A DNA stretch of 64,000 nucleotides, taken from the NCBI GenBank assembly GCA_011525685.1, contig WYBW01000022.1:124001-188000 (forward strand). Reading direction: 5' to 3'. Source of the DNA: Verrucomicrobiia bacterium. GTDB taxonomy: Bacteria; Verrucomicrobiota; Verrucomicrobiia; Limisphaerales; JADLHS01. The position numbers and the translations under genes were made by a program. A model generated the notes under the pieces. It saw only the letters and a program-made list of their open reading frames with translations, did no database searches and had not been told where the DNA came from. Each line of letters begins with the position of its first letter. The first letter of the stretch is position 1. Below are positions 1-64,000 of the stretch, piece by piece.

Positions 1-1
1 G

Positions 2-133
2 TTACCGCCCAAGAAACAGTTGGCTCAGAGACTTCATGACGCCGTTCAATTGGCTCGTGCCCGTCTCGGCGAAGGAGTCGAGTCCGCCAAAGGACTGCCC
101 ACGGAAAAGCCACGCCGCCGCAAGAAAGCATGA
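2..133 (+). CDS. 3' end of an unidentified upstream gene
   Basis: An open frame enters from the left edge and ends at TGA 131-133, giving a 43-residue tail that finishes in a basic Arg/Lys-rich stretch. The stop overlaps the ATG of the next gene (ATGA), which indicates translational coupling and membership in the same operon as the methylase. The visible part has no diagnostic motif. In methylase-containing defence operons such a neighbour is often a SNF2-type helicase, but that is only a guess here. Confidence 0.6.
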   Translation, partial: LPPKKQLAQRLHDAVQLARARLGEGVESAKGLPTEKPRRRKKA

Positions 134-3100
134 CCTTCCCCTCCATCCGCATTGAAGGTGCGATTCTGTCCGGTGATCTTCTCGCCAAACTCGACAAAGG
201 CGATTTCACCGGCCAGCGGCCTGTTGATTTCGGCTTCGATTCGCAGCCAAAGTTGAAGGAAGAAGTTGTCCGCGCCTGGACGGCGGCACAGGCGTTTTAC
301 ACCGCGTTTCAACACAAGCTCGAAGGCGTGAAGGAAGGGAATGCCGCCACGTCCGAGACGCGCAATCAATGGATGATTCCGCTGCTCGGTTTGCTTGGAT
401 ACGCCGAACTGGAATTCCAGTCCCAATCTGAACTCGTCGGCGACAAGCCGTTCCGCCTGTCGCACCAACTGCGAAGTCACGCCGGTTTCCGCGTTCACAT
501 TGTTGGTGCGCGCGAATCACTCGACAAGAAACCCACGACCGGCCCGCGCGTCAGTCCGCACGCGCACTTGCAGGAATATCTCAACCTCACGGAGCATCTT
601 TACGGCCTCGTCACGAACGGAAAACTCCTGCGCCTGCTCCGCGACTCCACGCGGCTCATCAAGCTCTCCTACGTTGAGTTCGATCTCGACCGGATGTTCA
701 GCGAAGAACTGTTCGCCGACTTCGCGGTTCTTTATCGGCTGCTGCACGTCACACGTCTGCCGCGCTCGCCGGAGAAGTCCGCCGAGTCGTTGCTCGAACG
801 CTATCATCAGGACGCGCTCGAATCCGGCGCGCGCATCCGCGACGGTTTGAGCTTCGCGGTTGAGCAGGTCATTCAGGAACTTGGCTCGGGCTTCCTGGCG
901 CGAAACGAAAGCCTCCAAACCGCTGTCGCCAGCAACTCCGTCAGCGCCCGCGAACTGCATCATGCGCTGCTCCGGTTGATTTACCGTCTGCTCCTGATGA
1001 TGGTCGCGGAGGAACGCGGACTTCTGTTCACTGACGCTGCCACGCTGCGTCAACGAAAACTCTACCTCGACCATTACAGCATCAATCGCCTACGACGGCT
1101 CGCAGAGCGACGCGCGCTGGCGGATTCGACCAAGCACGATCTCTGGCGCGGACTGCGGAGCACGTTCCGACTTTTTGAAACTGACGGTCCTGGCGCACCG
1201 CTGGGACTGACCGGCCTGGGCGGGCAACTGTTCTCCGCGTCTGCCCTCGGCCCGCTGCAATCAGCCGAACTCGACAACGGCACGTTGCTCTCCGCGCTGG
1301 CCAAGCTCTCGCTCTTTCGCCAGCCGGACACCGGCCAGCTTTCGCGCGTGAACTACGGGGCGCTCGCCACGGAAGAATTTGGCTCGGTGTATGAGCGCCT
1401 GCTGGAACTCCATCCGGTCATCAATCCGGCCGTTGGAAATCTCCCGCCCACGTTCACTTTCAAGCAGGCCGCCGGCAATGAACGCAAGACGAGTGGCAGC
1501 TACTACACGCCTTCCAGCCTTGTCGAATGTCTGCTCGATTCTGCGCTCGATCCGGTGCTCGAAGACCGCCTCAAGAATTTCGCCAAGCTCGGCTACAAGT
1601 CCGCCGACGAAGCCGTGCTCGCGCTCAAGGTCTGCGACCCCGCTTGCGGCAGCGGCCATTTCCTCATCGCCGCCGCGCAACGCATTGCCCGCCGTCTCGC
1701 GTTGCTCCGCTCCAAAGGTGACGAGCCGAGCGTGAGCGAACTTCGCCACACTCTTCGCGAAGTCATCAGCCATTGCATCTACGGCGTGGACATCAACCCC
1801 ATGTCCGTCGAGTTGTGCAAAGTCGGTCTCTGGCTCGAAGCGATGGAGGCGGGCAAACCGCTTTCCTTTCTCGACCATCACATCCGCTGCGGCAACAGCC
1901 TGCTCGGTGCGACGCCTGTGCTCATCGCCGAAGGCATTCCCGACGACGCCTTCACCCCCATCGAGGGCGACGACAAGAAAGCCTGTGCTGCGCTGAAGAA
2001 ACTCAATGCCCGCGAACGTCGCGGCTTCGGCGAACTGTTCGTCCTGGAAGACAGCGCCACATCCGAGCGACTGCAACAGGCCGCCGTCGCCGTCGAAAAC
2101 CTGCCCGACGATTCAGTCCGCGCCGTTGAGCAAAAGTCCGCTGCCTTCGAGCAACTCCAGCACAACTACGATTTTGAGAAGGCGACTGACATCGCCAATC
2201 TTTGGTGCGCCGCGTTCGTCATTCGCAAGCGAATGGCCGATGGCGAACAAATGGTTGTGCCCGCCGCACCACTCGCCGCGACTGAAGCAAAACCCGCCCC
2301 CACGCAAACCGGATTGTTCGGCGAGTCGTTTCAACAACCAGCCGGGAAATCCAAGTCGCCCGCGAAAACCACTGGCCAGCCTTCCGGTCTGGCTGAGGCC
2401 ATCGGCATTACCAGCGGCCATCTCCGCGACTTTGCCAAAGGCGCGGCTCTGCCGGACGGCATGATGAAGGAAGCCCGGCAACTGGCCGGCCAATACCACT
2501 TTTTCCATTGGTATCTCGCGTTCCCGGAAGTTTTCAAGCGCGATGGCTTCGACGTGATTCTCGGCAACCCACCGTGGGAGCGAGTGAAGTTGCAGGAAAA
2601 GGAATGGTTCGCTGAACGGCGACCCAACATTGCCGATGCGCCGAACACTGCGGCGCGCAGAAAGCTCATCGAGAAGCTCGAAACCGAAGCACCTGCGCTG
2701 TTCGCTGAATTCCAGAATGCAATCCGGCAAGCGGACGGCGAAAGCCACCTGATGCGAAAGAGTGGACTCTTTCCGCTTTGCGGTCGTGGTGACATAAATG
2801 TTTACGCTGTGTTTGCAGAGCGGATGCGAAACGTGCTTCGCAGAGACGGCAGGTTTGGCGCGGTATTGCCGACAGGAATCGCAACAGACGACACGACCAA
2901 GTTCTACTTCCGAGACTTGCTGGAAAAAAAGTCTCTGATCTCCTTGTTCAGCTTCTTCGAGATAAGAGCCCATTTCCTCGATACAGACAGCCGAGGTCCG
3001 TTTTGTCTGCTTACGTGTGGAAGCTCCGATGCTCCGGTTGCCGAACGTATAGATTTCGTTTTTAGCGCCGACACTGTTGATGACCTTTCAAAACCGAGTA

Positions 3101-4884
3101 AACGATTCACGCTTACGGCTGAGGAGATCGCGCGGCTGAATCCAAATACTCATACCTGCCCAATTTTTCGCTCCCGGCGCGACGCCGATCTTACGAAAGC
3201 CATTTACAGTCGCCTGCCCATTCTCTTGCGAGAAGGATTGGAAGACGGGAATCCGTGGTCTGTCCACTTCATGGCGATGTTTCACATGTCTGGCGACTCC
3301 GATTTGTTCCGGACACGAGAACAACTTGAATCTGAAGGCTGGTTACAAGCCAGCGGCGGATATCGGAAGGACAATGAATTACGACTCGCGCTCTACGAGG
3401 CGAAACTGTTTCACCAGTTTGAGCATCGTTCGAGCGACTATGCCGACCAACCGGCAGGTTCGGAAAGTAATACGCTTCCTGAAATCCCGATTGAACGCCT
3501 CACGAGGCCTGACTACAGGCCATTCGCGCGCTATTGGGTGTCTCAAGTTGAAGTGGAAGCGAGATTACGCGACCGCTGGAATCCTCGCTGGCTTATCGGT
3601 TATCGGCGTATCGCGCGTGCAACCGACGAACGAACGATGATTGTGACGGTGCTTCCAGAGGCGGGTGCGGCTGACCCTGCAATGGTGCTCGTTCCTTCAG
3701 TTCCATACCCGTCAGACGTGATTGGCATCGTTGCGAACCTCAATGCGTTCGTTTGCGACTACTGCGTCCGTCAGAAACTTGGAGGCACTGACCTCCGAAA
3801 TCACTATTTCCAACAGTTCGCAGTTCTGCCGCCCATAACATACGCACAGCCGTGCGCGTGGGGCGGCGGCGCGCAGACGCTCAAGGACTGGCTGTTGCCC
3901 CGCGTGTTGGAGCTGACCTACACCGCGTGGGACTTGGAGGCATTCGCGCAGGACTGCGGCTGGTCCGGTCCACCGTTCCGCTGGGACGAGGAGCGCCGCT
4001 TCCAACTCCGCTGCGAACTCGACGCCGCCTTCTTCCACCTCTACGGCCTGAACCGCGACGACACCGCCTACATCCTCGACACCTTCCCCATCGTGAAGCG
4101 GAAGGACGAAGAAAAGTTCGGCACATACCGCACCAAAGATCGCATCCTCGAACTTTACGACGCCCTGGCAGAATGTCAGCGCACCGCCAAGCCGTTCGTG
4201 AGTTCCCTGAATCCGCCACCAGCGGACGCGCGTTGTTGCCATCCGCCCAAGCAAACCGCCGCTGCCTCGGCTGGGCCTGACGAGGGTTCTCGCCTAGCCG
4301 GTCGTCAAACTGGGCAAACGCTTTCGACACCTGCGCGGCGTGCAGGCACGACGATTCCGACAACCCGCGAACGAATCGGTTCACCGGATTTGGAAGGCGC
4401 AGTGGTGCGCTTTGATTTTACCTTTCCATCAAAGCCTCGACCGCACATCGCAACGACGGCGGAACTATTCACGCTTTTGTTGCCGGCACTGGTTCAAGAA
4501 GCGGGCGGCCAACTCGACTACGAAGAATTTTTGGAAGCGATGTCATTTCTCGCGAATCCGCCAAAATTGCCTGCCACTTTGCCGCCGGACGCTGCATCCC
4601 AATTCGCCAAGTGGCGCACAACATTCCCGTCCAATTTGGTAGATGCCAACGCACTCAAAGCGGCGTTGCACGACCATATCGTGATGCGCAAGACGCTGGG
4701 CATCCTCTCCGATGGAAGCAATTTCGTCCTGTTCAAGGGTGCGCAGTGGGTGGACATGACATTGGATTGGCTGGTGTTCGACGCACGTCTGGCATTGGCG
4801 CACGCGGTAAAGACCCAGACGGCTGAACCAACCTGGACAAGAGCCGTCGCCGAACGCGACCTCAAAGCGTGGGCTGTTGCATAA
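130..4884 (+). CDS. Giant Eco57I-type N6-adenine DNA methyltransferase
   Basis: A 1584-residue protein with the hallmarks of gamma-class N6-adenine DNA methylases: the SAM-binding motif DPACGSGHF at about residue 503, GVDINPMSVELC about 50 residues later, and the catalytic NPPW tetrapeptide at about residue 813. Several hundred residues precede motif I, and a long C-terminal half probably carries target recognition. The size fits single-chain restriction-modification enzymes and the PglX/DrmMI-like methylases of BREX and DISARM, but no nuclease motif was recognised. The start overlaps the upstream stop, and the end is coupled to an ATPase gene. A Pro/Ala-rich low-complexity stretch lies at about residues 1360-1420. 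The family is sure; the role in defence is inferred from context. Confidence 0.88.
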   Translation: MTFPSIRIEGAILSGDLLAKLDKGDFTGQRPVDFGFDSQPKLKEEVVRAWTAAQAFYTAFQHKLEGVKEGNAATSETRNQWMIPLLGLLGYAELEFQSQSELVGDKPFRLSHQLRSHAGFRVHIVGARESLDKKPTTGPRVSPHAHLQEYLNLTEHLYGLVTNGKLLRLLRDSTRLIKLSYVEFDLDRMFSEELFADFAVLYRLLHVTRLPRSPEKSAESLLERYHQDALESGARIRDGLSFAVEQVIQELGSGFLARNESLQTAVASNSVSARELHHALLRLIYRLLLMMVAEERGLLFTDAATLRQRKLYLDHYSINRLRRLAERRALADSTKHDLWRGLRSTFRLFETDGPGAPLGLTGLGGQLFSASALGPLQSAELDNGTLLSALAKLSLFRQPDTGQLSRVNYGALATEEFGSVYERLLELHPVINPAVGNLPPTFTFKQAAGNERKTSGSYYTPSSLVECLLDSALDPVLEDRLKNFAKLGYKSADEAVLALKVCDPACGSGHFLIAAAQRIARRLALLRSKGDEPSVSELRHTLREVISHCIYGVDINPMSVELCKVGLWLEAMEAGKPLSFLDHHIRCGNSLLGATPVLIAEGIPDDAFTPIEGDDKKACAALKKLNARERRGFGELFVLEDSATSERLQQAAVAVENLPDDSVRAVEQKSAAFEQLQHNYDFEKATDIANLWCAAFVIRKRMADGEQMVVPAAPLAATEAKPAPTQTGLFGESFQQPAGKSKSPAKTTGQPSGLAEAIGITSGHLRDFAKGAALPDGMMKEARQLAGQYHFFHWYLAFPEVFKRDGFDVILGNPPWERVKLQEKEWFAERRPNIADAPNTAARRKLIEKLETEAPALFAEFQNAIRQADGESHLMRKSGLFPLCGRGDINVYAVFAERMRNVLRRDGRFGAVLPTGIATDDTTKFYFRDLLEKKSLISLFSFFEIRAHFLDTDSRGPFCLLTCGSSDAPVAERIDFVFSADTVDDLSKPSKRFTLTAEEIARLNPNTHTCPIFRSRRDADLTKAIYSRLPILLREGLEDGNPWSVHFMAMFHMSGDSDLFRTREQLESEGWLQASGGYRKDNELRLALYEAKLFHQFEHRSSDYADQPAGSESNTLPEIPIERLTRPDYRPFARYWVSQVEVEARLRDRWNPRWLIGYRRIARATDERTMIVTVLPEAGAADPAMVLVPSVPYPSDVIGIVANLNAFVCDYCVRQKLGGTDLRNHYFQQFAVLPPITYAQPCAWGGGAQTLKDWLLPRVLELTYTAWDLEAFAQDCGWSGPPFRWDEERRFQLRCELDAAFFHLYGLNRDDTAYILDTFPIVKRKDEEKFGTYRTKDRILELYDALAECQRTAKPFVSSLNPPPADARCCHPPKQTAAASAGPDEGSRLAGRQTGQTLSTPARRAGTTIPTTRERIGSPDLEGAVVRFDFTFPSKPRPHIATTAELFTLLLPALVQEAGGQLDYEEFLEAMSFLANPPKLPATLPPDAASQFAKWRTTFPSNLVDANALKAALHDHIVMRKTLGILSDGSNFVLFKGAQWVDMTLDWLVFDARLALAHAVKTQTAEPTWTRAVAERDLKAWAVA

Positions 4885-4892
4885 AACCTCTT

Positions 4893-6854
4893 ATGAAAAC
4901 ACCGGATTTGCCTTTCCCCTACAAGTTGCCACCCGCAACACGGCGATTGCCGCGACTGTGGGTAAAGGAAATTGCGGTGTATCGAGAATGGAAGCCCGAG
5001 GCACTACAGCGGCAAATATCCCTTCGACAAGGTTTGAACATCATCTGGGCCGAGCCGTCAGAAAAAGGCGCGGGTGGTCACGCTGCTGGAAAGACAACCT
5101 TTTGCCGATTCCTTCGCTATCTCCTCGGCGATTCGACTTTTGGCAACGACACGTTTCGTGATGCTTTTCGGAATAAATTTCCGAATGCTTGGGTAGCTGG
5201 CGAAGTGCATCTTGACGGCGAACCGTGGCTGGTCGCTCGGTTTGTTGGCGTGACGGGCAGTCCCCACTGGAGCGCACGGGGTGTAACGTTCGACAGGTTG
5301 TTCGACCAAGGTGTTGAAAGACTGACGTATGCGGATTTTACGAGAGAATTGCAAAAAGGGTTTGTTCAGCCATTACCCATCGAGATTTATCCTGGTTCTG
5401 GCAAGCCGGTAGAGTGGGCGCATCTGCTCGCTTGGTTAAGCCGCGATCAGGAAGCGCGCTACGACCATGTGCTTGATTGGCGTTCCGGCTTTGGTGGGGC
5501 TTCGTCGCTGGGTGATATTCATAACGCCGACCGAACACTTTTGATTCGCACAGTCTTGGGGTTGACTCAGCCCGGAGAATTGGAAGCCCGGCGCGAGCAC
5601 ATGCGAATTCTCCACGACAAAAGTGAATGCGAAGCGTTGATTCCCAAACTGAACTACGCCCGAGGCCGGGCCGAGAAGGAGTATCGTCGCGTAATGAAGG
5701 CGACGGAAGCAACAATCACGGAAAGCACGTTGACGGTTGAAAAGGACGGACTCGAAAAGGAGGAAACCCGAATTCTTGGTCTGATTCGCGAAATGCGTCA
5801 GAGAGACGGAGCTGGCGATTCGTTGCTCGACCAACGCGATAAGCTGGTTGCACAACTGTCCGATTTGGTAAACAAACGTGAGGAAAGTGAAGCAGACCAC
5901 AAGAAGGCAAAGCTGGCACTGGATTTCCACGAAGGTCGTATCACACAGGAGGAATACCGCAAACAACTCGCTCAAATGCCGTTGCGAGCCGATCAGTGCA
6001 GCGTGCCGCTGGAGTTAGCCATCTTGCGCGGCTGCAAGCTAGCCGAGGCATCGCATTCAGATCGCTTTTCCGAGAAAGCGTTGGCCGAACTCAAAACCAA
6101 CCAGGGTGCATTGCAGGCGCGGGTGTCCAGTCTTCAGGAACTGGTTGCTCGGCATAAACGAGAGCACGCTGAGGCATTGAAGCAAAAGCAAGGAGTTGAG
6201 AGGAAAATCACAAGCGCCCGGCAAAAGCACCAAGAGCGAATTGACGCATTTGAGGCCGACCTTGCTTTGGTGCGGAGAAAATTCGAGGCCACAACCACGC
6301 TGCTTACGCTTACCGAAGAATTGGAAACGGAACGGAAGAAGTCCGAACGCCTTCAAGGCGAGCAGCGAAAGTCAACCGACTACCAAGAGACGTTGCGGCA
6401 AAAGGCCACCGCGCGGCAGTCGGATTTCTCAGAGATTTTCAGTCTATTAGCCGGACGTGTTTTGGAGTCTGAAAATCGCGGAACAGTTCGCTTCCAAGCT
6501 GAGGACGTGAAGTTGGAACTCGATTACAGTGACCTCACCAGCACTGCCCTGACGACGTTGAAGATTCTCATGTTCGATTTGGCGGCATTACTGGCATCCG
6601 CCCGACAAAGCTCTCAACATCCAGGATTTCTACTTCATGACAGCCCCCGTGAAGCCGATCTGACCGCTGCAATTTATCGGCGTATTTTCGACATCCCCAA
6701 AGCCGAGGAAATCAATAACACAGAAGCGCCTGTTCAATACATCATCACAACAACCGAACCACCACCGGAACACCTCAATCAAATTCCGTGGCTGGCGCAT
6801 CCGCCATTTTCCTCGACTGAAAAATCCCGGCGCTTTCTGGGAGAAAACATTTGA
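4893..6854 (+). CDS. Coiled-coil P-loop ATPase of the defence-like operon (DUF2326/SMC-like)
   Basis: A 653-residue protein with an N-terminal P-loop (GGHAAGKT, about residues 60-68), a long charged coiled-coil-type middle (about 240-520) and a C-terminal Walker B-like LLHDSPRE (about 580). This order is that of Rad50/SMC-type ABC ATPases and resembles the DUF2326 group found in bacterial conflict systems. The ATG at 4893 was chosen; a GTG in the same frame at 4869, inside the methylase gene, would add eight residues. The gene starts 8 bases after the methylase stop. It probably works with the methylase as a DNA-end or phage-state sensor, or as a motor; this role is inferred. Confidence 0.75.
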   Translation: MKTPDLPFPYKLPPATRRLPRLWVKEIAVYREWKPEALQRQISLRQGLNIIWAEPSEKGAGGHAAGKTTFCRFLRYLLGDSTFGNDTFRDAFRNKFPNAWVAGEVHLDGEPWLVARFVGVTGSPHWSARGVTFDRLFDQGVERLTYADFTRELQKGFVQPLPIEIYPGSGKPVEWAHLLAWLSRDQEARYDHVLDWRSGFGGASSLGDIHNADRTLLIRTVLGLTQPGELEARREHMRILHDKSECEALIPKLNYARGRAEKEYRRVMKATEATITESTLTVEKDGLEKEETRILGLIREMRQRDGAGDSLLDQRDKLVAQLSDLVNKREESEADHKKAKLALDFHEGRITQEEYRKQLAQMPLRADQCSVPLELAILRGCKLAEASHSDRFSEKALAELKTNQGALQARVSSLQELVARHKREHAEALKQKQGVERKITSARQKHQERIDAFEADLALVRRKFEATTTLLTLTEELETERKKSERLQGEQRKSTDYQETLRQKATARQSDFSEIFSLLAGRVLESENRGTVRFQAEDVKLELDYSDLTSTALTTLKILMFDLAALLASARQSSQHPGFLLHDSPREADLTAAIYRRIFDIPKAEEINNTEAPVQYIITTTEPPPEHLNQIPWLAHPPFSSTEKSRRFLGENI

Positions 6855-6935
6855 GACGCGCATGAAGACTGTTTCCGGCGCGTTCCAAAGTTTGTTGAAG
6901 CGCATCCAGCCAACGGGTGGGGAGACGCAGGCAGG

Positions 6936-8288
6936 TTAGGGCTTCGGGTGCGTGCCCTGCTTGAGCGGCATCTTCAAGATGCCGGGAAGTGTCTGGTCTT
7001 CCGGTTTGGCGAAGTCGTCCAAACCAAATTGGATGGTGCGCGGGTCATCGCGGAGACGGAATGAGCGGAAGACTCGATCCCACACGGAAAGCAACGACGA
7101 GTAGTTGGAATCCGTCTCCGGCTGCCAGCGGGAGTGATGAACTTTGTGCATCGCCGGCGTGACGATGAAACACCGAAGCAATTGGTCCAGTCTCCCCGGC
7201 AGGCCGATGTTTGCGTGGTGAAACTGGATGACGGCCAGCAAGGCGGTTTCGTAGAGGACGATTTCCCATACATGGATTCCGAGCAGCAGTATCAGCGGAA
7301 TGCGCAGGACGTTTGAGAAAAGGATTTCGCCGATGTGGAAGCGGCTGGCGGTGGTCACGTCCATGTGCGTGTCGGAATGGTGCGCGCGATGGAATCGCCA
7401 CAGAAACGGCAGGCGATGATTCAGCCGATGCCACCAATAGGTCCAGAAGTCCAACGCCAGCACTGCGGCGAGCGCGTGCCAGAGCGGCGGCACGCCGGTC
7501 CAGTTGAGCAAGCCAAAGCCGTTGTGCGCCGCCCAATTTGCGGTCGCGGCCCATAAGCCAACGAACAGGAGCGCGGTCATTCCGCTGTTCAATAGCGCGA
7601 TGGCGACGTTGCGCAGTCCGTGCCGGGTGCGTTGCAGCGGATTGTTGCGGAACAAAGGCAGGAACGGCGTCAGCGTTTCCCACCACAGCAACAAAAACAG
7701 AAGGATAGGCCCGGTGGCCCAGCGCAGTGGTCGGGCGCGGGCCATTGCTTCGCTGCCGACCTCGCCAGGCTCGGAGCGCAGGGCGAACGGCAACAATCTG
7801 CCCCACTTGCTGTCATACGGATGAACTGCGTGGGCGGGTTGACCGTGTCGTTCCAACGCGCGGCCCTCGCTCGCCCAAACGAAGATCGAGCCTTCGAGAT
7901 TGAAGACGTTGGTGTGTCCATCCTGCACGAGGCGTCGCACTGATTCCGCCGAGCGCCAGCCGATGGAGCAATACGCCACAATCGGTTTGCCGGAGGCAAT
8001 CGCTTCGGGCGGAACTTGCCGCACGGCGTTGGGCAGATGGCTGACGATGAATTCGTCCTTGGTGCGCGTGTCGAGCAACACGGGTGTTGCGCGATTGGTG
8101 TCGGATAACCAGTCAGCCAACTGCGCTGTGGAAATGAATCGCACATCAGGAAAACGAGTTCGCACCGACCATTGCGCCAATTTCAAACCAGCCTGCCGCG
8201 GCATCACGCCAACCACGACCGCAAACGCGGCGAGCGCGAGGAATCCCGCGAACAGGATCACGAATCCGATTTGTCTTCGCGTCGGCAT
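6936..8288 (-). CDS. Rhodanese-sterol desaturase (fatty acid hydroxylase superfamily) fusion
   Basis: A 450-residue membrane protein. After an N-terminal membrane segment (about 7-28) comes a rhodanese domain with the active-site loop CSIGWRS (Cys107). Then come several hydrophobic helices carrying the histidine clusters HRLNH, HRAHH and HKVHH, which bind the di-iron centre of the fatty acid hydroxylase/sterol desaturase superfamily. The fusion joins sulfur transfer or redox sensing to membrane lipid oxidation; the substrate cannot be told. The start lies 3 bases after the stop of the glycosyltransferase fusion upstream, so the two form an operon. The downstream neighbour is convergent. Confidence 0.85.
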   Translation of the reverse strand: MPTRRQIGFVILFAGFLALAAFAVVVGVMPRQAGLKLAQWSVRTRFPDVRFISTAQLADWLSDTNRATPVLLDTRTKDEFIVSHLPNAVRQVPPEAIASGKPIVAYCSIGWRSAESVRRLVQDGHTNVFNLEGSIFVWASEGRALERHGQPAHAVHPYDSKWGRLLPFALRSEPGEVGSEAMARARPLRWATGPILLFLLLWWETLTPFLPLFRNNPLQRTRHGLRNVAIALLNSGMTALLFVGLWAATANWAAHNGFGLLNWTGVPPLWHALAAVLALDFWTYWWHRLNHRLPFLWRFHRAHHSDTHMDVTTASRFHIGEILFSNVLRIPLILLLGIHVWEIVLYETALLAVIQFHHANIGLPGRLDQLLRCFIVTPAMHKVHHSRWQPETDSNYSSLLSVWDRVFRSFRLRDDPRTIQFGLDDFAKPEDQTLPGILKMPLKQGTHPKP

Positions 8289-8291
8289 CGT

Positions 8292-9614
8292 TTAACTCCG
8301 CGCCGGAGAGCGGCGATAGAACCGCGCCAGCTTGTGGGGACAAACGCCAAGGTGAAACCCGGCGATCATCATTTTGTTGGTGAGCGTGGTTCTCACGACG
8401 CCCAAGCGTTTCCAGCGTCGTCCCGACGTGATGGCGGCAGCTTCGGCAGTGACCACGCGACCGAGTTTGCGCAGGCGTTGGTTCAACTCATAATCCTCCA
8501 TGATCGGCAGGTCGGCAAAGCCGCCGAGTTCTTCGAACACCGCACGACGCAGAAATTGCGTCTGGTCGCCATAGGGATTCTGAAACCACCGCGAGCGCAA
8601 GTTGGTGGTCCATTCCACCAGCCAGCGACCGGGAAACCGTTCAGCGACGCGAAATCCAAATGAGCCAGCCGCGACTCCCGGCGCTTTAAGCGTGTCGGTC
8701 ACAACGCGAGTCCAGTTGTCCGGCAACAGGGTGTCGGCGTGCAAAAAGAGAAGGACGTTGCCCGTGGCCTGCGCCGCGCCGGCGTTCATCTGCCGGGCGC
8801 GAGCAGGTTTCGAGTGAATCACCTTCGCGCCACGGTTCAGCGCGATTGCGCAAGTCTCATCCGCGCTGCCACCGTCCACGACGATGATTTCGTGGGGCGA
8901 ACTTTTGCGCACGCATTCGAGTGTGGCGGCGATGTGCGCCGCTTCGTTCAACGCGGGGATGATGACGGAAATCCGGCTCAAGTCGTTGTCGTCCGATTCA
9001 GTGAGTCGCTTCCAACCGGCCAAGTCCTCCGGGCGGTCGAGGTCGTCGAGCGATTGGAGCAACGCGGGCTTGCGGTCATTGCGCGCGAGGATTTCCAGGG
9101 ATTGAGCAAGAACGGTTTCCGTTCCCCATGCGATGCCTTGAAACAGTTCGGGCACGAGCCTGGTCAAGCCAATGAGGTAGTAACCGCCGTCGGTTGCCGG
9201 GCCGAACACCACCGGATTTGTATTCAGCGATTCAAACGCGGCAGCAAGGATCTCAGGCGTGAGCGACGGACAATCGCTCCCGATGATGACGGTTGCAGGT
9301 GAACCTTCGCGGAAGTTTTCCGCGAACGCGCCGGCCATGCGCTGCCCGAGATCGCCTTCACATTGCGGGCGGCAGAGCCAGCCGTCACCGAGCCAGTGCT
9401 GCATCTCATTGGCATCGTCACCGGCGAAGCGAATTTCCAGTTCGATACCCTGCGACTCGCACAGCGCGTGGGCGGTTCGGAGCGAGCGAAGCACCAGACG
9501 CCGATGCAACGCCGCCGCGCCCTCCGCTCCCAGCGCCGGGATGAGGCGGGTCTTCACCTTCCCGGCGACGGGAAAGCGCGCGAACAGAATCAATCTGCGT
9601 CGTTGCTCGGCCAC
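8292..9614 (-). CDS. DUF2064 (CofC-like) transferase fused to GT2 glycosyltransferase
   Basis: 440 residues in two catalytic parts. Residues about 5-205 match the DUF2064/TIGR04282 nucleotidyltransferase-like family (FARFPVAGKVKTRL, then IGSDCPSL and GPATDGGYYLIG). Residues about 213-440 are a TIGR04283-type GT2 enzyme (SVIIPALNEAAHI, VVDGGSADET, FLHADTLLP, MEDYELNQRLR). These families are normally separate neighbouring genes and are found with ArsS-type radical SAM proteins, so a role in arsenosugar or related glycoside synthesis is plausible; ArsS and ArsM lie 38 kb away in this window. This is the first gene of a two-gene operon. Confidence 0.88.
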   Translation of the reverse strand: MAEQRRRLILFARFPVAGKVKTRLIPALGAEGAAALHRRLVLRSLRTAHALCESQGIELEIRFAGDDANEMQHWLGDGWLCRPQCEGDLGQRMAGAFAENFREGSPATVIIGSDCPSLTPEILAAAFESLNTNPVVFGPATDGGYYLIGLTRLVPELFQGIAWGTETVLAQSLEILARNDRKPALLQSLDDLDRPEDLAGWKRLTESDDNDLSRISVIIPALNEAAHIAATLECVRKSSPHEIIVVDGGSADETCAIALNRGAKVIHSKPARARQMNAGAAQATGNVLLFLHADTLLPDNWTRVVTDTLKAPGVAAGSFGFRVAERFPGRWLVEWTTNLRSRWFQNPYGDQTQFLRRAVFEELGGFADLPIMEDYELNQRLRKLGRVVTAEAAAITSGRRWKRLGVVRTTLTNKMMIAGFHLGVCPHKLARFYRRSPARS

Positions 9615-10076
9615 GTCACCAGTTTAGCCAAAGGGAAACCGCGAATGAACCCCAATGAACACGAATCCATGAACGCCTCAGCTTGGATTGCGCCGGATGG
9701 GCGCAACATCGCTTCCCGCAAGCTCGCCCGGCTTTTGTGAGCATGGCCGCGCGCAAGTCCGTGCTCAGTGATGAATCAACACACATTCTTGAAATGTGAG
9801 AGCGCTCGGCGGACGTAATTATTCCCCCGCAAGTCAAAGCTGCGGCGGACAGGAGGCGCGCGATGGAAAAGCAAAAGTTAAGTCATCAGAAGGGCAGATG
9901 AGGCTTGTTCGAGGCTCGAATACTGATACGCTGCCGGCCTCTGTTGGCAATCCGCCGGGCATCCGCCCGGCGCTGATTCCCTGGTGTTTCTTCGCACGGC
10001 GACAGCCGGTCGCCGAATCCCTGACAAATCCGGGCTAAACCGCCCGGAGCGGAGTATTTGATTTTACCGAAGCAAT
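9615..10076. other. 462-bp intergenic region without a convincing gene
   Basis: Divergent promoter region between the glycosyltransferase fusion (minus) and the SulP gene (plus). It holds short repetitive pieces: a tract with the word pattern of dispersed repeats (CCCCAATGAACACGAATCC, about 9648-9667) and GC-rich self-complementary segments around 9948-10050. Open frames here are short and show no protein-like composition. No clear sigma-70 promoter stands out. Confidence 0.5.
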
Positions 10077-11570
10077 ATGAGTCGAACATTGAACTGGCAG
10101 ACGATCAAACAGGAATGGTTTGGAAATGTGCGCGGCGATTTGCTCGCGGGTATCGTGGTGGCGCTGGCGCTCATTCCCGAGGCCATCGCTTTCTCGATCA
10201 TCGCGGGTGTTGACCCGAAGGTGGGCTTGTATGCGTCGTTCTGCATCGCGGTGGTGATCGCGTTTGTCGGCGGGCGGCCCGGGATGATCTCCGCCGCCAC
10301 GGGCGCGATGGCGTTGTTGATGGTGACGCTGGTGAAGGAACACGGCCTGCAATACCTGCTCGTGGCGACGCTGCTCACCGGCGTGCTGCAAATCATCGCG
10401 GGCGTGCTGCGCATCGGCAGTGTGATGCGGTTTGTCTCGCGCTCGGTGATGACCGGGTTCGTCAACGCGCTGGCAATTCTGATTTTCATGGCGCAGTTGC
10501 CCGAGTTCAAAGGCGCGGGCGTGACCGTCTATGCGATGGTCGCGGCGGGACTGGCGATCATTTACATCCTCCCGCGTTTCACCAAGGCCGTGCCGTCGCC
10601 ACTGGTGACGATCATCGTGCTCACGGTGGTGTCCATCGTGTTCAAGCTGGACGTGCGGCATGTGGGTGACTTGGGCGAACTGCCGTCCTCATTGCCGGTG
10701 TTTCTCTGGCCGGATGTGCCGTGGAATCTGGAAACGCTCCGCATCGTCCTGCCCTATTCGCTCGGCCTCGCGGCGGTTGGGTTGCTCGAATCGCTGATGA
10801 CGGCGCAAATCGTGGATGATCTCACCGACACGCCCAGCAACAAGAACCGCGAATGCACGGGGCAAGGCATCGCCAACATTGTCTCCGGCCTGTTCGGCGG
10901 CATGGCCGGTTGCGCGATGATCGGGCAATCTGTCATCAATGTGAAATCCGGCGGGCGCGGGCGGTTGTCGGCATTCACTGCTGGCGGGGTGTTGCTGGTG
11001 CTGCTCGTAGTGCTTGGGCCGTGGGTGAAACAGATTCCCATGCCCGCGCTCGTGTCCGTGATGATCATGGTGTCCATCGGCACGTTCTCGTGGGCGTCCT
11101 TCGGCAACCTGCGCGTGCATCCGAAGAGCACCAGCCTGGTGATGATTTCCACGGTCGTGGTCGTGGTCTGGACGCACAACCTCGCGCTTGGCGTGGCCGT
11201 GGGCGTCTTGTTAAGCGCGCTTTCCTTCGCGCGCAAGGTGGCGCAAATCATCCGCGTGCGCAGCGAACTCGACGAAGCCGCCGAAACGCGCACCTACACC
11301 GTGCAGGGACAGGTGTTCTTTGCCTCATCGCCGGAATTCCTCGCCGCGTTCGATTTCAAGGAAGCGGTCGCCAAGGTGCGGATTGACGTGAGCCACGCGC
11401 ACTTCTGGGATTTGACCTCCGTGGGCGCGCTCGACAAGGTCGTGCTGAAGTTCCGGCGCGAAGGCGCGGAAGTGGAAATCATCGGCCTCAACGAAGCCAG
11501 CACCACCATCGTGGACAAGCTCGCCATCCACGATAAACCCGGCGCGCTGGAACGAATGCTGGAGCACTGA
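10077..11570 (+). CDS. SulP-family anion (sulfate) permease with STAS domain
   Basis: A 497-residue polytopic membrane protein. The N-terminal SulP signature ([19 protein letters not shown]) is followed by about ten to twelve hydrophobic helices, then a C-terminal STAS domain from about residue 400 ([22 protein letters not shown]). The family carries sulfate, bicarbonate or other anions, and substrate cannot be assigned from sequence. The length is usual for a bacterial SulP protein. A universal stress protein gene follows after 24 bases, probably in the same transcript. Confidence 0.92.
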
Positions 11571-11594
11571 ACCCTTCGACCGCATACTCTCATC

Positions 11595-12449
11595 ATGCCA
11601 ACGATTCTCGCCTGCACCGACGGCTCGACTTACGCGCCGAGTCTTTACCAACACACCGCCTGGGCCGCCCAACGTCTCGCCGCCGGCGTCGAAGTGCTCC
11701 ACGTGCTCGATCATCATCGCGAACGCGCCCCCGGCGTGGACTTCAGCGGCAGCATCGGCATGGACGCCAGCGCGCATCTGACCGAGGAACTGGTCAAACT
11801 TGAAGAAACGCAAGGCCGCGTCCAGCGCCTCAAAGGCAAAGCCATTCTCGAAGACGCGAAACATCAGCTCACCGCCGCCGGCCTCACCATCATCACCATA
11901 ACGCAACGCCACGGCACACTGGTCGAAACTTTGGAAGAACTTGAACCACGCTGCGATCTCGTGGCCGTTGGCAAACGCGGCACACACGCCGCCACCGCCA
12001 AGGAACATCTCGGCGCGAATCTCGAACGCGTCGTCCGCACCGCCGTGCGCCCCGTGCTGGTGACGCCGCCGCAGTTTCAGCCCATCGAAAAATTTCTCAT
12101 CGCCTACGACGGCGGCCCAAGCGTGACCAAGGCAATTGAATTCGCGCTGACCAGCCCGTTGCTCAAAGGACTCGGCTGCCACCTGCTGCGCGCCGGCCAC
12201 ATTGACGACAAAGCGAAATGGTATCTGGAGGAAACGGCCACCAAATTACGGAACAGCGGTTACACCGTCACCACCCACGCCATTGACGGCGCACCGGAGA
12301 AAGTGATTGCCGAAGTGATCCAGCGCGAGCGCATCCAATTGCTCGTCATGGGCGCGTATGGCCATTCGCCGATCCGCGCGTTCATTCTCGGCAGCACCAC
12401 CACGAACATGGTGCGCACCTGCCCCGTTCCCGTGCTCATGTTTCGTTGA
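11595..12449 (+). CDS. Tandem universal stress protein (two UspA domains)
   Basis: 284 residues forming two UspA-like alpha/beta domains (about 1-150 and 155-284). The second ends with the ATP-binding type motif GAYGHSPIRAFILGSTT followed by the typical VRTCPVPVLMF strand. The first has the weaker counterpart VGKRGTHAATAKEHLGANLERVVR. Tandem Usp proteins are cytosolic nucleotide-binding stress proteins. It follows the SulP gene by 24 bases and may modulate transport, since Usp-permease pairing is common. Its end is 7 bases from the convergent DksA-like gene. Confidence 0.9.
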   Translation: MPTILACTDGSTYAPSLYQHTAWAAQRLAAGVEVLHVLDHHRERAPGVDFSGSIGMDASAHLTEELVKLEETQGRVQRLKGKAILEDAKHQLTAAGLTIITITQRHGTLVETLEELEPRCDLVAVGKRGTHAATAKEHLGANLERVVRTAVRPVLVTPPQFQPIEKFLIAYDGGPSVTKAIEFALTSPLLKGLGCHLLRAGHIDDKAKWYLEETATKLRNSGYTVTTHAIDGAPEKVIAEVIQRERIQLLVMGAYGHSPIRAFILGSTTTNMVRTCPVPVLMFR

Positions 12450-12456
12450 AGAGATT

Positions 12457-12801
12457 CTACCGTATGGCCGACTCCGCGCACTTCACGCAAACCACCGCGT
12501 CCGGCTGCGCTTCGAGACGCTCGATTGCGATTGGCCCTTTGCAGCGGCGGCACTGGCCATACGTGCCATCCGCGACCGCTTTGAGCGCATTGCGCACCCG
12601 CAACAGGGACTGTTGCTGGCGCGCTTTCAAACCGAGCGCCATTTGCTGCGATTGAATGGCGTCCATGCGGGAGAGGCGTCCGATGGATGTGTCCAGCGTC
12701 ACGGGTGCGGTGGCTTCGGCCTTCCCTTCCACCGCCGCGCTCAGTTCAACCTCCATTTCTTCAAGCTGCTTTTTGAAATGTTCGAGTTTACCTGAATCCA
12801 T
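12457..12801 (-). CDS. DksA/TraR-type C4 zinc-finger protein
   Basis: 114 residues: an N-terminal helical hairpin-like part rich in Glu/Lys and a C-terminal four-cysteine zinc finger (CRRCKGPI then CVKCA), the TraR/DksA arrangement. Such proteins bind the RNA polymerase secondary channel or act as small zinc proteins. It is shorter than E. coli DksA (151 residues), like many DksA-like paralogues. It lies 79 bases downstream of the flavoprotein gene on the same strand and could be transcribed with it. Confidence 0.85.
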   Translation of the reverse strand: MDSGKLEHFKKQLEEMEVELSAAVEGKAEATAPVTLDTSIGRLSRMDAIQSQQMALGLKARQQQSLLRVRNALKAVADGTYGQCRRCKGPIAIERLEAQPDAVVCVKCAESAIR

Positions 12802-12880
12802 TTAGCGCCAGTTTATCATTGGGGCGTGAATGGCGCGAGTGATACCGATGGTCCGCCTCGCCGCAAATCGGAAGCTGACC

Positions 12881-14404
12881 TCACCGCTGCCAGGCGAGCC
12901 AGCGGTTCATCAGGTTTTTCACGAAGGGCGTCAGGCGCGTGCGATTGTAGAGGTCGCCGGTTTTGCGGATGGCTTCGGCTTGCGTCGGATACGGATGAAT
13001 CGTCGCGCCGATGGTCTTGAGGCCGAGTTTGCCTTTCATCGCGAGCGTGAGTTCGCCGATTAAATCGCCGGCGTGAGCGGCAACCACCGTAGCGCCGAGG
13101 ATTTCATCCGTGCCTTTGCGCACGTGGACGCGCACGAAACCTTCGGTCTCGCCGTCGAGAATCGCGCGGTCCACCTTGCTCAATTCCTGCGTGAAGGTGT
13201 CCACTTCGATGCCCTTCTCCTTGGCCTCCTTCTCGTAAAGGCCGACGTGCGCGATTTCCGGCGAGGTGTAGGTGCTCCACGGAATGATGAGTGAACTGGC
13301 TTTCGCGCGGCCCTTGAACAGCGCGTTCTGAATGACGATGCGCGCCATAAAATCCGCCGCGTGCGTGAACTGATACGGCGAACAAATGTCGCCACACGCG
13401 TAAATACGGGGGTTGGTCGTCTGCAACCGGTCGTTGACCTTCACGCCCTTTTTGTCGAACTCCACGCCGACAGTTTCGAGGCCGAGTCCCTCGACGTTGG
13501 GGGCACGCCCTACGGCAACCAGCAGTTGATCCACTTCCACGTCATAGCCCTTGCCGTGCGACTCCACTTGCAAGCGGACGCCGCCCGCACTCTTGGCAAG
13601 CTTGAGGTCTTTGCCGCAGCAGAGCAGTTTGACGCCATCGCGTTCCATCGCAGCTTTGACGATGGCTGCCGCGTCCTGGTCTTCACGCGGGAGAATGCCG
13701 TGAGTGGCTTCAATCAAAAACACTTCCGAGCCAAACCGCGCGAAGCTCTGCGCCATCTCGCAGCCAATCGGGCCTGCGCCGATGATGCCGAAGCGCTTGG
13801 GCAGTTCCGTAAGCGTGAACAGCGTTTCGTTGGTGAGAAACGGAACGTCTTTCAAACCGGGAATCGGCGGCGCGGCAGCCCGCGCACCGGTGGCGATGAC
13901 AGCTTTGGCAAAACGCAGCGTCTGCCCGCCGACTTCGATGGTGTCCGGGCCGGTGAACTTGCCCGTGCCGAGGAACACGTCCACGCCGAGTTCGGTGAAG
14001 CGTTTGGCAGAGTCATGTGGGCTAATGTCCGCGCGGAGACGGCGCATCCGCTCCATGACTTTGCCGAAATCTATGGTCGTGCCATTGGGAACATTCACGC
14101 CGAATTCCGCCATATCGCGAACCCCGGCAGCTTTGCGAGCAGCACGGATGATGGCTTTGGATGGCACGCAACCGACGTTGAGGCAATCGCCGCCCATCAA
14201 GTGCTTTTCGATGAGCGCAACCTTTGCGCCGAGTCCCGCCGCACCTATGGCGGAAACCAGTCCCGCCGTGCCGCCGCCAATGACAACGAGGTTGTATCGC
14301 GGCGCGGGCGTGGGATTTTTCCAGTCCACCGGATGGACGTTGGCGACGAGTTTCTGATTATGCGCGTCCCACGGAAGGACGGGCGTTTGATTTTGTTCGC
14401 TCAT
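12881..14404 (-). CDS. Mercuric reductase-like pyridine nucleotide-disulfide oxidoreductase
   Basis: A 507-residue FAD flavoprotein with the FAD-binding GGGTAGLVSA near the N-terminus, the redox-active disulfide GGDCLNVGCVPSKA, a central NAD(P)-binding GAGPIGCEMAQ, and the dimerisation domain with HPYPTQAE. It belongs to the MerA-like branch but has no N-terminal metal-binding domain, and its C-terminus lacks the vicinal cysteines that hand Hg(II) to the active site. It is therefore unlikely to be a true mercuric reductase. The start MSEQNQ at 14404 was chosen; residues encoded further upstream would overlap the TVP38 gene. It is the last main gene of the sigma-DUF547-TVP38 group. Confidence 0.87.
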   Translation of the reverse strand: MSEQNQTPVLPWDAHNQKLVANVHPVDWKNPTPAPRYNLVVIGGGTAGLVSAIGAAGLGAKVALIEKHLMGGDCLNVGCVPSKAIIRAARKAAGVRDMAEFGVNVPNGTTIDFGKVMERMRRLRADISPHDSAKRFTELGVDVFLGTGKFTGPDTIEVGGQTLRFAKAVIATGARAAAPPIPGLKDVPFLTNETLFTLTELPKRFGIIGAGPIGCEMAQSFARFGSEVFLIEATHGILPREDQDAAAIVKAAMERDGVKLLCCGKDLKLAKSAGGVRLQVESHGKGYDVEVDQLLVAVGRAPNVEGLGLETVGVEFDKKGVKVNDRLQTTNPRIYACGDICSPYQFTHAADFMARIVIQNALFKGRAKASSLIIPWSTYTSPEIAHVGLYEKEAKEKGIEVDTFTQELSKVDRAILDGETEGFVRVHVRKGTDEILGATVVAAHAGDLIGELTLAMKGKLGLKTIGATIHPYPTQAEAIRKTGDLYNRTRLTPFVKNLMNRWLAWQR

Positions 14405-14424
14405 TAAATTCCCTGTTGCCGTTG

Positions 14425-15177
14425 CTACGCAATTTTCTCGGCCAGTGCTCGTTTGGCGATGCGCGTAACAAACACGGTCACGATGACGGTGGCCAGCAGG
14501 CCAACGCCATAGAGCACCCACTCGCCGGTGGTGCGCGTCCGCTCGCCGGTGGCGGCTTTGGCCAGCGAGCCGAGATACACATACATCACCGTGCCGGGCA
14601 TCATGCCAATCCACGAGGCGAGCACGTAATGGCTGAGTTTCACCCGCGTGAGGCCGAAGGCGTAATTCAACAGCGTGAAGGGAAACACCGGCGAGAGCCG
14701 CGTCAGCCCGACGATCTTCCAGCCCTCGTTCGCGACGGCTTTGTCTATCGCGGCAAATCGTTCGTTGCCTTCAATCTTCCGGGCTATGGCATTGCGGGCC
14801 AGGTAGCGCCCGACGAGAAAAGCGGCAGTCGCCCCGAGCGTTGAACCGATGGAGACATAAACCGAACCCCACGCTACGCCAAAAATTGCGCCAGCACCGA
14901 GCGTCAGCGCTGAACCGGGGATGAACAGCACGGTGGCAACGATGTAAAGTCCGATGAAGATGACTGCACCCCACGGCCCAAGTTGTGCAATCCAATCGAG
15001 TCCGTGTTTCAGCCGGTCCTGCAAATGTAATTCTTTGAAGCCGACAAACAGCACGATGGCGATAGCCGGATAGAGCAGCCATTTCCAGCTAAAGCCGGAT
15101 TTGGTGGCGGACTTTTTGGGTCTGGTCACAGGAATGTTGTCAGTGTGTGTGGTCATCGTAAATTGGCCGGCCATCAT
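14425..15177 (-). CDS. TVP38/TMEM64-family (DedA-like) membrane protein
   Basis: About 250 residues with an N-terminal membrane segment, the SNARE-associated/VTT core (FIPGSALTLGAGAIFG, then GATAAFLVGRYLAR), RLSPVFPFTLLNYAFGLT, and a C-terminal helix. VTT proteins act in membrane lipid scrambling or transport. The start is uncertain: ATG at 15177, 15174 or 15156, none with a clear Shine-Dalgarno. The MerA-like gene begins 20 bases after the stop. TVP38 genes often sit beside MerA-like flavoproteins and ArsS-type radical SAM genes. Confidence 0.85.
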   Translation of the reverse strand: MMAGQFTMTTHTDNIPVTRPKKSATKSGFSWKWLLYPAIAIVLFVGFKELHLQDRLKHGLDWIAQLGPWGAVIFIGLYIVATVLFIPGSALTLGAGAIFGVAWGSVYVSIGSTLGATAAFLVGRYLARNAIARKIEGNERFAAIDKAVANEGWKIVGLTRLSPVFPFTLLNYAFGLTRVKLSHYVLASWIGMMPGTVMYVYLGSLAKAATGERTRTTGEWVLYGVGLLATVIVTVFVTRIAKRALAEKIA

Positions 15178-15184
15178 TCGGTTT

Positions 15185-15253
15185 GTAGCAGCCGACGTGA
15201 GTCGGCTCTGACTTTCTGCGATTCAAATGGAGCGGACTCACGTCCGCTGCTAC
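15185..15253. repeat. Palindromic dispersed repeat (GTAGCAGC...GCTGCTAC type)
   Basis: A 69-bp element with outer ends GTAGCAGCCGACGTGAGTC and its near-complement GGACTCACGTCCGCTGCTAC. It contains two inner hairpins (GCCGAC gtga GTCGGC and AGCGGAC tca cGTCCGCT). It sits between the DUF547 and TVP38 genes. A second copy in reverse orientation lies inside a coding region at 59839-59914, which defines it as a mobile or dispersed REP-like family. Confidence 0.85.
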
Positions 15254-15282
15254 AGGGTTAACAGTGCGCGGCGTCATTTGCT

Positions 15283-16044
15283 TTATTCGTTAAGCGACCA
15301 GTCATAATCGGTGTAGCGGATTTTGAAACCGTCCGTGGCAGTCACCTTGCCCGGCCAGTAAGGTTTCAACGCGACGAGCACTGAGCCGGACTTCTTTTCA
15401 AAGTCGCTGCCATACCATTTGAAAATGGGCGAGAGATAAACGACGCGCTCAGATGCGGCGATCCGGTTCTTGGTGGATTCCGCGAGAAATTGTTTGGCCT
15501 GGTCCGCGAGTTGTTCTTCGAGCCGCACGCCAACGTAAGCCTCGCCGCGCAAGGGCGGACAGCCTTTCGCCGCGCACACGAGCACGAAGTGCAATCGTGG
15601 CTCGGCGTAGTCCACGCGCAGAATTTTGTGCTCCACCGTGTTCAAGTCCATTGTCTCTCCGAACAGCTTCACAACAGGTTGATCCCACGGGCCATCGAGA
15701 AAGCCGCCAATGTCCTTGATGCTCTTGAGCGGGTAATGGTCAATGATGAGTTTCAACGTGTAGGCGTTGTAGGCGTTGCTCAAGAAAGCGATTTGCTGCG
15801 GTTCGCTCCACTTCTTGAAGTCGGCCTTGCTGACGGCAGCAACCTGGACGAGATAACGATTCAAATCCTCGGGATGCGCCTTCAACCCGGCGTAGTCCAC
15901 GCGGGCGTTCTTCACGCGCTGCTTGAGCACCGCATCGAACAGCGCGTGCGATTGGTCAAATTCAGCCGCGGCAGCGCGTGAGGCGAACAAGGCGAAGCCA
16001 AGCGCGAGTGCGCAAAGTGTCCGGGTGAAGTTTAGTCCTGTCAT
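15283..16044 (-). CDS. Exported DUF547 protein
   Basis: 253 residues with a signal peptide (MTGLNFTRTLCALALGFALFASRAAA) and the DUF547 core: YNAYTLKLI, the long acidic/aromatic strand region, and LVCAAKGCPPLRGEAY with its conserved Cys pair. The function of DUF547 is unknown; it often accompanies TVP38 and MerA-like genes, as here. The start at 16044 was chosen because the upstream extension would overlap the sigma factor gene in another frame and lacks a signal peptide. The gap to the sigma gene is 56 bases. Confidence 0.85.
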   Translation of the reverse strand: MTGLNFTRTLCALALGFALFASRAAAAEFDQSHALFDAVLKQRVKNARVDYAGLKAHPEDLNRYLVQVAAVSKADFKKWSEPQQIAFLSNAYNAYTLKLIIDHYPLKSIKDIGGFLDGPWDQPVVKLFGETMDLNTVEHKILRVDYAEPRLHFVLVCAAKGCPPLRGEAYVGVRLEEQLADQAKQFLAESTKNRIAASERVVYLSPIFKWYGSDFEKKSGSVLVALKPYWPGKVTATDGFKIRYTDYDWSLNE

Positions 16045-16100
16045 ATTCAATAGATGGGAACGATTTGCGGGCCTGGATATTCCAATGCGGTGCGTCATTA

Positions 16101-16706
16101 TTACACAGCGCACGACATCGCGTGCCCTTGGAATCGCGCCGCCCATCCGGGGTTGCGACAACTGATGGCGGTTGGCGACGGGGCTTGCAACCGGCGGCGG
16201 AGAAGGTCTTTCCCCCGCGACATCCGCGACATGATCGTGCCGATGGGCAAGTCCAGCACTTCCGCCATTTCCTTGTAGGACAGTTCCTCCAGATAGAACA
16301 GCGCCAGCGGCGCGCGATATTTTTCTTCCAACTGCTGAAGCGCGGCGACCACGAGCGAACCGTCGAGGGCTTCGGCGTGTTGGGGAGTAATCGTAGGCAG
16401 TTCCCATTCCGCCGCATCAACGGACATTTCAGGAAAGCGCGTGGCATGACGCCGCCGCCCAAGGAACTGCCGATAAAGCGTCGTGAACAACCAGCTTTTC
16501 ACCTTGCGCGCGTCGCGGATGGCGTCGCCCTTGGTGAGCAGGACGCGGTAGGTATCCTGCGTCAAATCCGCCGCGTCACTTTCGCTGCCCGCCAGGCCGA
16601 AGGCGAATTTGTAGAGCGCTTCGTAGAACTGCTCGACGGCCCAATCATAATCCACTCCCGCCGCTGGTGCGGCTTCCGGCAGTAATGTCGTTATCTGATC
16701 GTTCAC
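16101..16706 (-). CDS. ECF-type RNA polymerase sigma factor
   Basis: About 201 residues. Region 2 is visible in FAFGLAGSESDAADLTQDTY and KSWLFTTLYRQFLGRRR, and region 4 in YRAPLALFYLEELSYKEMAEVLDLPIGTIMSRMSRGKDLLRRRL. GTG at 16706 is the likely start, since the longer frame runs back into a repeat-rich spacer. It heads the DUF547-TVP38-MerA-like operon. It is closely similar to the sigma factor at 50959-51510 that heads the ArsM/ArsS operon, so the two operons may share a regulatory logic. No anti-sigma gene is adjacent. Confidence 0.87.
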   Translation of the reverse strand: MNDQITTLLPEAAPAAGVDYDWAVEQFYEALYKFAFGLAGSESDAADLTQDTYRVLLTKGDAIRDARKVKSWLFTTLYRQFLGRRRHATRFPEMSVDAAEWELPTITPQHAEALDGSLVVAALQQLEEKYRAPLALFYLEELSYKEMAEVLDLPIGTIMSRMSRGKDLLRRRLQAPSPTAISCRNPGWAARFQGHAMSCAV

Positions 16707-16815
16707 ACCCCCACTTCGCGGCGAGGTGGGAATCCTTACAGGATTTCTGCATGGGCCGCTGGCGGAGGCCGGGCGGTCGTTGCCCCTGAAGGAGGTGAGC
16801 GATGGTGGGCGCATG

Positions 16816-17412
16816 TTAAGTCTGGCGGCGGAGTTGGGTTTCAAGCTCGGCAATCCGGGCCTTGAGTGGAGCAATCGCTTCCTCAACCTCGGCGGCGGTG
16901 TAGCGCGGCGTGATGTATTTCGGACAGTTCCAGTCGAACGACACGACTTCGATCAAAACCACACGCTCGACAATGCCATGCGTTTCCGGCTCGGCGAACT
17001 GCCCGACGAGTTCCGGGTGTTGCCGGGCGTCTTCAACGCGGGCGCGGCCAAGAATCTTGAGGCGCTCGCGCCGGGGATAGTCCATGAGAAACAGCGCGAC
17101 GCGGTCGCTGGCGGCGAGATTGCCGGTGGAGAGCATCTGGCGATTCCCTTTGTAATCGGCGAAGGCCAGTTGCGTCGGGCTGACGACGCGCAGGAAGCCG
17201 GATTTTCCGCCGCGATGTTGAACGTAGGGCCAGCCGTTCTCGCTGACGGTCGCCATGTAGAAAGAATCCCGCGCTTCAATGAAGGCGCGCTCGTCGTTGG
17301 TTAGCGCGTCGCGTTCCGGCTGCGGCGGGATGTTCTGCGAACGCCCGAAGTAGTGCTGCTGGGCAGCGAGCACTTTGGGCGTGAAATAGGTTTCGAGATA
17401 GCGTCCGGCCAT
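16816..17412 (-). CDS. Pyridoxamine 5'-phosphate oxidase-family flavin-binding protein
   Basis: A 198-residue split-barrel protein. Motifs ARDSFYMATVSENGWPYVQHRGGKSGFL and LAFADYKGNRQMLSTGNL are typical of the PPOX-like FMN-binding group with an extended C-terminus. The end is a short coiled segment (AAEVEEAIAPLKARIAELETQL). Substrate unknown; relatives are general FMN or F420 oxidoreductases. It is the last gene of the operon 19682-16816, separated from the DsrE gene by a hairpin repeat. The start at 17412 was chosen because the preceding sequence is repeat. Confidence 0.85.
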   Translation of the reverse strand: MAGRYLETYFTPKVLAAQQHYFGRSQNIPPQPERDALTNDERAFIEARDSFYMATVSENGWPYVQHRGGKSGFLRVVSPTQLAFADYKGNRQMLSTGNLAASDRVALFLMDYPRRERLKILGRARVEDARQHPELVGQFAEPETHGIVERVVLIEVVSFDWNCPKYITPRYTAAEVEEAIAPLKARIAELETQLRRQT

Positions 17413-17468
17413 AGCGAATGGAGGGTTGAGAGTTGAGGGTTGATAGTCCGAACTGCCCCACGCCTTGT

Positions 17469-17495
17469 CCCTCTCCCCATTGGATGGGGAGAGGG
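17469..17495. repeat. Perfect hairpin repeat in the DsrE-PPOX gap
   Basis: Ten-base perfect arms CCCTCTCCCC and GGGGAGAGGG around a 7-base loop, followed by GGCCGGGTGAGGGG, the usual wording of a very common dispersed repeat. It lies between two genes of the operon and may stabilise or attenuate the transcript. Confidence 0.85.
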
Positions 17496-17527
17496 TGGCT
17501 GATGGCCGGGTGAGGGGTTGATTGCGT

Positions 17528-17899
17528 TTAGAACACCAGCGTCTGCCAGCCTTCGGCGAGGTAGCGGCGGATGCTTGCGAGTCCGGGCGTGCCGGGCAGC
17601 GCGTGGTCCTTGATTTCGGGCAGGCCACACGCGGCAACTTCCTTCGTCGTGCCGAAGACGGCAGAGCAACCGCACGAAGCGCCAGTGATGACCGGACGCA
17701 CGGCGTTGTAAAGGCCGTTGGCCGGGTGCGAGAGGTTGGTGAGTTCGGCGGGCCAGCGTGTGCCTGCGCCGGAGAAGATGACGTTGACTTCGTCGTTCTT
17801 GGCCTGGGCTTCGGCGGCGAGCGCGAGCGCGTTGAAAGCGCGACCGAGCGCTTCTTCGCCGTTCTTGGGATCGGAGGTGATGATGATGGCTAGTTTCAT
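17528..17899 (-). CDS. DsrE/DsrF-like family protein
   Basis: 123 residues with the DsrE fold signature: the N-terminal strand MKLAIIITSDP, EEALGRAFNALALA, VNVIFSGAGTRW, and the cysteine-containing loop GASCGCSAVFG. Family members act in sulfur relay or as small redox-linked proteins. It sits between the nitroreductase and PPOX genes, consistent with a thiol/redox stress operon. The exact partner is unknown. Confidence 0.82.
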   Translation of the reverse strand: MKLAIIITSDPKNGEEALGRAFNALALAAEAQAKNDEVNVIFSGAGTRWPAELTNLSHPANGLYNAVRPVITGASCGCSAVFGTTKEVAACGLPEIKDHALPGTPGLASIRRYLAEGWQTLVF

Positions 17900-17954
17900 G
17901 TGTTTGCTTTTGTGTTTTTTGTTTGTGTTTTGGGACTACGAAAGGCTTGGTGGC

Positions 17955-18566
17955 TCAGGAGGCGGGATAGCGGTCGTTGATCACGACTTCACTGTCGGGC
18001 AGGCGCTCGCCGCGTGGCCATGCGGGTTGGGTGGGTTTACCGATGGCGACCATGAAGCTGATTGCGTGGTCGGCAGGGAGGCGGATCAACTTCGCGACGG
18101 CATCGGCATCGAAGCCCACCATCGGACAGGAATCGTAGCCGAGTCCTCGGGCGGCGAGCATGAGCGTCATGCCGGCAAAGCCCGTTGAACGCATGGCTTC
18201 ATCACGGATGAGCTGCGGCTTGCCGTCGTAGAACGGCGTGAGCGCGGGGACGAGAACATCCTGCACTGCCTGCGGCGCGTGACTCCAATAGCGGGCGGGA
18301 TTCTTCACGTGCGCCTTGAGGTCGGCGCAGAGGATGACGAGCAAGGAAGCATCGGTCACCTGCGCCTGATTCCAAGCGACGGCCCGAATCTGCTTCCGCA
18401 ACTCCGGGTCGCGCACGAGCACGAAGCGGTAGTTCTGCATGTTGAAGGACGAGGGTGCGAGCTTGGCGAGTTCGATCAACCGCGCAATTTCAGCATCGGT
18501 CAGGCGATGGTTCGGGTCGTAATGTTTGACGGAGCGACGGGTTTCAATGGCTTCGATTGCGGTCAT
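17955..18566 (-). CDS. Nitroreductase-family flavoprotein
   Basis: 203 residues, the usual length. Motifs AIETRRSVKHYDP (N-terminal FMN contact), LAPSSFNMQNYRFVLV, and the central ARGLGYDSCPMVGFD. These enzymes reduce nitro compounds, quinones or enoates with NAD(P)H and FMN. It lies in the operon reading from 19682 to 16816 and fits detoxification of electrophiles or nitrosative products. The start MTAIEAIETRR is well placed, 30 bases after the DUF1348 stop. Confidence 0.9.
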   Translation of the reverse strand: MTAIEAIETRRSVKHYDPNHRLTDAEIARLIELAKLAPSSFNMQNYRFVLVRDPELRKQIRAVAWNQAQVTDASLLVILCADLKAHVKNPARYWSHAPQAVQDVLVPALTPFYDGKPQLIRDEAMRSTGFAGMTLMLAARGLGYDSCPMVGFDADAVAKLIRLPADHAISFMVAIGKPTQPAWPRGERLPDSEVVINDRYPAS

Positions 18567-18596
18567 GATTGAATGAGTTCTTGGGACTGATTTGGT

Positions 18597-19064
18597 TCAC
18601 AGGTCCAAGTCGGACAGACGCGGTTCGGCGGTGGGGCGCGAGCCTTGCGGCCAGCGGAATTTGCGGTCGGCCTCGGCGATGGGCTGGTCATTGATGCTGG
18701 CGAAGCGACGGGCCATGTAACCGTGCGCGTCGAACTCCCAGTTCTCATTGCCGTGGGCGCGATACCACTGGCCGGTGGCGTCGCGGAATTCATACTCGAA
18801 GCGCACGGCGATGCGATTGCCGGTGAAGGCCCAGAGCGTTTTCTTGAGGCGGTAGTCCAATTCACGCGCCCACTTGCGTTTGAGGAACGCGACGACTTCG
18901 GCCCGACCGCGCACGAACTCGGCGCGGTTGCGCCATTCGGTGTCCTCGGTGTAGGCGAGCGCGACTCGTTCGGGGTCGCGGCTGTTCCAGGCGTCCTCGG
19001 CCATCTGAACTTTTTGGCGCGCGGTTTCCTCGGTAAACGGCGGGAGTGGAGGACGGGCATTCAT
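18597..19064 (-). CDS. DUF1348 (SnoaL/NTF2-like) protein
   Basis: 155 residues matching the DUF1348 family: [39 protein letters not shown], and the near-C-terminal [15 protein letters not shown]. It has an NTF2-like fold with a cavity and no known catalysis. It is usually found beside nitroreductase and AhpD-like genes, as here. The stop lies 30 bases before the nitroreductase start. Confidence 0.88.
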
Positions 19065-19091
19065 GGAAAAAAGTAGTTCGTGATTCGTGGT

Positions 19092-19682
19092 TCAGTGACC
19101 GCAACCGCACCCGGCAGTGGTGCAGGTCTCCCCCGCTGTCGCAATTGCGACCGGTTTCACGGCGGGAAAATCCACCACGGTGCGCGCGACGTGATTGGTG
19201 TAATTGGTGAAGATGTTCAGCGCGACGTTGGCAACAGTCTCGATAATCTCCGCGTTAGTTAAACCGGCGGTGCGCGCGGCTTGAAACTCCGCGTCGCTCA
19301 ATTCCCCTCGTTGCACGACGAGACTTCGCGCGAGGTTCAGGATGGCGTTGACGCGCGCGTCACTTGCCGTGGCAAGCCGCGCGGCATTGATCTCGCGCTC
19401 TGTCAGGCCGACCTTCCCGCCCACGAACGTGTGCGCGCTCCGGCAGTATTCGCAGTCGTTGATCTCGGCGACGGCAAGAGCGATTTGCTCGCGCACCCTG
19501 GTGTTGAGCACGCCGCCGGCGAGTGCCTGGCCGAAATTCAGGAAGCCCTCAAAGGCGGCGGGTGAATTGGCGAACACCCGGTAGAGATTCGGCACAGCGC
19601 CGACCTTGGCCTGCACGGCGTCGAAAAGTTGTTTTGCCTTGCCCGTGGCTTGGGCGGGATCGAGTGGAGTAATGCGTTTCAT
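19092..19682 (-). CDS. AhpD-like carboxymuconolactone decarboxylase-family peroxidase
   Basis: 196 residues. The catalytic CxxC-x3-H motif (Cys77-Glu-Tyr-Cys80, His84) is that of AhpD-type alkylhydroperoxidases, with family sequences PNLYRVFANSP and ALAVAEINDCEYC. A C-terminal tail CTTAGCGCGH adds three more cysteines and a histidine, which could bind metal. It is the first gene of a five-gene detoxification operon, divergent from a sigma-54 activator. A TGGCACG -24-like box lies about 62-78 bases upstream. Confidence 0.88.
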   Translation of the reverse strand: MKRITPLDPAQATGKAKQLFDAVQAKVGAVPNLYRVFANSPAAFEGFLNFGQALAGGVLNTRVREQIALAVAEINDCEYCRSAHTFVGGKVGLTEREINAARLATASDARVNAILNLARSLVVQRGELSDAEFQAARTAGLTNAEIIETVANVALNIFTNYTNHVARTVVDFPAVKPVAIATAGETCTTAGCGCGH

Positions 19683-19743
19683 GGTTTTCGTTTCGTATGT
19701 TGTTCTTGGTTCAATGCCGCATCATGCGGCGATGCACTCCCTA

Positions 19744-19760
19744 TCACACGAGGCGTGCCA
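19744..19760 (-). promoter_or_regulatory. Near-match sigma-54 promoter for the AhpD-like operon
   Basis: Read on the minus strand the site is TGGCACGCCTCGTGTGA. The -24 box TGGCACG is perfect, and ten bases after GG comes GT where the consensus has GC. It lies in the gap between the detoxification operon and a divergent sigma-54-dependent activator gene, about 60 bases upstream of the first ATG. One mismatch at the -12 box keeps this a candidate only. Confidence 0.5.
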
Positions 19761-19828
19761 AACCATCTGAAGTGCCGGAACACACTAAAACATAGTCGTT
19801 TGTGTATTTGATAGTTGTCGTCAGGCAG

Positions 19829-19844
19829 CTACGAAGTGTCGTAG
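19829..19844. promoter_or_regulatory. Candidate activator-binding palindrome
   Basis: CTACGAAGTGTCGTAG: perfect six-base arms around four bases, about 70-85 bases upstream of the -24-like box and 50 bases before the activator start. Another CTCGTAG occurs at about 19875. Position and symmetry fit an upstream activating sequence for the GAF-AAA-Fis protein, possibly also autoregulatory. Confidence 0.45.
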
Positions 19845-19893
19845 ATTACGAAAGCTCGTTGCGATTGAATGCGAACTCTCGTAGTTTGCGCCC

Positions 19894-21486
<1,593 letters not shown>

Positions 21487-21546
21487 CTCACGCCGCACCC
21501 ACTCGCGTGCTTTCGCTCTCAAAATAAATTCACTGGGAGGCTTTAC

Positions 21547-21942
21547 ATGCGAACCTCATTCCCTATATTCACCCGTATGGGTGAATATGATGACAGGCTT
21601 GATGGCGTCTTCTCCGCGTTGGCGCATCCGGCCCGGCGGAAGATGCTTGAACTGCTGTCCGCCGGAGATCGGTGCGTCACCGAGCTGGCCGACAGTTTTC
21701 CCGGCGCGCTGAACGTCGTCTCCAAGCACGTCAAATACCTGGAAAGTGCCGGGCTGGTGAAGCGGCAGCGCCAGGGGCGTGTCCACCATTTGAAATTGCA
21801 GGCCGCTCCGCTGGCAGATGCCGCGGAATTCATCGAACGCTACCGCACACGATGGGAACGCCAGTTCGACCGACTGGGGAACTACCTGGACGAACTGCAA
21901 GGAAAGAAGACCCGAAATGCCAAATCCAAAACCAACACTTGA
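21547..21942 (+). CDS. ArsR-family transcriptional repressor
   Basis: 131 residues with a winged helix: ALAHPARRKMLELLSAGDRCVTELAD, then NVVSKHVKYLESAGLVKRQRQGRVHHLKL. No metal-binding CxC or DxH site is seen, which fits the subgroup paired with SRPBCC proteins. A strong Shine-Dalgarno (GGGAGG, 6-7 bases before) supports ATG 21547, though ATG 21577 also precedes the domain. A 24-bp palindrome overlaps the first codons and is probably its operator. The SRPBCC gene overlaps the 3' end by 26 bases. Confidence 0.9.
   Translation: MRTSFPIFTRMGEYDDRLDGVFSALAHPARRKMLELLSAGDRCVTELADSFPGALNVVSKHVKYLESAGLVKRQRQGRVHHLKLQAAPLADAAEFIERYRTRWERQFDRLGNYLDELQGKKTRNAKSKTNT
21565..21588. promoter_or_regulatory. 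Perfect palindrome, likely ArsR operator
   Basis: ATATTCACCC-GTAT-GGGTGAATAT: ten-base perfect arms with a 4-base centre. It lies inside codons 7-14 of the ArsR frame if translation starts at 21547, or over the start codon if it starts at 21577. The form matches the inverted repeats bound by ArsR-type winged-helix dimers; autoregulation is inferred. Confidence 0.7.
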
Positions 21943-22408
21943 AGCAAGGCTCGTCCGACGTTTCGCAAGTCCGATTTCCTTGGTTTACCAAGTATGGACG
22001 CGGCCCGAACATCTGGAGCGATGGCTGTCGCCAGCCGATGATATTCGGATGCAAGTCGTGGAATTCGATTTTCGCGCGGGCGGCGACTATCACTTACGAT
22101 ACACGTGGGGCGACGAAGGCGTGTTTCCGGTGCGCGGGCGATTCCTCACGATTCAGCCGGAGAAGAGTCTGATCTTCTCGTGGTTGCCCCAGCCGCCCGA
22201 TCCCGACGCGGGCAAGGAAACGATGGTTTCTGTCTGGTTTCGTCCCTGCCCGAATGGTGAAACCGAAGTCGAAGTGCGGCATACGCTCTTTCCTGATGAA
22301 CCAATGCGAGCCCGTCATCAGGAGGGCTGGACTGGCACGCTGGACCGCCTTGGGAGGCTGTTGGCGTTGCCGGAATGGGCTCACTACAAGTTCAACAAAC
22401 CCCAATGA
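21917..22408 (+). CDS. SRPBCC (AHSA1/CalC-type) domain protein
   Basis: 163 residues of the AHSA1-like START-fold family: ARLVRRFASPISLVYQVWTRPEHLERWLSP at the N-terminus, then GDYHLRYTWGDEGVFPVRGRF, and the family C-terminal HQEGWTGTLDRLGRLL. It makes a hydrophobic ligand cavity with no fixed reaction. The ATG at 21917 lies inside the ArsR gene (26-base overlap), so the two are translationally coupled, a very common ArsR-SRPBCC pair. Confidence 0.9.
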   Translation: MPNPKPTLEARLVRRFASPISLVYQVWTRPEHLERWLSPADDIRMQVVEFDFRAGGDYHLRYTWGDEGVFPVRGRFLTIQPEKSLIFSWLPQPPDPDAGKETMVSVWFRPCPNGETEVEVRHTLFPDEPMRARHQEGWTGTLDRLGRLLALPEWAHYKFNKPQ

Positions 22409-22422
22409 AAGGACAACAACCC

Positions 22423-22776
22423 ATGAGCAATACGGAAATTCTGAAGCGCTACTACGCGGCAATGGAGCAACACGACTGGACGACGAAGCGCAGTTTGATG
22501 TGCGACGACTTGCGATTTCGCGGCCCGCTAATGCAGGCCAACTCGGCGGACGAACTCCTCGCGAACGTCAAACAGTTCGACTGCGCCGTGCGATTTGAAG
22601 ATGTGGAAATGATCGAGAAAGGCGATATGGTAATGTCGTTCTTCACGTTCAACATCTCGAAACCGTTCGAGGGTAAATTCCGCATGGCGGAACGGGTTCA
22701 GTTTCGGCAGGGCAAGGTGCAGTCGTCGGAATTGCTTTATGATGCGCGGGCGTTTCCCGAAATGAAGCCAGCCTGA
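22423..22776 (+). CDS. SnoaL/NTF2-like protein
   Basis: 117 residues with an NTF2-like fold: ILKRYYAAMEQHDWTTKRSLMCDDLRFRGP at the N-terminus and a closing strand pair ERVQFRQGKVQSSELLYDARAF. No catalytic signature. The start at 22423 follows a GGA-containing leader 14 bases after the SRPBCC stop, placing it in the ArsR operon. Confidence 0.8.
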   Translation: MSNTEILKRYYAAMEQHDWTTKRSLMCDDLRFRGPLMQANSADELLANVKQFDCAVRFEDVEMIEKGDMVMSFFTFNISKPFEGKFRMAERVQFRQGKVQSSELLYDARAFPEMKPA

Positions 22777-22787
22777 ATGGTTGCTGT

Positions 22788-23135
22788 ATGGCTTACGACG
22801 AATCACTCGAACAGCGCGTCCGCCAGTTCTTCGACGCGAAGCGAATCAAGCACGAGGCGAAACGCATGATGGGCGGGCTGTGCTTCATGGTGAAAGGCAA
22901 GATGTGCGTGGGCGTCGAGAAAAACCGGCTGATGGCACGCATCGGCCCGGACGCTTATGACGACGCGCTCAAGCGAAAAGGATGTCGCCCGATGGATTTC
23001 ACCGGACGCCCCATGCGTGGATTCGTTTTCGTGGAGCTTGACGGTCTGAAATCGGAAAAGGACCTGGCCTACTGGCTGGAACTGGCGCTGGCCTACAATC
23101 CGGTCGCGAAGAAATCGGCGAAGCGCAAAGCGTAG
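22788..23135 (+). CDS. TfoX N-terminal domain-family protein
   Basis: 115 residues. The TfoX/Sxy N-domain pattern is clear: KRIKHEAKRMMGGLCFMVKGKMCVGVEKNRLMARIGPDAY and MDFTGRPMRGFVFVE. The C-terminal competence-related domain is absent, as in many small stand-alone relatives found near ArsR-SRPBCC pairs. The C-terminal tail is Lys-rich. Function unknown. It ends near a convergent anti-sigma-type gene. Confidence 0.87.
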   Translation: MAYDESLEQRVRQFFDAKRIKHEAKRMMGGLCFMVKGKMCVGVEKNRLMARIGPDAYDDALKRKGCRPMDFTGRPMRGFVFVELDGLKSEKDLAYWLELALAYNPVAKKSAKRKA

Positions 23136-23166
23136 CTGCGGCGTTACTGCTGCCGCCACAAGCACG

Positions 23167-23472
23167 TCACTTCGCGCTGTCCGCGAGCGCCTTTTCCAAC
23201 CGCGCCTTGGCTTCGGGTGAAAGGGAGTTTTCGGCAGCGTTCTTGTCTGGATCGGCGTAGCAGCCGAAGCCGCGCCGCAGCAGGTGGATTTGCTTTTCGT
23301 AACGGCGGCACAGGCCGCACATGCTCACGTGCAGCCGGATGGAGAGGCGTTTCCGCAAGGGCAACCGGCGGTCCATGCCTTGGGAGATCAGCTCGGAGAT
23401 GTCCTTGCAGGACGGCATGACGCGCGCCATGAGCCGCATCAGCGCGTAATTGGCTTTTCGGAGAAGGTTCAT
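23167..23472 (-). CDS. Zinc-finger (zf-HC2-like) putative anti-sigma factor
   Basis: 101 residues with the HxxxCxxC metal site of zinc anti-sigma factors (HVSMCGLCRRYE, about residues 48-59). No transmembrane helix is visible, so it would be a cytosolic ZAS-type protein. The sigma gene stop lies 16 bases upstream, so they form a sigma/anti-sigma pair. Confidence 0.82.
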   Translation of the reverse strand: MNLLRKANYALMRLMARVMPSCKDISELISQGMDRRLPLRKRLSIRLHVSMCGLCRRYEKQIHLLRRGFGCYADPDKNAAENSLSPEAKARLEKALADSAK

Positions 23473-23488
23473 CAGTTCGTTCTCCGCG

Positions 23489-24127
23489 TCATAGTTTCAA
23501 CCAGTTCTGCTCAAGACAGAGTCGCAGTTGCATCCGGGCGCGATGGAGCAGCACCCAAAAGTTGGATGGACTGACGCCGAGGATCTCTTGAATCTGTTCC
23601 GAGTCCGTTGCCTCCATTTCGCGAAGCATAAACGCGTCTGCGTGACGTGGTGGCAGCTTGTCGAGGCACTGTTTCAGCGCGGCCATGAATTCTTTCTGTT
23701 CCATTTGCGCTCCGGCGTCCGCGCCCCAATCCGCCGGCCCGGTTTCGGGATCATGCTTCCACAGTCCAAGTTCATCGAAGCGACCTTCCAGCTCCGGCGG
23801 CAGCGCATCGGTCGCGTTGACCGTGCGCTCGCGGGCCAGACGCCGGAAGTGATCCATGATTTTGTGTTTGAGAATTCCGGTCAGCCAACTGCGCTCGGTG
23901 GATTGCCCGGAGAAGCGCTCCTTGCCTTGAAACGCCGCCAGCAACGTATCCTGCACCAGGTCTTCCGCCACGGTTTCGTTGCGGACACGGATGAGCGCGT
24001 AGCGAAAGAGGTAATTGCCGTGCTCCTCAACCCAGGTCTTCGGATCGGACAAGCGTGACGAAAGAGACGACGCGGCTTTTCTTGCCGTTTCTCGTGGCGA
24101 CGTGGCCGCCGTCAGTTCTTCGCTCAT
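23489..24127 (-). CDS. ECF-type RNA polymerase sigma factor with zinc-finger partner
   Basis: 212 residues. Region 2: YLFRYALIRVRNETVAEDLVQDTLLAAFQG and SWLTGILKHKIMDHFRR. Region 4: CLDKLPPRHADAFMLREMEATDSEQIQEILGVSPSNFWVLLHRARMQL. The start MSEELTA at 24127 was chosen; the longer frame adds a non-conserved 26-residue lead. The last residues and length match sigma factors paired with zf-HC2 proteins, and such a gene follows. It may control its neighbours or distant genes. Confidence 0.9.
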   Translation of the reverse strand: MSEELTAATSPRETARKAASSLSSRLSDPKTWVEEHGNYLFRYALIRVRNETVAEDLVQDTLLAAFQGKERFSGQSTERSWLTGILKHKIMDHFRRLARERTVNATDALPPELEGRFDELGLWKHDPETGPADWGADAGAQMEQKEFMAALKQCLDKLPPRHADAFMLREMEATDSEQIQEILGVSPSNFWVLLHRARMQLRLCLEQNWLKL

Positions 24128-24205
24128 CGCACGAAAGAATAGGACTACGGCATGAAACTGGAAAGCGGTTTCACGGGCGGCGATGGTTTGTGCAAATGTC
24201 GGCAC

Positions 24206-24670
24206 TCACAGGTGAGAGACGCCAGTTCGCGAGATATTGCAGTCAAGTTGACGCTCTGCGCCGTCGCCCGTTGGCCTGGCTCGGTTGGTGGACAAGCCGG
24301 GGCAAGCCCATTCGACTTTCCGGCGCGTGAACAGGATCAGCTCCGCAAGGTTGCCACAGGCTTTGATTTCGTCGGATTCAATCAACAACTCCAGACCGTT
24401 GCCCCGCTCCACGAGCACGGCGGGCAGACGGATGTCCTTCTGTGGATACGCAGTGCGGAACTCCTGACGGTAGTAGAACACCAACGAACAACCGAGTGAT
24501 TCGAGGAAGTGCTTCCACTCCCGGTGCATTCCCCGAACGCTGTATGTGTAGATGCAGAGCGAACACTCGTATGTTGCCGGCGAAAAAATCCGGTGTGCCG
24601 TCGCGGCAATGGCGTTGAACAGGCCATCGTCGGCGTTGTAAACGAAGACAAGCTTCGGCGGCGGATTCAT
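24206..24670 (-). CDS. Conserved hypothetical protein with N-terminal NADDGLFN motif
   Basis: 154 residues. The first 120 or so form an ordered alpha/beta-looking domain (KLVFVYNADDGLFNAIAATAHRIFSP, then YECSLCIYTY, MHREWKHFLESLG and EFRTAYP). I have a vague memory of this pattern in small uncharacterised bacterial proteins, but no function is known to me. The last 30 residues look disordered. It lies 54 bases after the CBM48 gene and 78 before the sigma gene, so co-transcription is possible. Confidence 0.7.
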   Translation of the reverse strand: MNPPPKLVFVYNADDGLFNAIAATAHRIFSPATYECSLCIYTYSVRGMHREWKHFLESLGCSLVFYYRQEFRTAYPQKDIRLPAVLVERGNGLELLIESDEIKACGNLAELILFTRRKVEWACPGLSTNRARPTGDGAERQLDCNISRTGVSHL

Positions 24671-24724
24671 GGGAAGCGATGGTGTGACGCGGATTTCAAT
24701 ATCCGCCTTCGAGTGCGGCGGTGC

Positions 24725-25036
24725 TCACTGCACCAGAATTTCGCAATTGCACGAGCCGAAGGGATTCGCCTGGCGACCGCAGGCGTTCGGGTCGTCCACC
24801 CAAAGCCCGTCCACGACGAAACGGTATTGATGCGGCCCGGGCGTGAGCGGCACGCGCACCCGCCAATGGCCGTTGGTTTCTCTCCGCAATGGGAGGCTGC
24901 CGGTTGCCCATTCATTGAAGTCGCCAGCCAGATGCACGCTTTTCGCGGTGGCCGACTCGAAGTGGAATTCGACTTCGCGCAGGCTTCGGACCGCTGATGG
25001 TTTGGTTGTTCGGTGATTGCGATGATTGTTTGCCAT
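24725..25036 (-). CDS. Stand-alone CBM48 (glycogen-binding/isoamylase N-type) protein
   Basis: 103 residues, nearly all one early-set beta-sandwich: VEFHFESATAKSVHLAGDFNEWATGSLPL, then HWRVRVPLTPGPHQYRFVVDGLWVDDPNA, the AMPK-beta/CBM48 signature including GDFNEW. Such domains bind glycogen-like glucans or serve as protein-protein scaffolds. A related CBM48 domain is fused to a thioredoxin-like domain at 32940-33587. No catalytic part is present. Confidence 0.88.
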   Translation of the reverse strand: MANNHRNHRTTKPSAVRSLREVEFHFESATAKSVHLAGDFNEWATGSLPLRRETNGHWRVRVPLTPGPHQYRFVVDGLWVDDPNACGRQANPFGSCNCEILVQ

Positions 25037-25220
25037 ATAGAATGAGTGTTGCGGTTACGGTTTACGGTCGGCGCAGTTCGGAACAGCAAAAGCCCGTGCG
25101 TCTGACCTCAATTCTGAGAGAGATGATGGCGGGTGGATATTCCGGGAAAAGGTCAGTGACGGGGCGCACTCCACGGTCGGCAGCACAATCTGTAACCTTC
25201 ATTTGACGAGCGGCGTCATG

Positions 25221-25238
25221 TATGTAAGCGGTTACATA
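25221..25238. promoter_or_regulatory. Palindromic operator at the MarR start
   Basis: TATGTAA-GCGG-TTACATA: seven-base perfect arms ending one base before the ATG of the MarR gene. MarR dimers bind such inverted repeats, so autorepression by blocking RNA polymerase or the ribosome start region is likely. Confidence 0.7.
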
Positions 25239-25239
25239 T

Positions 25240-25776
25240 ATGAGCACGTCCCCGATTTCCACGCCGCCGGTCGAACTGGTCCGCCGCCTCGCCCGCACCT
25301 GGGAGGCATTGCAGCCGCTGATTGCACGTTCGCTGGTCGCCGAGGGCCTGGGCGCGCGTGTGCGGCCCGGCATGGGGCTGGTGCTGTTCGCGCTGTTCGA
25401 GGAGGACGGACGCTTGATTGGCGACATCGCGCGGCGCGGACATGTTTCCCACGTGGCGGCGCTTCAACTCGTCTCGCGCATGGAGGCGGAGGGGTTGGTG
25501 AAACGTCGCGATTGCGCCGAAGACGGTCGGGCCACGCGGGTCTGGCTCACACCGGCGGGGCGCGGGCTAGAAGCCAGGATGCAAGCGGCCAGCCGGCGCA
25601 ATCGCGAGGTGCTGGTCAAACTCCTCGGTCTGGACGATGCGCTCACACTCAACAATCTCCTTGGCCGATTACTTGATGGGCTGGCCGCCGAAAACGCCGC
25701 TGCGAGCGGGGCAAGCTCCCGCGACAAATCGCCCGCAGGGCGCGATGCAAACACAAAGCGAAAGACTCGATCATGA
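25240..25776 (+). CDS. MarR-family transcriptional regulator
   Basis: 178 residues with the MarR winged helix: LFEEDGRLIGDIARRGHVSHVAALQLVSRMEAEGLVKRRDCAEDGRATRVWLTPAGR. The C-terminal tail (about 150-178) is rich in Ala, Ser, Arg and Lys and coincides with GC-rich palindromic repeat sequence, so it is probably acquired rather than ancestral. The stop overlaps the start of the secreted esterase gene (ATGA), indicating coupling with it. The palindrome immediately upstream suggests autoregulation. Confidence 0.9.
   Translation: MSTSPISTPPVELVRRLARTWEALQPLIARSLVAEGLGARVRPGMGLVLFALFEEDGRLIGDIARRGHVSHVAALQLVSRMEAEGLVKRRDCAEDGRATRVWLTPAGRGLEARMQAASRRNREVLVKLLGLDDALTLNNLLGRLLDGLAAENAAASGASSRDKSPAGRDANTKRKTRS
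25695..25745 (+). repeat. GC-rich palindromic repeat inside the MarR 3' end
   Basis: Contains AGCGGGGCAAGCTCCCGCG and the hairpin CGCCC-GCA-GGGCG (25730-25742). The wording is that of dispersed REP-like repeats, read through in frame to make the protein's C-terminal tail. Confidence 0.6.
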
Positions 25777-27422
25777 AATCATTCTTCCACAGTCCCGCCA
25801 GGGCTCTCACAGCCACTGTCATTGCGATATTCACAATGGCCTTTGCCTGCCGGGCGCAAATCATGGCAGATGCGTGGGTCAAACCGCCCGTCACTGCCGA
25901 GCGATTACAGCAACGCACCTTCGACAGCGCGGCGGCGAAGGCGAAGGTCAGCTTTCTCATCTACACGCCCGCAGAATACGACACCGCGACGAACGCCCGC
26001 TTCCCCGTGCTTTATTGGCTGCACGGCGTTGGCGGCGGACAGCAAGGCGTGGCCGACATGGTGCGCCGCTTCGACGCCGCCATCCACGCGGGCAAGACGC
26101 CGCCCATGCTGGTCGTGTTCGTCAATGGCCTCACCGAAAGCATGTGGTGCGACTCGAAGGACGGCAAAGCTCCGGTGGAGACGGTGTTCATCAAGGAACT
26201 CATTCCGCAGGTTGACGCCAGTTTCCGCACCATTGCGGCCCGCGAAGGCCGGATCATCGAGGGCTTCAGCATGGGCGGGTTTGGCGCGGCCCGGCTCGGC
26301 TTCAAGTATCCCGAAACATTCGGCGCGGTCTCGATGCTGGCGGGGGCGTTGCACAACGAAACCACTCTCCAGCAGCGGCGCAGCTCCATCTTCAAAAACA
26401 TTTTCAGTGGCGATGTGGAGTATTTCAAAGCCCAAAGCCCGTGGACGCTCGCGGAACAAAGCGTCGCCGGGAAAGCCAGGCTGAAAATCCGGCAGGTTGT
26501 CGGCGACCGCGATCAAACGCTCGCCTACAATCGCAACTTCGATGCGCACCTCACGCGGCTCGGCATCGCACACGAGTTCACCGTGCTTCCCGGCATCGGC
26601 CACACGCCGAATCCGCTCTATGACGCATTGGGCGAGGCGAACTGGAAGTTTTACCGCGAGGTCTTCGGCCAGGTGGAGCGCGGCGTTCACGCCGCTTCAC
26701 CGTCGGAAGGAACAGACGCGCACCCCAACAATTCCGCGACCAATAACTTTGCTGCGTCGAAGCGGGCTGAAGCCCGCGCTCCGGGGGCGGCGCGGAATTC
26801 CGTCGCAGCCGTCCCCCGTTCGCGGGATGGCCGCCAGCGCCGGATGCAGCAGCGCGTCGAATCACAAGGCATTCAATCCGGCGATGGCGTGACGGACGCC
26901 GAGGTCTTCACGCTCGATGGCAAAGCCGTTCGTCTTTCGTCGCTGTGGCGCGACAAGCCGTTGGTATTGGTAACGGCGTCTTTGACCTGCCCGGTCTCGG
27001 TGCGGGAGTGTCCTTCGTTGGCGGAATTGAAAGCGAAGCACGACCCGCGCGCGAACTTCGCGGTGCTCTATGTCAAGGAAGCGCACCCGGCCGCATCCGA
27101 CCAGCCCGTGCGCGCGCCGTCGCGGGACGGGGGCGCGGTGGCGAGCGGCGTGGGGGCGGCGACTCAACCCGCGACTCTCGCAGAGAGACTCAAGTTGGCG
27201 TCCGCGTTCGCCAGGAATTTCTCGGGTGACGCGCCCGTCTATGTCGCGGACATCGGTAATGAACTGGCGCAGCGCCTGGGCACTGGCCCGAACACCGGCC
27301 TGCTCATCCACACCAACGGCGTTCTCAAGTTGAAACAAGGCTGGTTCAAAGCTTCGGAAATGTCCGAAGCCGTGGGCAAGCTGCTCGGCGAACCAGCGCC
27401 GGCCAAATCTCGCATGCCATGA
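25773..27422 (+). CDS. Secreted alpha/beta-hydrolase (esterase D-type) fused to a deiodinase/redoxin-like domain
   Basis: 549 residues. A signal peptide (about 1-28) precedes an esterase D-like hydrolase (about 45-305) with the nucleophile elbow GFSMGGFG, an Asp in the GDRDQTLAY region and a His in GIGHTPNPLY. A linker of about 60 residues is made of palindromic repeat sequence. A C-terminal thioredoxin-fold domain (about 370-540) has TASLTCPVSVRECPSL and FAVLYVKEAHP, resembling iodothyronine deiodinase-like redoxins with two Cys. The fusion appears to have formed, or its linker been lengthened, through repeats. The substrate is unknown. It overlaps MarR upstream and the next esterase downstream. 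Confidence 0.82.
   Translation: MKSFFHSPARALTATVIAIFTMAFACRAQIMADAWVKPPVTAERLQQRTFDSAAAKAKVSFLIYTPAEYDTATNARFPVLYWLHGVGGGQQGVADMVRRFDAAIHAGKTPPMLVVFVNGLTESMWCDSKDGKAPVETVFIKELIPQVDASFRTIAAREGRIIEGFSMGGFGAARLGFKYPETFGAVSMLAGALHNETTLQQRRSSIFKNIFSGDVEYFKAQSPWTLAEQSVAGKARLKIRQVVGDRDQTLAYNRNFDAHLTRLGIAHEFTVLPGIGHTPNPLYDALGEANWKFYREVFGQVERGVHAASPSEGTDAHPNNSATNNFAASKRAEARAPGAARNSVAAVPRSRDGRQRRMQQRVESQGIQSGDGVTDAEVFTLDGKAVRLSSLWRDKPLVLVTASLTCPVSVRECPSLAELKAKHDPRANFAVLYVKEAHPAASDQPVRAPSRDGGAVASGVGAATQPATLAERLKLASAFARNFSGDAPVYVADIGNELAQRLGTGPNTGLLIHTNGVLKLKQGWFKASEMSEAVGKLLGEPAPAKSRMP
26680..26830 (+). repeat. Palindromic repeats forming the linker of the esterase-redoxin fusion
   Basis: Two clear hairpins in frame inside the gene: GCGGCGT-TC-ACGCCGC at 26680-26695 and GCGGGCT-GA-AGCCCGC at 26762-26777. 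The sequence between them is repeat-like (CCGTCGGAAGGAACAGACGC). Together they encode the low-complexity Ala/Arg/Ser linker. Confidence 0.75.
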
Positions 27423-28507
27423 AATTCTCCATGACTTGGTTGATTGCGCTGGTAACATTCGCGGGCACGCTGCCACTCCTGGCCTTGAACGGCACGGTGC
27501 AACCGCTCACGTTCACCGGCCCGGTGCTCGGCAACACGGTTCGGTTTAGCCTTTACCTGCCGCCGGGATACGCCAGCCCCGGCAACACGAACCGTTACCC
27601 GGTCGTCTATCACCTGCACGGCATCGGTGGCTCGTCCGGCGGTCAGCAGACAAATCAAGTGCCGGCCAACCACGAACTCGCCGTAGCCGCCGGACTCATC
27701 GAGCCTTGCCTCATTGTGTTCCCTGATGGTTACAACAACAGCATGTGGGCCGACAGCGTCAGCATGGCCAAGCCCGCCGAGACGGACGTGATGCAGCAAT
27801 TGATTCCCCATGTGGATGAGAACTATCGCACGCTCGGCACGCGCAGTCGGCGGGCGATCACCGGCTTCTCGATGGGCGGATTTGGCGCGGCGAAATTCGC
27901 GGCCAAGTTTCCCGACACGTTCGCCGCCTGCGTGATTTACGACGGCGCGTTGCACACCTGGACAACGCTCAATGCGAACCATCCCGACATCGTGGCGGAA
28001 ATCTTCAACGGCAGCGAAGCCGCGTTCAACCAGTTCAGTCCGTGGACGTGGACGACAACGAACGCGATGCAACTGCGCGCCGAGATGCGCTTCCGGCAGG
28101 TGGTGGCCGCGCTCACGGTCTATGGCCGCCCGTGGCGCGATTTCGTGCGCGTCACCAATGCCATCGCCGAGCCATACATCGAAACCGGCCTGCCCCATTC
28201 CCTCGGGCCGATCCTCGACGCCGAGGGCACGAACTCGTGGCACTACCTCGCGCAAGCATTTGCTGCCGCGTCCGCCCCGCCGCTGACGCCGGTTGTGCTG
28301 CCGGGTGGAACGAACGTGTCGCTGACCTGGCCCAGCGTGCCAGACGAGCGTTTCGATGTGCGACGCGCCGCGTCGCTCGCCGCGCCCGTCGTGTGGCAAA
28401 CGCTCGTCACCAACTGGCCCGCCAGCGCCACGACCACGACGGAATTCACCCACACCAACGCGCTGCTCGCGCCCACCGGCTTTTACCACATCGAAAGAAA
28501 ACCATGA
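27419..28507 (+). CDS. Secreted esterase D-like alpha/beta-hydrolase
   Basis: 362 residues with a signal peptide (about 1-22), FSLYLPPGYASPGNTNRYPVVYHLHGIGG, and the nucleophile elbow GFSMGGFG (also found in the preceding protein). A C-terminal beta-rich domain (about 285-362) with LTWPSVPDERFDVRRA and a final FYHIER resembles small C-terminal modules seen on exported proteins of such bacteria. It is a tandem paralogue of the previous hydrolase; the start overlaps the stop of the earlier gene. Likely exported; substrates could be acetylated or feruloylated polysaccharides (inference). Confidence 0.85.
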   Translation: MKFSMTWLIALVTFAGTLPLLALNGTVQPLTFTGPVLGNTVRFSLYLPPGYASPGNTNRYPVVYHLHGIGGSSGGQQTNQVPANHELAVAAGLIEPCLIVFPDGYNNSMWADSVSMAKPAETDVMQQLIPHVDENYRTLGTRSRRAITGFSMGGFGAAKFAAKFPDTFAACVIYDGALHTWTTLNANHPDIVAEIFNGSEAAFNQFSPWTWTTTNAMQLRAEMRFRQVVAALTVYGRPWRDFVRVTNAIAEPYIETGLPHSLGPILDAEGTNSWHYLAQAFAAASAPPLTPVVLPGGTNVSLTWPSVPDERFDVRRAASLAAPVVWQTLVTNWPASATTTTEFTHTNALLAPTGFYHIERKP

Positions 28508-30429
28508 ACACCTCCGCACACCTGCTGCTGATCGGCTTCCTCGCCGCCACAACTGCAACCATCCACGCTGCCGTGCCGCTCATCGGCGATGTGTCCGATC
28601 AGGTCATCGCGCAGAACACGAGCACGGCGACGAACTATTTCACCATCGGCGACGCGGAGACGACCTTCAGCGCGTTGGTCGTGTCGGCGAGTTCGTCCAA
28701 TCCGACGCTCGTGCCGAACCTGGCGGCGAATCTCATTCTCGGTGGCACGACGGCGCAGCGCACAATCAAGGTCACACCCGCCGCCGGGCAAACCGGCGTG
28801 ACGACCATCACGCTGACAGTGACGGATGGCGAGGCGCTCGCGGCCAGCAGCGCGTTCACGCTCACTGTCACGACGCCGAACACCGCGCCGACAATGAGCG
28901 GACTGCCGGGGTTTCAAATCGTCAGCCCCGGCCAGACGCCGCCAGCGGTGATTTTCACCGTGGGAGATGCAGAGACGGCGGCGGGTTCGTTGAATGTCGT
29001 GGCGAGTTCCTCGAACACGAACCTCGTGCCAAACGCAAATCTCGCGCTCGGGAACGCTGGCGCGAGCCGCACCGTGCAGGTGACGCCGGTCGCGGGGCAG
29101 CTTGGTTCGGCAGTCATCAAGCTGCGCGTGACTGATGCGCTCGGGGCGTTCGCGCAGAGTGAGTTCATCTTCACGGTGTTTGATTCCGCGTCGTCGAACA
29201 ACTTCATCCGCCAGCCGCGCGGCCTCTATGTGCTCGACAGCGGCGGCGGCTCGCAGATCAACGGCGTCTCGATGCGCGATCAAAACGTCCGTGACAAGCC
29301 GTTCGTGGACGGTTACGTCCTGCGCACCGATTGGGCCGTGCTTGAGCCGACGGCGGGCGGGTTCGACTTCACGATCATCTCGAACATTTTCACCAAACTG
29401 CCCGCGAACCAGAAATTGTCGCTCATCGTCTCCGGGTTGCCCGCGTGGGTCGTCACGCTGCCGGGCATCACCACTTGGACCGGCGGCACGCCCGTTGTCA
29501 CCAAGCCCCGCCCGTGGGACGACATCGCCCAGGAGCGGCTGCGCCTTTTCCTCGTTGCGCTGGGTAATCACCTCGTGGACGGCGTGCCGCTGCGCGACCA
29601 CCCGCGCCTCGCCGCGCTCAACGTCGCCATCCCCGGCCTCTCCCACGGCATCCGCGATCCCGAAATCAAAATCCGCGACATCCCCGGCTACGCCCGCACG
29701 AACATGAACCTCGCCGTCCTGCGCCACCTTACCAACGTCACCGACAACTTCCCCGCCGTGCCACTCAACCTCGGCTTCTGGACTTACGTGGACCAGCAGG
29801 ACGCCACCTTTGGCAACGTCACCCCTTGGGAGCAGCTCCGGCAGGAGATTCTCGCCGTCCACAACGGGGTCGCCCGCAAACGCATCGGCTTTTGGATGGA
29901 AAACCTCGCCGCGAATCGTCCCGCCGCCGACACCGATCCGTGGAGCGGATTGCCGAACACCTCGTTTGCCGCGCCGGAGTTTCTATCACAGAGCCAGGCG
30001 TTCATCGGCTATCAATCCCTCGGCTCATGGGCGAAACCGTTCAACGACGCGCACGTGGACAACGACCTCAACGGCTCGCCCGAGGACGGCATGGATTACG
30101 GCTTCAACATTTTTCAATGCCGCTACTTCGAGGTGTATCAGGCCGATGTGGACTTCGCGAGCTACGCGGCGGAGTTCCAGCGCTGGCATGATTTTCTTGC
30201 CGCGCTGCCCGCGCCACCGACGAGCCTTGAACTGCGGTTGCTCGCGCCGGAGTTGTTGCAGGCAAGCTTTCCCGCGCTGGCCGGCCACAGCTATCGGATC
30301 GAGTCTTCGACGAATCTCGCGAACTGGACGCAACTGGCCTCGTTGACGAACAGCTTTCCAACGAATGCCACGCTGCAAAGGCTGCTGCCAGCGACAAACA
30401 GCCATGAATTCCTGCGCCTGCGGTATTGA
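28504..30429 (+). CDS. Exported protein with two beta-sandwich repeats and a glycosidase-like barrel
   Basis: 641 residues: a signal peptide (about 1-22), two repeated beta-sandwich units (about 25-120 and 130-225, each with the pattern FTIGDAET...SASSSNPTLVPN and VTP.AGQ), then a region of about 350 residues that reads like a TIM-barrel glycoside hydrolase or GH-like fold (GYVLRTDWAVLEPTAGGFDF, LNLGFWTYVDQQDATFG). It ends in a C-terminal module (SYRIESSTNLANW). The barrel assignment is by pattern only, with no confirmed catalytic pair. ATG 28504 overlaps the previous stop (ATGA), coupling the three secreted proteins. Confidence 0.78.
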   Translation: MNTSAHLLLIGFLAATTATIHAAVPLIGDVSDQVIAQNTSTATNYFTIGDAETTFSALVVSASSSNPTLVPNLAANLILGGTTAQRTIKVTPAAGQTGVTTITLTVTDGEALAASSAFTLTVTTPNTAPTMSGLPGFQIVSPGQTPPAVIFTVGDAETAAGSLNVVASSSNTNLVPNANLALGNAGASRTVQVTPVAGQLGSAVIKLRVTDALGAFAQSEFIFTVFDSASSNNFIRQPRGLYVLDSGGGSQINGVSMRDQNVRDKPFVDGYVLRTDWAVLEPTAGGFDFTIISNIFTKLPANQKLSLIVSGLPAWVVTLPGITTWTGGTPVVTKPRPWDDIAQERLRLFLVALGNHLVDGVPLRDHPRLAALNVAIPGLSHGIRDPEIKIRDIPGYARTNMNLAVLRHLTNVTDNFPAVPLNLGFWTYVDQQDATFGNVTPWEQLRQEILAVHNGVARKRIGFWMENLAANRPAADTDPWSGLPNTSFAAPEFLSQSQAFIGYQSLGSWAKPFNDAHVDNDLNGSPEDGMDYGFNIFQCRYFEVYQADVDFASYAAEFQRWHDFLAALPAPPTSLELRLLAPELLQASFPALAGHSYRIESSTNLANWTQLASLTNSFPTNATLQRLLPATNSHEFLRLRY

Positions 30430-30444
30430 TTCGGATGCGACGCG

Positions 30445-30783
30445 TCAACTGCGGTGGGTCGCAACCCAATACCAAACGCTGCTGGTGAGGAAATACAGGC
30501 CGATGGCTTCGACGAGCAAGATCAGCGCATAGAACCACAGGCGGTCGAACAATCCGTGCGGAATGATCAACAGTGCTTCGACCGCAGCCAGCAAGCCCAG
30601 CGAGTAAAAGGTGTAGTAGTAACCCTCGTAAAGGACCGCGCCGTTCAAGAAGAACAGCGTGACGTTGAGCATGATGAGCAAGCCGGTGAAGCGCGACAGG
30701 TTGCCGTGCAACACCGGATATTGCTCCGCGTATTTTCGGCACAGGATGCCGCAGGTGTTTCTGATGCGCTCCTTCGTTTTCAT
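30445..30783 (-). CDS. Small integral membrane protein, function unknown
   Basis: 112 residues with three hydrophobic helices (FTGLLIMLNVTLFFLNGAVL, FYSLGLLAAVEALLIIP, FYALILLVEAIGLYFL) and a basic, Cys-containing cytosolic N-terminus (CGILCRKYAEQYP). The start MKTKERIRN at 30783 was chosen because the extension upstream is not hydrophobic or conserved-looking. It follows the MTA phosphorylase gene by 32 bases. No family recognised. Confidence 0.7.
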   Translation of the reverse strand: MKTKERIRNTCGILCRKYAEQYPVLHGNLSRFTGLLIMLNVTLFFLNGAVLYEGYYYTFYSLGLLAAVEALLIIPHGLFDRLWFYALILLVEAIGLYFLTSSVWYWVATHRS

Positions 30784-30815
30784 CGAACTTGTTGCGGCGG
30801 GCATTTCGCCCGCCG

Positions 30816-31715
30816 TCAGTGTGCGCCGCTGTTGCGTTGCCGCGCGAGGACAGGTTTGAGCAACGGCGACAAATCCGCCTGCACTCGCTTCGGCCAGGCA
30901 GGTGGCGGTGTCAGGATCGCCTGCGACAACGACGCGTGACACGAACACGTCTCCTCGTGCGCGATGCGTGGGATGGCGTGTGCGAGGATGGCTTTGGCCT
31001 GCTCGGCGTTGCGCCGGAGATTCTCGATCACCAAATCCACCGTCACGTGGGCTTCATCCGGTTTCCACGCGTCGTAATCCGTGACCATCGCCATCGTGGC
31101 ATACGCGATCTCGGCTTCACGGGCGCATCGCGCTTCGCCCAGATTCGTCATGCCGATGACCGCGTGGCCCGCCTGGTGATTCAGGACGGATTCGGCCTGC
31201 GTGCTGAAGGCCGGCCCTTCCATGTTAACGTAAGTGCCTCCGTCGTGAATGCGGGCTTTCAGAGCACGCGCGCTCCGCATCAGCGTCCGTCGCAATTCGT
31301 CACAGACCGGATGAGCAAACGCGACGTGCGCCACGATGCCCCGACCAAAGAACGTGTGCTCGGCAGATTTCTTGGTGCGATCTACGAACTGATTCACGAA
31401 CACGATGTCGCGGGGGCGATAGCGGGTTTGCAGCGAACCCACGGCGCTGACGCTGATGATCCATGCCACGCCGAGCTTTTTCAGCGCCCAGATGTTGGCG
31501 CGGTGATTCAACTCGCTGGGAAGCAGATGATGATTGCGTCCGTGGCGCGGCAGGAACACGACTTCGCGCCCGGCGATTTCGCCGAGCAGCAACTCGTCGG
31601 ACGGATTGCCAAAAGGGGTCTTCACCTTGACCCACTCTTTTCGGGTCAGGGATTCAATTTGATAAAGCCCGCTCCCGCCGATGATGCCGATGCGCCTGGT
31701 GCTGCAATTGTTCAT
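30816..31715 (-). CDS. mtnP: S-methyl-5'-thioadenosine phosphorylase-family enzyme
   Basis: About 299 residues of the PNP/MTAP family: IGIIGGSGLYQIE, PRHGRNHHLLPSELNHRANIWALK, the ribose/phosphate pocket NMEGPAFSTQAES, and MTNLGEARCAREAEIAYATMAMVTDYDAW. It cleaves methylthioadenosine to adenine and methylthioribose-1-phosphate. Because ArsS makes a 5'-deoxyadenosine-arsenic conjugate, an MTAP-like enzyme could also remove adenine from that product; this is inference. Start uncertain: ATG 31715, 31733 or 31754. The C-terminal 40 residues are longer than usual and proline/Arg-rich. Confidence 0.9.
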   Translation of the reverse strand: MNNCSTRRIGIIGGSGLYQIESLTRKEWVKVKTPFGNPSDELLLGEIAGREVVFLPRHGRNHHLLPSELNHRANIWALKKLGVAWIISVSAVGSLQTRYRPRDIVFVNQFVDRTKKSAEHTFFGRGIVAHVAFAHPVCDELRRTLMRSARALKARIHDGGTYVNMEGPAFSTQAESVLNHQAGHAVIGMTNLGEARCAREAEIAYATMAMVTDYDAWKPDEAHVTVDLVIENLRRNAEQAKAILAHAIPRIAHEETCSCHASLSQAILTPPPAWPKRVQADLSPLLKPVLARQRNSGAH

Positions 31716-31796
31716 GGTTCGGTTTGCCGACATTCCAACAGAGATGGGAGTCATGGCCCGGGGAGTTTATTCCCACCCACCCCACACGTTTCGCCG

Positions 31797-32153
31797 TCAC
31801 GGTCGAGGCCGCAGTTGCACCGCCACGGAGGTCAGGTTGGTGGTGGGCAACTGGCAGACGTAGTTTTCGCACACGTTGGCGGTTGTTTTGCCGTCCAGCG
31901 GTTTCACGTCCTGAATGAATTCAAGGCGCTGGCCGAGGAAAGCTTGGCCGCCTGCACCATCCGCGAGGAGAAGAATTTTGGCGGGGATGAAATGTTCGTG
32001 GACGACTCCGAGCATGGCGCGTGTGTCGGCGGCGTTGGGTTTGCCCGCGACGACGATTTGGACGAAGTGCTTCGTTAGGGTGGCGAGCACAGCGGCGGGC
32101 GGCGCCGCCACTTTGACCCCGGTGCGTTCGGCGGACTCCCATGTCCTTAGCAA
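31797..32153 (-). pseudogene. C-terminal remnant of a YyaL/SPATA20 (DUF255) thioredoxin-domain protein
   Basis: 118 codons. VQIVVAGKPNAADTRAMLG, FIPAKILLLADG and ANVCENYVCQLPTT match the extreme C-terminus of the 690-790 residue YyaL/SPATA20 family. About 85% of the protein is missing: the frame is abruptly preceded by the end of a TetR gene. No promoter or ribosome site of its own is seen. This looks like a broken gene at a recombination junction near 32.1 kb. Confidence 0.82.
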
Positions 32154-32764
32154 AGTTCTGTCGGGGATCGTTTCAGCCGCAAGACAATCTTGGGCAAGTC
32201 TGTCAGCGCCTTCAAACCGTCCAGGTTACCCGTGATGCGAGCCTCTGACACGATTCCTTCCAGCAAGGCCCTCAGATACACGGCTTGAGCGTGCGGATCA
32301 CAGGTTTCGATGACATCCTGGGCAATCGCGTCGCGGATGGCGGACTCAAAATAGTGGAGTTGGGCAGACTGCAGTTCACAAAGCTTCCGGCTGATGTTCG
32401 GTTCCCGTGTTCCCAGTTCGCAACCGAGGGAAAAGAACGGCGACCCCAGGACATACCCGACTTGCTCGCGCTTCTCGCGCTGCAAACGCTGGACCCATTC
32501 CAGAAAATTCGTGATGCGCTGGAGCGGGGCAACTAGCGGAGAAAAGTGAGTCTCATAAGCCGGTTGGCCAACCGTGTCCCAGAGATGCTGCAACGCCGCA
32601 ACCGCGAGCGCGGACTTGGATTTGAAGAAATAGTAGAAGCTGCCCTTCCTGACGCTGGCGCGCTCGCAGATGTCGTCCAGGGTGATCGAATGATAGCTTT
32701 TCTCCCACAAAAGCTCGCTGGTGGCCCGCAGGAGAAGCTGTCGTGCATTACTGGTCCGTGCCAT
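32147..32764 (-). CDS. TetR/AcrR-family transcriptional regulator
   Basis: 205 residues with a TetR helix-turn-helix: ATSELLWEKSYHSITLDDICERASVRKGSFYYFFKSKSALAVAAL. The ligand domain shows three cysteines in SLGCELG, KLCELQ and ETCDPHA. Its end abuts the YyaL remnant. It is 175 bases from the thioredoxin-CBM48 gene on the same strand. The regulated genes are unknown; the RND operon in the same block is a candidate. Confidence 0.88.
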   Translation of the reverse strand: MARTSNARQLLLRATSELLWEKSYHSITLDDICERASVRKGSFYYFFKSKSALAVAALQHLWDTVGQPAYETHFSPLVAPLQRITNFLEWVQRLQREKREQVGYVLGSPFFSLGCELGTREPNISRKLCELQSAQLHYFESAIRDAIAQDVIETCDPHAQAVYLRALLEGIVSEARITGNLDGLKALTDLPKIVLRLKRSPTELC

Positions 32765-32939
32765 GGCGAAAAATCACGGACAGCAGGTGTAACCGCCATC
32801 GGGGCCTTGCCCCGCCGCCTTTGCGGGCTCAACCGCCATCCCGCGGATTGGATCACGGTGTGTGCTTTCGGTTCTGGTGTTTGTCGGTCGCATAAAACCT
32901 GCTGAGTCCATTTGGCTTCGCGAGATTTGGCGTTCCGAG

Positions 32940-33587
32940 TCAACTCACGGCGATGAGCGAAACCGGCCGGTCGCGGTCGTCACGCGCGACGCCGGTTGCC
33001 TTGGGGTCCAGCGTCGGCGTGCCGTCCACAATGAACAGGTAACGGTGATGACCGTGGGGCAGTTCCAAACTGGCCATCCAGCGGCCATCGGGTGTCTGCT
33101 TCATTGGAGTGGCTGCGAGGTCCCATCCATTAAAATCACCCACGAGCCTCACACTCTTGGCCTCCGGGGCCTCGCAGAAGAAGTTTACGTGGTGGCGAGT
33201 CCGTTTTGCGGAGTAACGTTCCGGCGGCGTGACGACCTTGGGTTCAGGGGAGACGGTGCGCAACTTTGCGAGGATCGCTTCCTTGCTGGCCGCCCCCACA
33301 ACTTTGTCGAGCAGGTTTCCGGCGACGAAATAAAGCAGCGTGGGAACCGATTGAATTCCGTAACGCAGGCTCAGGTCGGGATGGTCGTCGGCGTTGACCT
33401 TGACCAGCTTTACGTTCCCGGCGCACTCAGCCGCGACTGCACCGAGCACTGAATCAAGCACGCGGCAGGGCTGGCTCCACGGCGCCCAGAACGCGACTAA
33501 AACCGGCTGGTTCGATTTCAGAACCTGCGACTCGAAATCTGCCTGGTTGACATCAACCGTAGGCGTTTTGTTTTGGTTTGTGTTCAT
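32940..33587 (-). CDS. Monothiol thioredoxin-like domain fused to CBM48
   Basis: 215 residues. Residues about 10-110 are a thioredoxin fold with active-site AFWAPWSQPCRVLD: the first Cys of CGPC is Ser, leaving one thiol. VNADDHPDLSLRYGIQSVPTLL is the usual cis-Pro region. Residues about 128-210 are a CBM48/AMPK-beta-like domain (VNFFCEAPEAKSVRLVGDFNGWD, HHRYLFIVDGTPTLDP). The combination is unusual. It cannot do classical dithiol reduction; a chaperone, glucan-targeting or glutathione-like monothiol role is inferred. It is the last gene of the TetR-tautomerase-PagL-receiver run. Confidence 0.87.
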   Translation of the reverse strand: MNTNQNKTPTVDVNQADFESQVLKSNQPVLVAFWAPWSQPCRVLDSVLGAVAAECAGNVKLVKVNADDHPDLSLRYGIQSVPTLLYFVAGNLLDKVVGAASKEAILAKLRTVSPEPKVVTPPERYSAKRTRHHVNFFCEAPEAKSVRLVGDFNGWDLAATPMKQTPDGRWMASLELPHGHHRYLFIVDGTPTLDPKATGVARDDRDRPVSLIAVS

Positions 33588-33615
33588 ATTCGGCTCTCAG
33601 ACATGTTCATTCAGC

Positions 33616-34185
33616 TCATTGGTCCGGGGGTTCGTCGGGTTTGTCTGGACTGCTTGTGCGGCCACCACCTTCTAAACTCTCCTGGCGAGACAAGGTCTTC
33701 GTCGGGAACTGAAACAAACCCCGGAGGGCCATGCGCAGGTGGTGGTGCAGGTTTGGCCCCTTGAAGACAAAGCCGTCCGCTCCCGCAGCCTCTGCCAGCG
33801 TCTTGCACGCTGGCGTGTCATTGGATGTGATTATGATTACAAAGGGCGGATTCTGGACCTGTTTTATGCATCGAGTGGCGTCGATGCCGTTCATGCGCGG
33901 CATGCTGTAGTCCATCAAGACCAGTTCCGGCTTGAGATTGAGCGTCTGCCTGACTGCCTGGATGCCGTCGGTCACGCTGCCAACGAGTGTGAAGCAGCCT
34001 TCCGCCTCCAGAATCTGGGCGAGGATCCTCAGCATCAAGGGAGAGTCGTCGGCGATCAGCGCTCGGACTTCTCTCGTTTCACGGATGTCCTGAGCGGCGG
34101 TCTTTACGCCGGCGTCCCTTGCCTGCGGCAGAGGGTTCGCGGCGGCCAACCGCATCTTGCTCCGGATGGACTCGTTCGCTTGCAT
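33616..34185 (-). CDS. Single-domain response regulator (REC)
   Basis: 189 residues. The receiver domain (about 40-155) has the acidic pocket ADDS, the phospho-acceptor aspartate in LVLMDYSMPRMNG, IITSND and the conserved Lys in FVFKGPN. The C-terminal 30 residues are disordered and no output domain follows. The start MQANES at 34185 was preferred over 34215, which overlaps the PagL-like gene. No histidine kinase is in the window. Confidence 0.87.
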   Translation of the reverse strand: MQANESIRSKMRLAAANPLPQARDAGVKTAAQDIRETREVRALIADDSPLMLRILAQILEAEGCFTLVGSVTDGIQAVRQTLNLKPELVLMDYSMPRMNGIDATRCIKQVQNPPFVIIITSNDTPACKTLAEAAGADGFVFKGPNLHHHLRMALRGLFQFPTKTLSRQESLEGGGRTSSPDKPDEPPDQ

Positions 34186-34202
34186 CGGAGGGGATCCGCT
34201 AG

Positions 34203-34943
34203 TCAAAAGAACCAAGTCAACCCGCCACTGAACAGGAATGAGTTGACACCGTGGTTGGGACGGTCGATGCCCGCATTGGACACGTGAAGATAGCGCGCCT
34301 GGAAAGTGAACGCCAAGTTTTGCCGCAAAGCCCAGTGAAAGCCGGCGCCAGCCTGGAGGTTAAACTCGAAGGTGGTGCTCAAATCTGGATACTTGATGTC
34401 CGTTGCCGTGACGCCCGCACCGGCGTCAAGGAACGGGGTCCAGCGCGCCCCGGGCAGAAAGTGATAGCGCACCACGGGAGTAAACCCCACCAAGCAGGCA
34501 ACGTCGGGGTGATACTGGGCACCACCCCACAATTCGCCTGCAAATTCTACGTGGCGGAACAAGGGCCTTTCCGATTCCAGCAGTTTCCCGACGTGCAGCG
34601 TGGCGACGGCAAGGTCATGTGCTTTCGTGCTGCCCATCGCGCTTACGCCGAAGCCAGCGCCGAGGGTCAGGCCAATATTCCAATTCGTGGAGACGAATGA
34701 GGATCTCTCGCTTATGGCCGACCCCGGAGGCGCCACCTCATAGCTTGGATACGGCGGAGTGTTGGTGGAATCCTTCGCCAGGGTGGAGAAAGGTCCAAAC
34801 GAGACCACAGGCGCAAGTATCAGCAAGCGATATACAGCTTGATTCCCCCAGCGCTGCGTAGAGGATGCCTCAAGGTGCTGCAGTTCTCTTGCGGTCTTTG
34901 AGCAGCCGCCCACCTCGGGCAATGCTTGTGTCGGGATTCTCAT
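34203..34943 (-). CDS. PagL-like lipid A 3-O-deacylase (acyloxyacyl hydrolase family)
   Basis: An outer-membrane beta-barrel with the family C-terminus ARYLHVSNAGIDRPNHGVNSFLF: the catalytic HxS pair is present, while the third residue (Glu in Pseudomonas PagL) is Asn in NHGVNS. Barrel strands such as NIGLTLGAGFGVSAMG and FLDAGAGVTATDIKY precede it. It would remove an acyl chain from lipid A. The N-terminus is uncertain: ATG 34943 overlaps the tautomerase gene by 74 bases, and a hydrophobic export signal begins only about 38 residues later, so a non-ATG start nearer 34830 is possible. Confidence 0.8.
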   Translation of the reverse strand: MRIPTQALPEVGGCSKTARELQHLEASSTQRWGNQAVYRLLILAPVVSFGPFSTLAKDSTNTPPYPSYEVAPPGSAISERSSFVSTNWNIGLTLGAGFGVSAMGSTKAHDLAVATLHVGKLLESERPLFRHVEFAGELWGGAQYHPDVACLVGFTPVVRYHFLPGARWTPFLDAGAGVTATDIKYPDLSTTFEFNLQAGAGFHWALRQNLAFTFQARYLHVSNAGIDRPNHGVNSFLFSGGLTWFF

Positions 34944-35070
34944 GCAGGACTAGAATGATCCTTTCTTCCGGCCAGGCGTAGGCTTGGGCGACGAGGTGCG
35001 TAAGCGCAGCAGCCAGCCGGCGCTTGCGCCGGAGAGCAAGCTGAGGGCCTTCGATGATTACAGTTGGCAT
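34870..35070 (-). CDS. 4-oxalocrotonate tautomerase-family protein
   Basis: 66 residues beginning MPTVIIEGPQL, with Pro2 as the catalytic amino-terminal proline after Met removal, followed by RRKRRLAAALTHLVAQAYAWPEERIILVLHEN. The length equals the 4-OT family. These enzymes tautomerise enol/keto acids. It starts 28 bases after the TetR gene and overlaps the 5' end of the PagL-like frame. Confidence 0.85.
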   Translation of the reverse strand: MPTVIIEGPQLALRRKRRLAAALTHLVAQAYAWPEERIILVLHENPDTSIARGGRLLKDRKRTAAP

Positions 35071-35098
35071 GGCAAAATGACGGGAAACAAGGTGTCGT

Positions 35099-35818
35099 CT
35101 AAACTATGCGCGCGAGTCGCTCCGATGCCCCTCGCGCCTTGGCAGGATGCCTGTTCATTTTGGCAGGACGTCTTGAGCGCACGGAGGCTTTGCGCTCGTT
35201 CTCGCAGCCTCCAATCCCGAAGCGGGCGACATGCTCCGCCAGATTGTCGCGGCTCAACGTCGCCCGTTCACATTCGGGAAAGATGAGTGGGAGGGCGCTT
35301 TGGCTGGCGCAAAAGAACACACATTGGCTAAGCAGGCTCAACGCGGTCAGGCGAACCAGGTCGAGACTGACACTGGGGCCGAGCAATTGTTTGACGGCCG
35401 ACTCAAGGAGGACCAAGTCCTTCCGCAATCCCATTCCAACGGGACCTTGTCTGCCCACAACCGGCTCTACCAATTCTCTCGCCGCGAGCTTGGCGACCCA
35501 TTCGCCATCGCCGCTCAATCTTTCAAACAGAGACTTGACGATGGCGGAAAGCCTTTGGTCCGGTGTTATTTGAGACGTGAAGGCAGCAAGCGTCTCAGGT
35601 GGGATGGCCAGACGCCGGCAGGCTTCTTCGGCCACGGCCTCGTAGAGCCTCTGCTTGTCATGAAAGTAGTAGCAAACGGTGGCGATATAGACGTCCGCCT
35701 CGTCGCAGATTTCGCGAATATGCGTGCCCCGGAAGCCTTTCTCGGCGAACAGCCGGCAAGCCGCAGTCAAGATGTGCTGCTTGCTGTCAGGACTTCGATG
35801 GCGTGTTCTTGCTTTCAT
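35099..35818 (-). CDS. TetR-family regulator with CecR-like C-terminal domain
   Basis: 239 residues. The helix-turn-helix is SKQHILTAACRLFAEKGFRGTHIREICDEADVYIATVCYYFHDKQRLYEAV. The ligand domain (VGRQGPVGMGLRKDLVLLESAVKQLLG) resembles the CecR/DUF1956 type that controls efflux and drug-resistance genes. The start at 35818 (MKARTRHRSPD) was chosen. A small predicted membrane protein overlaps its start. It leads the tautomerase-PagL-REC-Trx run. Confidence 0.88.
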   Translation of the reverse strand: MKARTRHRSPDSKQHILTAACRLFAEKGFRGTHIREICDEADVYIATVCYYFHDKQRLYEAVAEEACRRLAIPPETLAAFTSQITPDQRLSAIVKSLFERLSGDGEWVAKLAARELVEPVVGRQGPVGMGLRKDLVLLESAVKQLLGPSVSLDLVRLTALSLLSQCVFFCASQSALPLIFPECERATLSRDNLAEHVARFGIGGCENERKASVRSRRPAKMNRHPAKARGASERLARIV

Positions 35819-35990
35819 GGTCCATTTCCGTTGCCTTTGGCGAGTCCTCCCCAACACGCCGTTCTTTGTTCGCCTGCCTCCAGAGCCGCTGCTTGGCGCA
35901 CTTCCACAAGTCCGCGCACGGTCCTCCCCGCCACAGGCAGGCGAGCGCCGCGATGCATACAACGCTGAATACAATTATCTTCCATTCCAT
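35787..35990 (-). CDS. Possible small single-pass membrane protein
   Basis: 67 residues with an N-terminal hydrophobic segment (MEWKIIVFSVVCIAALACLW) followed by a Cys-containing basic stretch (CADLWKCAKQRLWRQ). It overlaps the TetR gene by 32 bases in another frame. No Shine-Dalgarno is obvious. The composition is gene-like, but a short ORF in a GC-rich genome could arise by chance. Confidence 0.4.
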   Translation of the reverse strand: MEWKIIVFSVVCIAALACLWRGGPCADLWKCAKQRLWRQANKERRVGEDSPKATEMDHESKNTPSKS

Positions 35991-36159
35991 AGCCGCGCCT
36001 TTCTCGGATAGGAGTTGTTGTCAATGGCATTGTTGCCTTGCATTTGCGAACCGTTGAGCCCGACTCCGACTGGAAAGCCGGACCGGACATGCGGTTCTCG
36101 CTCCACCCGGATGCACGCGGAGGAAAATCAGGTGCCGCCGTGGTTGAGGCTTTAAGAAT

Positions 36160-36405
36160 TCACTGGGTCGTTTTGCCGTCGGCGGGTGGTTGGCGCACGC
36201 CGGCCTCAGCCTTGAGTTCGATCTCGGCCACCAACCAGTCGTCAAGGTCATGCCCGGAGGCACTGCCCCGGGTTTGAAAAATCTGGTAGGCGCGCAAGCG
36301 GATGTGTTCCTCCGAGATGAACGGTTCGGCTTTAATGTGCGTTCCTGGTTGGACGTCAGTCCCCTTGTTCTGGGGCGTTGTTTGTTGTGATTTCTGCTTC
36401 TTCAT
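36160..36405 (-). CDS. DUF2934 protein
   Basis: 81 residues. The core SEEHIRLRAYQIFQTRGSASGHDLDDWLVAEIEL is the DUF2934 signature (short helical protein of unknown function). An AGGA-type ribosome site 6-7 bases before ATG 36405 supports the start. It lies downstream of the efflux operon, 49 bases after the small membrane protein. Confidence 0.85.
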   Translation of the reverse strand: MKKQKSQQTTPQNKGTDVQPGTHIKAEPFISEEHIRLRAYQIFQTRGSASGHDLDDWLVAEIELKAEAGVRQPPADGKTTQ

Positions 36406-36453
36406 AACAATTCCTGTTTGTGGTTTCTGTTTGGATCGTTTGATCCCTTTCGT

Positions 36454-36738
36454 TCAATGGGGATGAAGCTTGGCCCAAAGCTGGACTGCGGTGAGCAGGC
36501 TAATGATGGCCACAGCGATGAAAAACAGCCAGATGGCGATAGTGTTGAGGTCTATGTGAGCGAACCGCTTTTGTTGATGTTTGGGTTTGGCCGTCCCCCC
36601 ATTCTGCTGCAAATCCGCTGGCCCTGAGGTGCGGGTGATGGGGCAAGGCGAAGGCGTTGGGTCGCGTCCGCCGAAACCGCCGCCGGAGAGCTGCGTTTGG
36701 TCTGCTCTGGGGATGGCAGTGTGAACATGGCGTTTCAT
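36454..36738 (-). CDS. Small C-terminally anchored membrane protein at the end of the efflux operon
   Basis: 94 residues: a Pro/Gly/Ser-rich N-terminus and one C-terminal helix (IAIWLFFIAVAIISLLTAVQLW). A strong Shine-Dalgarno (AAAGGAG, 6 bases before ATG 36738) marks it as real. It starts 22 bases after the outer-membrane factor gene, so it is probably the last gene of the RND operon. No family recognised. Confidence 0.7.
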   Translation of the reverse strand: MKRHVHTAIPRADQTQLSGGGFGGRDPTPSPCPITRTSGPADLQQNGGTAKPKHQQKRFAHIDLNTIAIWLFFIAVAIISLLTAVQLWAKLHPH

Positions 36739-36759
36739 AGTTTACTCCTTTCGATCAGG

Positions 36760-38226
36760 TCAGGGATCAGTGCTTGCCGATGCCGGCCCCAATTTCGCGA
36801 GCGGTGTGGAAGCCGGTTCGGATTGCCAGCCACCGCCTAGCACCGCGTAGAGCCGGACCTGGCTGGTGAGTTGTTCCAAGCGCAGCAAGACGAGCACCTG
36901 CTGGGCGGCGAAAAGGGAGCGCTGCGCGTCCAGGACGCCGAGATAACTGTCAATGCCCCGCTCAAAACGGGAATTGGAGAGGCGATAGGTTTCCGATAGT
37001 CCGTTAACCAGAGATCGCTGCGCGGAAACCTGCTGGTCCACGGTGCCGCCAACGGCCAATGCGTCGGCTACTTCACGAAAGGCGCTTTGGATGGCCCTTT
37101 CATATTGGGCCACGGCGATTTCGCGTTGGACCTTGGCGGCCTTGGCGGCGGACCACGTGCGGGCGTCGAAAATGGGCATCACGATTTGGGGAGCGTAGCT
37201 CCAAGCGCCGGAACCCGACTTGAAAAGCCCCGAGAGGTCGCTGCTCGCCGTGCCAAGCGCGGCGGTCAGGGAAATGCGCGGGAAGAAAGCTGCGCGTGCG
37301 GCGCCGATGTCCGCATTGGCCGCCTTGAGCAGGGCTTCGGCCTGCACCACGTCGGGGCGGCGCAGAAGGACGTCTGAAGACACGCCCGCGCTAATCTCCG
37401 TAGGCGGAGTGAAGCCATTCAGGGTTTTGGGCAGCAAATCCCGCGGCACCGGGGAACCGAGCAACAGTTCCAAGGCATTCTCGTCCTTTGCCACCAGTTG
37501 GGTGTAAGTGGCGACATCTCTTCGGGCAACATCCAGCGGCGTTTGCGCGCGAAACACCTCCAACTCCGGCACCAGGCCGAGTTGGAAGCGGCGTGAGACC
37601 AAGTCATAGGCGGCCTGCTGTGATTTGAGCGTGGTTTCGGCCAGCGTCAGGTTCTCTTGGTCCGCAGCGAGGGCCAGATACGCCTGGGCCACCGAGGACA
37701 CCAACAGGATCTGCGCGCTGCGGCGGGCTTGCTCCGTGGCCAGATACTCCTGCAAAGCGCGGTCTTTCAGGCTGCGGATGCGACCGAAGAAATCAATTTC
37801 CCACGAGGCCACGCCGAGATTCGCATCGTAGCGTTCGACGGTCTGGCGGCTGCCTTCATTGGAAAGGTCGGCTGGCAACCGCTGTTTGCTGCCGCTGCCG
37901 GTGGCGTCAATGGTCGGCAACAGTTCGGCGCGGGCGATGCCGTAGAATGCTCGCGCGCGTTCGACGTTCAGCGCGGCAATCCGCAGGTCGCGGTTGTTGG
38001 TCAACGCGGTGCCGATGAGCTGGCGCAGTGCTGGGTCGGTGAAGAAATTCTGCCAGCGCAAGTCAGGCGTCACGCTGCCATTGGTCGTTGTCGCTTCGGC
38101 ATAAGCCGGGCCGGCTGGCCAGGCGGTGGGAACCGGCGCGGCGGGCCGGGTGTATTTCGGCGCCATGGTGCAGCCGGCCGCAAGGCTGGCCAGCACGGAG
38201 AGCAGCAGGAAAAAGTTCTTGTTCAT
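36760..38226 (-). CDS. RND efflux outer-membrane factor (OprM/NodT-type lipoprotein)
   Basis: 488 residues with a lipoprotein signal (LASLAAGC) and the TolC-like fold: two long repeats with SWEIDFFGRIRSLKDRALQEYLAT, LVPELEVFRAQTPLDVARRDV, LLRRPDVVQAEALLKAANADIGAARAAFFPRISLTA and ISRAF-type closing helices. It forms the outer-membrane channel for the pump encoded by the two preceding genes; only one base separates its ATG from the pump stop codon. Confidence 0.93.
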   Translation of the reverse strand: MNKNFFLLLSVLASLAAGCTMAPKYTRPAAPVPTAWPAGPAYAEATTTNGSVTPDLRWQNFFTDPALRQLIGTALTNNRDLRIAALNVERARAFYGIARAELLPTIDATGSGSKQRLPADLSNEGSRQTVERYDANLGVASWEIDFFGRIRSLKDRALQEYLATEQARRSAQILLVSSVAQAYLALAADQENLTLAETTLKSQQAAYDLVSRRFQLGLVPELEVFRAQTPLDVARRDVATYTQLVAKDENALELLLGSPVPRDLLPKTLNGFTPPTEISAGVSSDVLLRRPDVVQAEALLKAANADIGAARAAFFPRISLTAALGTASSDLSGLFKSGSGAWSYAPQIVMPIFDARTWSAAKAAKVQREIAVAQYERAIQSAFREVADALAVGGTVDQQVSAQRSLVNGLSETYRLSNSRFERGIDSYLGVLDAQRSLFAAQQVLVLLRLEQLTSQVRLYAVLGGGWQSEPASTPLAKLGPASASTDP

Positions 38227-38227
38227 G

Positions 38228-41200
38228 TCAGGGATTTCCGGTTGGGCTGGCGGCGTCGCCCAGGACGACGGCGGGTTGTGCGGCTCGTTTGCCGAACGCC
38301 TTTTCAATCACCACAAAGAAGAGCGGGGCAAAGATGGTTACCAGGAAGGTGGAAGTGACCACGCCACCCACGACGGCAATGCCGATGGCCCGTTGTGCGC
38401 CGGCACCGGCGCCCCCTGCCAGCGCGAGCGGGAGCACGCCGAAGCCAAACGCCAGCGAGGTCATGATGATGGGGCGCAAGCGCAGTTTGGCGCCTTCGAG
38501 CGTCGCTTCGATCAACCCCATGCCGTCTTCGACGCGGGCTTTGGCAAATTGCACAATCAGAATGGCGTTCTTGGTCGTCAGACCGAGCGTCGTCAACATG
38601 CCGATCTGGAAATAAACGTCATTGGGCAGCCTCATTAGACTGGTGGCGATGACCCCGCCGATGGCCCCGAGCGGCAGCGTCAGAAGAATGGAGATGGGAA
38701 TGGGCCAGCTTTCGTAAAGGGCTGCCAGACAGAGGAAGATGACCAGCACCGAGAAGGCGTAGAGCGGAGCGGTTTGCGCGCCCGACTGCCGTTCCTGATA
38801 CGAAAGGCCGGTCCAATCAAATCCGATTCCCTGCGGCAATTGTCGGACGAATCCTTCCATCGCGCGCATGGCTTCGCCGGAACTCCGGCCTGGGGCGGCT
38901 TCACCGAGAATGTTCAACGAGGGGAAGCCGTTGAAGCGTTCCAGCTTGGGTGAACCGGAACTCCAGTGCCCGGAGGCGAAGGACGAAAACGGCACCATCT
39001 TTCCGGCCTGGTTGCGCACATAGAGTTTCTCCAAATCACCGGGCAACATGCGGTAGGGAGCGTCGGCCTGGGCATAGACGCGTTTGACGCGCCCGCCTTG
39101 AATGAAGTCGTTGACATAGGCGCTGCCGAAGGCCGCAGAAATCGTGTTGTGAATTGAAGTGATGGGAACGCCCAAGGCGCCGGCTTTTTCCCAATCCACG
39201 TCCACGCGATACTCGGGCACGTCCTCAAAACCGTTGGGGCGGACCTTCGTCAGCGCCGGATCCGTGGCGGCCATGCCGAGCAGTTGGTTGCGGGCTTCCA
39301 TCAGCTTCGCATGCCCCAATCCGCCGCGGTCCATCAACTGGAAGTCAAAACCCTTGGCCTGTCCAAGTTCGACCACGGCGGGCGGAGGGAAGGCAAAGAC
39401 CATCGCGTTGCGGATTTGGGCGAACTGCCTCGTGGCTCGGCCGGCAACCGCGCTGACCTTCAGGTCCGAGCGATTGCGGAGTCCCCAGTCCTTGAGCCTG
39501 ATGAAGGCCAAGCCGGAGTTCTGTCCACGGCCGGAAAAACTCGTGCCGGAAACCGTCAAGACCGCCTCGACCGCGTCCTTCTCCCGATCAAGGAAGTAGC
39601 TTCTGACGCCGTCCATCACCTCTTTGGTTTGTTCGAGGGTGGCGTTGGCTGGCAGCATCGTCATCACCATGAGCATGCCTTGATCTTCGTCTGGCAGGTA
39701 GGCGGTGGGCATCCTGCGGAACAGCAATCCCAACGCTCCCACAATCAGAATGAACACGACCACATAGCGAAGTCGCCGGGCCAGGGAATGACGCACGACC
39801 CTCAAATACCGGTCGCGAGCCCGGAAGAAGATCTGGTCAAACCAATGGAAGAAGGGCCGCAAAAACCGGACGCCGCCTTCCGCCGGTTCGTGTCCTTTGG
39901 GCACCGGCTTGAGCAGCGAGGCGCACAGCACCGGCGTCAGGACCAAGGCCACCACCACCGAGAGCAGCATCGAAGCGATGATGGTCACGGAAAACTGCCG
40001 GTAAATAACGCCGGTGGAGCCGGCGAAGAAGGCCATCGGCCCGAACACGGCGGAGAGCACCAAGCCAATGCCGATCAGAGCCGGGGTGATTTGGTCCATG
40101 GATTTGCGCGTCGCCTCGAACGGTGAGAGACCCTCCTCACTCATGATGCGTTCGACGTTTTCGACGACAACGATGGCATCGTCCACCAGCAACCCGATGG
40201 CGAGCACCATGGCGAACATGGTGAGCATGTTGATGGAGAAGCCGAACAGCCCCAGCACGCCGAACGTTCCCAGGATCACCACCGGGACAGCGATGGTCGG
40301 AATCAGGGTGGCGCGCATGTTCCCCATGAACAGATACATCACCAGAAACACCAGAAGGATGGCCTCAAAAAGGGTTTTGACCACTTCTTCGATGGCCACC
40401 TTCACGAAAGGCGTGGTGTCGTAGGGATAGACGACCCTCATGCCGCTTGGAAAATAGTGGCTCATCTCGTCCATTTTGGACCGCACATTATTCGCCGTTT
40501 CCAGTGCGTTCGCGCCCGCGGCCTGCCGGATGGCCAAAGCCGCGGCTGGCTTGCCATTGTAGAAGGCGTCGATGTCGTAGGTTTCCGTCCCCAGCTCCGT
40601 GCGGCCAATGTCCTTGATCCGGACAATGGAGCCGTCGGGGTTGGTTCGCAGGGGAATGCTGGCGAACTCTTCGGGCGTCTTGAGCAGACTTTGCACAATG
40701 ATCGCGGCGTTGAGGCGCTGGCCTTCGGCCGCAGGTGCCCCGCCAAACTGGCCGGCGGAAACTTCCACATTGTAGGCCCGCAGGCCGGCCATGACCTCCT
40801 GCATGGTCATCCCGTATTCCGTCAGCTTGTCGGGATTCACCCAGACGCGCATCGCATACTGGCCGCCGAAGACCTGCACTTCTCCCACGCCCGGCACCCG
40901 TGAAAGCACCTTCTCCAGGGTGGACTGGGCGTAATCGCGCAGGTCGTTGCCGTCCATGCTGCTGTCCTCGGAAATCAAGCTGACGATCAAGAGGTAGTTC
41001 CGCGTGGATTTGCTCACCTTCACGCCTTGGCGCTGCACCACTTCCGGCAGGCTGGCCATGGCGAGTTGAAGCTTGTTTTGCACCTGCGCCCAAGCCAGAT
41101 CCGGGTCCGTGCCGGGGGCGAAGGTTAGCTCCACGCGCGATGCGCCACTGGAATCGCTGGTTGCCGAAAGATAGAGCATCTTGTCGAAGCCCGTCATCTT

Positions 41201-41404
41201 CTGCTCGATGATCTGGGTGACACTGTTCTCGACCGTCTCCGCCGACGCCCCCGGATAGAACGACTCGATGGCGATGGAAGGCGGCGCAATGGGCGGATAC
41301 TGCGAAACAGGCAGGAAATAAATCGCCAGTCCGCCAGCCACCATCAGGATGATGGCGATGACCCAGGCGAAGACGGGACGTTTCAGGAAGAATCTCGAGA
41401 GCAT
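38228..41404 (-). CDS. RND efflux pump inner-membrane subunit (HAE-1/AcrB-type)
   Basis: 1058 residues. Twelve membrane segments and large periplasmic loops are expected. Visible signatures: MLSRFFLKRPVFAWVIAI, FYPGASAETVENSVTQIIEQ, the proton-relay helix MVLAIGLLVDDAIVVVENVERIM with its two Asp, and the final domain AIGIAVVGGVVTSTFLVTIFAPLFF. It is of the hydrophobe/amphiphile exporter (AcrB) class and works with the adaptor upstream and outer-membrane factor downstream. Substrate unknown; drugs, solvents or toxic organics are typical. Confidence 0.95.
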   Translation of the reverse strand: MLSRFFLKRPVFAWVIAIILMVAGGLAIYFLPVSQYPPIAPPSIAIESFYPGASAETVENSVTQIIEQKMTGFDKMLYLSATSDSSGASRVELTFAPGTDPDLAWAQVQNKLQLAMASLPEVVQRQGVKVSKSTRNYLLIVSLISEDSSMDGNDLRDYAQSTLEKVLSRVPGVGEVQVFGGQYAMRVWVNPDKLTEYGMTMQEVMAGLRAYNVEVSAGQFGGAPAAEGQRLNAAIIVQSLLKTPEEFASIPLRTNPDGSIVRIKDIGRTELGTETYDIDAFYNGKPAAALAIRQAAGANALETANNVRSKMDEMSHYFPSGMRVVYPYDTTPFVKVAIEEVVKTLFEAILLVFLVMYLFMGNMRATLIPTIAVPVVILGTFGVLGLFGFSINMLTMFAMVLAIGLLVDDAIVVVENVERIMSEEGLSPFEATRKSMDQITPALIGIGLVLSAVFGPMAFFAGSTGVIYRQFSVTIIASMLLSVVVALVLTPVLCASLLKPVPKGHEPAEGGVRFLRPFFHWFDQIFFRARDRYLRVVRHSLARRLRYVVVFILIVGALGLLFRRMPTAYLPDEDQGMLMVMTMLPANATLEQTKEVMDGVRSYFLDREKDAVEAVLTVSGTSFSGRGQNSGLAFIRLKDWGLRNRSDLKVSAVAGRATRQFAQIRNAMVFAFPPPAVVELGQAKGFDFQLMDRGGLGHAKLMEARNQLLGMAATDPALTKVRPNGFEDVPEYRVDVDWEKAGALGVPITSIHNTISAAFGSAYVNDFIQGGRVKRVYAQADAPYRMLPGDLEKLYVRNQAGKMVPFSSFASGHWSSGSPKLERFNGFPSLNILGEAAPGRSSGEAMRAMEGFVRQLPQGIGFDWTGLSYQERQSGAQTAPLYAFSVLVIFLCLAALYESWPIPISILLTLPLGAIGGVIATSLMRLPNDVYFQIGMLTTLGLTTKNAILIVQFAKARVEDGMGLIEATLEGAKLRLRPIIMTSLAFGFGVLPLALAGGAGAGAQRAIGIAVVGGVVTSTFLVTIFAPLFFVVIEKAFGKRAAQPAVVLGDAASPTGNP

Positions 41405-41416
41405 GGCGCGTTTTCG

Positions 41417-42640
41417 TTAGTTCGTCTTGGACGGTGTTTTGGGGGCACTCGCGGGCTTTTCCTCCGGCTTTGGACCGGCGATGAAGGGCACGGCTTTTAC
41501 GGCCGCGCCTGGGCGGGCTTTTTGCATGCCTTCGGTGATGACCCGGTCACCCGGGGAAAGGCCGGCGCTGATAAGCCACTGATCACCGATGGTCCGGTCC
41601 AATTCGAGTTTCCGCTGTTCCACCTTGCCTGCCGCGTCCACGACCAGCGCCAGCGGGTTTCCCTTCGGGTCGCGGGCGACGGCCTGCTGGGGAACTAGGA
41701 TTGCCTGCCGGTTGACGCCCTCTTTTACGACTGTCCGCACGAACATGCCTGGCAGCAAAACACCGTTTGGGTTCGGAAACACCATGCGCAAGATGACCGA
41801 TGCTGTCGTGGGGTCCACCGACACATCGCGGAACTGGAGCGCCCCCTCCAGCGGATACTGCGAGCCGTCGGCGAGGATGAGTTGCACTTTGCTGTCGTTG
41901 GTTCCACCGCCTGTGAGCCGCCCTTCCTCCAACCGGCGCTGCAATCGCAGCAGTTCGGTGGTGGACTGCGGCACATCCACATAGATGGGGTCCAACTGCT
42001 GAATACTGGTGAGGGCGAGCGGCTGATAGGCGGTGACGATGGCCCCATCCGTCACCGCAGACTTGCCGATGCGACCGGAAATGGGCGAGACGACGCGGGT
42101 GTAACCCAAGTTAATCCGCGCCATTTCCACTTGCGCCTCGGCCTGTTTCAACGCGCCGTCCGCGTCGTCAAAATCCTGCTGGCTCACCGATTTGTCCGCG
42201 AGCGCCTCCTTGAATCGCGACGCGCGTGAACGCAGCGACGGCAGATTGGCCTCCGCGCTGTCCAGCGCCGCTTTGAACGGCGCCGAATCAATTTGATAAA
42301 GCGCCTCGCCGGCTTGCACGTCCGAACCTTCCTCGAACAGCCGTTTCTGAATGAGGCCGTTCACCTGCGGACGAATCTCCGCAATGCGATACGGCGAAGT
42401 GCGGCCGGGCAATTCGGTGGTCAGCGCGACTGGACGCGGCGCAACCGTGATCGTGGCCACTTCCGGCGGAGGCACCGACGGCGCCGTGGGTTGACGGTTG
42501 CAGGCGGTCAGCAGCAAACCGCAAAGCAAGGCTGCCCACACGGTTGTGGTGTTTGCCGGATTGACTGGGCAACCGGAGATGCAGTGTTTCAGTCGAGTCA
42601 TAGGATTGAAGGGAGGCGTTTTCAAAACGGTGGAATTCAT
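41417..42640 (-). CDS. RND efflux periplasmic adaptor (membrane fusion protein)
   Basis: 407 residues with a lipoprotein-type export signal (ALLCGLLLTAC) and the adaptor core: ELPGRTSPYRIAEIRPQVNGLIQKRLFEEGSDVQAGEALYQID, a helical hairpin, then INLGYTRVVSPISGRIGKSAVTDGAIV. The start at 42640 overlaps the preceding gene as ATGA, which supports it, although ATG 42601 is nearer the signal. The pump gene follows after 12 bases. It links inner and outer membrane components. Confidence 0.93.
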   Translation of the reverse strand: MNSTVLKTPPFNPMTRLKHCISGCPVNPANTTTVWAALLCGLLLTACNRQPTAPSVPPPEVATITVAPRPVALTTELPGRTSPYRIAEIRPQVNGLIQKRLFEEGSDVQAGEALYQIDSAPFKAALDSAEANLPSLRSRASRFKEALADKSVSQQDFDDADGALKQAEAQVEMARINLGYTRVVSPISGRIGKSAVTDGAIVTAYQPLALTSIQQLDPIYVDVPQSTTELLRLQRRLEEGRLTGGGTNDSKVQLILADGSQYPLEGALQFRDVSVDPTTASVILRMVFPNPNGVLLPGMFVRTVVKEGVNRQAILVPQQAVARDPKGNPLALVVDAAGKVEQRKLELDRTIGDQWLISAGLSPGDRVITEGMQKARPGAAVKAVPFIAGPKPEEKPASAPKTPSKTN

Positions 42641-43140
42641 TGCGGGTGATTCATGGACTGCTCGGAAACCGGGAGCGGCCCGTAACCGAGCCGGTCGGGA
42701 CTTCGCGAGGGAGCCGGAACTTGAGATAGAGCGGGTGCGCTACAAGGATCTATTACTGTCCCCTTGGCCAACTCGATGTGATGATGCCGTTTTGGCGATC
42801 CGGAATGAGGGCTGAGACAGCTGTGATTGGAGTCGGGCGGTTCAAACAGGGCCAAGTCGTATTTTCGGGCGCGCGAGCGCGCCAACATTTCTTTGGCAGG
42901 ATGAATCCAGCCAACTTCGGGATACCTCTTCTCCAAATCCTGCGGCGGCACACTGAGGGTGACCATACCTTCCGAGAAGCTCCGGAAGGCAAAGCCCGCC
43001 TGCACGGGCAAGGGAGGTTCGCGCAGCAACCGCGTCAGTTCGTCGTCATTGAGACCATCGCCGATGCTGGCGCGGATGGCTTTGATTTCCGCCAGAAGCT
43101 CAGGATCGGCTTCCGATTCGAATTTCCATGTGGTGTTCAT
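42637..43140 (-). CDS. Unknown operon protein between thioredoxin-like and adaptor genes
   Basis: 167 residues. The N-terminal half looks ordered (ESEADPELLAEIKAIRASIGDGLNDDELTRLLREPPLP, then GMVTLSVPPQDLEKRYPEVGWIHPAKEMLARSRARKYDLALFEP). The C-terminal 65 residues are Pro/Ser/His-rich and look like read-through of non-coding sequence. Both ends couple by ATGA overlaps (with the thioredoxin-like stop at 43137-43139 and the adaptor ATG at 42638-42640). No family recognised. Confidence 0.65.
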   Translation of the reverse strand: MNTTWKFESEADPELLAEIKAIRASIGDGLNDDELTRLLREPPLPVQAGFAFRSFSEGMVTLSVPPQDLEKRYPEVGWIHPAKEMLARSRARKYDLALFEPPDSNHSCLSPHSGSPKRHHHIELAKGTVIDPCSAPALSQVPAPSRSPDRLGYGPLPVSEQSMNHPQ

Positions 43141-43472
43141 CGGTGGGAAACAGCCTCCAGTTTGGCCAGGATCGCCTCTTTGCTGGCCGTGCCGACGGTT
43201 CGGCCGCGAAGCACCCCGTCCGCGAAGTAAAGCAACGTGGGAACGGATTCGACATCGTAGGCCAGACTGAAATCTGGATTATCGTCCGCATTGATTCGGA
43301 CTACTTTCACGCGCCCGCTCACCTCCTTGAGGATCTCATCCAAGACCCGGCACGGACGACTCCACGGAGCCGAGAAGACAACGATGACCGGTTGCTTTGC
43401 CCTCAACACCTCCAACTCGAAGTTGGAGTCGCCGACTTCAATGATCTCTGGATGATTCGAGGTTTCGTTCAT
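43137..43472 (-). CDS. Monothiol thioredoxin-like protein heading the RND operon
   Basis: 111 residues. The thioredoxin fold has active-site FSAPWSRPCRVLDE: Ser replaces the first Cys, as in the protein at 32940. YDVESVPTLLYF carries the cis-Pro. The start MNETSNH at 43472 was chosen: the longer frame to 43538 would run across the sigma-54 promoter at 43506-43522. The two N-terminal-Ser thioredoxins share VLD, ADD and ASKEAILAKL motifs and are clearly paralogous. It is the first gene of the efflux operon. Confidence 0.87.
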   Translation of the reverse strand: MNETSNHPEIIEVGDSNFELEVLRAKQPVIVVFSAPWSRPCRVLDEILKEVSGRVKVVRINADDNPDFSLAYDVESVPTLLYFADGVLRGRTVGTASKEAILAKLEAVSHR

Positions 43473-43505
43473 GGAATCACGCTTTTGCTCGTTCTCCCCA
43501 TGACC

Positions 43506-43522
43506 TTGCAAGGGCCATGCCA
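43506..43522 (-). promoter_or_regulatory. Sigma-54 (-24/-12) promoter for the thioredoxin-RND operon
   Basis: Minus-strand reading TGGCATGGCCCTTGCAA: GG at 43521-43520, exactly ten bases, then GC at 43509-43508, with TTGCA at the -12 box. Consensus is TGGCACG-N4-TTGCW. Transcription should begin near 43496, 24 bases before the ATG at 43472. A GAF-AAA-Fis sigma-54 activator gene is divergent and begins 62 bases beyond the promoter. Confidence 0.8.
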
Positions 43523-43583
43523 GCTCGATGAAAAGCACTCAATATGTTGCTCACAAGCATAATAGGTAGTTTCGCGTTGCCGG

Positions 43584-45299
43584 ATGGCAGGCGTCGAGAT
43601 TTTGACCGTGCGAAAAATCGTCGCCGAAGGATTGGACAATGATTGCGGATGCGTGCAAAACTACGTTGCTGTGGATACCATCAGCGAAAACCGTTTTGAC
43701 CCGAATCACGCGGCGCAGGTCCTCCTCGACATTGCTCACGAGCAATCGCTGGAAACGCTGCTGCAAAGGCTCGTTCACCGCGCCCTCGATCGGCCCGATG
43801 TTGTCTGCGCCCAAGTCTGGTTGATTGACAAGGGCGACCTCTGCTCGGCCTGTCCGCGCCGACTCGACTGCTCTGATCAGTCCCGCTGCCTCCACCTGAC
43901 TGCCAGTAAGGGCGTGTCGCGCTCCGGCCCGCCGCCGGATGTTTTCCGAGGCGATAATCTCAATGTCCGAATGCCTTTGGACTTTGGACTTCTTGGGAAG
44001 GTGGTTCAAACCCGGCAGCAAATAGCCGTGAACGACTCGGACGGCGAACTGGTGAAGGCTACTGGCTTTGAATGGTTGGAAACCGAGCCGGTTCAGGGTT
44101 TCGCCGCAACCCCGATTATTTTCAAGAGCGAGGTTTTGGGCGTCATCGTGGCGTTTACCCGCGACGACCTGCCCGAAGAATCGCGGCCTTGGGGACGCAT
44201 CTTCGCTGATCATCTCGGCGCCGCCATCGCCAACGCCCGCGCCTTTGAAGAAATTCAACGGCTCAAAGCCCAACTTGAATTGCAGAATGCCTATCTGCAG
44301 GAGGAAGTGGTGGAAGCGCGGGCCTTTGGCGACCTCGTCGGCCAAAGCGCGGCGCTCAAACAAATCATCAGCCAGATTGACCTCGTCGCGGCGACGGAAG
44401 CTTCGGTGCTCATCCTTGGCGAGACCGGGACCGGGAAAGAACTGGTTGCCCGGGAAATCCATCGCCGCAGCCAGCGCAAAAACGGCCCGCTGGTTCGGGT
44501 CAACTGCGCTTCCATCCCGAAGGACTTGTTCGAAAGCGAATTCTTCGGCCACCTTAAAGGCGCCTTCACCGGAGCCGTCAAGGATCGTGCCGGACGGTTC
44601 CAAACCGCCGAGGGCGGGACGTTGTTTCTGGATGAAATCGGCGAGGTGCCGCCGGAAACGCAGGGCAAGCTCCTGCGCGTTTTGCAGGAAAAACGGTATG
44701 AGCGCGTGGGGGATGATCGGACGCGGCAAGCCGACGTCCGCATCATCGCGGCCACTAATCGAGACTTGAAAGCGAATGTGAGGGCTGGTCGGTTTCGGGA
44801 AGACCTGTTCTACCGGCTACACGTATTCCCGATTCACGTTCCCCCCTTGCGAGAGCGAACAGATGACATTCCCCTGCTGGCCAAACACTTTGTCGAGCTG
44901 TCGGCAAAGGAATTGCGCTGCAAGCAACCCCGCCTCACGCGGGCGGCCGTCACCAGTCTGCAAAGCTACGCCTGGCCAGGGAACATCCGGGAATTGCGCA
45001 ACGTTCTCGAACGCGCCGTCATCCTGGCGCGGGGCGGCCCGCTGCATTTCGATCTACCAGGCGGCGATTCGGTCATCCCGACGACGCAAATGCATCGCCT
45101 GTGCCGCGAGGACGCCGGCACTTCGGAGGTTCTTACCGAAGCCGAAATGCAGCAGCGCGAGCGTGCCAACCTGCTGGCCGCCCTCGAAAAGACCGGCTGG
45201 AAAATCCGGGGAGCCGACGGTGCCGCCGAACTGATCGGGCTGAAACCCACCACGCTCCTTTCGCGAATGAAGCGCATGGGACTTCAGCGCTCAGACTAG
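43584..45299 (+). CDS. Sigma-54-dependent activator, GAF(4Cys)-AAA-Fis (second paralogue)
   Basis: 571 residues: GAF domain (about 45-225) with Cys87-x2-Cys90-x5-Cys96-x5-Cys102, AAA+ domain (about 245-475; GETGTGKE, canonical GAFTGA, GGTLFLDEIGEVPPE), and a Fis-type C-terminus (GAAELIGLKPTTLLSRMKRMG). Closely similar to the protein at 19894. It is divergent from the thioredoxin-RND operon, whose sigma-54 promoter lies in between, so it most likely activates that operon. The first 40 residues are not conserved, so the start may lie further in. Confidence 0.92.
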   Translation: MAGVEILTVRKIVAEGLDNDCGCVQNYVAVDTISENRFDPNHAAQVLLDIAHEQSLETLLQRLVHRALDRPDVVCAQVWLIDKGDLCSACPRRLDCSDQSRCLHLTASKGVSRSGPPPDVFRGDNLNVRMPLDFGLLGKVVQTRQQIAVNDSDGELVKATGFEWLETEPVQGFAATPIIFKSEVLGVIVAFTRDDLPEESRPWGRIFADHLGAAIANARAFEEIQRLKAQLELQNAYLQEEVVEARAFGDLVGQSAALKQIISQIDLVAATEASVLILGETGTGKELVAREIHRRSQRKNGPLVRVNCASIPKDLFESEFFGHLKGAFTGAVKDRAGRFQTAEGGTLFLDEIGEVPPETQGKLLRVLQEKRYERVGDDRTRQADVRIIAATNRDLKANVRAGRFREDLFYRLHVFPIHVPPLRERTDDIPLLAKHFVELSAKELRCKQPRLTRAAVTSLQSYAWPGNIRELRNVLERAVILARGGPLHFDLPGGDSVIPTTQMHRLCREDAGTSEVLTEAEMQQRERANLLAALEKTGWKIRGADGAAELIGLKPTTLLSRMKRMGLQRSD

Positions 45300-45519
45300 T
45301 TGCCGCTCTCCCGCATCGCCCCGACGCTGGAGAGGGTTGAACCACATAAGGCACGAGCGCGGTGAGGCCCATGCGAAACAGCCGGGCAGGCGGCACGTCG
45401 CCTCGCAGAATCGCATCGCCGTGATTGATGGTGACGAGAACTGCCCCGACGACGACGGCGTATTTGAGCGCGCGCTTGACCACCGAGGGCTGCAATGCGA
45501 GCCGGAGCGTTTGTTTCAT
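45133..45519 (-). pseudogene. NrtS-like membrane protein with replaced C-terminus
   Basis: The first 60 residues match the small NrtS nitrate/nitrite transporter-type family: SVVKRALKYAVVVGAVLVTINHGDAILRG, then LFRMGLTALVPYVV. The natural ending (a few more residues after VPYxV) is missing; instead the frame runs through a repeat (from about 45336) and about 45 codons antisense to the activator gene. The full 128-residue product is longer than the usual 70-80 and its tail is not protein-like. It follows the peroxiredoxin gene directly (stop 45522-45520, ATG 45519). Confidence 0.7.
45303..45336. repeat. Hairpin repeat between convergent genes
   Basis: CTCTCC at 45306-45311 pairs with GGAGAG at 45329-45334 around a GC-rich centre, in the 3-base-plus spacer after the activator gene. 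The NrtS reading frame is derailed right here. It could act as a bidirectional terminator or mark a recombination point. Confidence 0.5.
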
Positions 45520-46116
45520 TCAGCGTCCTGCCGCCTGCGCCGCCTTTAGAATCTCTTTGGGTTCAAGGCGCACCTTGTAGTCAGGATTGACGTGGGCGAA
45601 GCGAATCTTGCCACTCGTGTCTGCCACGAACACCGCCGGGTGCGGCAGGATGTGGTGGTCGCGGCCCGAGGCGGCGTCCAGGTTGATGCCGTAGCCCTTG
45701 TATTTTTCGACGGTCGCGTCGTCCACCTTGAATGCGATGCCAAACGCCTTCGCTGCGGCGGCATCACTGTCGGAGAGCAGACGATAGTGGAGCTTCTCGC
45801 GGTCGGGCGTCGCCTTCAGCTTGCTCGGCTGGTCCATGCTGATGGCGAGCAATTGCGCGCCGGCTTTGTTCAGGTCTTCTTCAATCCCCGCGAGCGACTG
45901 CAAATGCCGGTTGCAGAACGGACACCAGCCGCCACGATAAAAAATCAGCACGGTTGGTTTCTCTGAAACGAGTTTCTTCAGGCTGACTTCCATGTCGTCC
46001 TCGGTGCGCAGCTTCACGTCGGGAATGGCGTCGCCAACCTTCAGCGTGGTGGTGTTGGTCTGGGCCTGCGCGAGCGCCGTGCCGAGCAGGAGAATGGAAA
46101 GGATTCGTGTCATCAT
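45520..46116 (-). CDS. Exported peroxiredoxin-like (AhpC/TSA) protein
   Basis: About 198 residues with a signal peptide (MMTRILSILLLGTALAQAQ). The thioredoxin fold has FYRGGWCPFCNRHLQSLAG (a CxxC after GGW) followed by AISMDQP and, near the end, the cis-Pro region HPAVFVADTSGKIRF. The WCPFC form is typical of AhpC/TSA-type peroxiredoxin-like proteins. The start (two adjacent ATGs, 46116/46113) follows a membrane-protein ORF by about 38 bases. It lies downstream of the ArsS-MerC group. Confidence 0.87.
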   Translation of the reverse strand: MMTRILSILLLGTALAQAQTNTTTLKVGDAIPDVKLRTEDDMEVSLKKLVSEKPTVLIFYRGGWCPFCNRHLQSLAGIEEDLNKAGAQLLAISMDQPSKLKATPDREKLHYRLLSDSDAAAAKAFGIAFKVDDATVEKYKGYGINLDAASGRDHHILPHPAVFVADTSGKIRFAHVNPDYKVRLEPKEILKAAQAAGR

Positions 46117-46153
46117 AAGGTGAGTGTGAGCGATTGAATGGTTTGGGTTGCGG

Positions 46154-46321
46154 TCATGAAACAATTCTAGCGCAAGGAGCGGCTGATTCCAGACTGTGTT
46201 TCGGCTGCGCGACATCGGTGCAATCGTTTGGCGTGGGCGTGGGGCGGGCGGCAGCCAGCAACAACGACATCACGAACAGTGTTGTGACGACGAGATAGAT
46301 AGCTGTTCCGAGCAGAATCAT
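46154..46321 (-). CDS. Possible 55-residue membrane peptide
   Basis: A short frame starts MILLGTAIYLVVTTLFVMSL (one hydrophobic helix) and ends in a Pro/Thr-rich tail with two Cys. It sits between the MerC-like gene (42 bases upstream) and the peroxiredoxin gene on the same strand. No family or ribosome site is evident; included because of the helix and operon position. Confidence 0.35.
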   Translation of the reverse strand: MILLGTAIYLVVTTLFVMSLLLAAARPTPTPNDCTDVAQPKHSLESAAPCARIVS

Positions 46322-46363
46322 ATTTCTTCCACTTCAACCTGCATATCCGATTGAACGCCGTAA

Positions 46364-46957
46364 TCAGCGCGCACAACACCCTCCTGCTGATTGAATCGGC
46401 GGACACTTGAACGAACCATAGGAACAGAACACGCAACAATCGCCGGGCTTGGGCCGAAGCGTGGCATGGCATTTCGGGCACTCGAAGAAATAGACGCAAG
46501 CATTCGTCGGCATTGCCTCCGCTTGTTGGTGGCCGCAGTGCGGACAGGTGATTGTGGACATCAACTCCACTTGCCGCTCGCGCGACCCGTCCTGCCGCGC
46601 CGCAAGGACATTCCCAACAACGGCAACCGCCAGTCCTGCCAACCCCAAATAAACGAGTGCGACCTGATAACTGGCGTAGAAAGCAAAGAAAATGACAGCG
46701 GCGCTGGCCAAGCCAACGCCCAACGGCCACGTGCGCCGATGCCGGCGAAACGCAAACGCGCCGCCAACCACAGAAATTGCAGCGAACGATTGGATCGCAT
46801 AATCCATGTATCCGCGCCACGACTGCAACGCGCCCAATCCAAGCGCCGCCCCGATGGCCGCCAACAAAGGGAAACAGCACGGTGCGGCTGCGGCGGCGAG
46901 AATCGCACCCGCCGCCCCCAGCCTGTCCAGCGTGAATAGTGCCCTCGAAAGTTTCAC
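46364..46957 (-). CDS. MerC-like metal transporter with C-terminal Cys-rich domain
   Basis: 197 residues. Helices with AAAAAPCCFPLLAAIGAALGLGAL show the MerC-type adjacent Cys pair, and further helices follow. The second half has two Cys pairs (ITCPHCGHQ, FECPKCHATLRPKPGDCCVFCSYG) and a final CCAR. The GDCCVFCSYG motif is known from organomercurial-type MerC proteins. It starts one base after the ArsS stop, so it is in the ArsM/PiT/ArsS operon and probably moves or buffers thiol-bound metal(loid). Confidence 0.82.
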   Translation of the reverse strand: MKLSRALFTLDRLGAAGAILAAAAAPCCFPLLAAIGAALGLGALQSWRGYMDYAIQSFAAISVVGGAFAFRRHRRTWPLGVGLASAAVIFFAFYASYQVALVYLGLAGLAVAVVGNVLAARQDGSRERQVELMSTITCPHCGHQQAEAMPTNACVYFFECPKCHATLRPKPGDCCVFCSYGSFKCPPIQSAGGCCAR

Positions 46958-46958
46958 A

Positions 46959-47915
46959 TCAAATGGTTTCGTTCTTCACCGCCCCCGTGCAACTGCTGCC
47001 GCAACCGGCGGTGCAGGCCAGACAGTGAATGCCGGTTTGGATTTCCCAATTCTCAAGGCTCGTCGGTGTCACGTCCCAGAGGAACAACGGCTTGCCGTTG
47101 CGCACCTGCATCTTGAGCATCTGGTTGAAATCGCAATCGAACACCTCGCCCATCATACCGATGCTGATGGTGCTCCGGCACATCAAGCCTTCCACCGTCG
47201 CTGGATTGAAGTTGTTGGCGAGCAATTCAAGGTATTCGTCCCACTGTCCATGTTGGCGCAAGTCTTCCGCGAATCGCGCAATGGGCTGGTTCGTGATCAC
47301 GAACAGTTTGTTGAACACGATGCCGAATTCGAGGCGCAGCGCGTTCTTGTAATCCACCTCAAGTTCGGCCTGCGGCCCGGGCAGCTTCGCGCCCAGCGGA
47401 TTGAACACCAGATTCAGCGGCAGCTTTGTGCCGTAACCGACCGCGTTCAGCTTCTTGAGCGCCGAAATGCTTTTTTCAAAAACGCCCTCACCGCGCTGCG
47501 CGTTCACGTTCTCCGCCGAATAACACGGCAGCGAGGCTACGACCTCGACTTCATGCTTCGCCAGATACTCCGGCAGCCAGGCGAACGCCTGCGTCTCAAT
47601 GATGGTGAGGTTGTTCCGGTCAATGACGTGGCAACCCGCCTCTCGCGCCGTCTCGACGAAGTAACGGAAATGCTCACTCAGCTCCGGCGCGCCGCCCGTG
47701 ATGTCCACGATGGGCGGGCGATGCTCGCGAATCCATTCCCCCACGCGCTGGGCGATGTTGGCCGGCATCATCTCGGTGCGCCACGGCGCGGCGTCCACGT
47801 GGCAATGGCGGCAGGTCTGGTTGCACTTGCGCCCGACGTTGATCTGGAGCGTTTGCAGTCGGGCACGTCGAAGGCTCAATCCGTGGCTGGCAAGTTTTTC
47901 TTCAAAGCGATTCAT
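46959..47915 (-). CDS. arsS: Arsenosugar biosynthesis radical SAM protein ArsS
   Basis: 318 residues. The radical SAM cluster motif is Cys31-x3-Cys35-x2-Cys38 (CNQTCRHC), followed by VDITGGAPEL and a C-terminal Cys-rich domain (HCLACTAGCGSSC). The family (TIGR04167, earlier called the rSAM/selenodomain group) transfers a 5'-deoxyadenosyl group to methylated arsenite in arsenosugar synthesis. Here all positions that may be selenocysteine in relatives read as Cys. The ATG at 47915 overlaps the PiT stop (ATGA). MerC-like follows one base after. Confidence 0.9.
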   Translation of the reverse strand: MNRFEEKLASHGLSLRRARLQTLQINVGRKCNQTCRHCHVDAAPWRTEMMPANIAQRVGEWIREHRPPIVDITGGAPELSEHFRYFVETAREAGCHVIDRNNLTIIETQAFAWLPEYLAKHEVEVVASLPCYSAENVNAQRGEGVFEKSISALKKLNAVGYGTKLPLNLVFNPLGAKLPGPQAELEVDYKNALRLEFGIVFNKLFVITNQPIARFAEDLRQHGQWDEYLELLANNFNPATVEGLMCRSTISIGMMGEVFDCDFNQMLKMQVRNGKPLFLWDVTPTSLENWEIQTGIHCLACTAGCGSSCTGAVKNETI

Positions 47916-49039
47916 GATGCGATGGAATAACGTAAAACAAAATAGACCGTCCCGGCCAACAACGCTGCGCATGGCAGCGTGATGACCCACGAGGCCAGCA
48001 CGCCCAGCACGGGCTTCCATTTGGTCTGGCCGGTGACGATGCCCATTCCTAGCAGTGACCCGACGCTGACGTGCGTGGTGCTCACGGGCAGACCGTGGAA
48101 GCTGGCAGTCGTGACCAATGCCGCTGTGGACAGGTTTGCCGCGAAACCCTGGCCCGGATTCATGCCGGTGATTTTGTGGCTCATCGTTTCCGCCACGCGA
48201 CGGGCGTTCAGCAGCCCGCCGATGCCGATGGCGATGGCGGCGGCAAAAAGTCCCCAGCGAATATCGAGTGCCGAGGCCACGAGCAGCAGCCCGGCAATTT
48301 TCGGCGTGTCGTTCAAGCCGCGCGCAAAGCTCACCGCACCGGCACTCAGGAAATGAAGTGAGTCGAGCAAGCGGCCTGCGTTCATGCCGAACACCGTGCC
48401 AGTGTAACGCTGCGTGCATGTTTGTGGCTGATCCACCGTCACTGTCAGAGCGGGCAACGGCTGCGCGGCAAAAGTCCCGTTCGGTTGCGGAATGGGCAAG
48501 GTCAGTTGCTCAACGCCGGCGCAAACACACATTTCCTTCGTGATGCCGAGCCGCAAGCGGGCGAAGCGGAAGGCAACGTAAACCAAACCGCCAGTCGCGA
48601 CGGCCAGCAAGGGACTCACGAGCAGGGGCATGACGAATGTCTTTCCGAGCAAGGCAAAATTCACCGCGCCAGCCGAGGAGGCCAACCCTGCGCCGACGAG
48701 TGCCCCGGTCAATCCGTGCGTGGTGGAAATCGGGAAACCCAGCAGCGTGGCAAGGATAACCGTTGCGCCCGCGCCGCAAGCGACCGCCAGCACGAATTGC
48801 GGTGAAGCCACGAGATCATCCGGCACAAGACCCTTGCCAGAAAACTTTTTGATCAGCGCCTGCGCCAGAAACAGCGCCGTCACGCTGCCAGCGAACGTGG
48901 CTACGGTCGCCCACGAAATGGCTGTGCGATAGCCGCAGGTGCGACTGCCAAACAGACTGGCGACGCCTTTGAAGTTGTCGTTCGCGCCGTTCGAGTAGGC
49001 GAGAAAACAGACGGCGAGGAAAATCAGCGTGGCAAGCAT
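47912..49039 (-). CDS. PiT-family inorganic phosphate transporter
   Basis: 375 residues. Two copies of the PiT signature are present: CFLAYSNGANDNFKGVASL near the start and FARGLNDTPKIAGLLL in the second half, plus GFPISTTHGLTGALVG and GLPVSTTHVSVGSLLG. PiT permeases move phosphate and can move arsenate. The ATG at 49039 shares its A with the preceding TAA (TAATG), a coupling that supports this start over the earlier ones. Its position between ArsM and ArsS suggests a link to arsenic handling. Confidence 0.92.
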   Translation of the reverse strand: MLATLIFLAVCFLAYSNGANDNFKGVASLFGSRTCGYRTAISWATVATFAGSVTALFLAQALIKKFSGKGLVPDDLVASPQFVLAVACGAGATVILATLLGFPISTTHGLTGALVGAGLASSAGAVNFALLGKTFVMPLLVSPLLAVATGGLVYVAFRFARLRLGITKEMCVCAGVEQLTLPIPQPNGTFAAQPLPALTVTVDQPQTCTQRYTGTVFGMNAGRLLDSLHFLSAGAVSFARGLNDTPKIAGLLLVASALDIRWGLFAAAIAIGIGGLLNARRVAETMSHKITGMNPGQGFAANLSTAALVTTASFHGLPVSTTHVSVGSLLGMGIVTGQTKWKPVLGVLASWVITLPCAALLAGTVYFVLRYSIAS

Positions 49040-50208
49040 TAGCAGCATCCTCCATTGCCGCCATCGCAGCACTTCGCCGCTTCCGTGGTGGCGTTGTATT
49101 CCATGCCTTTGGTTTCGCGCGGGTGGCGAAGCTTGCCGTGGGCGCAGTCATAGGGTTTGGCTTCCTCCGGCTTCACCGGCACGCGCGGTTCGATGAACTC
49201 GAAGAATTCAGCATACGGCGGTTTCTGGTAGAGTTGGAAGGTCTTGTCGCACACGGCCACGCGGTCGCCGCGTCGGAGACGATGGCCGTCGTCGTCCAGC
49301 ACTTCGCGGAACGGACCGCGATAGACCACGGCCTGATTGAACTCGAAACACTCGCCCTGTTTCCCTTTGAATGCTTCCACGGTGACGGAGCGGAACTCAA
49401 TGCCTTGCACGGTCTGCCAGGGCTGCGCGTCGCGCTTGAGCAGTCGGATGCCGTAGAACCCCGCGTCCTCGAAGGCTTTCAGGAACAAATCCTCGCGCAG
49501 CGCGCCACTGATGCAACCGCTCCATAACGTCGGGTCTTGTTGCATCGCGTCGGGCACGTCTTCGTCGCTCACGATGTCGGAAATGACGGCGCGCCCGCCC
49601 TTGCGGAGCACCCGGAAGATTTCCTGGAACAACTGCCGTTTGTCCTGCGGCTCGACCAGGTTGAGCACGCAATTGGAGACGACCACGTCCACGGACTCGG
49701 TTTCCACGAGCGGGTGCGTAAGGCGCAATTCCGTCGCGAGTTCGTTCGCGGCGAGAAAGGACGCCGCGCTCGTAATCGGACGGCGGATCAATTCAGCATC
49801 CAGCCTTTCAAGATCAAGGCCGAGGTCCTGGATGCGGCCTTTGCGGAACTCGACGTTGGCGTAGCCGAGCCGCTCGGCCACGATGGGCGCGTTGCGGCGC
49901 GCGACTTCGAGCATGTCGTCCGTCATGTCCACACCGATGACGTGGCCCTTTGCGCCGACGACTTGTGCGGCAATGAAACAGATTTTTCCCGTGCCGCTGC
50001 CGAGATCGAGCACGGTCTCGCCGGACTTCACAAATTTCGATGGATCGCCACAGCCGTAGTCTTTCTCGATCACTTCCTGCGGGATGATCTTGAGCAGGTC
50101 TTTGTTGTATTCCACCGGACAGCAGAGTGCAGCCTCGGGTGCTCTCGCGGCGGCAGCGTAGCGTTGCTTCGTGGCGGCTTCGGGACGAAGTGTGTTTGCG
50201 TTGGTCAT
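49039..50208 (-). CDS. arsM: Arsenite methyltransferase (ArsM-like)
   Basis: 389 residues. A class I SAM domain (TVLDLGSGTGKICFIAAQVVG, VIGVDMTDDMLEVARRNA) sits between ArsM-type cysteine elements: CCPVEY (29-30), the EKDYGCGDP loop, VVSNCVLNL and WSGCISGAL. A long C-terminal region ends CCDGGNGGCC, which could bind arsenic or metal. Substrate is trivalent arsenic, made into methylarsenicals that ArsS uses. ATG 50208 was chosen over a TTG at 50214 that overlaps the anti-sigma stop. Confidence 0.9.
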   Translation of the reverse strand: MTNANTLRPEAATKQRYAAAARAPEAALCCPVEYNKDLLKIIPQEVIEKDYGCGDPSKFVKSGETVLDLGSGTGKICFIAAQVVGAKGHVIGVDMTDDMLEVARRNAPIVAERLGYANVEFRKGRIQDLGLDLERLDAELIRRPITSAASFLAANELATELRLTHPLVETESVDVVVSNCVLNLVEPQDKRQLFQEIFRVLRKGGRAVISDIVSDEDVPDAMQQDPTLWSGCISGALREDLFLKAFEDAGFYGIRLLKRDAQPWQTVQGIEFRSVTVEAFKGKQGECFEFNQAVVYRGPFREVLDDDGHRLRRGDRVAVCDKTFQLYQKPPYAEFFEFIEPRVPVKPEEAKPYDCAHGKLRHPRETKGMEYNATTEAAKCCDGGNGGCC

Positions 50209-50210
50209 AC

Positions 50211-50954
50211 TCAAAGCAGTTTCATCAGGTCAGTCTGGCTGGCTTCCTTGCTGGCCATCACATAAGTCTTGCCGCCGCGACTCCAACTGGCGGTGGCCAC
50301 GTTGCCGACCTGCTTGAAGACTGGCGATTCCGTGGGCGCATCCTTGAAGGTGGCGCTGTCCACCACGAGCAGATGGGCAACCTGCTTGTTCTCCAACTCG
50401 AAGCAAATCAGCGAAACTTTGTGGCCGTTCCAATCAAGCAAGCGGCAGCCGAGGCTGGGTCGGCCTTCCAATCCAGCGGGCAGCACGAGATCGCCGTGCG
50501 ATTCCTTCTGCGCCAGCCAGTGGCGCACTTTCGCCACGTCACGCGACATGAGATCAAGCCGGTCGAGTTTGTTGCCGGCAAATTCGGCCATCTTGTTGCG
50601 GTAAGCAGCAAACTGCGCCTGATCCGCAGGCTTGAACCACAACACGCCGAGAGTCACGAGCAACGCCAGACACGCCGCGGCGGCGAGTTGCCACGCGGGC
50701 ATCTTCCACCAAGCAACCGGGCGAACAATCTTCCGCTGGGCGAGCAACTGCGACTTCAAATGCGCTGGCGGCGTGATGGACGCCTTGACCTTGGCGCTGA
50801 TGCGGGAATCCAGCGCCTGCTCGTTCGCGAACCACCGCGCCAGTTCTGGATCGCGCTGCGCCTGCTCCAACGCCTCGCGGAATCGCGGATCGTTCGCGTC
50901 CTGCCCGCCGGGGCGATACGCTTGCAGGATCAATTTGGCTTCTTCGTTGTTCAT
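50211..50954 (-). CDS. Membrane-anchored anti-sigma-like protein
   Basis: 247 residues. An N-terminal cytosolic part (ILQAYRPGGQDANDPRFREALEQAQRDPEL, about 1-80) precedes one membrane helix (about 88-105, AAAACLALLVTLGVLWF) and a periplasmic part with DKATYVMASKE-like closing. The layout of sigma gene then single-pass protein, separated by 4 bases, fits an anti-sigma factor. It has no zinc-finger motif. The family is unclear. Confidence 0.72.
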   Translation of the reverse strand: MNNEEAKLILQAYRPGGQDANDPRFREALEQAQRDPELARWFANEQALDSRISAKVKASITPPAHLKSQLLAQRKIVRPVAWWKMPAWQLAAAACLALLVTLGVLWFKPADQAQFAAYRNKMAEFAGNKLDRLDLMSRDVAKVRHWLAQKESHGDLVLPAGLEGRPSLGCRLLDWNGHKVSLICFELENKQVAHLLVVDSATFKDAPTESPVFKQVGNVATASWSRGGKTYVMASKEASQTDLMKLL

Positions 50955-50958
50955 AGAC

Positions 50959-51510
50959 TTACGGGGCTGAATTCGACTTGCGTTCAAAAGGTAAAATCTT
51001 GTTCTCGCGCTCGACACCGATGGCGCGGGCGACCAATCGTTCGCGCAGCAACCCTTTCGCGCGCGACAGCCGCGACATCACCGTGCCGATGGGCACGTCG
51101 AGGATTTCCGCAATCTCCTCGTAAGAGTGGTCGTTCATGTAAAACAGCATGACGGGCGTGCGGTAATGCTCCTCCAGTTCGAGCAATGCGTCGCGGATGG
51201 CATCATCGCGCAACACGTCCACATGCTCCGGCGTGATGACGGGCAATTCGCCTTCGACACTGCTGATCTCGAAATGCGGCAGGCGTGCGCGCCGGTCCTT
51301 CCAGCCGAGGAACACCCGGTAAAGCGTCGTGAACAGCCAGGATTTGACCTTGGACGGATCGCGCAACTGGCTGCCCTTGGTGAGCAGGCGGCAATACGTT
51401 TCCTGCGTCAGCTCGCAGGCATCGTCCTCGTTTCCCGCGAGGCTGAAGCCAAAGGCATAAAGGGCATCGTAATAGGTCGCCACGGCGTTCTCGTAATCCG
51501 CTTCGTTCAC
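50959..51510 (-). CDS. ECF-type RNA polymerase sigma factor of the arsenic operon
   Basis: 183 residues with region 2 (AFGFSLAGNEDDACELTQETY, VKSWLFTTLYRVFLG) and region 4 (YRTPVMLFYMNDHSYEEIAEILDVPIGTVMSRLSRAKGLLRERL). It heads the operon reading sigma, anti-sigma, ArsM, PiT, ArsS, MerC. Its closest relative here is the sigma factor at 16101. The operon arrangement suggests arsenic-responsive control (inference). Confidence 0.9.
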   Translation of the reverse strand: MNEADYENAVATYYDALYAFGFSLAGNEDDACELTQETYCRLLTKGSQLRDPSKVKSWLFTTLYRVFLGWKDRRARLPHFEISSVEGELPVITPEHVDVLRDDAIRDALLELEEHYRTPVMLFYMNDHSYEEIAEILDVPIGTVMSRLSRAKGLLRERLVARAIGVERENKILPFERKSNSAP

Positions 51511-51951
51511 AACAATAGGAAAGAGGGGGAATGGGGTTTATTCCAGATTTGTTTGGGCGGGCGCGGCTCGTAGCGTCAGGCATCCGTGCCTGACGTAGAG
51601 GGCAGGCATCCCTGCCGCCCGGACAAAACGCCCGTATTGTCCGCGACTCACGAAAAATTCAAGCGGCCTGGCAGTGCGTCAGTTTTTCCGCCGGGCTGGA
51701 AGCTCCGGCTCTACGGCAGGCAGGGATGCCCGCCGCTACAGCGGAGTCAGGATTCAAACAATGCCTTTACTTGTCGCCAACGCGTGCGTGCTGCTATTCT
51801 CGCGCGGCAATCAGCCAAAGGTATGCACTGGATTGGAATGGTCGGAATGGAAAACGCCGTCTTAGCTTGGGCGGATCGCTTTCGAGTTGCCGTCCATCTA
51901 CGCCAGCCGCGCCTGCTGTCGGGGCAGGTCAACCTCAAGGAAAACTGAGCC
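51511..51951. other. 441-bp intergenic region rich in palindromic repeats
   Basis: The left part holds a compound repeat (51569-51739, listed separately). The remainder (51740-51951) gives no convincing ORF. This is the divergent promoter region between the sigma factor operon and the gene pair at 51952-54795, and no clear promoter boxes are seen. Confidence 0.5.
51569..51739. repeat. Compound palindromic repeat (TAGCGTCAGGCATCC / GGCAGGGATGCC type)
   Basis: The left arm is CGTAGCGTCAGGCATCCGTG with GGCAGGCATCCCTGCCGCC beside it; the right arm is CGGCAGGCAGGGATGCCC with CGCCGCTACAG. The outer ends are complementary (CGTAG / CTAC-type) and so are the inner tracts. The same wording recurs at about 58085-58109 (AGATGCCCGCCGCTAG), so it is a dispersed family. 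Confidence 0.75.
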
Positions 51952-53139
51952 ATGAATCTAAGCGACCCGCTGCAAGACGCTCTCAAGAAGCTCGAAACGC
52001 CCCATCTTCCACAGCAGGGAATTGACTCGTTTTTGAATGAAGCCCTCAAGAAAGCACATTCAGCAGGGAATTTCGCAGCTCTCTCTGGCGACCTTGGCAA
52101 GCACATCGCGGCGATGACATCCGCTGCCGATTGGAGTCGGCGGTTGTTGCGGTCGTTCGAGCCGCCAAAGAGTCCTTTTCAGAAGATCATTGATGAAGCA
52201 GCCAGAGCGGCAGCGGTCTATCGCAATCTCGGCTCGCTCACAGACACCATTGCAAAGGCAGCGGCTTCGATGCGGACAACCGCAGACTTTCACCAAGAAA
52301 TGCTGCGCTCTGTTCAACTACCAAAAAGTTCGATTCAGTTAGCCATTGATGCCGCTCAAAAGGCAGCGTTGCAGTTCAATCTCCACAATCTCGAACACAT
52401 CCGCGAGCAAACCGACGCTGTTTCGAGGCTGGCGAAAATGTATTCATCACCGGCATTCGGTGGAATATCGCAAGCGATTCAGCAAGCAATGTCTGCCAGT
52501 CAACTGTGGCAATCGTCCCGGGTCACTGACTTTGCCAGCCGGATACTTCGAGAATCCGACTTCAGAGACGCATTCATGAAGCAGCTCGAATCTGAGCCCC
52601 TCGTGGAAGTGCAGCCTGAAGCTGCGCAATTTTCCACTCAGCAAGTCTTAGATACTGTGGAACGTGGTCTTGAAGAATCGGGAATTCTTCAACCGACGGA
52701 AAATGTGGAGGCGGCAGTTGGCAGCATGTTCTCATGGTGGGCCAAGCTGCCGCCCGACCTTCGAACCCTCACCATTGCGCTTGTCGTAGCGATTCTTAGC
52801 TTGGTGATTGAATATGGGGTTTTCGTGAAGGACCAGCCGACCTCACAACTACCTGCAAAACAGCGGGTGCAAATCGTTCAAAAAATTACTAACAACATCT
52901 TCGTCAATGTTGGCGTCCGCCAGGAAGAACGACGCCAGTTTCGCGTTGTCACGAAGGATGAACTTCCCGCGTTCCGTTCCAATCGGCGTAACTCGGCCAA
53001 GATCGGAAGTCTCACCGCAGGACAGGTTGTTACTGTGAAGTTTCAAAAGAGAAACTGGACGCAAATCGAATGGAAAGACGCCGGAAGTCAGGAAATGCTG
53101 ACGGGGTGGGTTTTCACCCGATACCTGAAAAAGATTTAG
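51952..53139 (+). CDS. Uncharacterised single-pass membrane protein with C-terminal SH3-like region
   Basis: 395 residues. A helical N-terminal part (about 1-250) is followed by one transmembrane helix (LTIALVVAILSLVIEYGVFV, about 282-301) and a beta-rich C-terminus (ITNNIFVNVGVRQEERRQFRVV, then GSLTAGQVVTVKFQKRNWTQIEW and GWVFTRYL) reminiscent of an SH3b or SH3-like fold. The next gene follows after 3 bases, so they are a unit. The membrane topology and SH3-like end are from the sequence; function is unknown. Confidence 0.7.
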   Translation: MNLSDPLQDALKKLETPHLPQQGIDSFLNEALKKAHSAGNFAALSGDLGKHIAAMTSAADWSRRLLRSFEPPKSPFQKIIDEAARAAAVYRNLGSLTDTIAKAAASMRTTADFHQEMLRSVQLPKSSIQLAIDAAQKAALQFNLHNLEHIREQTDAVSRLAKMYSSPAFGGISQAIQQAMSASQLWQSSRVTDFASRILRESDFRDAFMKQLESEPLVEVQPEAAQFSTQQVLDTVERGLEESGILQPTENVEAAVGSMFSWWAKLPPDLRTLTIALVVAILSLVIEYGVFVKDQPTSQLPAKQRVQIVQKITNNIFVNVGVRQEERRQFRVVTKDELPAFRSNRRNSAKIGSLTAGQVVTVKFQKRNWTQIEWKDAGSQEMLTGWVFTRYLKKI

Positions 53140-53142
53140 GAC

Positions 53143-54795
53143 ATGAATCCCGCCGACCTCCAAAAGCATATCGCTTGGCTTCAGCACGAAGACATCCGCG
53201 CCTTCTTGGCGTGCGATGACGTGCCGAGCCCGTGGTTTCCTGCTTATCGCTACATGAAGTCTGCGAACCAAAACATCTCGTGGTATTCAGCGCTTGTTCC
53301 ACTTGCCTCAATTCCGAAGTTATTAAAAAGGACGGGAGATTGGGATTTGCGGTTGGGTGACGGAGGGCCAGCGATCTGGAGTGGCTACGCCGATGGTAAG
53401 CAAAAATCGACTTACGTTTCGCTCGGCACAGAGAATGGCGTTGAACCGCTCGTGCTCCATCGCGCGTTTCACGGGATGCGCGGTGGGTTCTTGGAGTTGA
53501 CCCAAGAGTTTCGGCTTTACAACAACCTGTATCCCGAACCAGCGAAGAAGCGGTTTCTTCTGATTGATGACAATGGAGACGAATCTGAAGCGGCACGTTT
53601 TGGCGAGGACTTCTTCGAGATTCGGACTGATTTGGTGTTGAACTTTTGCGCCATCAAGCAGATGGCTCTTGGCATCTACGTGGACAGCTTCAGATACTCC
53701 AATGGCACGCTTGCTGAATTGGGCTTGGAGGATACGCGGAATCACTACGATGGCGCACGGCATGGATGCTACCTCGCCGTCATTCCCGAAGATCCGGTCT
53801 TCAAGAATGAGTTTGAGACTTCAGGAAGCATACACGGGAAGAAGTATGTGTTGCCCGGATCTATGCCTGAAGAGAAGGATCGGTCCACAGAGGAATACCA
53901 GGAGTTCATAATCGATACAGACGCCGCTGGAAAGCCAATCCGCCACACATGCAACCCAGAGAAACTCTTTGATACTTTCGGAAAAAATCCGGCCGCCGCA
54001 CATGAACTCACGCCTGTCTTTTTTCGGGCGGAAGTGCTCGCAAAGTATTACGCCGACCCAACCAAGTTCTCAGTTGAAGACGGTTACCTGCGTTGCCGTG
54101 GATTATGGGGATTACACATGGACAACGACCATATTGATTGCGTCGTTGTTTTCCTATGCGACTTGGGCCGCGACCTTTCAGCCGCAGAGCGGAACTATTG
54201 GCTAAGCTTTAACATCCCGCCGGACGGGAGAAAGATCAGCGAGACAGCATATCGGCGTGGATTTCTTGCAGAGTTTACCGACCCGCAGAAACCGGACCTC
54301 GTCTTTAAGCACGAATACAACTACTTCAATCGCACCTTTTACGAATCCAGCGCATGGCATTTCTTCCTGCCACTTCATGATGATGACGAACATTTTTTAA
54401 CCACTCTCCGGCTTCTCTGGAAGGACAGCCAAGCGGAGTTTGATTCGCAGCTCATTGCGCTAACGAAACTCCTGGTGGATTCGTTGAACGAGAAGGCAAT
54501 CGCTAAAGGATTGACCACTTTGGAAAAGGACGACAAAGGTATCACGAAGTTGGAGAAGTTTTTCAAGGAGCGCGGTGCGGCTGGCTATGAGCCACACATC
54601 AAGTTCCTTCGAGTCCTGCAAGATTTGCGGTCGAAATCCGCCGCCCACCGGAAAGGGAGCAGCTATGAAGACCTCATTGCGGACCTTCAGATGGCTGACG
54701 AAGGACAACAGAAAGTATTTGCGGCACTCCTTGTGGCGGGAAGCGAGTTCATTCGTTTTCTCAAAGCCTTGTTGACTCCGAAGGAAACCGACTGA
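53143..54795 (+). CDS. Uncharacterised protein with a C-terminal HEPN-like RxxxxxH motif
   Basis: 550 residues with no membrane helix. The N-terminal 380 residues are an unknown globular region (LACDDVPSPWFPAYRY, RAFHGMRGGFLELTQEFRLYNN, NYFNRTFYESSAWHFFLPL). The last 130 are all helical and carry LQDLRSKSAAHRKGSSYE, which fits the R-x4-6-H catalytic motif of HEPN RNases found in phage-defence proteins. The assignment is by motif and helical content only. The gene is coupled to the membrane protein upstream. It lies between repeats and the TlpA operon with no obvious house-keeping role. Confidence 0.65.
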   Translation: MNPADLQKHIAWLQHEDIRAFLACDDVPSPWFPAYRYMKSANQNISWYSALVPLASIPKLLKRTGDWDLRLGDGGPAIWSGYADGKQKSTYVSLGTENGVEPLVLHRAFHGMRGGFLELTQEFRLYNNLYPEPAKKRFLLIDDNGDESEAARFGEDFFEIRTDLVLNFCAIKQMALGIYVDSFRYSNGTLAELGLEDTRNHYDGARHGCYLAVIPEDPVFKNEFETSGSIHGKKYVLPGSMPEEKDRSTEEYQEFIIDTDAAGKPIRHTCNPEKLFDTFGKNPAAAHELTPVFFRAEVLAKYYADPTKFSVEDGYLRCRGLWGLHMDNDHIDCVVVFLCDLGRDLSAAERNYWLSFNIPPDGRKISETAYRRGFLAEFTDPQKPDLVFKHEYNYFNRTFYESSAWHFFLPLHDDDEHFLTTLRLLWKDSQAEFDSQLIALTKLLVDSLNEKAIAKGLTTLEKDDKGITKLEKFFKERGAAGYEPHIKFLRVLQDLRSKSAAHRKGSSYEDLIADLQMADEGQQKVFAALLVAGSEFIRFLKALLTPKETD

Positions 54796-54913
54796 TTCGC
54801 GATACCCCACGCCCACACCGAAGACTAGCTTGCCGAACAACCTGCCATCGGGTTGTTCATGAAGATTGGCGGCGGCCAGTGTCCGGAAACTGCAAGTCGC
54901 ATCAGGCGGCATT

Positions 54914-56287
54914 TCAGCGGGTTTGAATGTCGCGATCCGCGCTGGTGGTCTGCACCATCGGCAGACTTTGCGATGCTTCCGCAATCATCGCCTCGAACAC
55001 CGCGAGATTGCGTGCGCCGATGAAGCGCCGGCGCACGTTGCCTTGCGGGTCCACGATCACGGTCGTCGGGAGTTCGCCGCCGTTGTAGCGTCCGCCGACT
55101 TCGTTGCGCTCATCAAGCAGGACGGGATAGTTGATGTTCCGGGCCTTGGCGGTGCGGGCCACTTTTTCGCGCACGCGCTTCAATGCGGCGGCGGTGGCCT
55201 CGTGGTCATCGTGGTCGCCTTCGCTGTGTTTCTGTTCCTCCACCGCTGCGTGGCCGCCGATGTGGCCGTGGCTGTCAGGGACGTAATCCAAAGACACGCC
55301 GAGAATGACGAGTTTGTCGTTGTGCTTCTTCTGCAAGGCTACGAGCGCGGGCATCTCGCCCACGCAGGCGGAACACCATGTCGTCCAAAAGTTGATCAAG
55401 ACGACCTTGCCCCGGTAATCCGAGAGACGAACGGGCTTACCTTCCAGCGTGCGAAGTTGGAAATCCGCCGCCGGCACGGGAGAGCGCGCGGCGTAAGCTT
55501 GGTTCGGGACTTCAAGTTTCACCGACGGAAACTCGCTTCGATGTTCCGCCCACCAGGCTTTGGCGTTCTCGGCGGCGGCTTTGGTTTTGGCGATGCCCTC
55601 GGCCTGAAATTCCTGCAAGCCGCTGGTTTTGTTTTCCACCTGCGCGGTGTCGGCCAATTTCACGCCAAACTTTTCGCCGCTCCAATTCTCCAGCAACTTC
55701 ACGCTGAGCCCGAGCACGGCGATGTCGGGATCGTCCAGCAACGCGGCGACGAAGGGAACGCCCACCGAAGGCGCGGCATACTTGAGATGATTCAGGCCCA
55801 GCAGCCGCACCTGCTGATCCGGGTCTTTGAGTTGTTCGGCGGCGAGCGCGAGCGCGGCGGGATGATTGCGCTCGCGCAGGATGCCCAGCGCGGTTTCGCG
55901 CACGTTCATGTCGGGATCGAGCGCGCCCGCGAGCAGCACTGATTCAAACTCCGGCGGCAACGGTTGGTCGTTCGGGATGATGCGGCGAAGCGAGCCGATG
56001 GCGACTTCGCGATGGACAATCTTCCCCGAGTTCCACGCGGCCAGCAACGCCGCGCGCGGGGCGGCGGCTTGTTCGATCATGTCGGAAACGACATCCGAAT
56101 TGGGGGCGTCGTTGGCGAGCGTGGCACTCGTGCGGATTTTGTCCTGCAATGGCGCGCGAAACAGCCAGACTCCGGCAACGAGGGCTGCGCCGACAATCAG
56201 GAGTAACGCGCGCGGGCGCTTTGCAGCGCGCGGAGCGGAGTTCGCCCCGCAGTGGCAATCACAGCCCTTTGATTCGGAAGAATTCAT
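54914..56287 (-). CDS. HEAT-repeat protein with C-terminal TlpA-type thioredoxin domain
   Basis: 457 residues: one N-terminal anchor helix (LLLIVGAALVAGVWLF), HEAT-type helical repeats (about 60-215; NVRETALGILRERNHPAALALAAEQLKDPDQQVRLLGLNHL), a spacer, and a redoxin domain (about 275-440) with WTTWCSACVGEMP. A His/Asp-rich insertion (DSHGHIGGHAAVEEQKHSEG then DHDDHEAT) splits the redoxin and could bind metal. The start at 56287 was chosen; it overlaps the upstream gene by 29 bases. It would act in the periplasm. Confidence 0.85.
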   Translation of the reverse strand: MNSSESKGCDCHCGANSAPRAAKRPRALLLIVGAALVAGVWLFRAPLQDKIRTSATLANDAPNSDVVSDMIEQAAAPRAALLAAWNSGKIVHREVAIGSLRRIIPNDQPLPPEFESVLLAGALDPDMNVRETALGILRERNHPAALALAAEQLKDPDQQVRLLGLNHLKYAAPSVGVPFVAALLDDPDIAVLGLSVKLLENWSGEKFGVKLADTAQVENKTSGLQEFQAEGIAKTKAAAENAKAWWAEHRSEFPSVKLEVPNQAYAARSPVPAADFQLRTLEGKPVRLSDYRGKVVLINFWTTWCSACVGEMPALVALQKKHNDKLVILGVSLDYVPDSHGHIGGHAAVEEQKHSEGDHDDHEATAAALKRVREKVARTAKARNINYPVLLDERNEVGGRYNGGELPTTVIVDPQGNVRRRFIGARNLAVFEAMIAEASQSLPMVQTTSADRDIQTR

Positions 56288-57023
56288 TCGTGTTGGTGGA
56301 TTTCGGAATGGTGATTTGAAACTGGTTCGGCGCGTTGCTGGTAACGGTTGGGCTGGATTCAATCCACGCCACGTCAGGAGACAGGCTCGTGCGGGATTCC
56401 AGCCGATGCGCGTTGGCCGGAAGCGGCGAAGTGAAATCGAGGACATACGCCGAACCCGCGTCCGCGAGGCGGAGAATCTGGATTTGCACCGGGCTGAAGC
56501 TGCCGAAGTTGGGCGTGCCGCTGAACCAGTTGGTGGTGCGCGTGGCTTCGATGCTCACGGGTTGCAGCGATTGACCGGCAGCCGGTGCGGGCACAAATGC
56601 GCTCGCGCTGGGCCAAAGTCCCACGGATGCAGCCAACGCGGTGCGGCCCACGTTGGCTGCCGGGCCGTATTTCATCCCGGTGATGATAGACGAGGCGAAG
56701 GTGAAATTGCCGTCGCGATACAGCCAGATGTCGCTGTCAGTGGTGTTGAGGCCCGCCACGACAAACACCTTCGACTCGCCCGGGCTGATCGTGGTGTTGG
56801 CCGGAATCACTGTGAAGTAATTGAAACGATGGCAAAACGGCAGGCTGGAGCTTGTCGTGAATTGTGTCGCGCCGATGTGCGTGACTTCAACCTGCCCGGT
56901 GGCGGGATTCACCTCGGTGATGCGCAGGTCGTTTATGCCCGCTTGCACGGTGGCGGCAAACTGCGCTGCCAGCGTCAGCGCGGCCGTGCCGCGAAGCGCG
57001 CGGATTGCGAGCAGCCGTTTCAT
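56259..57023 (-). CDS. Exported lamin-tail-like domain protein
   Basis: 254 residues with a signal peptide (about 1-28). A beta-sandwich opening INDLRITEVNPATGQVEVTHIG resembles lamin-tail/LTD domains, and the C-terminal part ends NEFFRIKGL, similar to C-terminal modules of exported proteins elsewhere in this window. It overlaps the genes on both sides slightly. The lamin-tail label is by pattern only; function unknown. Confidence 0.7.
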   Translation of the reverse strand: MKRLLAIRALRGTAALTLAAQFAATVQAGINDLRITEVNPATGQVEVTHIGATQFTTSSSLPFCHRFNYFTVIPANTTISPGESKVFVVAGLNTTDSDIWLYRDGNFTFASSIITGMKYGPAANVGRTALAASVGLWPSASAFVPAPAAGQSLQPVSIEATRTTNWFSGTPNFGSFSPVQIQILRLADAGSAYVLDFTSPLPANAHRLESRTSLSPDVAWIESSPTVTSNAPNQFQITIPKSTNTNEFFRIKGL

Positions 57024-58054
57024 TTTGGCTGCCACAATCCGGTTTGCGGATAGAACGCCTGCCAGGCAAACCAATAGACTTTCACGGACGGAAGGAGTTC
57101 GCCGCTCTCCACTCGCCTGACCTCAGTAAGTTGAGAACCGGGGTGGAAGGTGATTTCGAGAGCGGCAGAATTGATTTCATCGCGCACCGCCTGGCCGGGC
57201 GGCAGCGACTTCAAAGGATACGCCCGCGCCACGCCGTCCACGATCACGCCAACGACCCAATCTTTTTTGGGCAACTCGTTGCGATACGTCGGCACGGGAA
57301 ACATCGTGTCGGAGCTTTGTTCATAACTGGCGTAGGCGCTGCCGGAGTAGTTGCGTTGCGCGCCGGTCTGTGTCGAAAGCACTTCACCCCGCGGATATTT
57401 CTCCTTCCACGCCGCCCAAGTCAGATGTTCGCTGGCGAGCCATTCCAATTCGGTGTTCACCTGCGGACCGGACACGGCCTTCATCGCGAGTTGCGACCAT
57501 AGCGAATCCGTCTGCCGGTCATACATCAGCACGTCGCTATTGTGCAGCAGGCCGGAGACGCCAAACGCGAGCGTGCGGTTGCCGACCTGACGATTGAACA
57601 CCATCGCCGTGCCGCACAGTGGGCAATACGTCACCGCGATGGGTTGTCCGCCAAGTTCGTCATTCACGATTTCGTGCCACACGAGAATCCGCAGTGGATA
57701 CGCGCGCGTTTTGTCGCCGATGGTCACGCTGACGACAAGATCGTCCGGCAACATGAAGTTTGCGGCGCTGGGACGGACGAACTTCGGCTTGTCAATCGAG
57801 GGAATGCCGTCGCGTCCCGGCCCGCCGGAGAGAATCTCGCTCGTGGGAATCGTAGCGTTGGACACGTTGAAGCCGTTGAACGAACCGCGACTTTGCGGGG
57901 CGGCTTCGACGGATTCCGTCGCGAGGCCAGCGCCCGCGACCAGCAAGGCGACGCCGGTTCGGATGGGATCACGAAAAAGCCACGCCGTGGCGGTGCAGGC
58001 GAGCAAGGGAAGGAACAATTTGGCGCGAAAGCGCGAGGGCGATGAGTGCTTCAT
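57020..58054 (-). CDS. Exported DUF3179 protein
   Basis: 344 residues with a signal/anchor (LFLPLLACTATAWLF) and the DUF3179 core: AYPLRILVWHEIVNDELGGQPIAVTYCPLCGTAMVFNRQV, LLHNSDVLMYDRQTDSLWSQ, and AYPLKSLPPGQAV. The PLCGTA Cys pair is diagnostic. The family is of unknown function and often neighbours redoxins, as here. The ATG at 58054 lies 51 bases downstream of the TlpA stop. Confidence 0.9.
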   Translation of the reverse strand: MKHSSPSRFRAKLFLPLLACTATAWLFRDPIRTGVALLVAGAGLATESVEAAPQSRGSFNGFNVSNATIPTSEILSGGPGRDGIPSIDKPKFVRPSAANFMLPDDLVVSVTIGDKTRAYPLRILVWHEIVNDELGGQPIAVTYCPLCGTAMVFNRQVGNRTLAFGVSGLLHNSDVLMYDRQTDSLWSQLAMKAVSGPQVNTELEWLASEHLTWAAWKEKYPRGEVLSTQTGAQRNYSGSAYASYEQSSDTMFPVPTYRNELPKKDWVVGVIVDGVARAYPLKSLPPGQAVRDEINSAALEITFHPGSQLTEVRRVESGELLPSVKVYWFAWQAFYPQTGLWQPK

Positions 58055-58105
58055 GGTGCTTGTGTGTTTGGTTTTGTTTGTGGCGACAAGCACAGATGCC
58101 CGCCG

Positions 58106-58639
58106 CTAGAACAGTGGCTTGATGTCGGCTTCAAATTCCGCTTTGGGCGCGTAACCGACGTGCTTGCGGACAATGTTGCCGACGCGATCAATAATGAAGG
58201 TGGTGGGAATGCCCTCGATGCCGCCAAAGGCGCTCACGACGGCTTCGTCGCCCAGCACGATGGGATAATTGATGCCCATTTTCTCCACGAAAGGCTTCAC
58301 CGCGCTCGCGCCGTCTTGATCCAGCGAAACGCCAATCACGACGAGGCCCTTGTCCGCATATTGCTTCTGCAACTCGATGAAACCGGGAATCTCCATCCGG
58401 CACGGCCCGCACCACGTCGCCCAAAAATCAAGGATGACCACCTTGCCGGCGAAGTCGGACGACTTCACGGTTTTGCCATCCACGCCTTTGAGTTCCCAAG
58501 CGGGGCTGGGCTGATTGTCGGTTGCGCGCGACGCTGGCTCGGTGTTTGGAGCGGACATCCGGCGCGACGCCGCCAGCACGAGCAGTGCGGCAGCCGCTGC
58601 AATAAGTAGTCCGGCGAAAATGATCGGCTTGTTCTTCAT
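58106..58639 (-). CDS. TlpA-family thiol-disulfide oxidoreductase
   Basis: 177 residues with an N-terminal membrane helix (IIFAGLLIAAAAALLVLAASRR) and a TlpA/ResA-type redoxin: LDFWATWCGPCRMEIPGFIELQKQY, LVVIGVSLDQDG, GIEGIPTTFIIDRVGNIV. It would reduce periplasmic disulfides or assist cytochrome c assembly. It is the first gene of the operon with DUF3179, lamin-tail-like and HEAT-TlpA genes. GTG 58642 is a possible earlier start. Confidence 0.92.
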   Translation of the reverse strand: MKNKPIIFAGLLIAAAAALLVLAASRRMSAPNTEPASRATDNQPSPAWELKGVDGKTVKSSDFAGKVVILDFWATWCGPCRMEIPGFIELQKQYADKGLVVIGVSLDQDGASAVKPFVEKMGINYPIVLGDEAVVSAFGGIEGIPTTFIIDRVGNIVRKHVGYAPKAEFEADIKPLF

Positions 58640-59078
58640 CACAGTGCGTTCGTGCAGATGAGAGCGATCAGTCGCGGGAATTATTCCGTCCGCTGAATGG
58701 CGAGGCGTGAAATCTCACAAGTCGCCTGGAACATCGCGTTGTAAGCGACACGCCAAAGCGCGGGCCACGAAACGTGAGGATGCCCCGGTTTCGATAGGGG
58801 TCACGCCGAATGGAAACCACCCAACTGGATTCGAGGAGGAATTGAACTGGAATGAAAAGTGGCATATTCGGCAACGCTGGCCAGGCGAACCTTGTTCGGT
58901 GCTCGCCAAGTCTTTCCATTGTGACACATGGGAGAGCGCAATTATTCCGCTGGCTGAAAAGTCGAGCACGCTGATTCCGGGAATATCGCCGCACGCTGAT
59001 TGTTCACACCAATCGAACAACCGGAAGCGCCGCCGCGATTGGCGAGCGACAACGGTTCGACACAACTCCATAAAACGC
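58640..59078. other. 439-bp intergenic region, no supported gene
   Basis: Divergent promoter region between the TlpA operon and the lipoprotein gene. Translation of the plus strand is open from about 58707 but has no protein-like pattern until the lipoprotein start at 59079. No repeat or clear promoter motif was identified. Confidence 0.5.
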
Positions 59079-59369
59079 ATGAAACATATCAAAAGCATCC
59101 TTGGTTTGATCGTCGGCGCGGCGGTGACGGTCGGGTTGACCGGCTGTGAAGCCGGCAGTGACAAGGGCGGTGGCGGTGGCGGTGGCGGCTCAGGCTCGAA
59201 AACGAGCAGCTATGAACAACCGGCGGTCAACGCGCAATTGTTCGCGCAGTCCGGCTCGAAACCCAGCGAACCGTCGAAGGGTTCAGGCTCGAAAACTAAC
59301 GCGCCTTCCGGTGGCTCGGGCTCGAAGACCAACGCACCCTCGGGCGGCTCTAGCCCGAAGAAGGCGTAG
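59079..59369 (+). CDS. Small Gly/Ser-rich lipoprotein with SGSKTNAP repeats
   Basis: 96 residues with a lipobox (LTGC) after a hydrophobic signal (IKSILGLIVGAAVTVGL). The mature part is low complexity: a Gly run, then repeats GSGSKTNAPSGG (twice) and a related GSSPKKA end. It would be tethered to the membrane surface with a flexible tail. It lies 6 bases before the first glycosyltransferase gene. No known family. Confidence 0.75.
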   Translation: MKHIKSILGLIVGAAVTVGLTGCEAGSDKGGGGGGGGSGSKTSSYEQPAVNAQLFAQSGSKPSEPSKGSGSKTNAPSGGSGSKTNAPSGGSSPKKA

Positions 59370-59375
59370 CCTCGA

Positions 59376-61265
59376 TTGCCCCGACCGTTCTCAACTGGAG
59401 GCAACATCCACGAAAGCAGTTTGAATGTGATCCCAACGTCGCCGAGGCGTTGCCCGGCGAATGGCCAGTTTCGCTGGCTCATCGCGGCGGGAATCGCGCA
59501 GTTGTTTCTCTGGATCGGCGTGGCGGTGGCGGCGGAACGATTCGATCCCGGCGGCGATTTTGGACAACGCCCATTCGCGCTGGTGGTCGGACTCCTCGCC
59601 GCCTGTTTTCTGATCTACCTTTTGAGCCTGGCGCTGGTATGGAAAGCGCCGGAACATCAAGTGACCGCCCGCCGGCAATGGCGGACGGTCTTGATCTTCG
59701 CCGTGCTGTTTCGGCTGGTGCTTTGGTGGTCGCAGCCGATCCAGGAACTCGATCTCTATCGCTACCTCTGGGACGGGCGCGTGTTGGCGGAGGGAATCAA
59801 TCCTTACCGCTACTCGCCGGAGCAAATTGATCTCGTGCGTAGCAGCGGACGTAAGTCCGCTCCAACTGCCGCCGAGGGTGGGGAAAGTCAGAGCCGACTC
59901 ACGTCGGCTGCTACAAGTCCAGGAGGGGATGCCACGCCCGAACTCGCGACGCTCGCCCGTGTGCTGGATCGCTCGCCCGAAGTCGCAAAGATTTTTTCGC
60001 TCATTGACCATCGCAGCGTTCCGACGATCTATCCGCCGTTGAGCGAAGCGGTGTTTGGCGCGACCGCACTTATCACGCCGGAACGCGCGCCGGTGCGAGT
60101 GCAGGTCGGCATTTTCAAAGGAGTGCTGTTGCTGTTCGACCTTGCAACGGTCGTGCTGGTGATGGGGCTGTTGCGAAATCTCAACCAACCGCCCGCGCGA
60201 GCACTGGCTTATGCGTGGTGTCCGCTCGTCCTGAAAGAATTTGCGAACACGGGACACCTTGATGCAATCGCTGTGTGTCTCACCGTCGCCATGTTCTGGC
60301 TGTTGACTTTGCCGCGCCGAGAAAACAACTCAACTTCCGTCGCCAACCAGTTTCCGTTTCGCCCACAATGGTCTGACTGGTTGGCCACAGGGCTGTGGGG
60401 CGGCGCGGTGCTGGCCAAGCTCTATCCGCTCGTGCTCGCACCGGTGCTGCTCGCGTTTTGGTGGCGGCGAGTTCGATGGCACACAGGCGGACTGTTTGCG
60501 GCGTTTGTGCTCGTTGTGCTGGGGGGCTACACGCTACTGCCGCCAAATTCAAAAGCCCCAAAAAACGAAACGGCCGGCACGGCGGACCATTCAAGCTTCT
60601 CCGGCTTGGGCGAATTCCTACGCCGTTGGGAAATGAACGATTTGTTGTTCTCCATCGTGTATGAAAACGTCCGCCTGCGCTCACCGGAGCACGCTGGCCA
60701 AGAGCCGTGGTATTCCGCAGTGCCCAGCGCCGTGCGGGAACGGTTGAACACCACGCTGGCTAAATCTGTTTCAATGATAGGGCTCGATGTTCCCGCGAAC
60801 CGTCTGGCGTTTCTTCTCACGCAGGCGTTGGCGGCGGGGACGTTGCTAGTTCTGGCTGGTGCGCTCGCATCGCGTCGCTGGCCGGATGATCCGCGCGCGA
60901 CGTTGCTTCGGCGCGCGTTTCTCTGTCTCGCATGGTTGTGGTATTTGAGCGCGACGCAGAATCCCTGGTATTGGACGTGGGCATTGCCGCTGGTGGTGTT
61001 TGTTTCGCGCGCGTGGTTGCTCGTGTCGGGTTTCGCGTTGATTTACTACCTGCGCTTCTGGTTCGTTCACCAGTTTCCCGATGCGACCTTGCCCGCCGGT
61101 CTTACAGGCATGAGGTTGTTCGACGAAGTTGTGGTGTGGATTGAACACCTGCCGCCATTGCTCGCAGTGCTCCTGATGTTTTGGTATCAACAACGCAGAG
61201 TCCAACGAACTGCCGTCGCATATCCGGCATCCGACCGTCAACTCGCAGATGCAACCCGCCCTTGA
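59376..61265 (+). CDS. Polytopic membrane glycosyltransferase (GT-C-like), repeat-interrupted
   Basis: About 629 residues with 10 or more hydrophobic helices and the GT-C-type acidic loop ELDLYRYLWDGRVLAEGINPY followed by SVPTIYPPLSEAVF, a pattern shared with the second half of the next protein. A block of about 30 residues (RSSGRKSAPTAAEGG and following) between INPYRYSPEQIDLV and TPELATL is encoded by a palindromic repeat and has no counterpart in the paralogue. The start is uncertain (TTG 59376; GTG 59427 possible). It would add a sugar from a lipid-linked donor; acceptor unknown. Confidence 0.78.
   Translation: MPRPFSTGGNIHESSLNVIPTSPRRCPANGQFRWLIAAGIAQLFLWIGVAVAAERFDPGGDFGQRPFALVVGLLAACFLIYLLSLALVWKAPEHQVTARRQWRTVLIFAVLFRLVLWWSQPIQELDLYRYLWDGRVLAEGINPYRYSPEQIDLVRSSGRKSAPTAAEGGESQSRLTSAATSPGGDATPELATLARVLDRSPEVAKIFSLIDHRSVPTIYPPLSEAVFGATALITPERAPVRVQVGIFKGVLLLFDLATVVLVMGLLRNLNQPPARALAYAWCPLVLKEFANTGHLDAIAVCLTVAMFWLLTLPRRENNSTSVANQFPFRPQWSDWLATGLWGGAVLAKLYPLVLAPVLLAFWWRRVRWHTGGLFAAFVLVVLGGYTLLPPNSKAPKNETAGTADHSSFSGLGEFLRRWEMNDLLFSIVYENVRLRSPEHAGQEPWYSAVPSAVRERLNTTLAKSVSMIGLDVPANRLAFLLTQALAAGTLLVLAGALASRRWPDDPRATLLRRAFLCLAWLWYLSATQNPWYWTWALPLVVFVSRAWLLVSGFALIYYLRFWFVHQFPDATLPAGLTGMRLFDEVVVWIEHLPPLLAVLLMFWYQQRRVQRTAVAYPASDRQLADATRP
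59839..59914 (+). repeat. Palindromic repeat inserted in the glycosyltransferase gene
   Basis: GTAGCAGCGGACGTAAGTCC at the left end and GACTCACGTCGGCTGCTAC at the right end. It is the reverse-orientation counterpart of the 15185-15253 element with a different centre. The reading frame stays open through it. Confidence 0.85.
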
Positions 61266-63252
61266 AGCCAGCGAAACGTCGTTTGCAGGAACGCCGCCCG
61301 CGACGCTCGCGCGGGTGGTTGTGGTCATTCCCGCGCTCGACGAGCAGGCGAGTTTGCCGCGTGTCATCGAGCGATTGCACGGGCTTGGTTTGAAGCGCAT
61401 TCGTGTCGTGGACAACGGCAGCCGCGATCGCACTGCCGAGGTTGCGCGACGATGTGGGGTGGAAGTCATCACCGAGCCGAAGCGTGGCTATGGGCAGGCG
61501 TGCTGGACGGGTTGTGAAAATCTTCCGTCGGATGTGGAATGGATTTTATTCTGCAACGCGGACGGCAGCGACGACATCGAGCGCGTGCCGGAACTTATGC
61601 GGGCGAGTGAGGGAAAAGTTGAACTCGTTCTCGGCGTTCGCACGGCGGACACCAACGGTCAGGACTACCTGACTCCTTCGCAGCGTTTCGGAAACAAGCT
61701 GGCAACCACACTGATTCGACTTTTGTGGTCGGCGAGATATGCCGATCTCGGCCCGTTGCGGCTGATTTCGCGACGGGCATTCGAGCGGTTGAACATGCGA
61801 GACCGTGGCTTCGGCTGGACCGTGGAAATGCAGGTTCGGGCGGCGGAGGAATGCCTGGCGGTCAAGGAAGTGCCCGTGCGCAACTTCGCTCGAACAGCGG
61901 GCTTCTCTAAAATCTCCGGCACGGTCAAGGGCAGCTTCCAGGCGGGCACGATCATTTTGTCCACCATCGCCGCATTGTGGCTAAAGCGGCCCGGCGTGCA
62001 GCGCGCGCTGACTTGGTTCTCCGCGCTTCTGTTACTGGCGGGAGCGGCGGCGATGCTCCCCTTCGGTGATTTCGCAGTGGTGGGCAATGTGCCGCGATTT
62101 CTGATCGGCGCGGGCGTCATGGGGGCGGGCTATGCAGTGAGTTGGGCGTTACGACAGCCAACGCTGCGACTCTTGTGGACCGTGGCGCTGGGCGCGCGGC
62201 TCATGCTCTTGTTCATGCACCCGGGAGATGACATCTGGCGTTACATTTGGGAAGGACGCGTCACGCTCGCGGGCTTCAATCCCTATCAGCTCGCACCGAA
62301 CGCCGACGCGCTGGAGCAGTTGCGGGATTCCGTCGTGTGGCCGCATGTTGGACATCCGACTTTGACCGCCGTATATCCGCCGTTGACGCAACTGTGTTTC
62401 GCTGTGATCGCGTCGCTCGGTTCGGGCGTCATTGTGTTCAAGTTGTTTTTCGCTTTGGTTGATTTGGCCGTGGGCGCGCTCCTGCTGAAGCGATTCGGGC
62501 GCACTGTCGCGCTGACTTACTTGTGGAATCCGCTGGTGATCTATTCCTTCGCCGGCGGCGGCCATTACGACAGTCTGTTTGTCCTGCCGCTGGTCGGCGC
62601 GTTGCTTCTCGCTTCTTCCGAATCCAGCAAACGGAGATCTGCACTGAGCGCCCTGCTGTTGGGTTGCAGCATCGCGGTGAAGTGGGCTTCTGGCCCGTTG
62701 GCATTGTGGTGGGTGTGGCGAGCTTGGCGGAAGCACGGAAGATTTGCGGCGGGGTGGACCGGAATTCTGACGGCGCTGCCGATGCTGACATTGTTGTTTT
62801 TGGTTATTCCGGGCACATCGTGGCAACAACTCGGTCCGCATGACTGGATCACCTATTCGTGGAGCGCGCCATTGCTGCCGAGTGTGATCAAATGGCTGAC
62901 GGGCTTTGCGCCAAATAACCAATTCTATCTGCTGCCTGTTCTGGTGGTTTCCGCCGCCATCGCGATTCGTGTAAAAGAACCGTGGCGCGCGACCGCGATG
63001 TTTTTCTTCGCTGTGCTGGCTTTGTCCCCCGCAAATCACGGCTGGTATTTCACCTGGTTCATCGCCGCCGCCGCGTGTCTGCCCGCTCTAGGGTGGAGCG
63101 CCCGATTGGTAGGCGTCTCGGCCTTCGCTTACTTTTGGGTGCTGCATGTCAACACGACACAGGGCGCTTGGACACTCAGCCCCCAACTCTCGGTATTGTT
63201 GTGGCTGCCCTTCGTAGCGCCCGCGCTGATTGCAATCAAATGGACTCCTTAA
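61249..63252 (+). CDS. GT2 glycosyltransferase fused to a GT-C-like membrane glycosyltransferase
   Basis: 667 residues. The N-terminal cytosolic GT2 domain (about 20-250) has VVVIPALDEQASLPRVI, VVDNGSRDRTAEV, LFCNADGSDD and DRGFGWTVEMQVRA. The remaining 400 residues are a polytopic GT-C-like part (DDIWRYIWEGRVTLAGFNPYQLAPNADAL, TAVYPPLTQLCF), clearly related to the preceding protein. Such a polyprenyl-phosphate sugar synthase plus transferase fusion would make and use a lipid-linked sugar at one membrane site (inference). It overlaps the previous gene by 17 bases. Confidence 0.85.
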   Translation: MQPALEASETSFAGTPPATLARVVVVIPALDEQASLPRVIERLHGLGLKRIRVVDNGSRDRTAEVARRCGVEVITEPKRGYGQACWTGCENLPSDVEWILFCNADGSDDIERVPELMRASEGKVELVLGVRTADTNGQDYLTPSQRFGNKLATTLIRLLWSARYADLGPLRLISRRAFERLNMRDRGFGWTVEMQVRAAEECLAVKEVPVRNFARTAGFSKISGTVKGSFQAGTIILSTIAALWLKRPGVQRALTWFSALLLLAGAAAMLPFGDFAVVGNVPRFLIGAGVMGAGYAVSWALRQPTLRLLWTVALGARLMLLFMHPGDDIWRYIWEGRVTLAGFNPYQLAPNADALEQLRDSVVWPHVGHPTLTAVYPPLTQLCFAVIASLGSGVIVFKLFFALVDLAVGALLLKRFGRTVALTYLWNPLVIYSFAGGGHYDSLFVLPLVGALLLASSESSKRRSALSALLLGCSIAVKWASGPLALWWVWRAWRKHGRFAAGWTGILTALPMLTLLFLVIPGTSWQQLGPHDWITYSWSAPLLPSVIKWLTGFAPNNQFYLLPVLVVSAAIAIRVKEPWRATAMFFFAVLALSPANHGWYFTWFIAAAACLPALGWSARLVGVSAFAYFWVLHVNTTQGAWTLSPQLSVLLWLPFVAPALIAIKWTP

Positions 63253-63309
63253 TCGTTATTCAGGCAGCGGACCGCGCGGTTTGCGATAAGCGGATGAAGT
63301 TATCTTGGC

Positions 63310-63822
63310 ATGTGGTTTGGACGAACATCAGACAAAAAGCCGGCTCGGGATGAGGAAGAATTGCTGCAAGCAGGTTTCCGATTCGCGCTGTCGTTGACGC
63401 ATCACACGCATGACGCGGAAGACCTGACGCAACAATCCTGGCTGAATCTCGCGCGGCGGCATGGGCAGGTGCGCGACAAGAGCCTCCTGTTTCGCACCAT
63501 TCGCAACCTGTTCTACGACCAATACCGGCGGGGCAAGATCGTGGTGTTCGAGCCGCTGGAAGATGACCACGTTGAATTGGCGGCCGACGATGGGAGCGAG
63601 TCCGCGCCCGCGAAAGGCGATTTGGACGTGCTCCTGGCGGGATTGCGCGTGGTCGAACGCGAGGCGCTGTTCTTGAACTGCGTTGAGGGTTACACGGCGG
63701 AGGAAATCGCAAAGCTGACCGGGCAACCACGAGGAACGGTGTTGAGCCTCCTGTCCCGCGCCAAGCGCAAACTGCGGCGCACGGCTGCGGAAGACTCCTC
63801 GCCACAAAGACCGAATCCATGA
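63310..63822 (+). CDS. ECF-type RNA polymerase sigma factor
   Basis: 170 residues. Region 2 is HTHDAEDLTQQSWLNLARR and KSLLFRTIRNLFYDQYRRGK; region 4 is LRVVEREALFLNCVEGYTAEEIAKLTGQPRGTVLSLLSRAKRKLRR. It differs from the arsenic-type sigma factors. The stop overlaps the next ATG (ATGA), coupling it to a membrane protein that is probably its anti-sigma factor. Confidence 0.9.
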   Translation: MWFGRTSDKKPARDEEELLQAGFRFALSLTHHTHDAEDLTQQSWLNLARRHGQVRDKSLLFRTIRNLFYDQYRRGKIVVFEPLEDDHVELAADDGSESAPAKGDLDVLLAGLRVVEREALFLNCVEGYTAEEIAKLTGQPRGTVLSLLSRAKRKLRRTAAEDSSPQRPNP

Positions 63823-64000
63823 AAACGCTCGAACAACAGGTGCGAGATTATTACGGGGCGCAGGCGCTGCCGGTGGAGCGGGTTCAGTCCATCGTGCAAT
63901 TGGGCCACGCGGTAACGCCCTCCCGCAAACTTGCGTGGGCGATGGGCGCGGCGGCAGCGTTCGCCTTGGTCGCGGTCATCCTGCTCGTGTTTAACCGTCC
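63819..64000 (+). CDS. 5' end of a membrane protein, likely anti-sigma factor
   Basis: Sixty codons are visible before the window ends: a helical N-terminus (MKTLEQQVRDYYGAQALP) then one membrane helix (LAWAMGAAAAFALVAVILLVF). The order sigma gene, then a small cytosolic head and single helix fits an anti-sigma factor. It continues beyond the right edge. Confidence 0.7.
   Translation, partial: MKTLEQQVRDYYGAQALPVERVQSIVQLGHAVTPSRKLAWAMGAAAAFALVAVILLVFNR

Follow-up and report, generated by a model that had tools for sequence, protein, structure and literature searches.

A GTAG-tagged REP dimer in frame within a membrane protein gene of a Limisphaerales bacterium, and protein loops occupied by several REP families

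INTRODUCTION

GTAG-tagged REPs occur inside open reading frames in several species, most of all in Opitutus terrae, a member of the Verrucomicrobia, lying in frame and coding for 20-30 residues (Di Nocera et al. 2013, PMC3733652). Many of the intragenic GTAG REPs described in that paper are in genes for repair and replication, uvrA among them, and in recB two Xanthomonas species carry different REPs at nearly the same place. It also describes the Rickettsia RPEs, palindromic elements with a CGTC tag that are in frame in many unrelated genes, including uvrB, dnaE and a tRNA pseudouridine synthase gene. REPINs are REP doublets that form hairpins, and were defined in extragenic space (Bertels and Rainey 2011, PMC3116915).

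Here we analyze an element at positions 59839-59914 of a 64-kb stretch of Limisphaerales DNA, the whole of which we call the window. With the GTAG REPs of PMC3733652 it shares the unpaired GTAG foot, a short palindromic stem, multiple copies with complementary, compensatory stem subtypes, and a head-to-head arrangement into dimers that code for 20-30 residues in frame; its spacer of 30 nt at 59862-59891 falls within the 20-100 bp given there for dimers of the superfamily. It appears to belong to a separate family, with the stem AGCSGAC-NNNA-GTCSGCT, present in Limisphaerales and often intragenic. The likeness to the RPEs is one of behaviour and not of membership: both are palindromic repeats in frame in unrelated protein genes, but the RPEs as described there carry the CGTC tag, belong to another phylum and have no dedicated transposase (PMC3733652). 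Like the REPINs, the element pairs two inverted REPs around a variable spacer and folds into one long hairpin, and the dimer is the repeating unit. The Pseudomonas REPINs are extragenic and linked to RAYT genes (PMC3116915), whereas about half of the public copies of the present family are intragenic, and a cognate RAYT was not found in the genomes and loci searched.

Taken alone, the locus 59839-59914 is a case of an already published phenomenon, that of in-frame intragenic REPs and the Rickettsia RPEs. In-frame REPs have rarely been handled as a rule-governed system, yet this one family offers many natural insertion alleles, empty counterparts in relatives, one preferred reading frame and refilled loops. 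The new part, and the one worth following, is the re-use of sites together with RAYTs borne within dnaE. Re-use of identical codons by several REP families and a whole RAYT in dnaE are both absent from the available part of Di Nocera et al. (PMC3733652), and a literature search of limited coverage returned no report of several REP families re-occupying housekeeping loops or of a RAYT inside dnaE.

RESULTS

The element is a dimer of inverted REP units

The original prediction placed a palindromic repeat of 76 bp at 59839-59914, and these coordinates are right; GTAG starts at 59839 and CTAC ends at 59914. The element reads GTAGCAGCGGACGTAAGTCCGCT, a 30-nt spacer and AGCCGACTCACGTCGGCTGCTAC. The left unit, comprising the GTAG foot and hairpin, lies at 59839-59861 on the plus strand, and the right unit, whose reverse complement is GTAGCAGCCGACGTGAGTCGGCT, is inverted at 59892-59914 on the minus strand. 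Both halves fold into hairpins whose GTAG foot is unpaired, and both match exactly the half-site pattern GTAG-C-AGCSGAC-NNNA-GTCSGCT of a family of GTAGCAGCSGAC repeats. The element is two inverted GTAG-tagged REP palindromes, a dimer of the REPIN/BIME type. Folded as RNA it gives a single long and strong hairpin of -43.0 kcal/mol. There is no match to known RNA families in the 64-kb window at gathering scores.

A second copy of the dimer, of 69 bp, was identified at 15185-15253 by arm match and pattern search; no ORF of at least 120 aa spans it. The reverse match that had been claimed between the two copies is real, and consists of two arms of 34 nt (100%) and 26 nt (96%) complementarity on either side of spacers that are unlike.

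How widespread is the family? The census was made by pattern searches. The 23-nt half-site, allowing up to two mismatches, has 23 matches in the bacterium's own 6.73-Mb genome (199 contigs) and the reversed control pattern has none, on which ground a chance palindrome at 59839-59914 was rejected. A genome of the same genus has 106 half-sites. In public genomes we found 60 intact dimers, filed nearly all under Verrucomicrobia/Limisphaerales with a few labelled otherwise; their spacers are 20-32 nt, a range imposed by the search pattern. Over the 120 half-sites the variable stem pair is C-G in 67, G-C in 51 and mismatched in 2. Thus complementarity is kept in 118 of the 120, and it is the hairpin itself that is conserved.

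A check for short target duplications at the ends of the element had been proposed. No direct repeat is present in the flanks, and over the 60 copies flanking direct repeats of at least 3 nt are at chance level, one being observed where 0.41 are expected. In the bacterium's own genome and six relatives (all drafts), and near copies at other loci, we found no RAYT gene with REPs of this family at its flanks; the PF01797 matches in these seven genomes are flanked by other REP families or by none, and the other RAYTs there carry REP families of their own.

The host gene and its orthologues

The dimer lies within a gene at 59376-61265 on the plus strand, encoding a 629-aa multi-helix membrane protein that is GT-C-like by the motif DLYRYLWDG..NPYRYSP. 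ORF analysis shows that the frame of 629 codons stays open across the dimer. The gene had been called that of a glycosyltransferase, for which the one basis is the likeness of the protein to the C-terminal part of the product of the next gene (35% over about 100 aa, E=7.5e-5); it has no Pfam, NCBIfam or PDB-sequence match, and so no solved relative by sequence. The next gene (61249-63252, plus strand) encodes a family-2 glycosyltransferase fused to a domain resembling the host protein, and lacks the insert. Just upstream of the host gene, at 59083-59370 of the plus strand, is a small lipoprotein-like gene with repeated GSGSKTNAPSGG segments.

Five orthologous loci, with 39-74% identity to the host, came from a search of 293 genomes of the order. 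In four of them (G050, G197, G066 and G070), NPYRYSP... runs to ...RSPE/SE...VPTxYPP with the stretch absent and a constant short loop kept, leaving 26 residues fewer in three and 28 in one. Aligned against these four, the host has 26 extra codons, RSSGRKSAPTAAEGGESQSRLTSAAT, at 59838-59915 of the plus strand (residues 155-180), rather than the 30 residues first estimated. The net gain over three of the orthologues is 78 bp for an element of 76 bp; the empty sites are too diverged for the insertion boundary to be read to the base, and net length alone is readable. The fifth orthologue (G143, 74-75% identical) is shorter by about 90 residues, lost in frame where the insertion lies. In that genome the orthologue runs on into the family-2 glycosyltransferase that follows it, as a single frame of 768 aa (L176, G143:C86).

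The next-gene paralogue had served as the control for the insertion. It does lack the insert, but it is a poor ruler because it is distant and lacks neighbouring residues too, and the orthologues are the proper control. Compared with these, dN/dS is 0.24-0.32 upstream of the insert and 0.18-0.21 downstream, dS being near saturation in the more distant pairs; purifying selection acts on the gene on either side of the insert. Given this selection and four orthologues without the stretch, the insert is derived rather than ancestral. The sequence comparisons thus bear out the central claim of the original prediction, that the repeat was inserted in frame and would encode an extra loop without destroying the gene.

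These data bear on three other explanations. The loop might be ancestral, its DNA resembling the repeat by chance, or the repeat family might have arisen from the loop. Some encouragement for this comes from the loop sites of GatB and MutS, where relatives carry non-palindromic segments of similar length. Yet the short loop is constant in the four orthologues, both 23-nt half-sites are exact matches to a family found genome-wide, and that family is scattered over many unrelated genes; for the host gene an ancestral loop is refuted by the orthologues, which do not show what had been named beforehand as the refuting case for an insertion, a stretch present in all relatives with unrelated DNA, and we regard it as extremely improbable. 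Nor is it likely that the insertion is recent and damaging, with a frame left open by luck in a gene on its way to becoming a pseudogene. The loss of about 90 residues in G143 at the same place shows the region to be unstable, but the remainder of the host gene is intact with dN/dS of about 0.2-0.3, and the family occupies, in frame, many essential genes whose inactivation would kill the cell. Finally, the sequence is part of a metagenome-assembled draft in 199 contigs, and short repeats are prone to misjoining, so that a collapsed or chimeric repeat must be considered. A 76-bp repeat is however shorter than the usual read length and lies inside a 431-kb contig, the same frame continues on both sides of it in a gene alignable to its orthologues, and filled and empty alleles recur across independently assembled genomes; an assembly artefact is scarcely credible.

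The AlphaFold2 model of the host is helical and of membrane type, with about residues 160-185 as coil at a pLDDT near 30. Its mean pLDDT of 48.9 is too low for structure search, and the model hints only weakly that the insert may be in a variable, tolerant loop.

Copies in frame in other genes

In the bacterium's own genome in-frame copies are found in iscS (Aminotran_5), cas3, an MmeI-type methylase, a dynamin-like GTPase, an ETF-QO/FixC-like flavoprotein and two membrane-protein paralogues. Filled and empty alleles could be aligned for the methylase, iscS and cas3, and in the methylase the net insertion is about 72 bp by hand count. Another genome (G002) has a copy in uvrB. By our reading of the matches, 32 of the 60 public copies have an in-frame position in a conserved gene, either inside its Pfam domains or next to them. 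The genes include mutS, valS, gatB, purL and that of a CN-hydrolase/NAD synthase, and further hosts are DEAD/HA2 helicases, a SWI2/SNF2-type restriction subunit (hsdR), dus and Hen1. For ten copies, most of which lack a spanning frame, the neighbouring ORFs were inspected, and by this measure most of the ten appear intergenic.

The 3′ half of the element is read in a single frame, ...SR/GLTSAAT, in 29 of the 32 in-frame copies, which are partly orthologous and so not fully independent. All three sense frames of the 3′ half are stop-free, and stop avoidance therefore does not explain the bias, which might reflect selection, acting either on the peptide encoded or on the phase of insertion.

Several loci that carry the family have features of their own. 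At L111 a copy at 3402-3470 lies between two convergent ORFs and gives both their stop codons, the ORFs ending at 3402 and 3470. The mutS of G001 (L133) has two more segments that are extra with respect to E. coli MutS, near query residues 60-80 and before MutS domain V; the first (srrrkeadanasatdrlvtsaat) resembles a decayed copy of the same REP family. In a TorD/nitrate reductase delta-like gene of the bacterium's own genome (L026, G000:C5; frame 595-1803, minus strand) this family lies upstream of the conserved domain, as does a second repeat type, AGFQPSVSPTSSRQG...RIGNPRHSRLEVCAT.

The same loops are filled by different REP families

At the sites of the methylase, membrane-protein and flavoprotein genes, G004 and/or G001 hold another REP family within a few nucleotides of the copy in the bacterium's own genome; the methylase site is empty in G002 and G005. 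We read five housekeeping loops (DnaE, PurL, GatB, ValS and MutS) in 14 relatives and the bacterium's own genome, and located both flanks in 60 alleles. The frame is kept in all 60. Nine have 15 nt or less and count as empty; 50 have at least 30 nt, of which 38 are significantly palindromic (shuffle p up to 0.03), where about 1.5 would be expected. At least four REP families occupy the five loops, several of them per site: the one described here, GACAGGCGTC, CCCTCACCCC/GGGGAGAGGG and GTAGCGGC-TCTC. The bacterium's own genome has the GACAGGC family at the PurL, GatB and MutS loops. Non-palindromic segments of similar length are present at GatB in G006, G007 and G014, and at MutS in G143 and G197. 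GatB is a weak example of insertion, since in several relatives its loop is a non-palindromic segment of 60 nt and the ancestral length is uncertain.

Could the insert have been co-opted, with a function selected through contacts of the loop, or through an mRNA hairpin affecting expression or the stability of the message? The whole element is one strong RNA hairpin of -43 kcal/mol, and filled sites are very frequent at the five loops (50 of 60 alleles). But the sequences that fill the sites are unrelated, and empty sites occur too, which speaks against a sequence-specific function, and we think co-option very unlikely.

In the PurL site of G005 (L247, G005:C454:4390-4750) a REP-like pair, GTAGCGCGGGCTGCC...CCTGCACTAC, is apparently inside another, GTAGGCCAGGC...GCCTGTCCTAC, in frame. 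On sequence grounds this suggests a REP nested in a REP. Re-use of the same codon can be explained by tolerance alone, few loops accepting 20-30 residues, or by new REPs inserting into old ones.

A RAYT gene inside dnaE

In both the bacterium's own genome and G001, of the same genus, one and the same loop of dnaE contains a complete RAYT (Y1_Tnp) in frame, with the HUH motifs MPNHVHVL intact. The ORFs are of 1564 aa (L168, G000:C148:15000-26000, minus strand) and 1526-1531 aa (L166, G001:C37), and G013 has the same arrangement at a contig end (L242, G013:C74). The RAYT sequences in the three genomes differ. The RAYT-bearing dnaE matches the replicative DnaE of relatives. Between G000 and G001 the RAYTs are 65% identical with dS of 2.0 and dN/dS of 0.13, whereas the dnaE around them is 91-95% identical with dS of 0.28-0.48. 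The RAYT dS is so far above that of dnaE that these are not simply inherited copies of one insertion, unless the segment has been replaced. The same loop holds a GACAGGC-type REP dimer in G005 and G004, and is empty in G010, G014, G006 and G143.

DISCUSSION

The element has many copies with compensatory stem changes, is absent from orthologues, keeps the frame of its host and has no target duplication. We consider it very probable that it is a non-autonomous mobile REP dimer that inserted in a membrane glycosyltransferase-like gene and survives in a tolerant loop, such loops being recurrent landing sites. By analogy with other GTAG REPs, the dimer would have been inserted by RAYT transposition (HUH, single-strand); as no RAYT flanked by this family was found, the mobilizing enzyme is one that we infer. 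The copy would survive because two of the three sense frames are stop-free, because the length gained is divisible by three, and because the peptide it encodes, rich in Ser, Ala, Gly and Arg, would sit in a tolerant and variable loop. Insertions that break the frame or are otherwise disruptive would be lost; that in-frame, stop-free copies in tolerant loops persist is seen from the outcome. Within the Limisphaerales lineage the loops would then be recurrent landing sites, filled and refilled by different REP families.

A broader proposal is made tentatively, and could well prove wrong. Loops of essential proteins in Limisphaerales may be long-term docking sites for REPs, with new REP families or REP-RAYT units inserting preferentially into the resident REP or replacing it. 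Unrelated selfish elements would follow each other at a single codon without any loss of frame, and the transposase gene could even be an internal domain of the replicative DNA polymerase. Inteins, too, reside in frame at set positions in proteins essential for replication. Here, however, there is no evident splicing domain, the element is a palindrome of 70-76 bp or a RAYT gene in dnaE, and unrelated families share the loops.

The way in which essential proteins gain peptide segments from mobile DNA can now be tested, and tolerance set against REP-by-REP targeting. A transposase carried in frame by the replicative dnaE, where two congeners have different RAYTs at one codon, would be a striking case of a selfish gene sheltered by an essential one. 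RAYT genes also lie in frame elsewhere, namely in a DinG-like helicase gene of the bacterium's own genome (986-aa frame; L169, G000:C22, 3254-6211, plus strand) and in a 1367-aa frame of G004 (L167, G004:C323, 4558-8658, plus strand).
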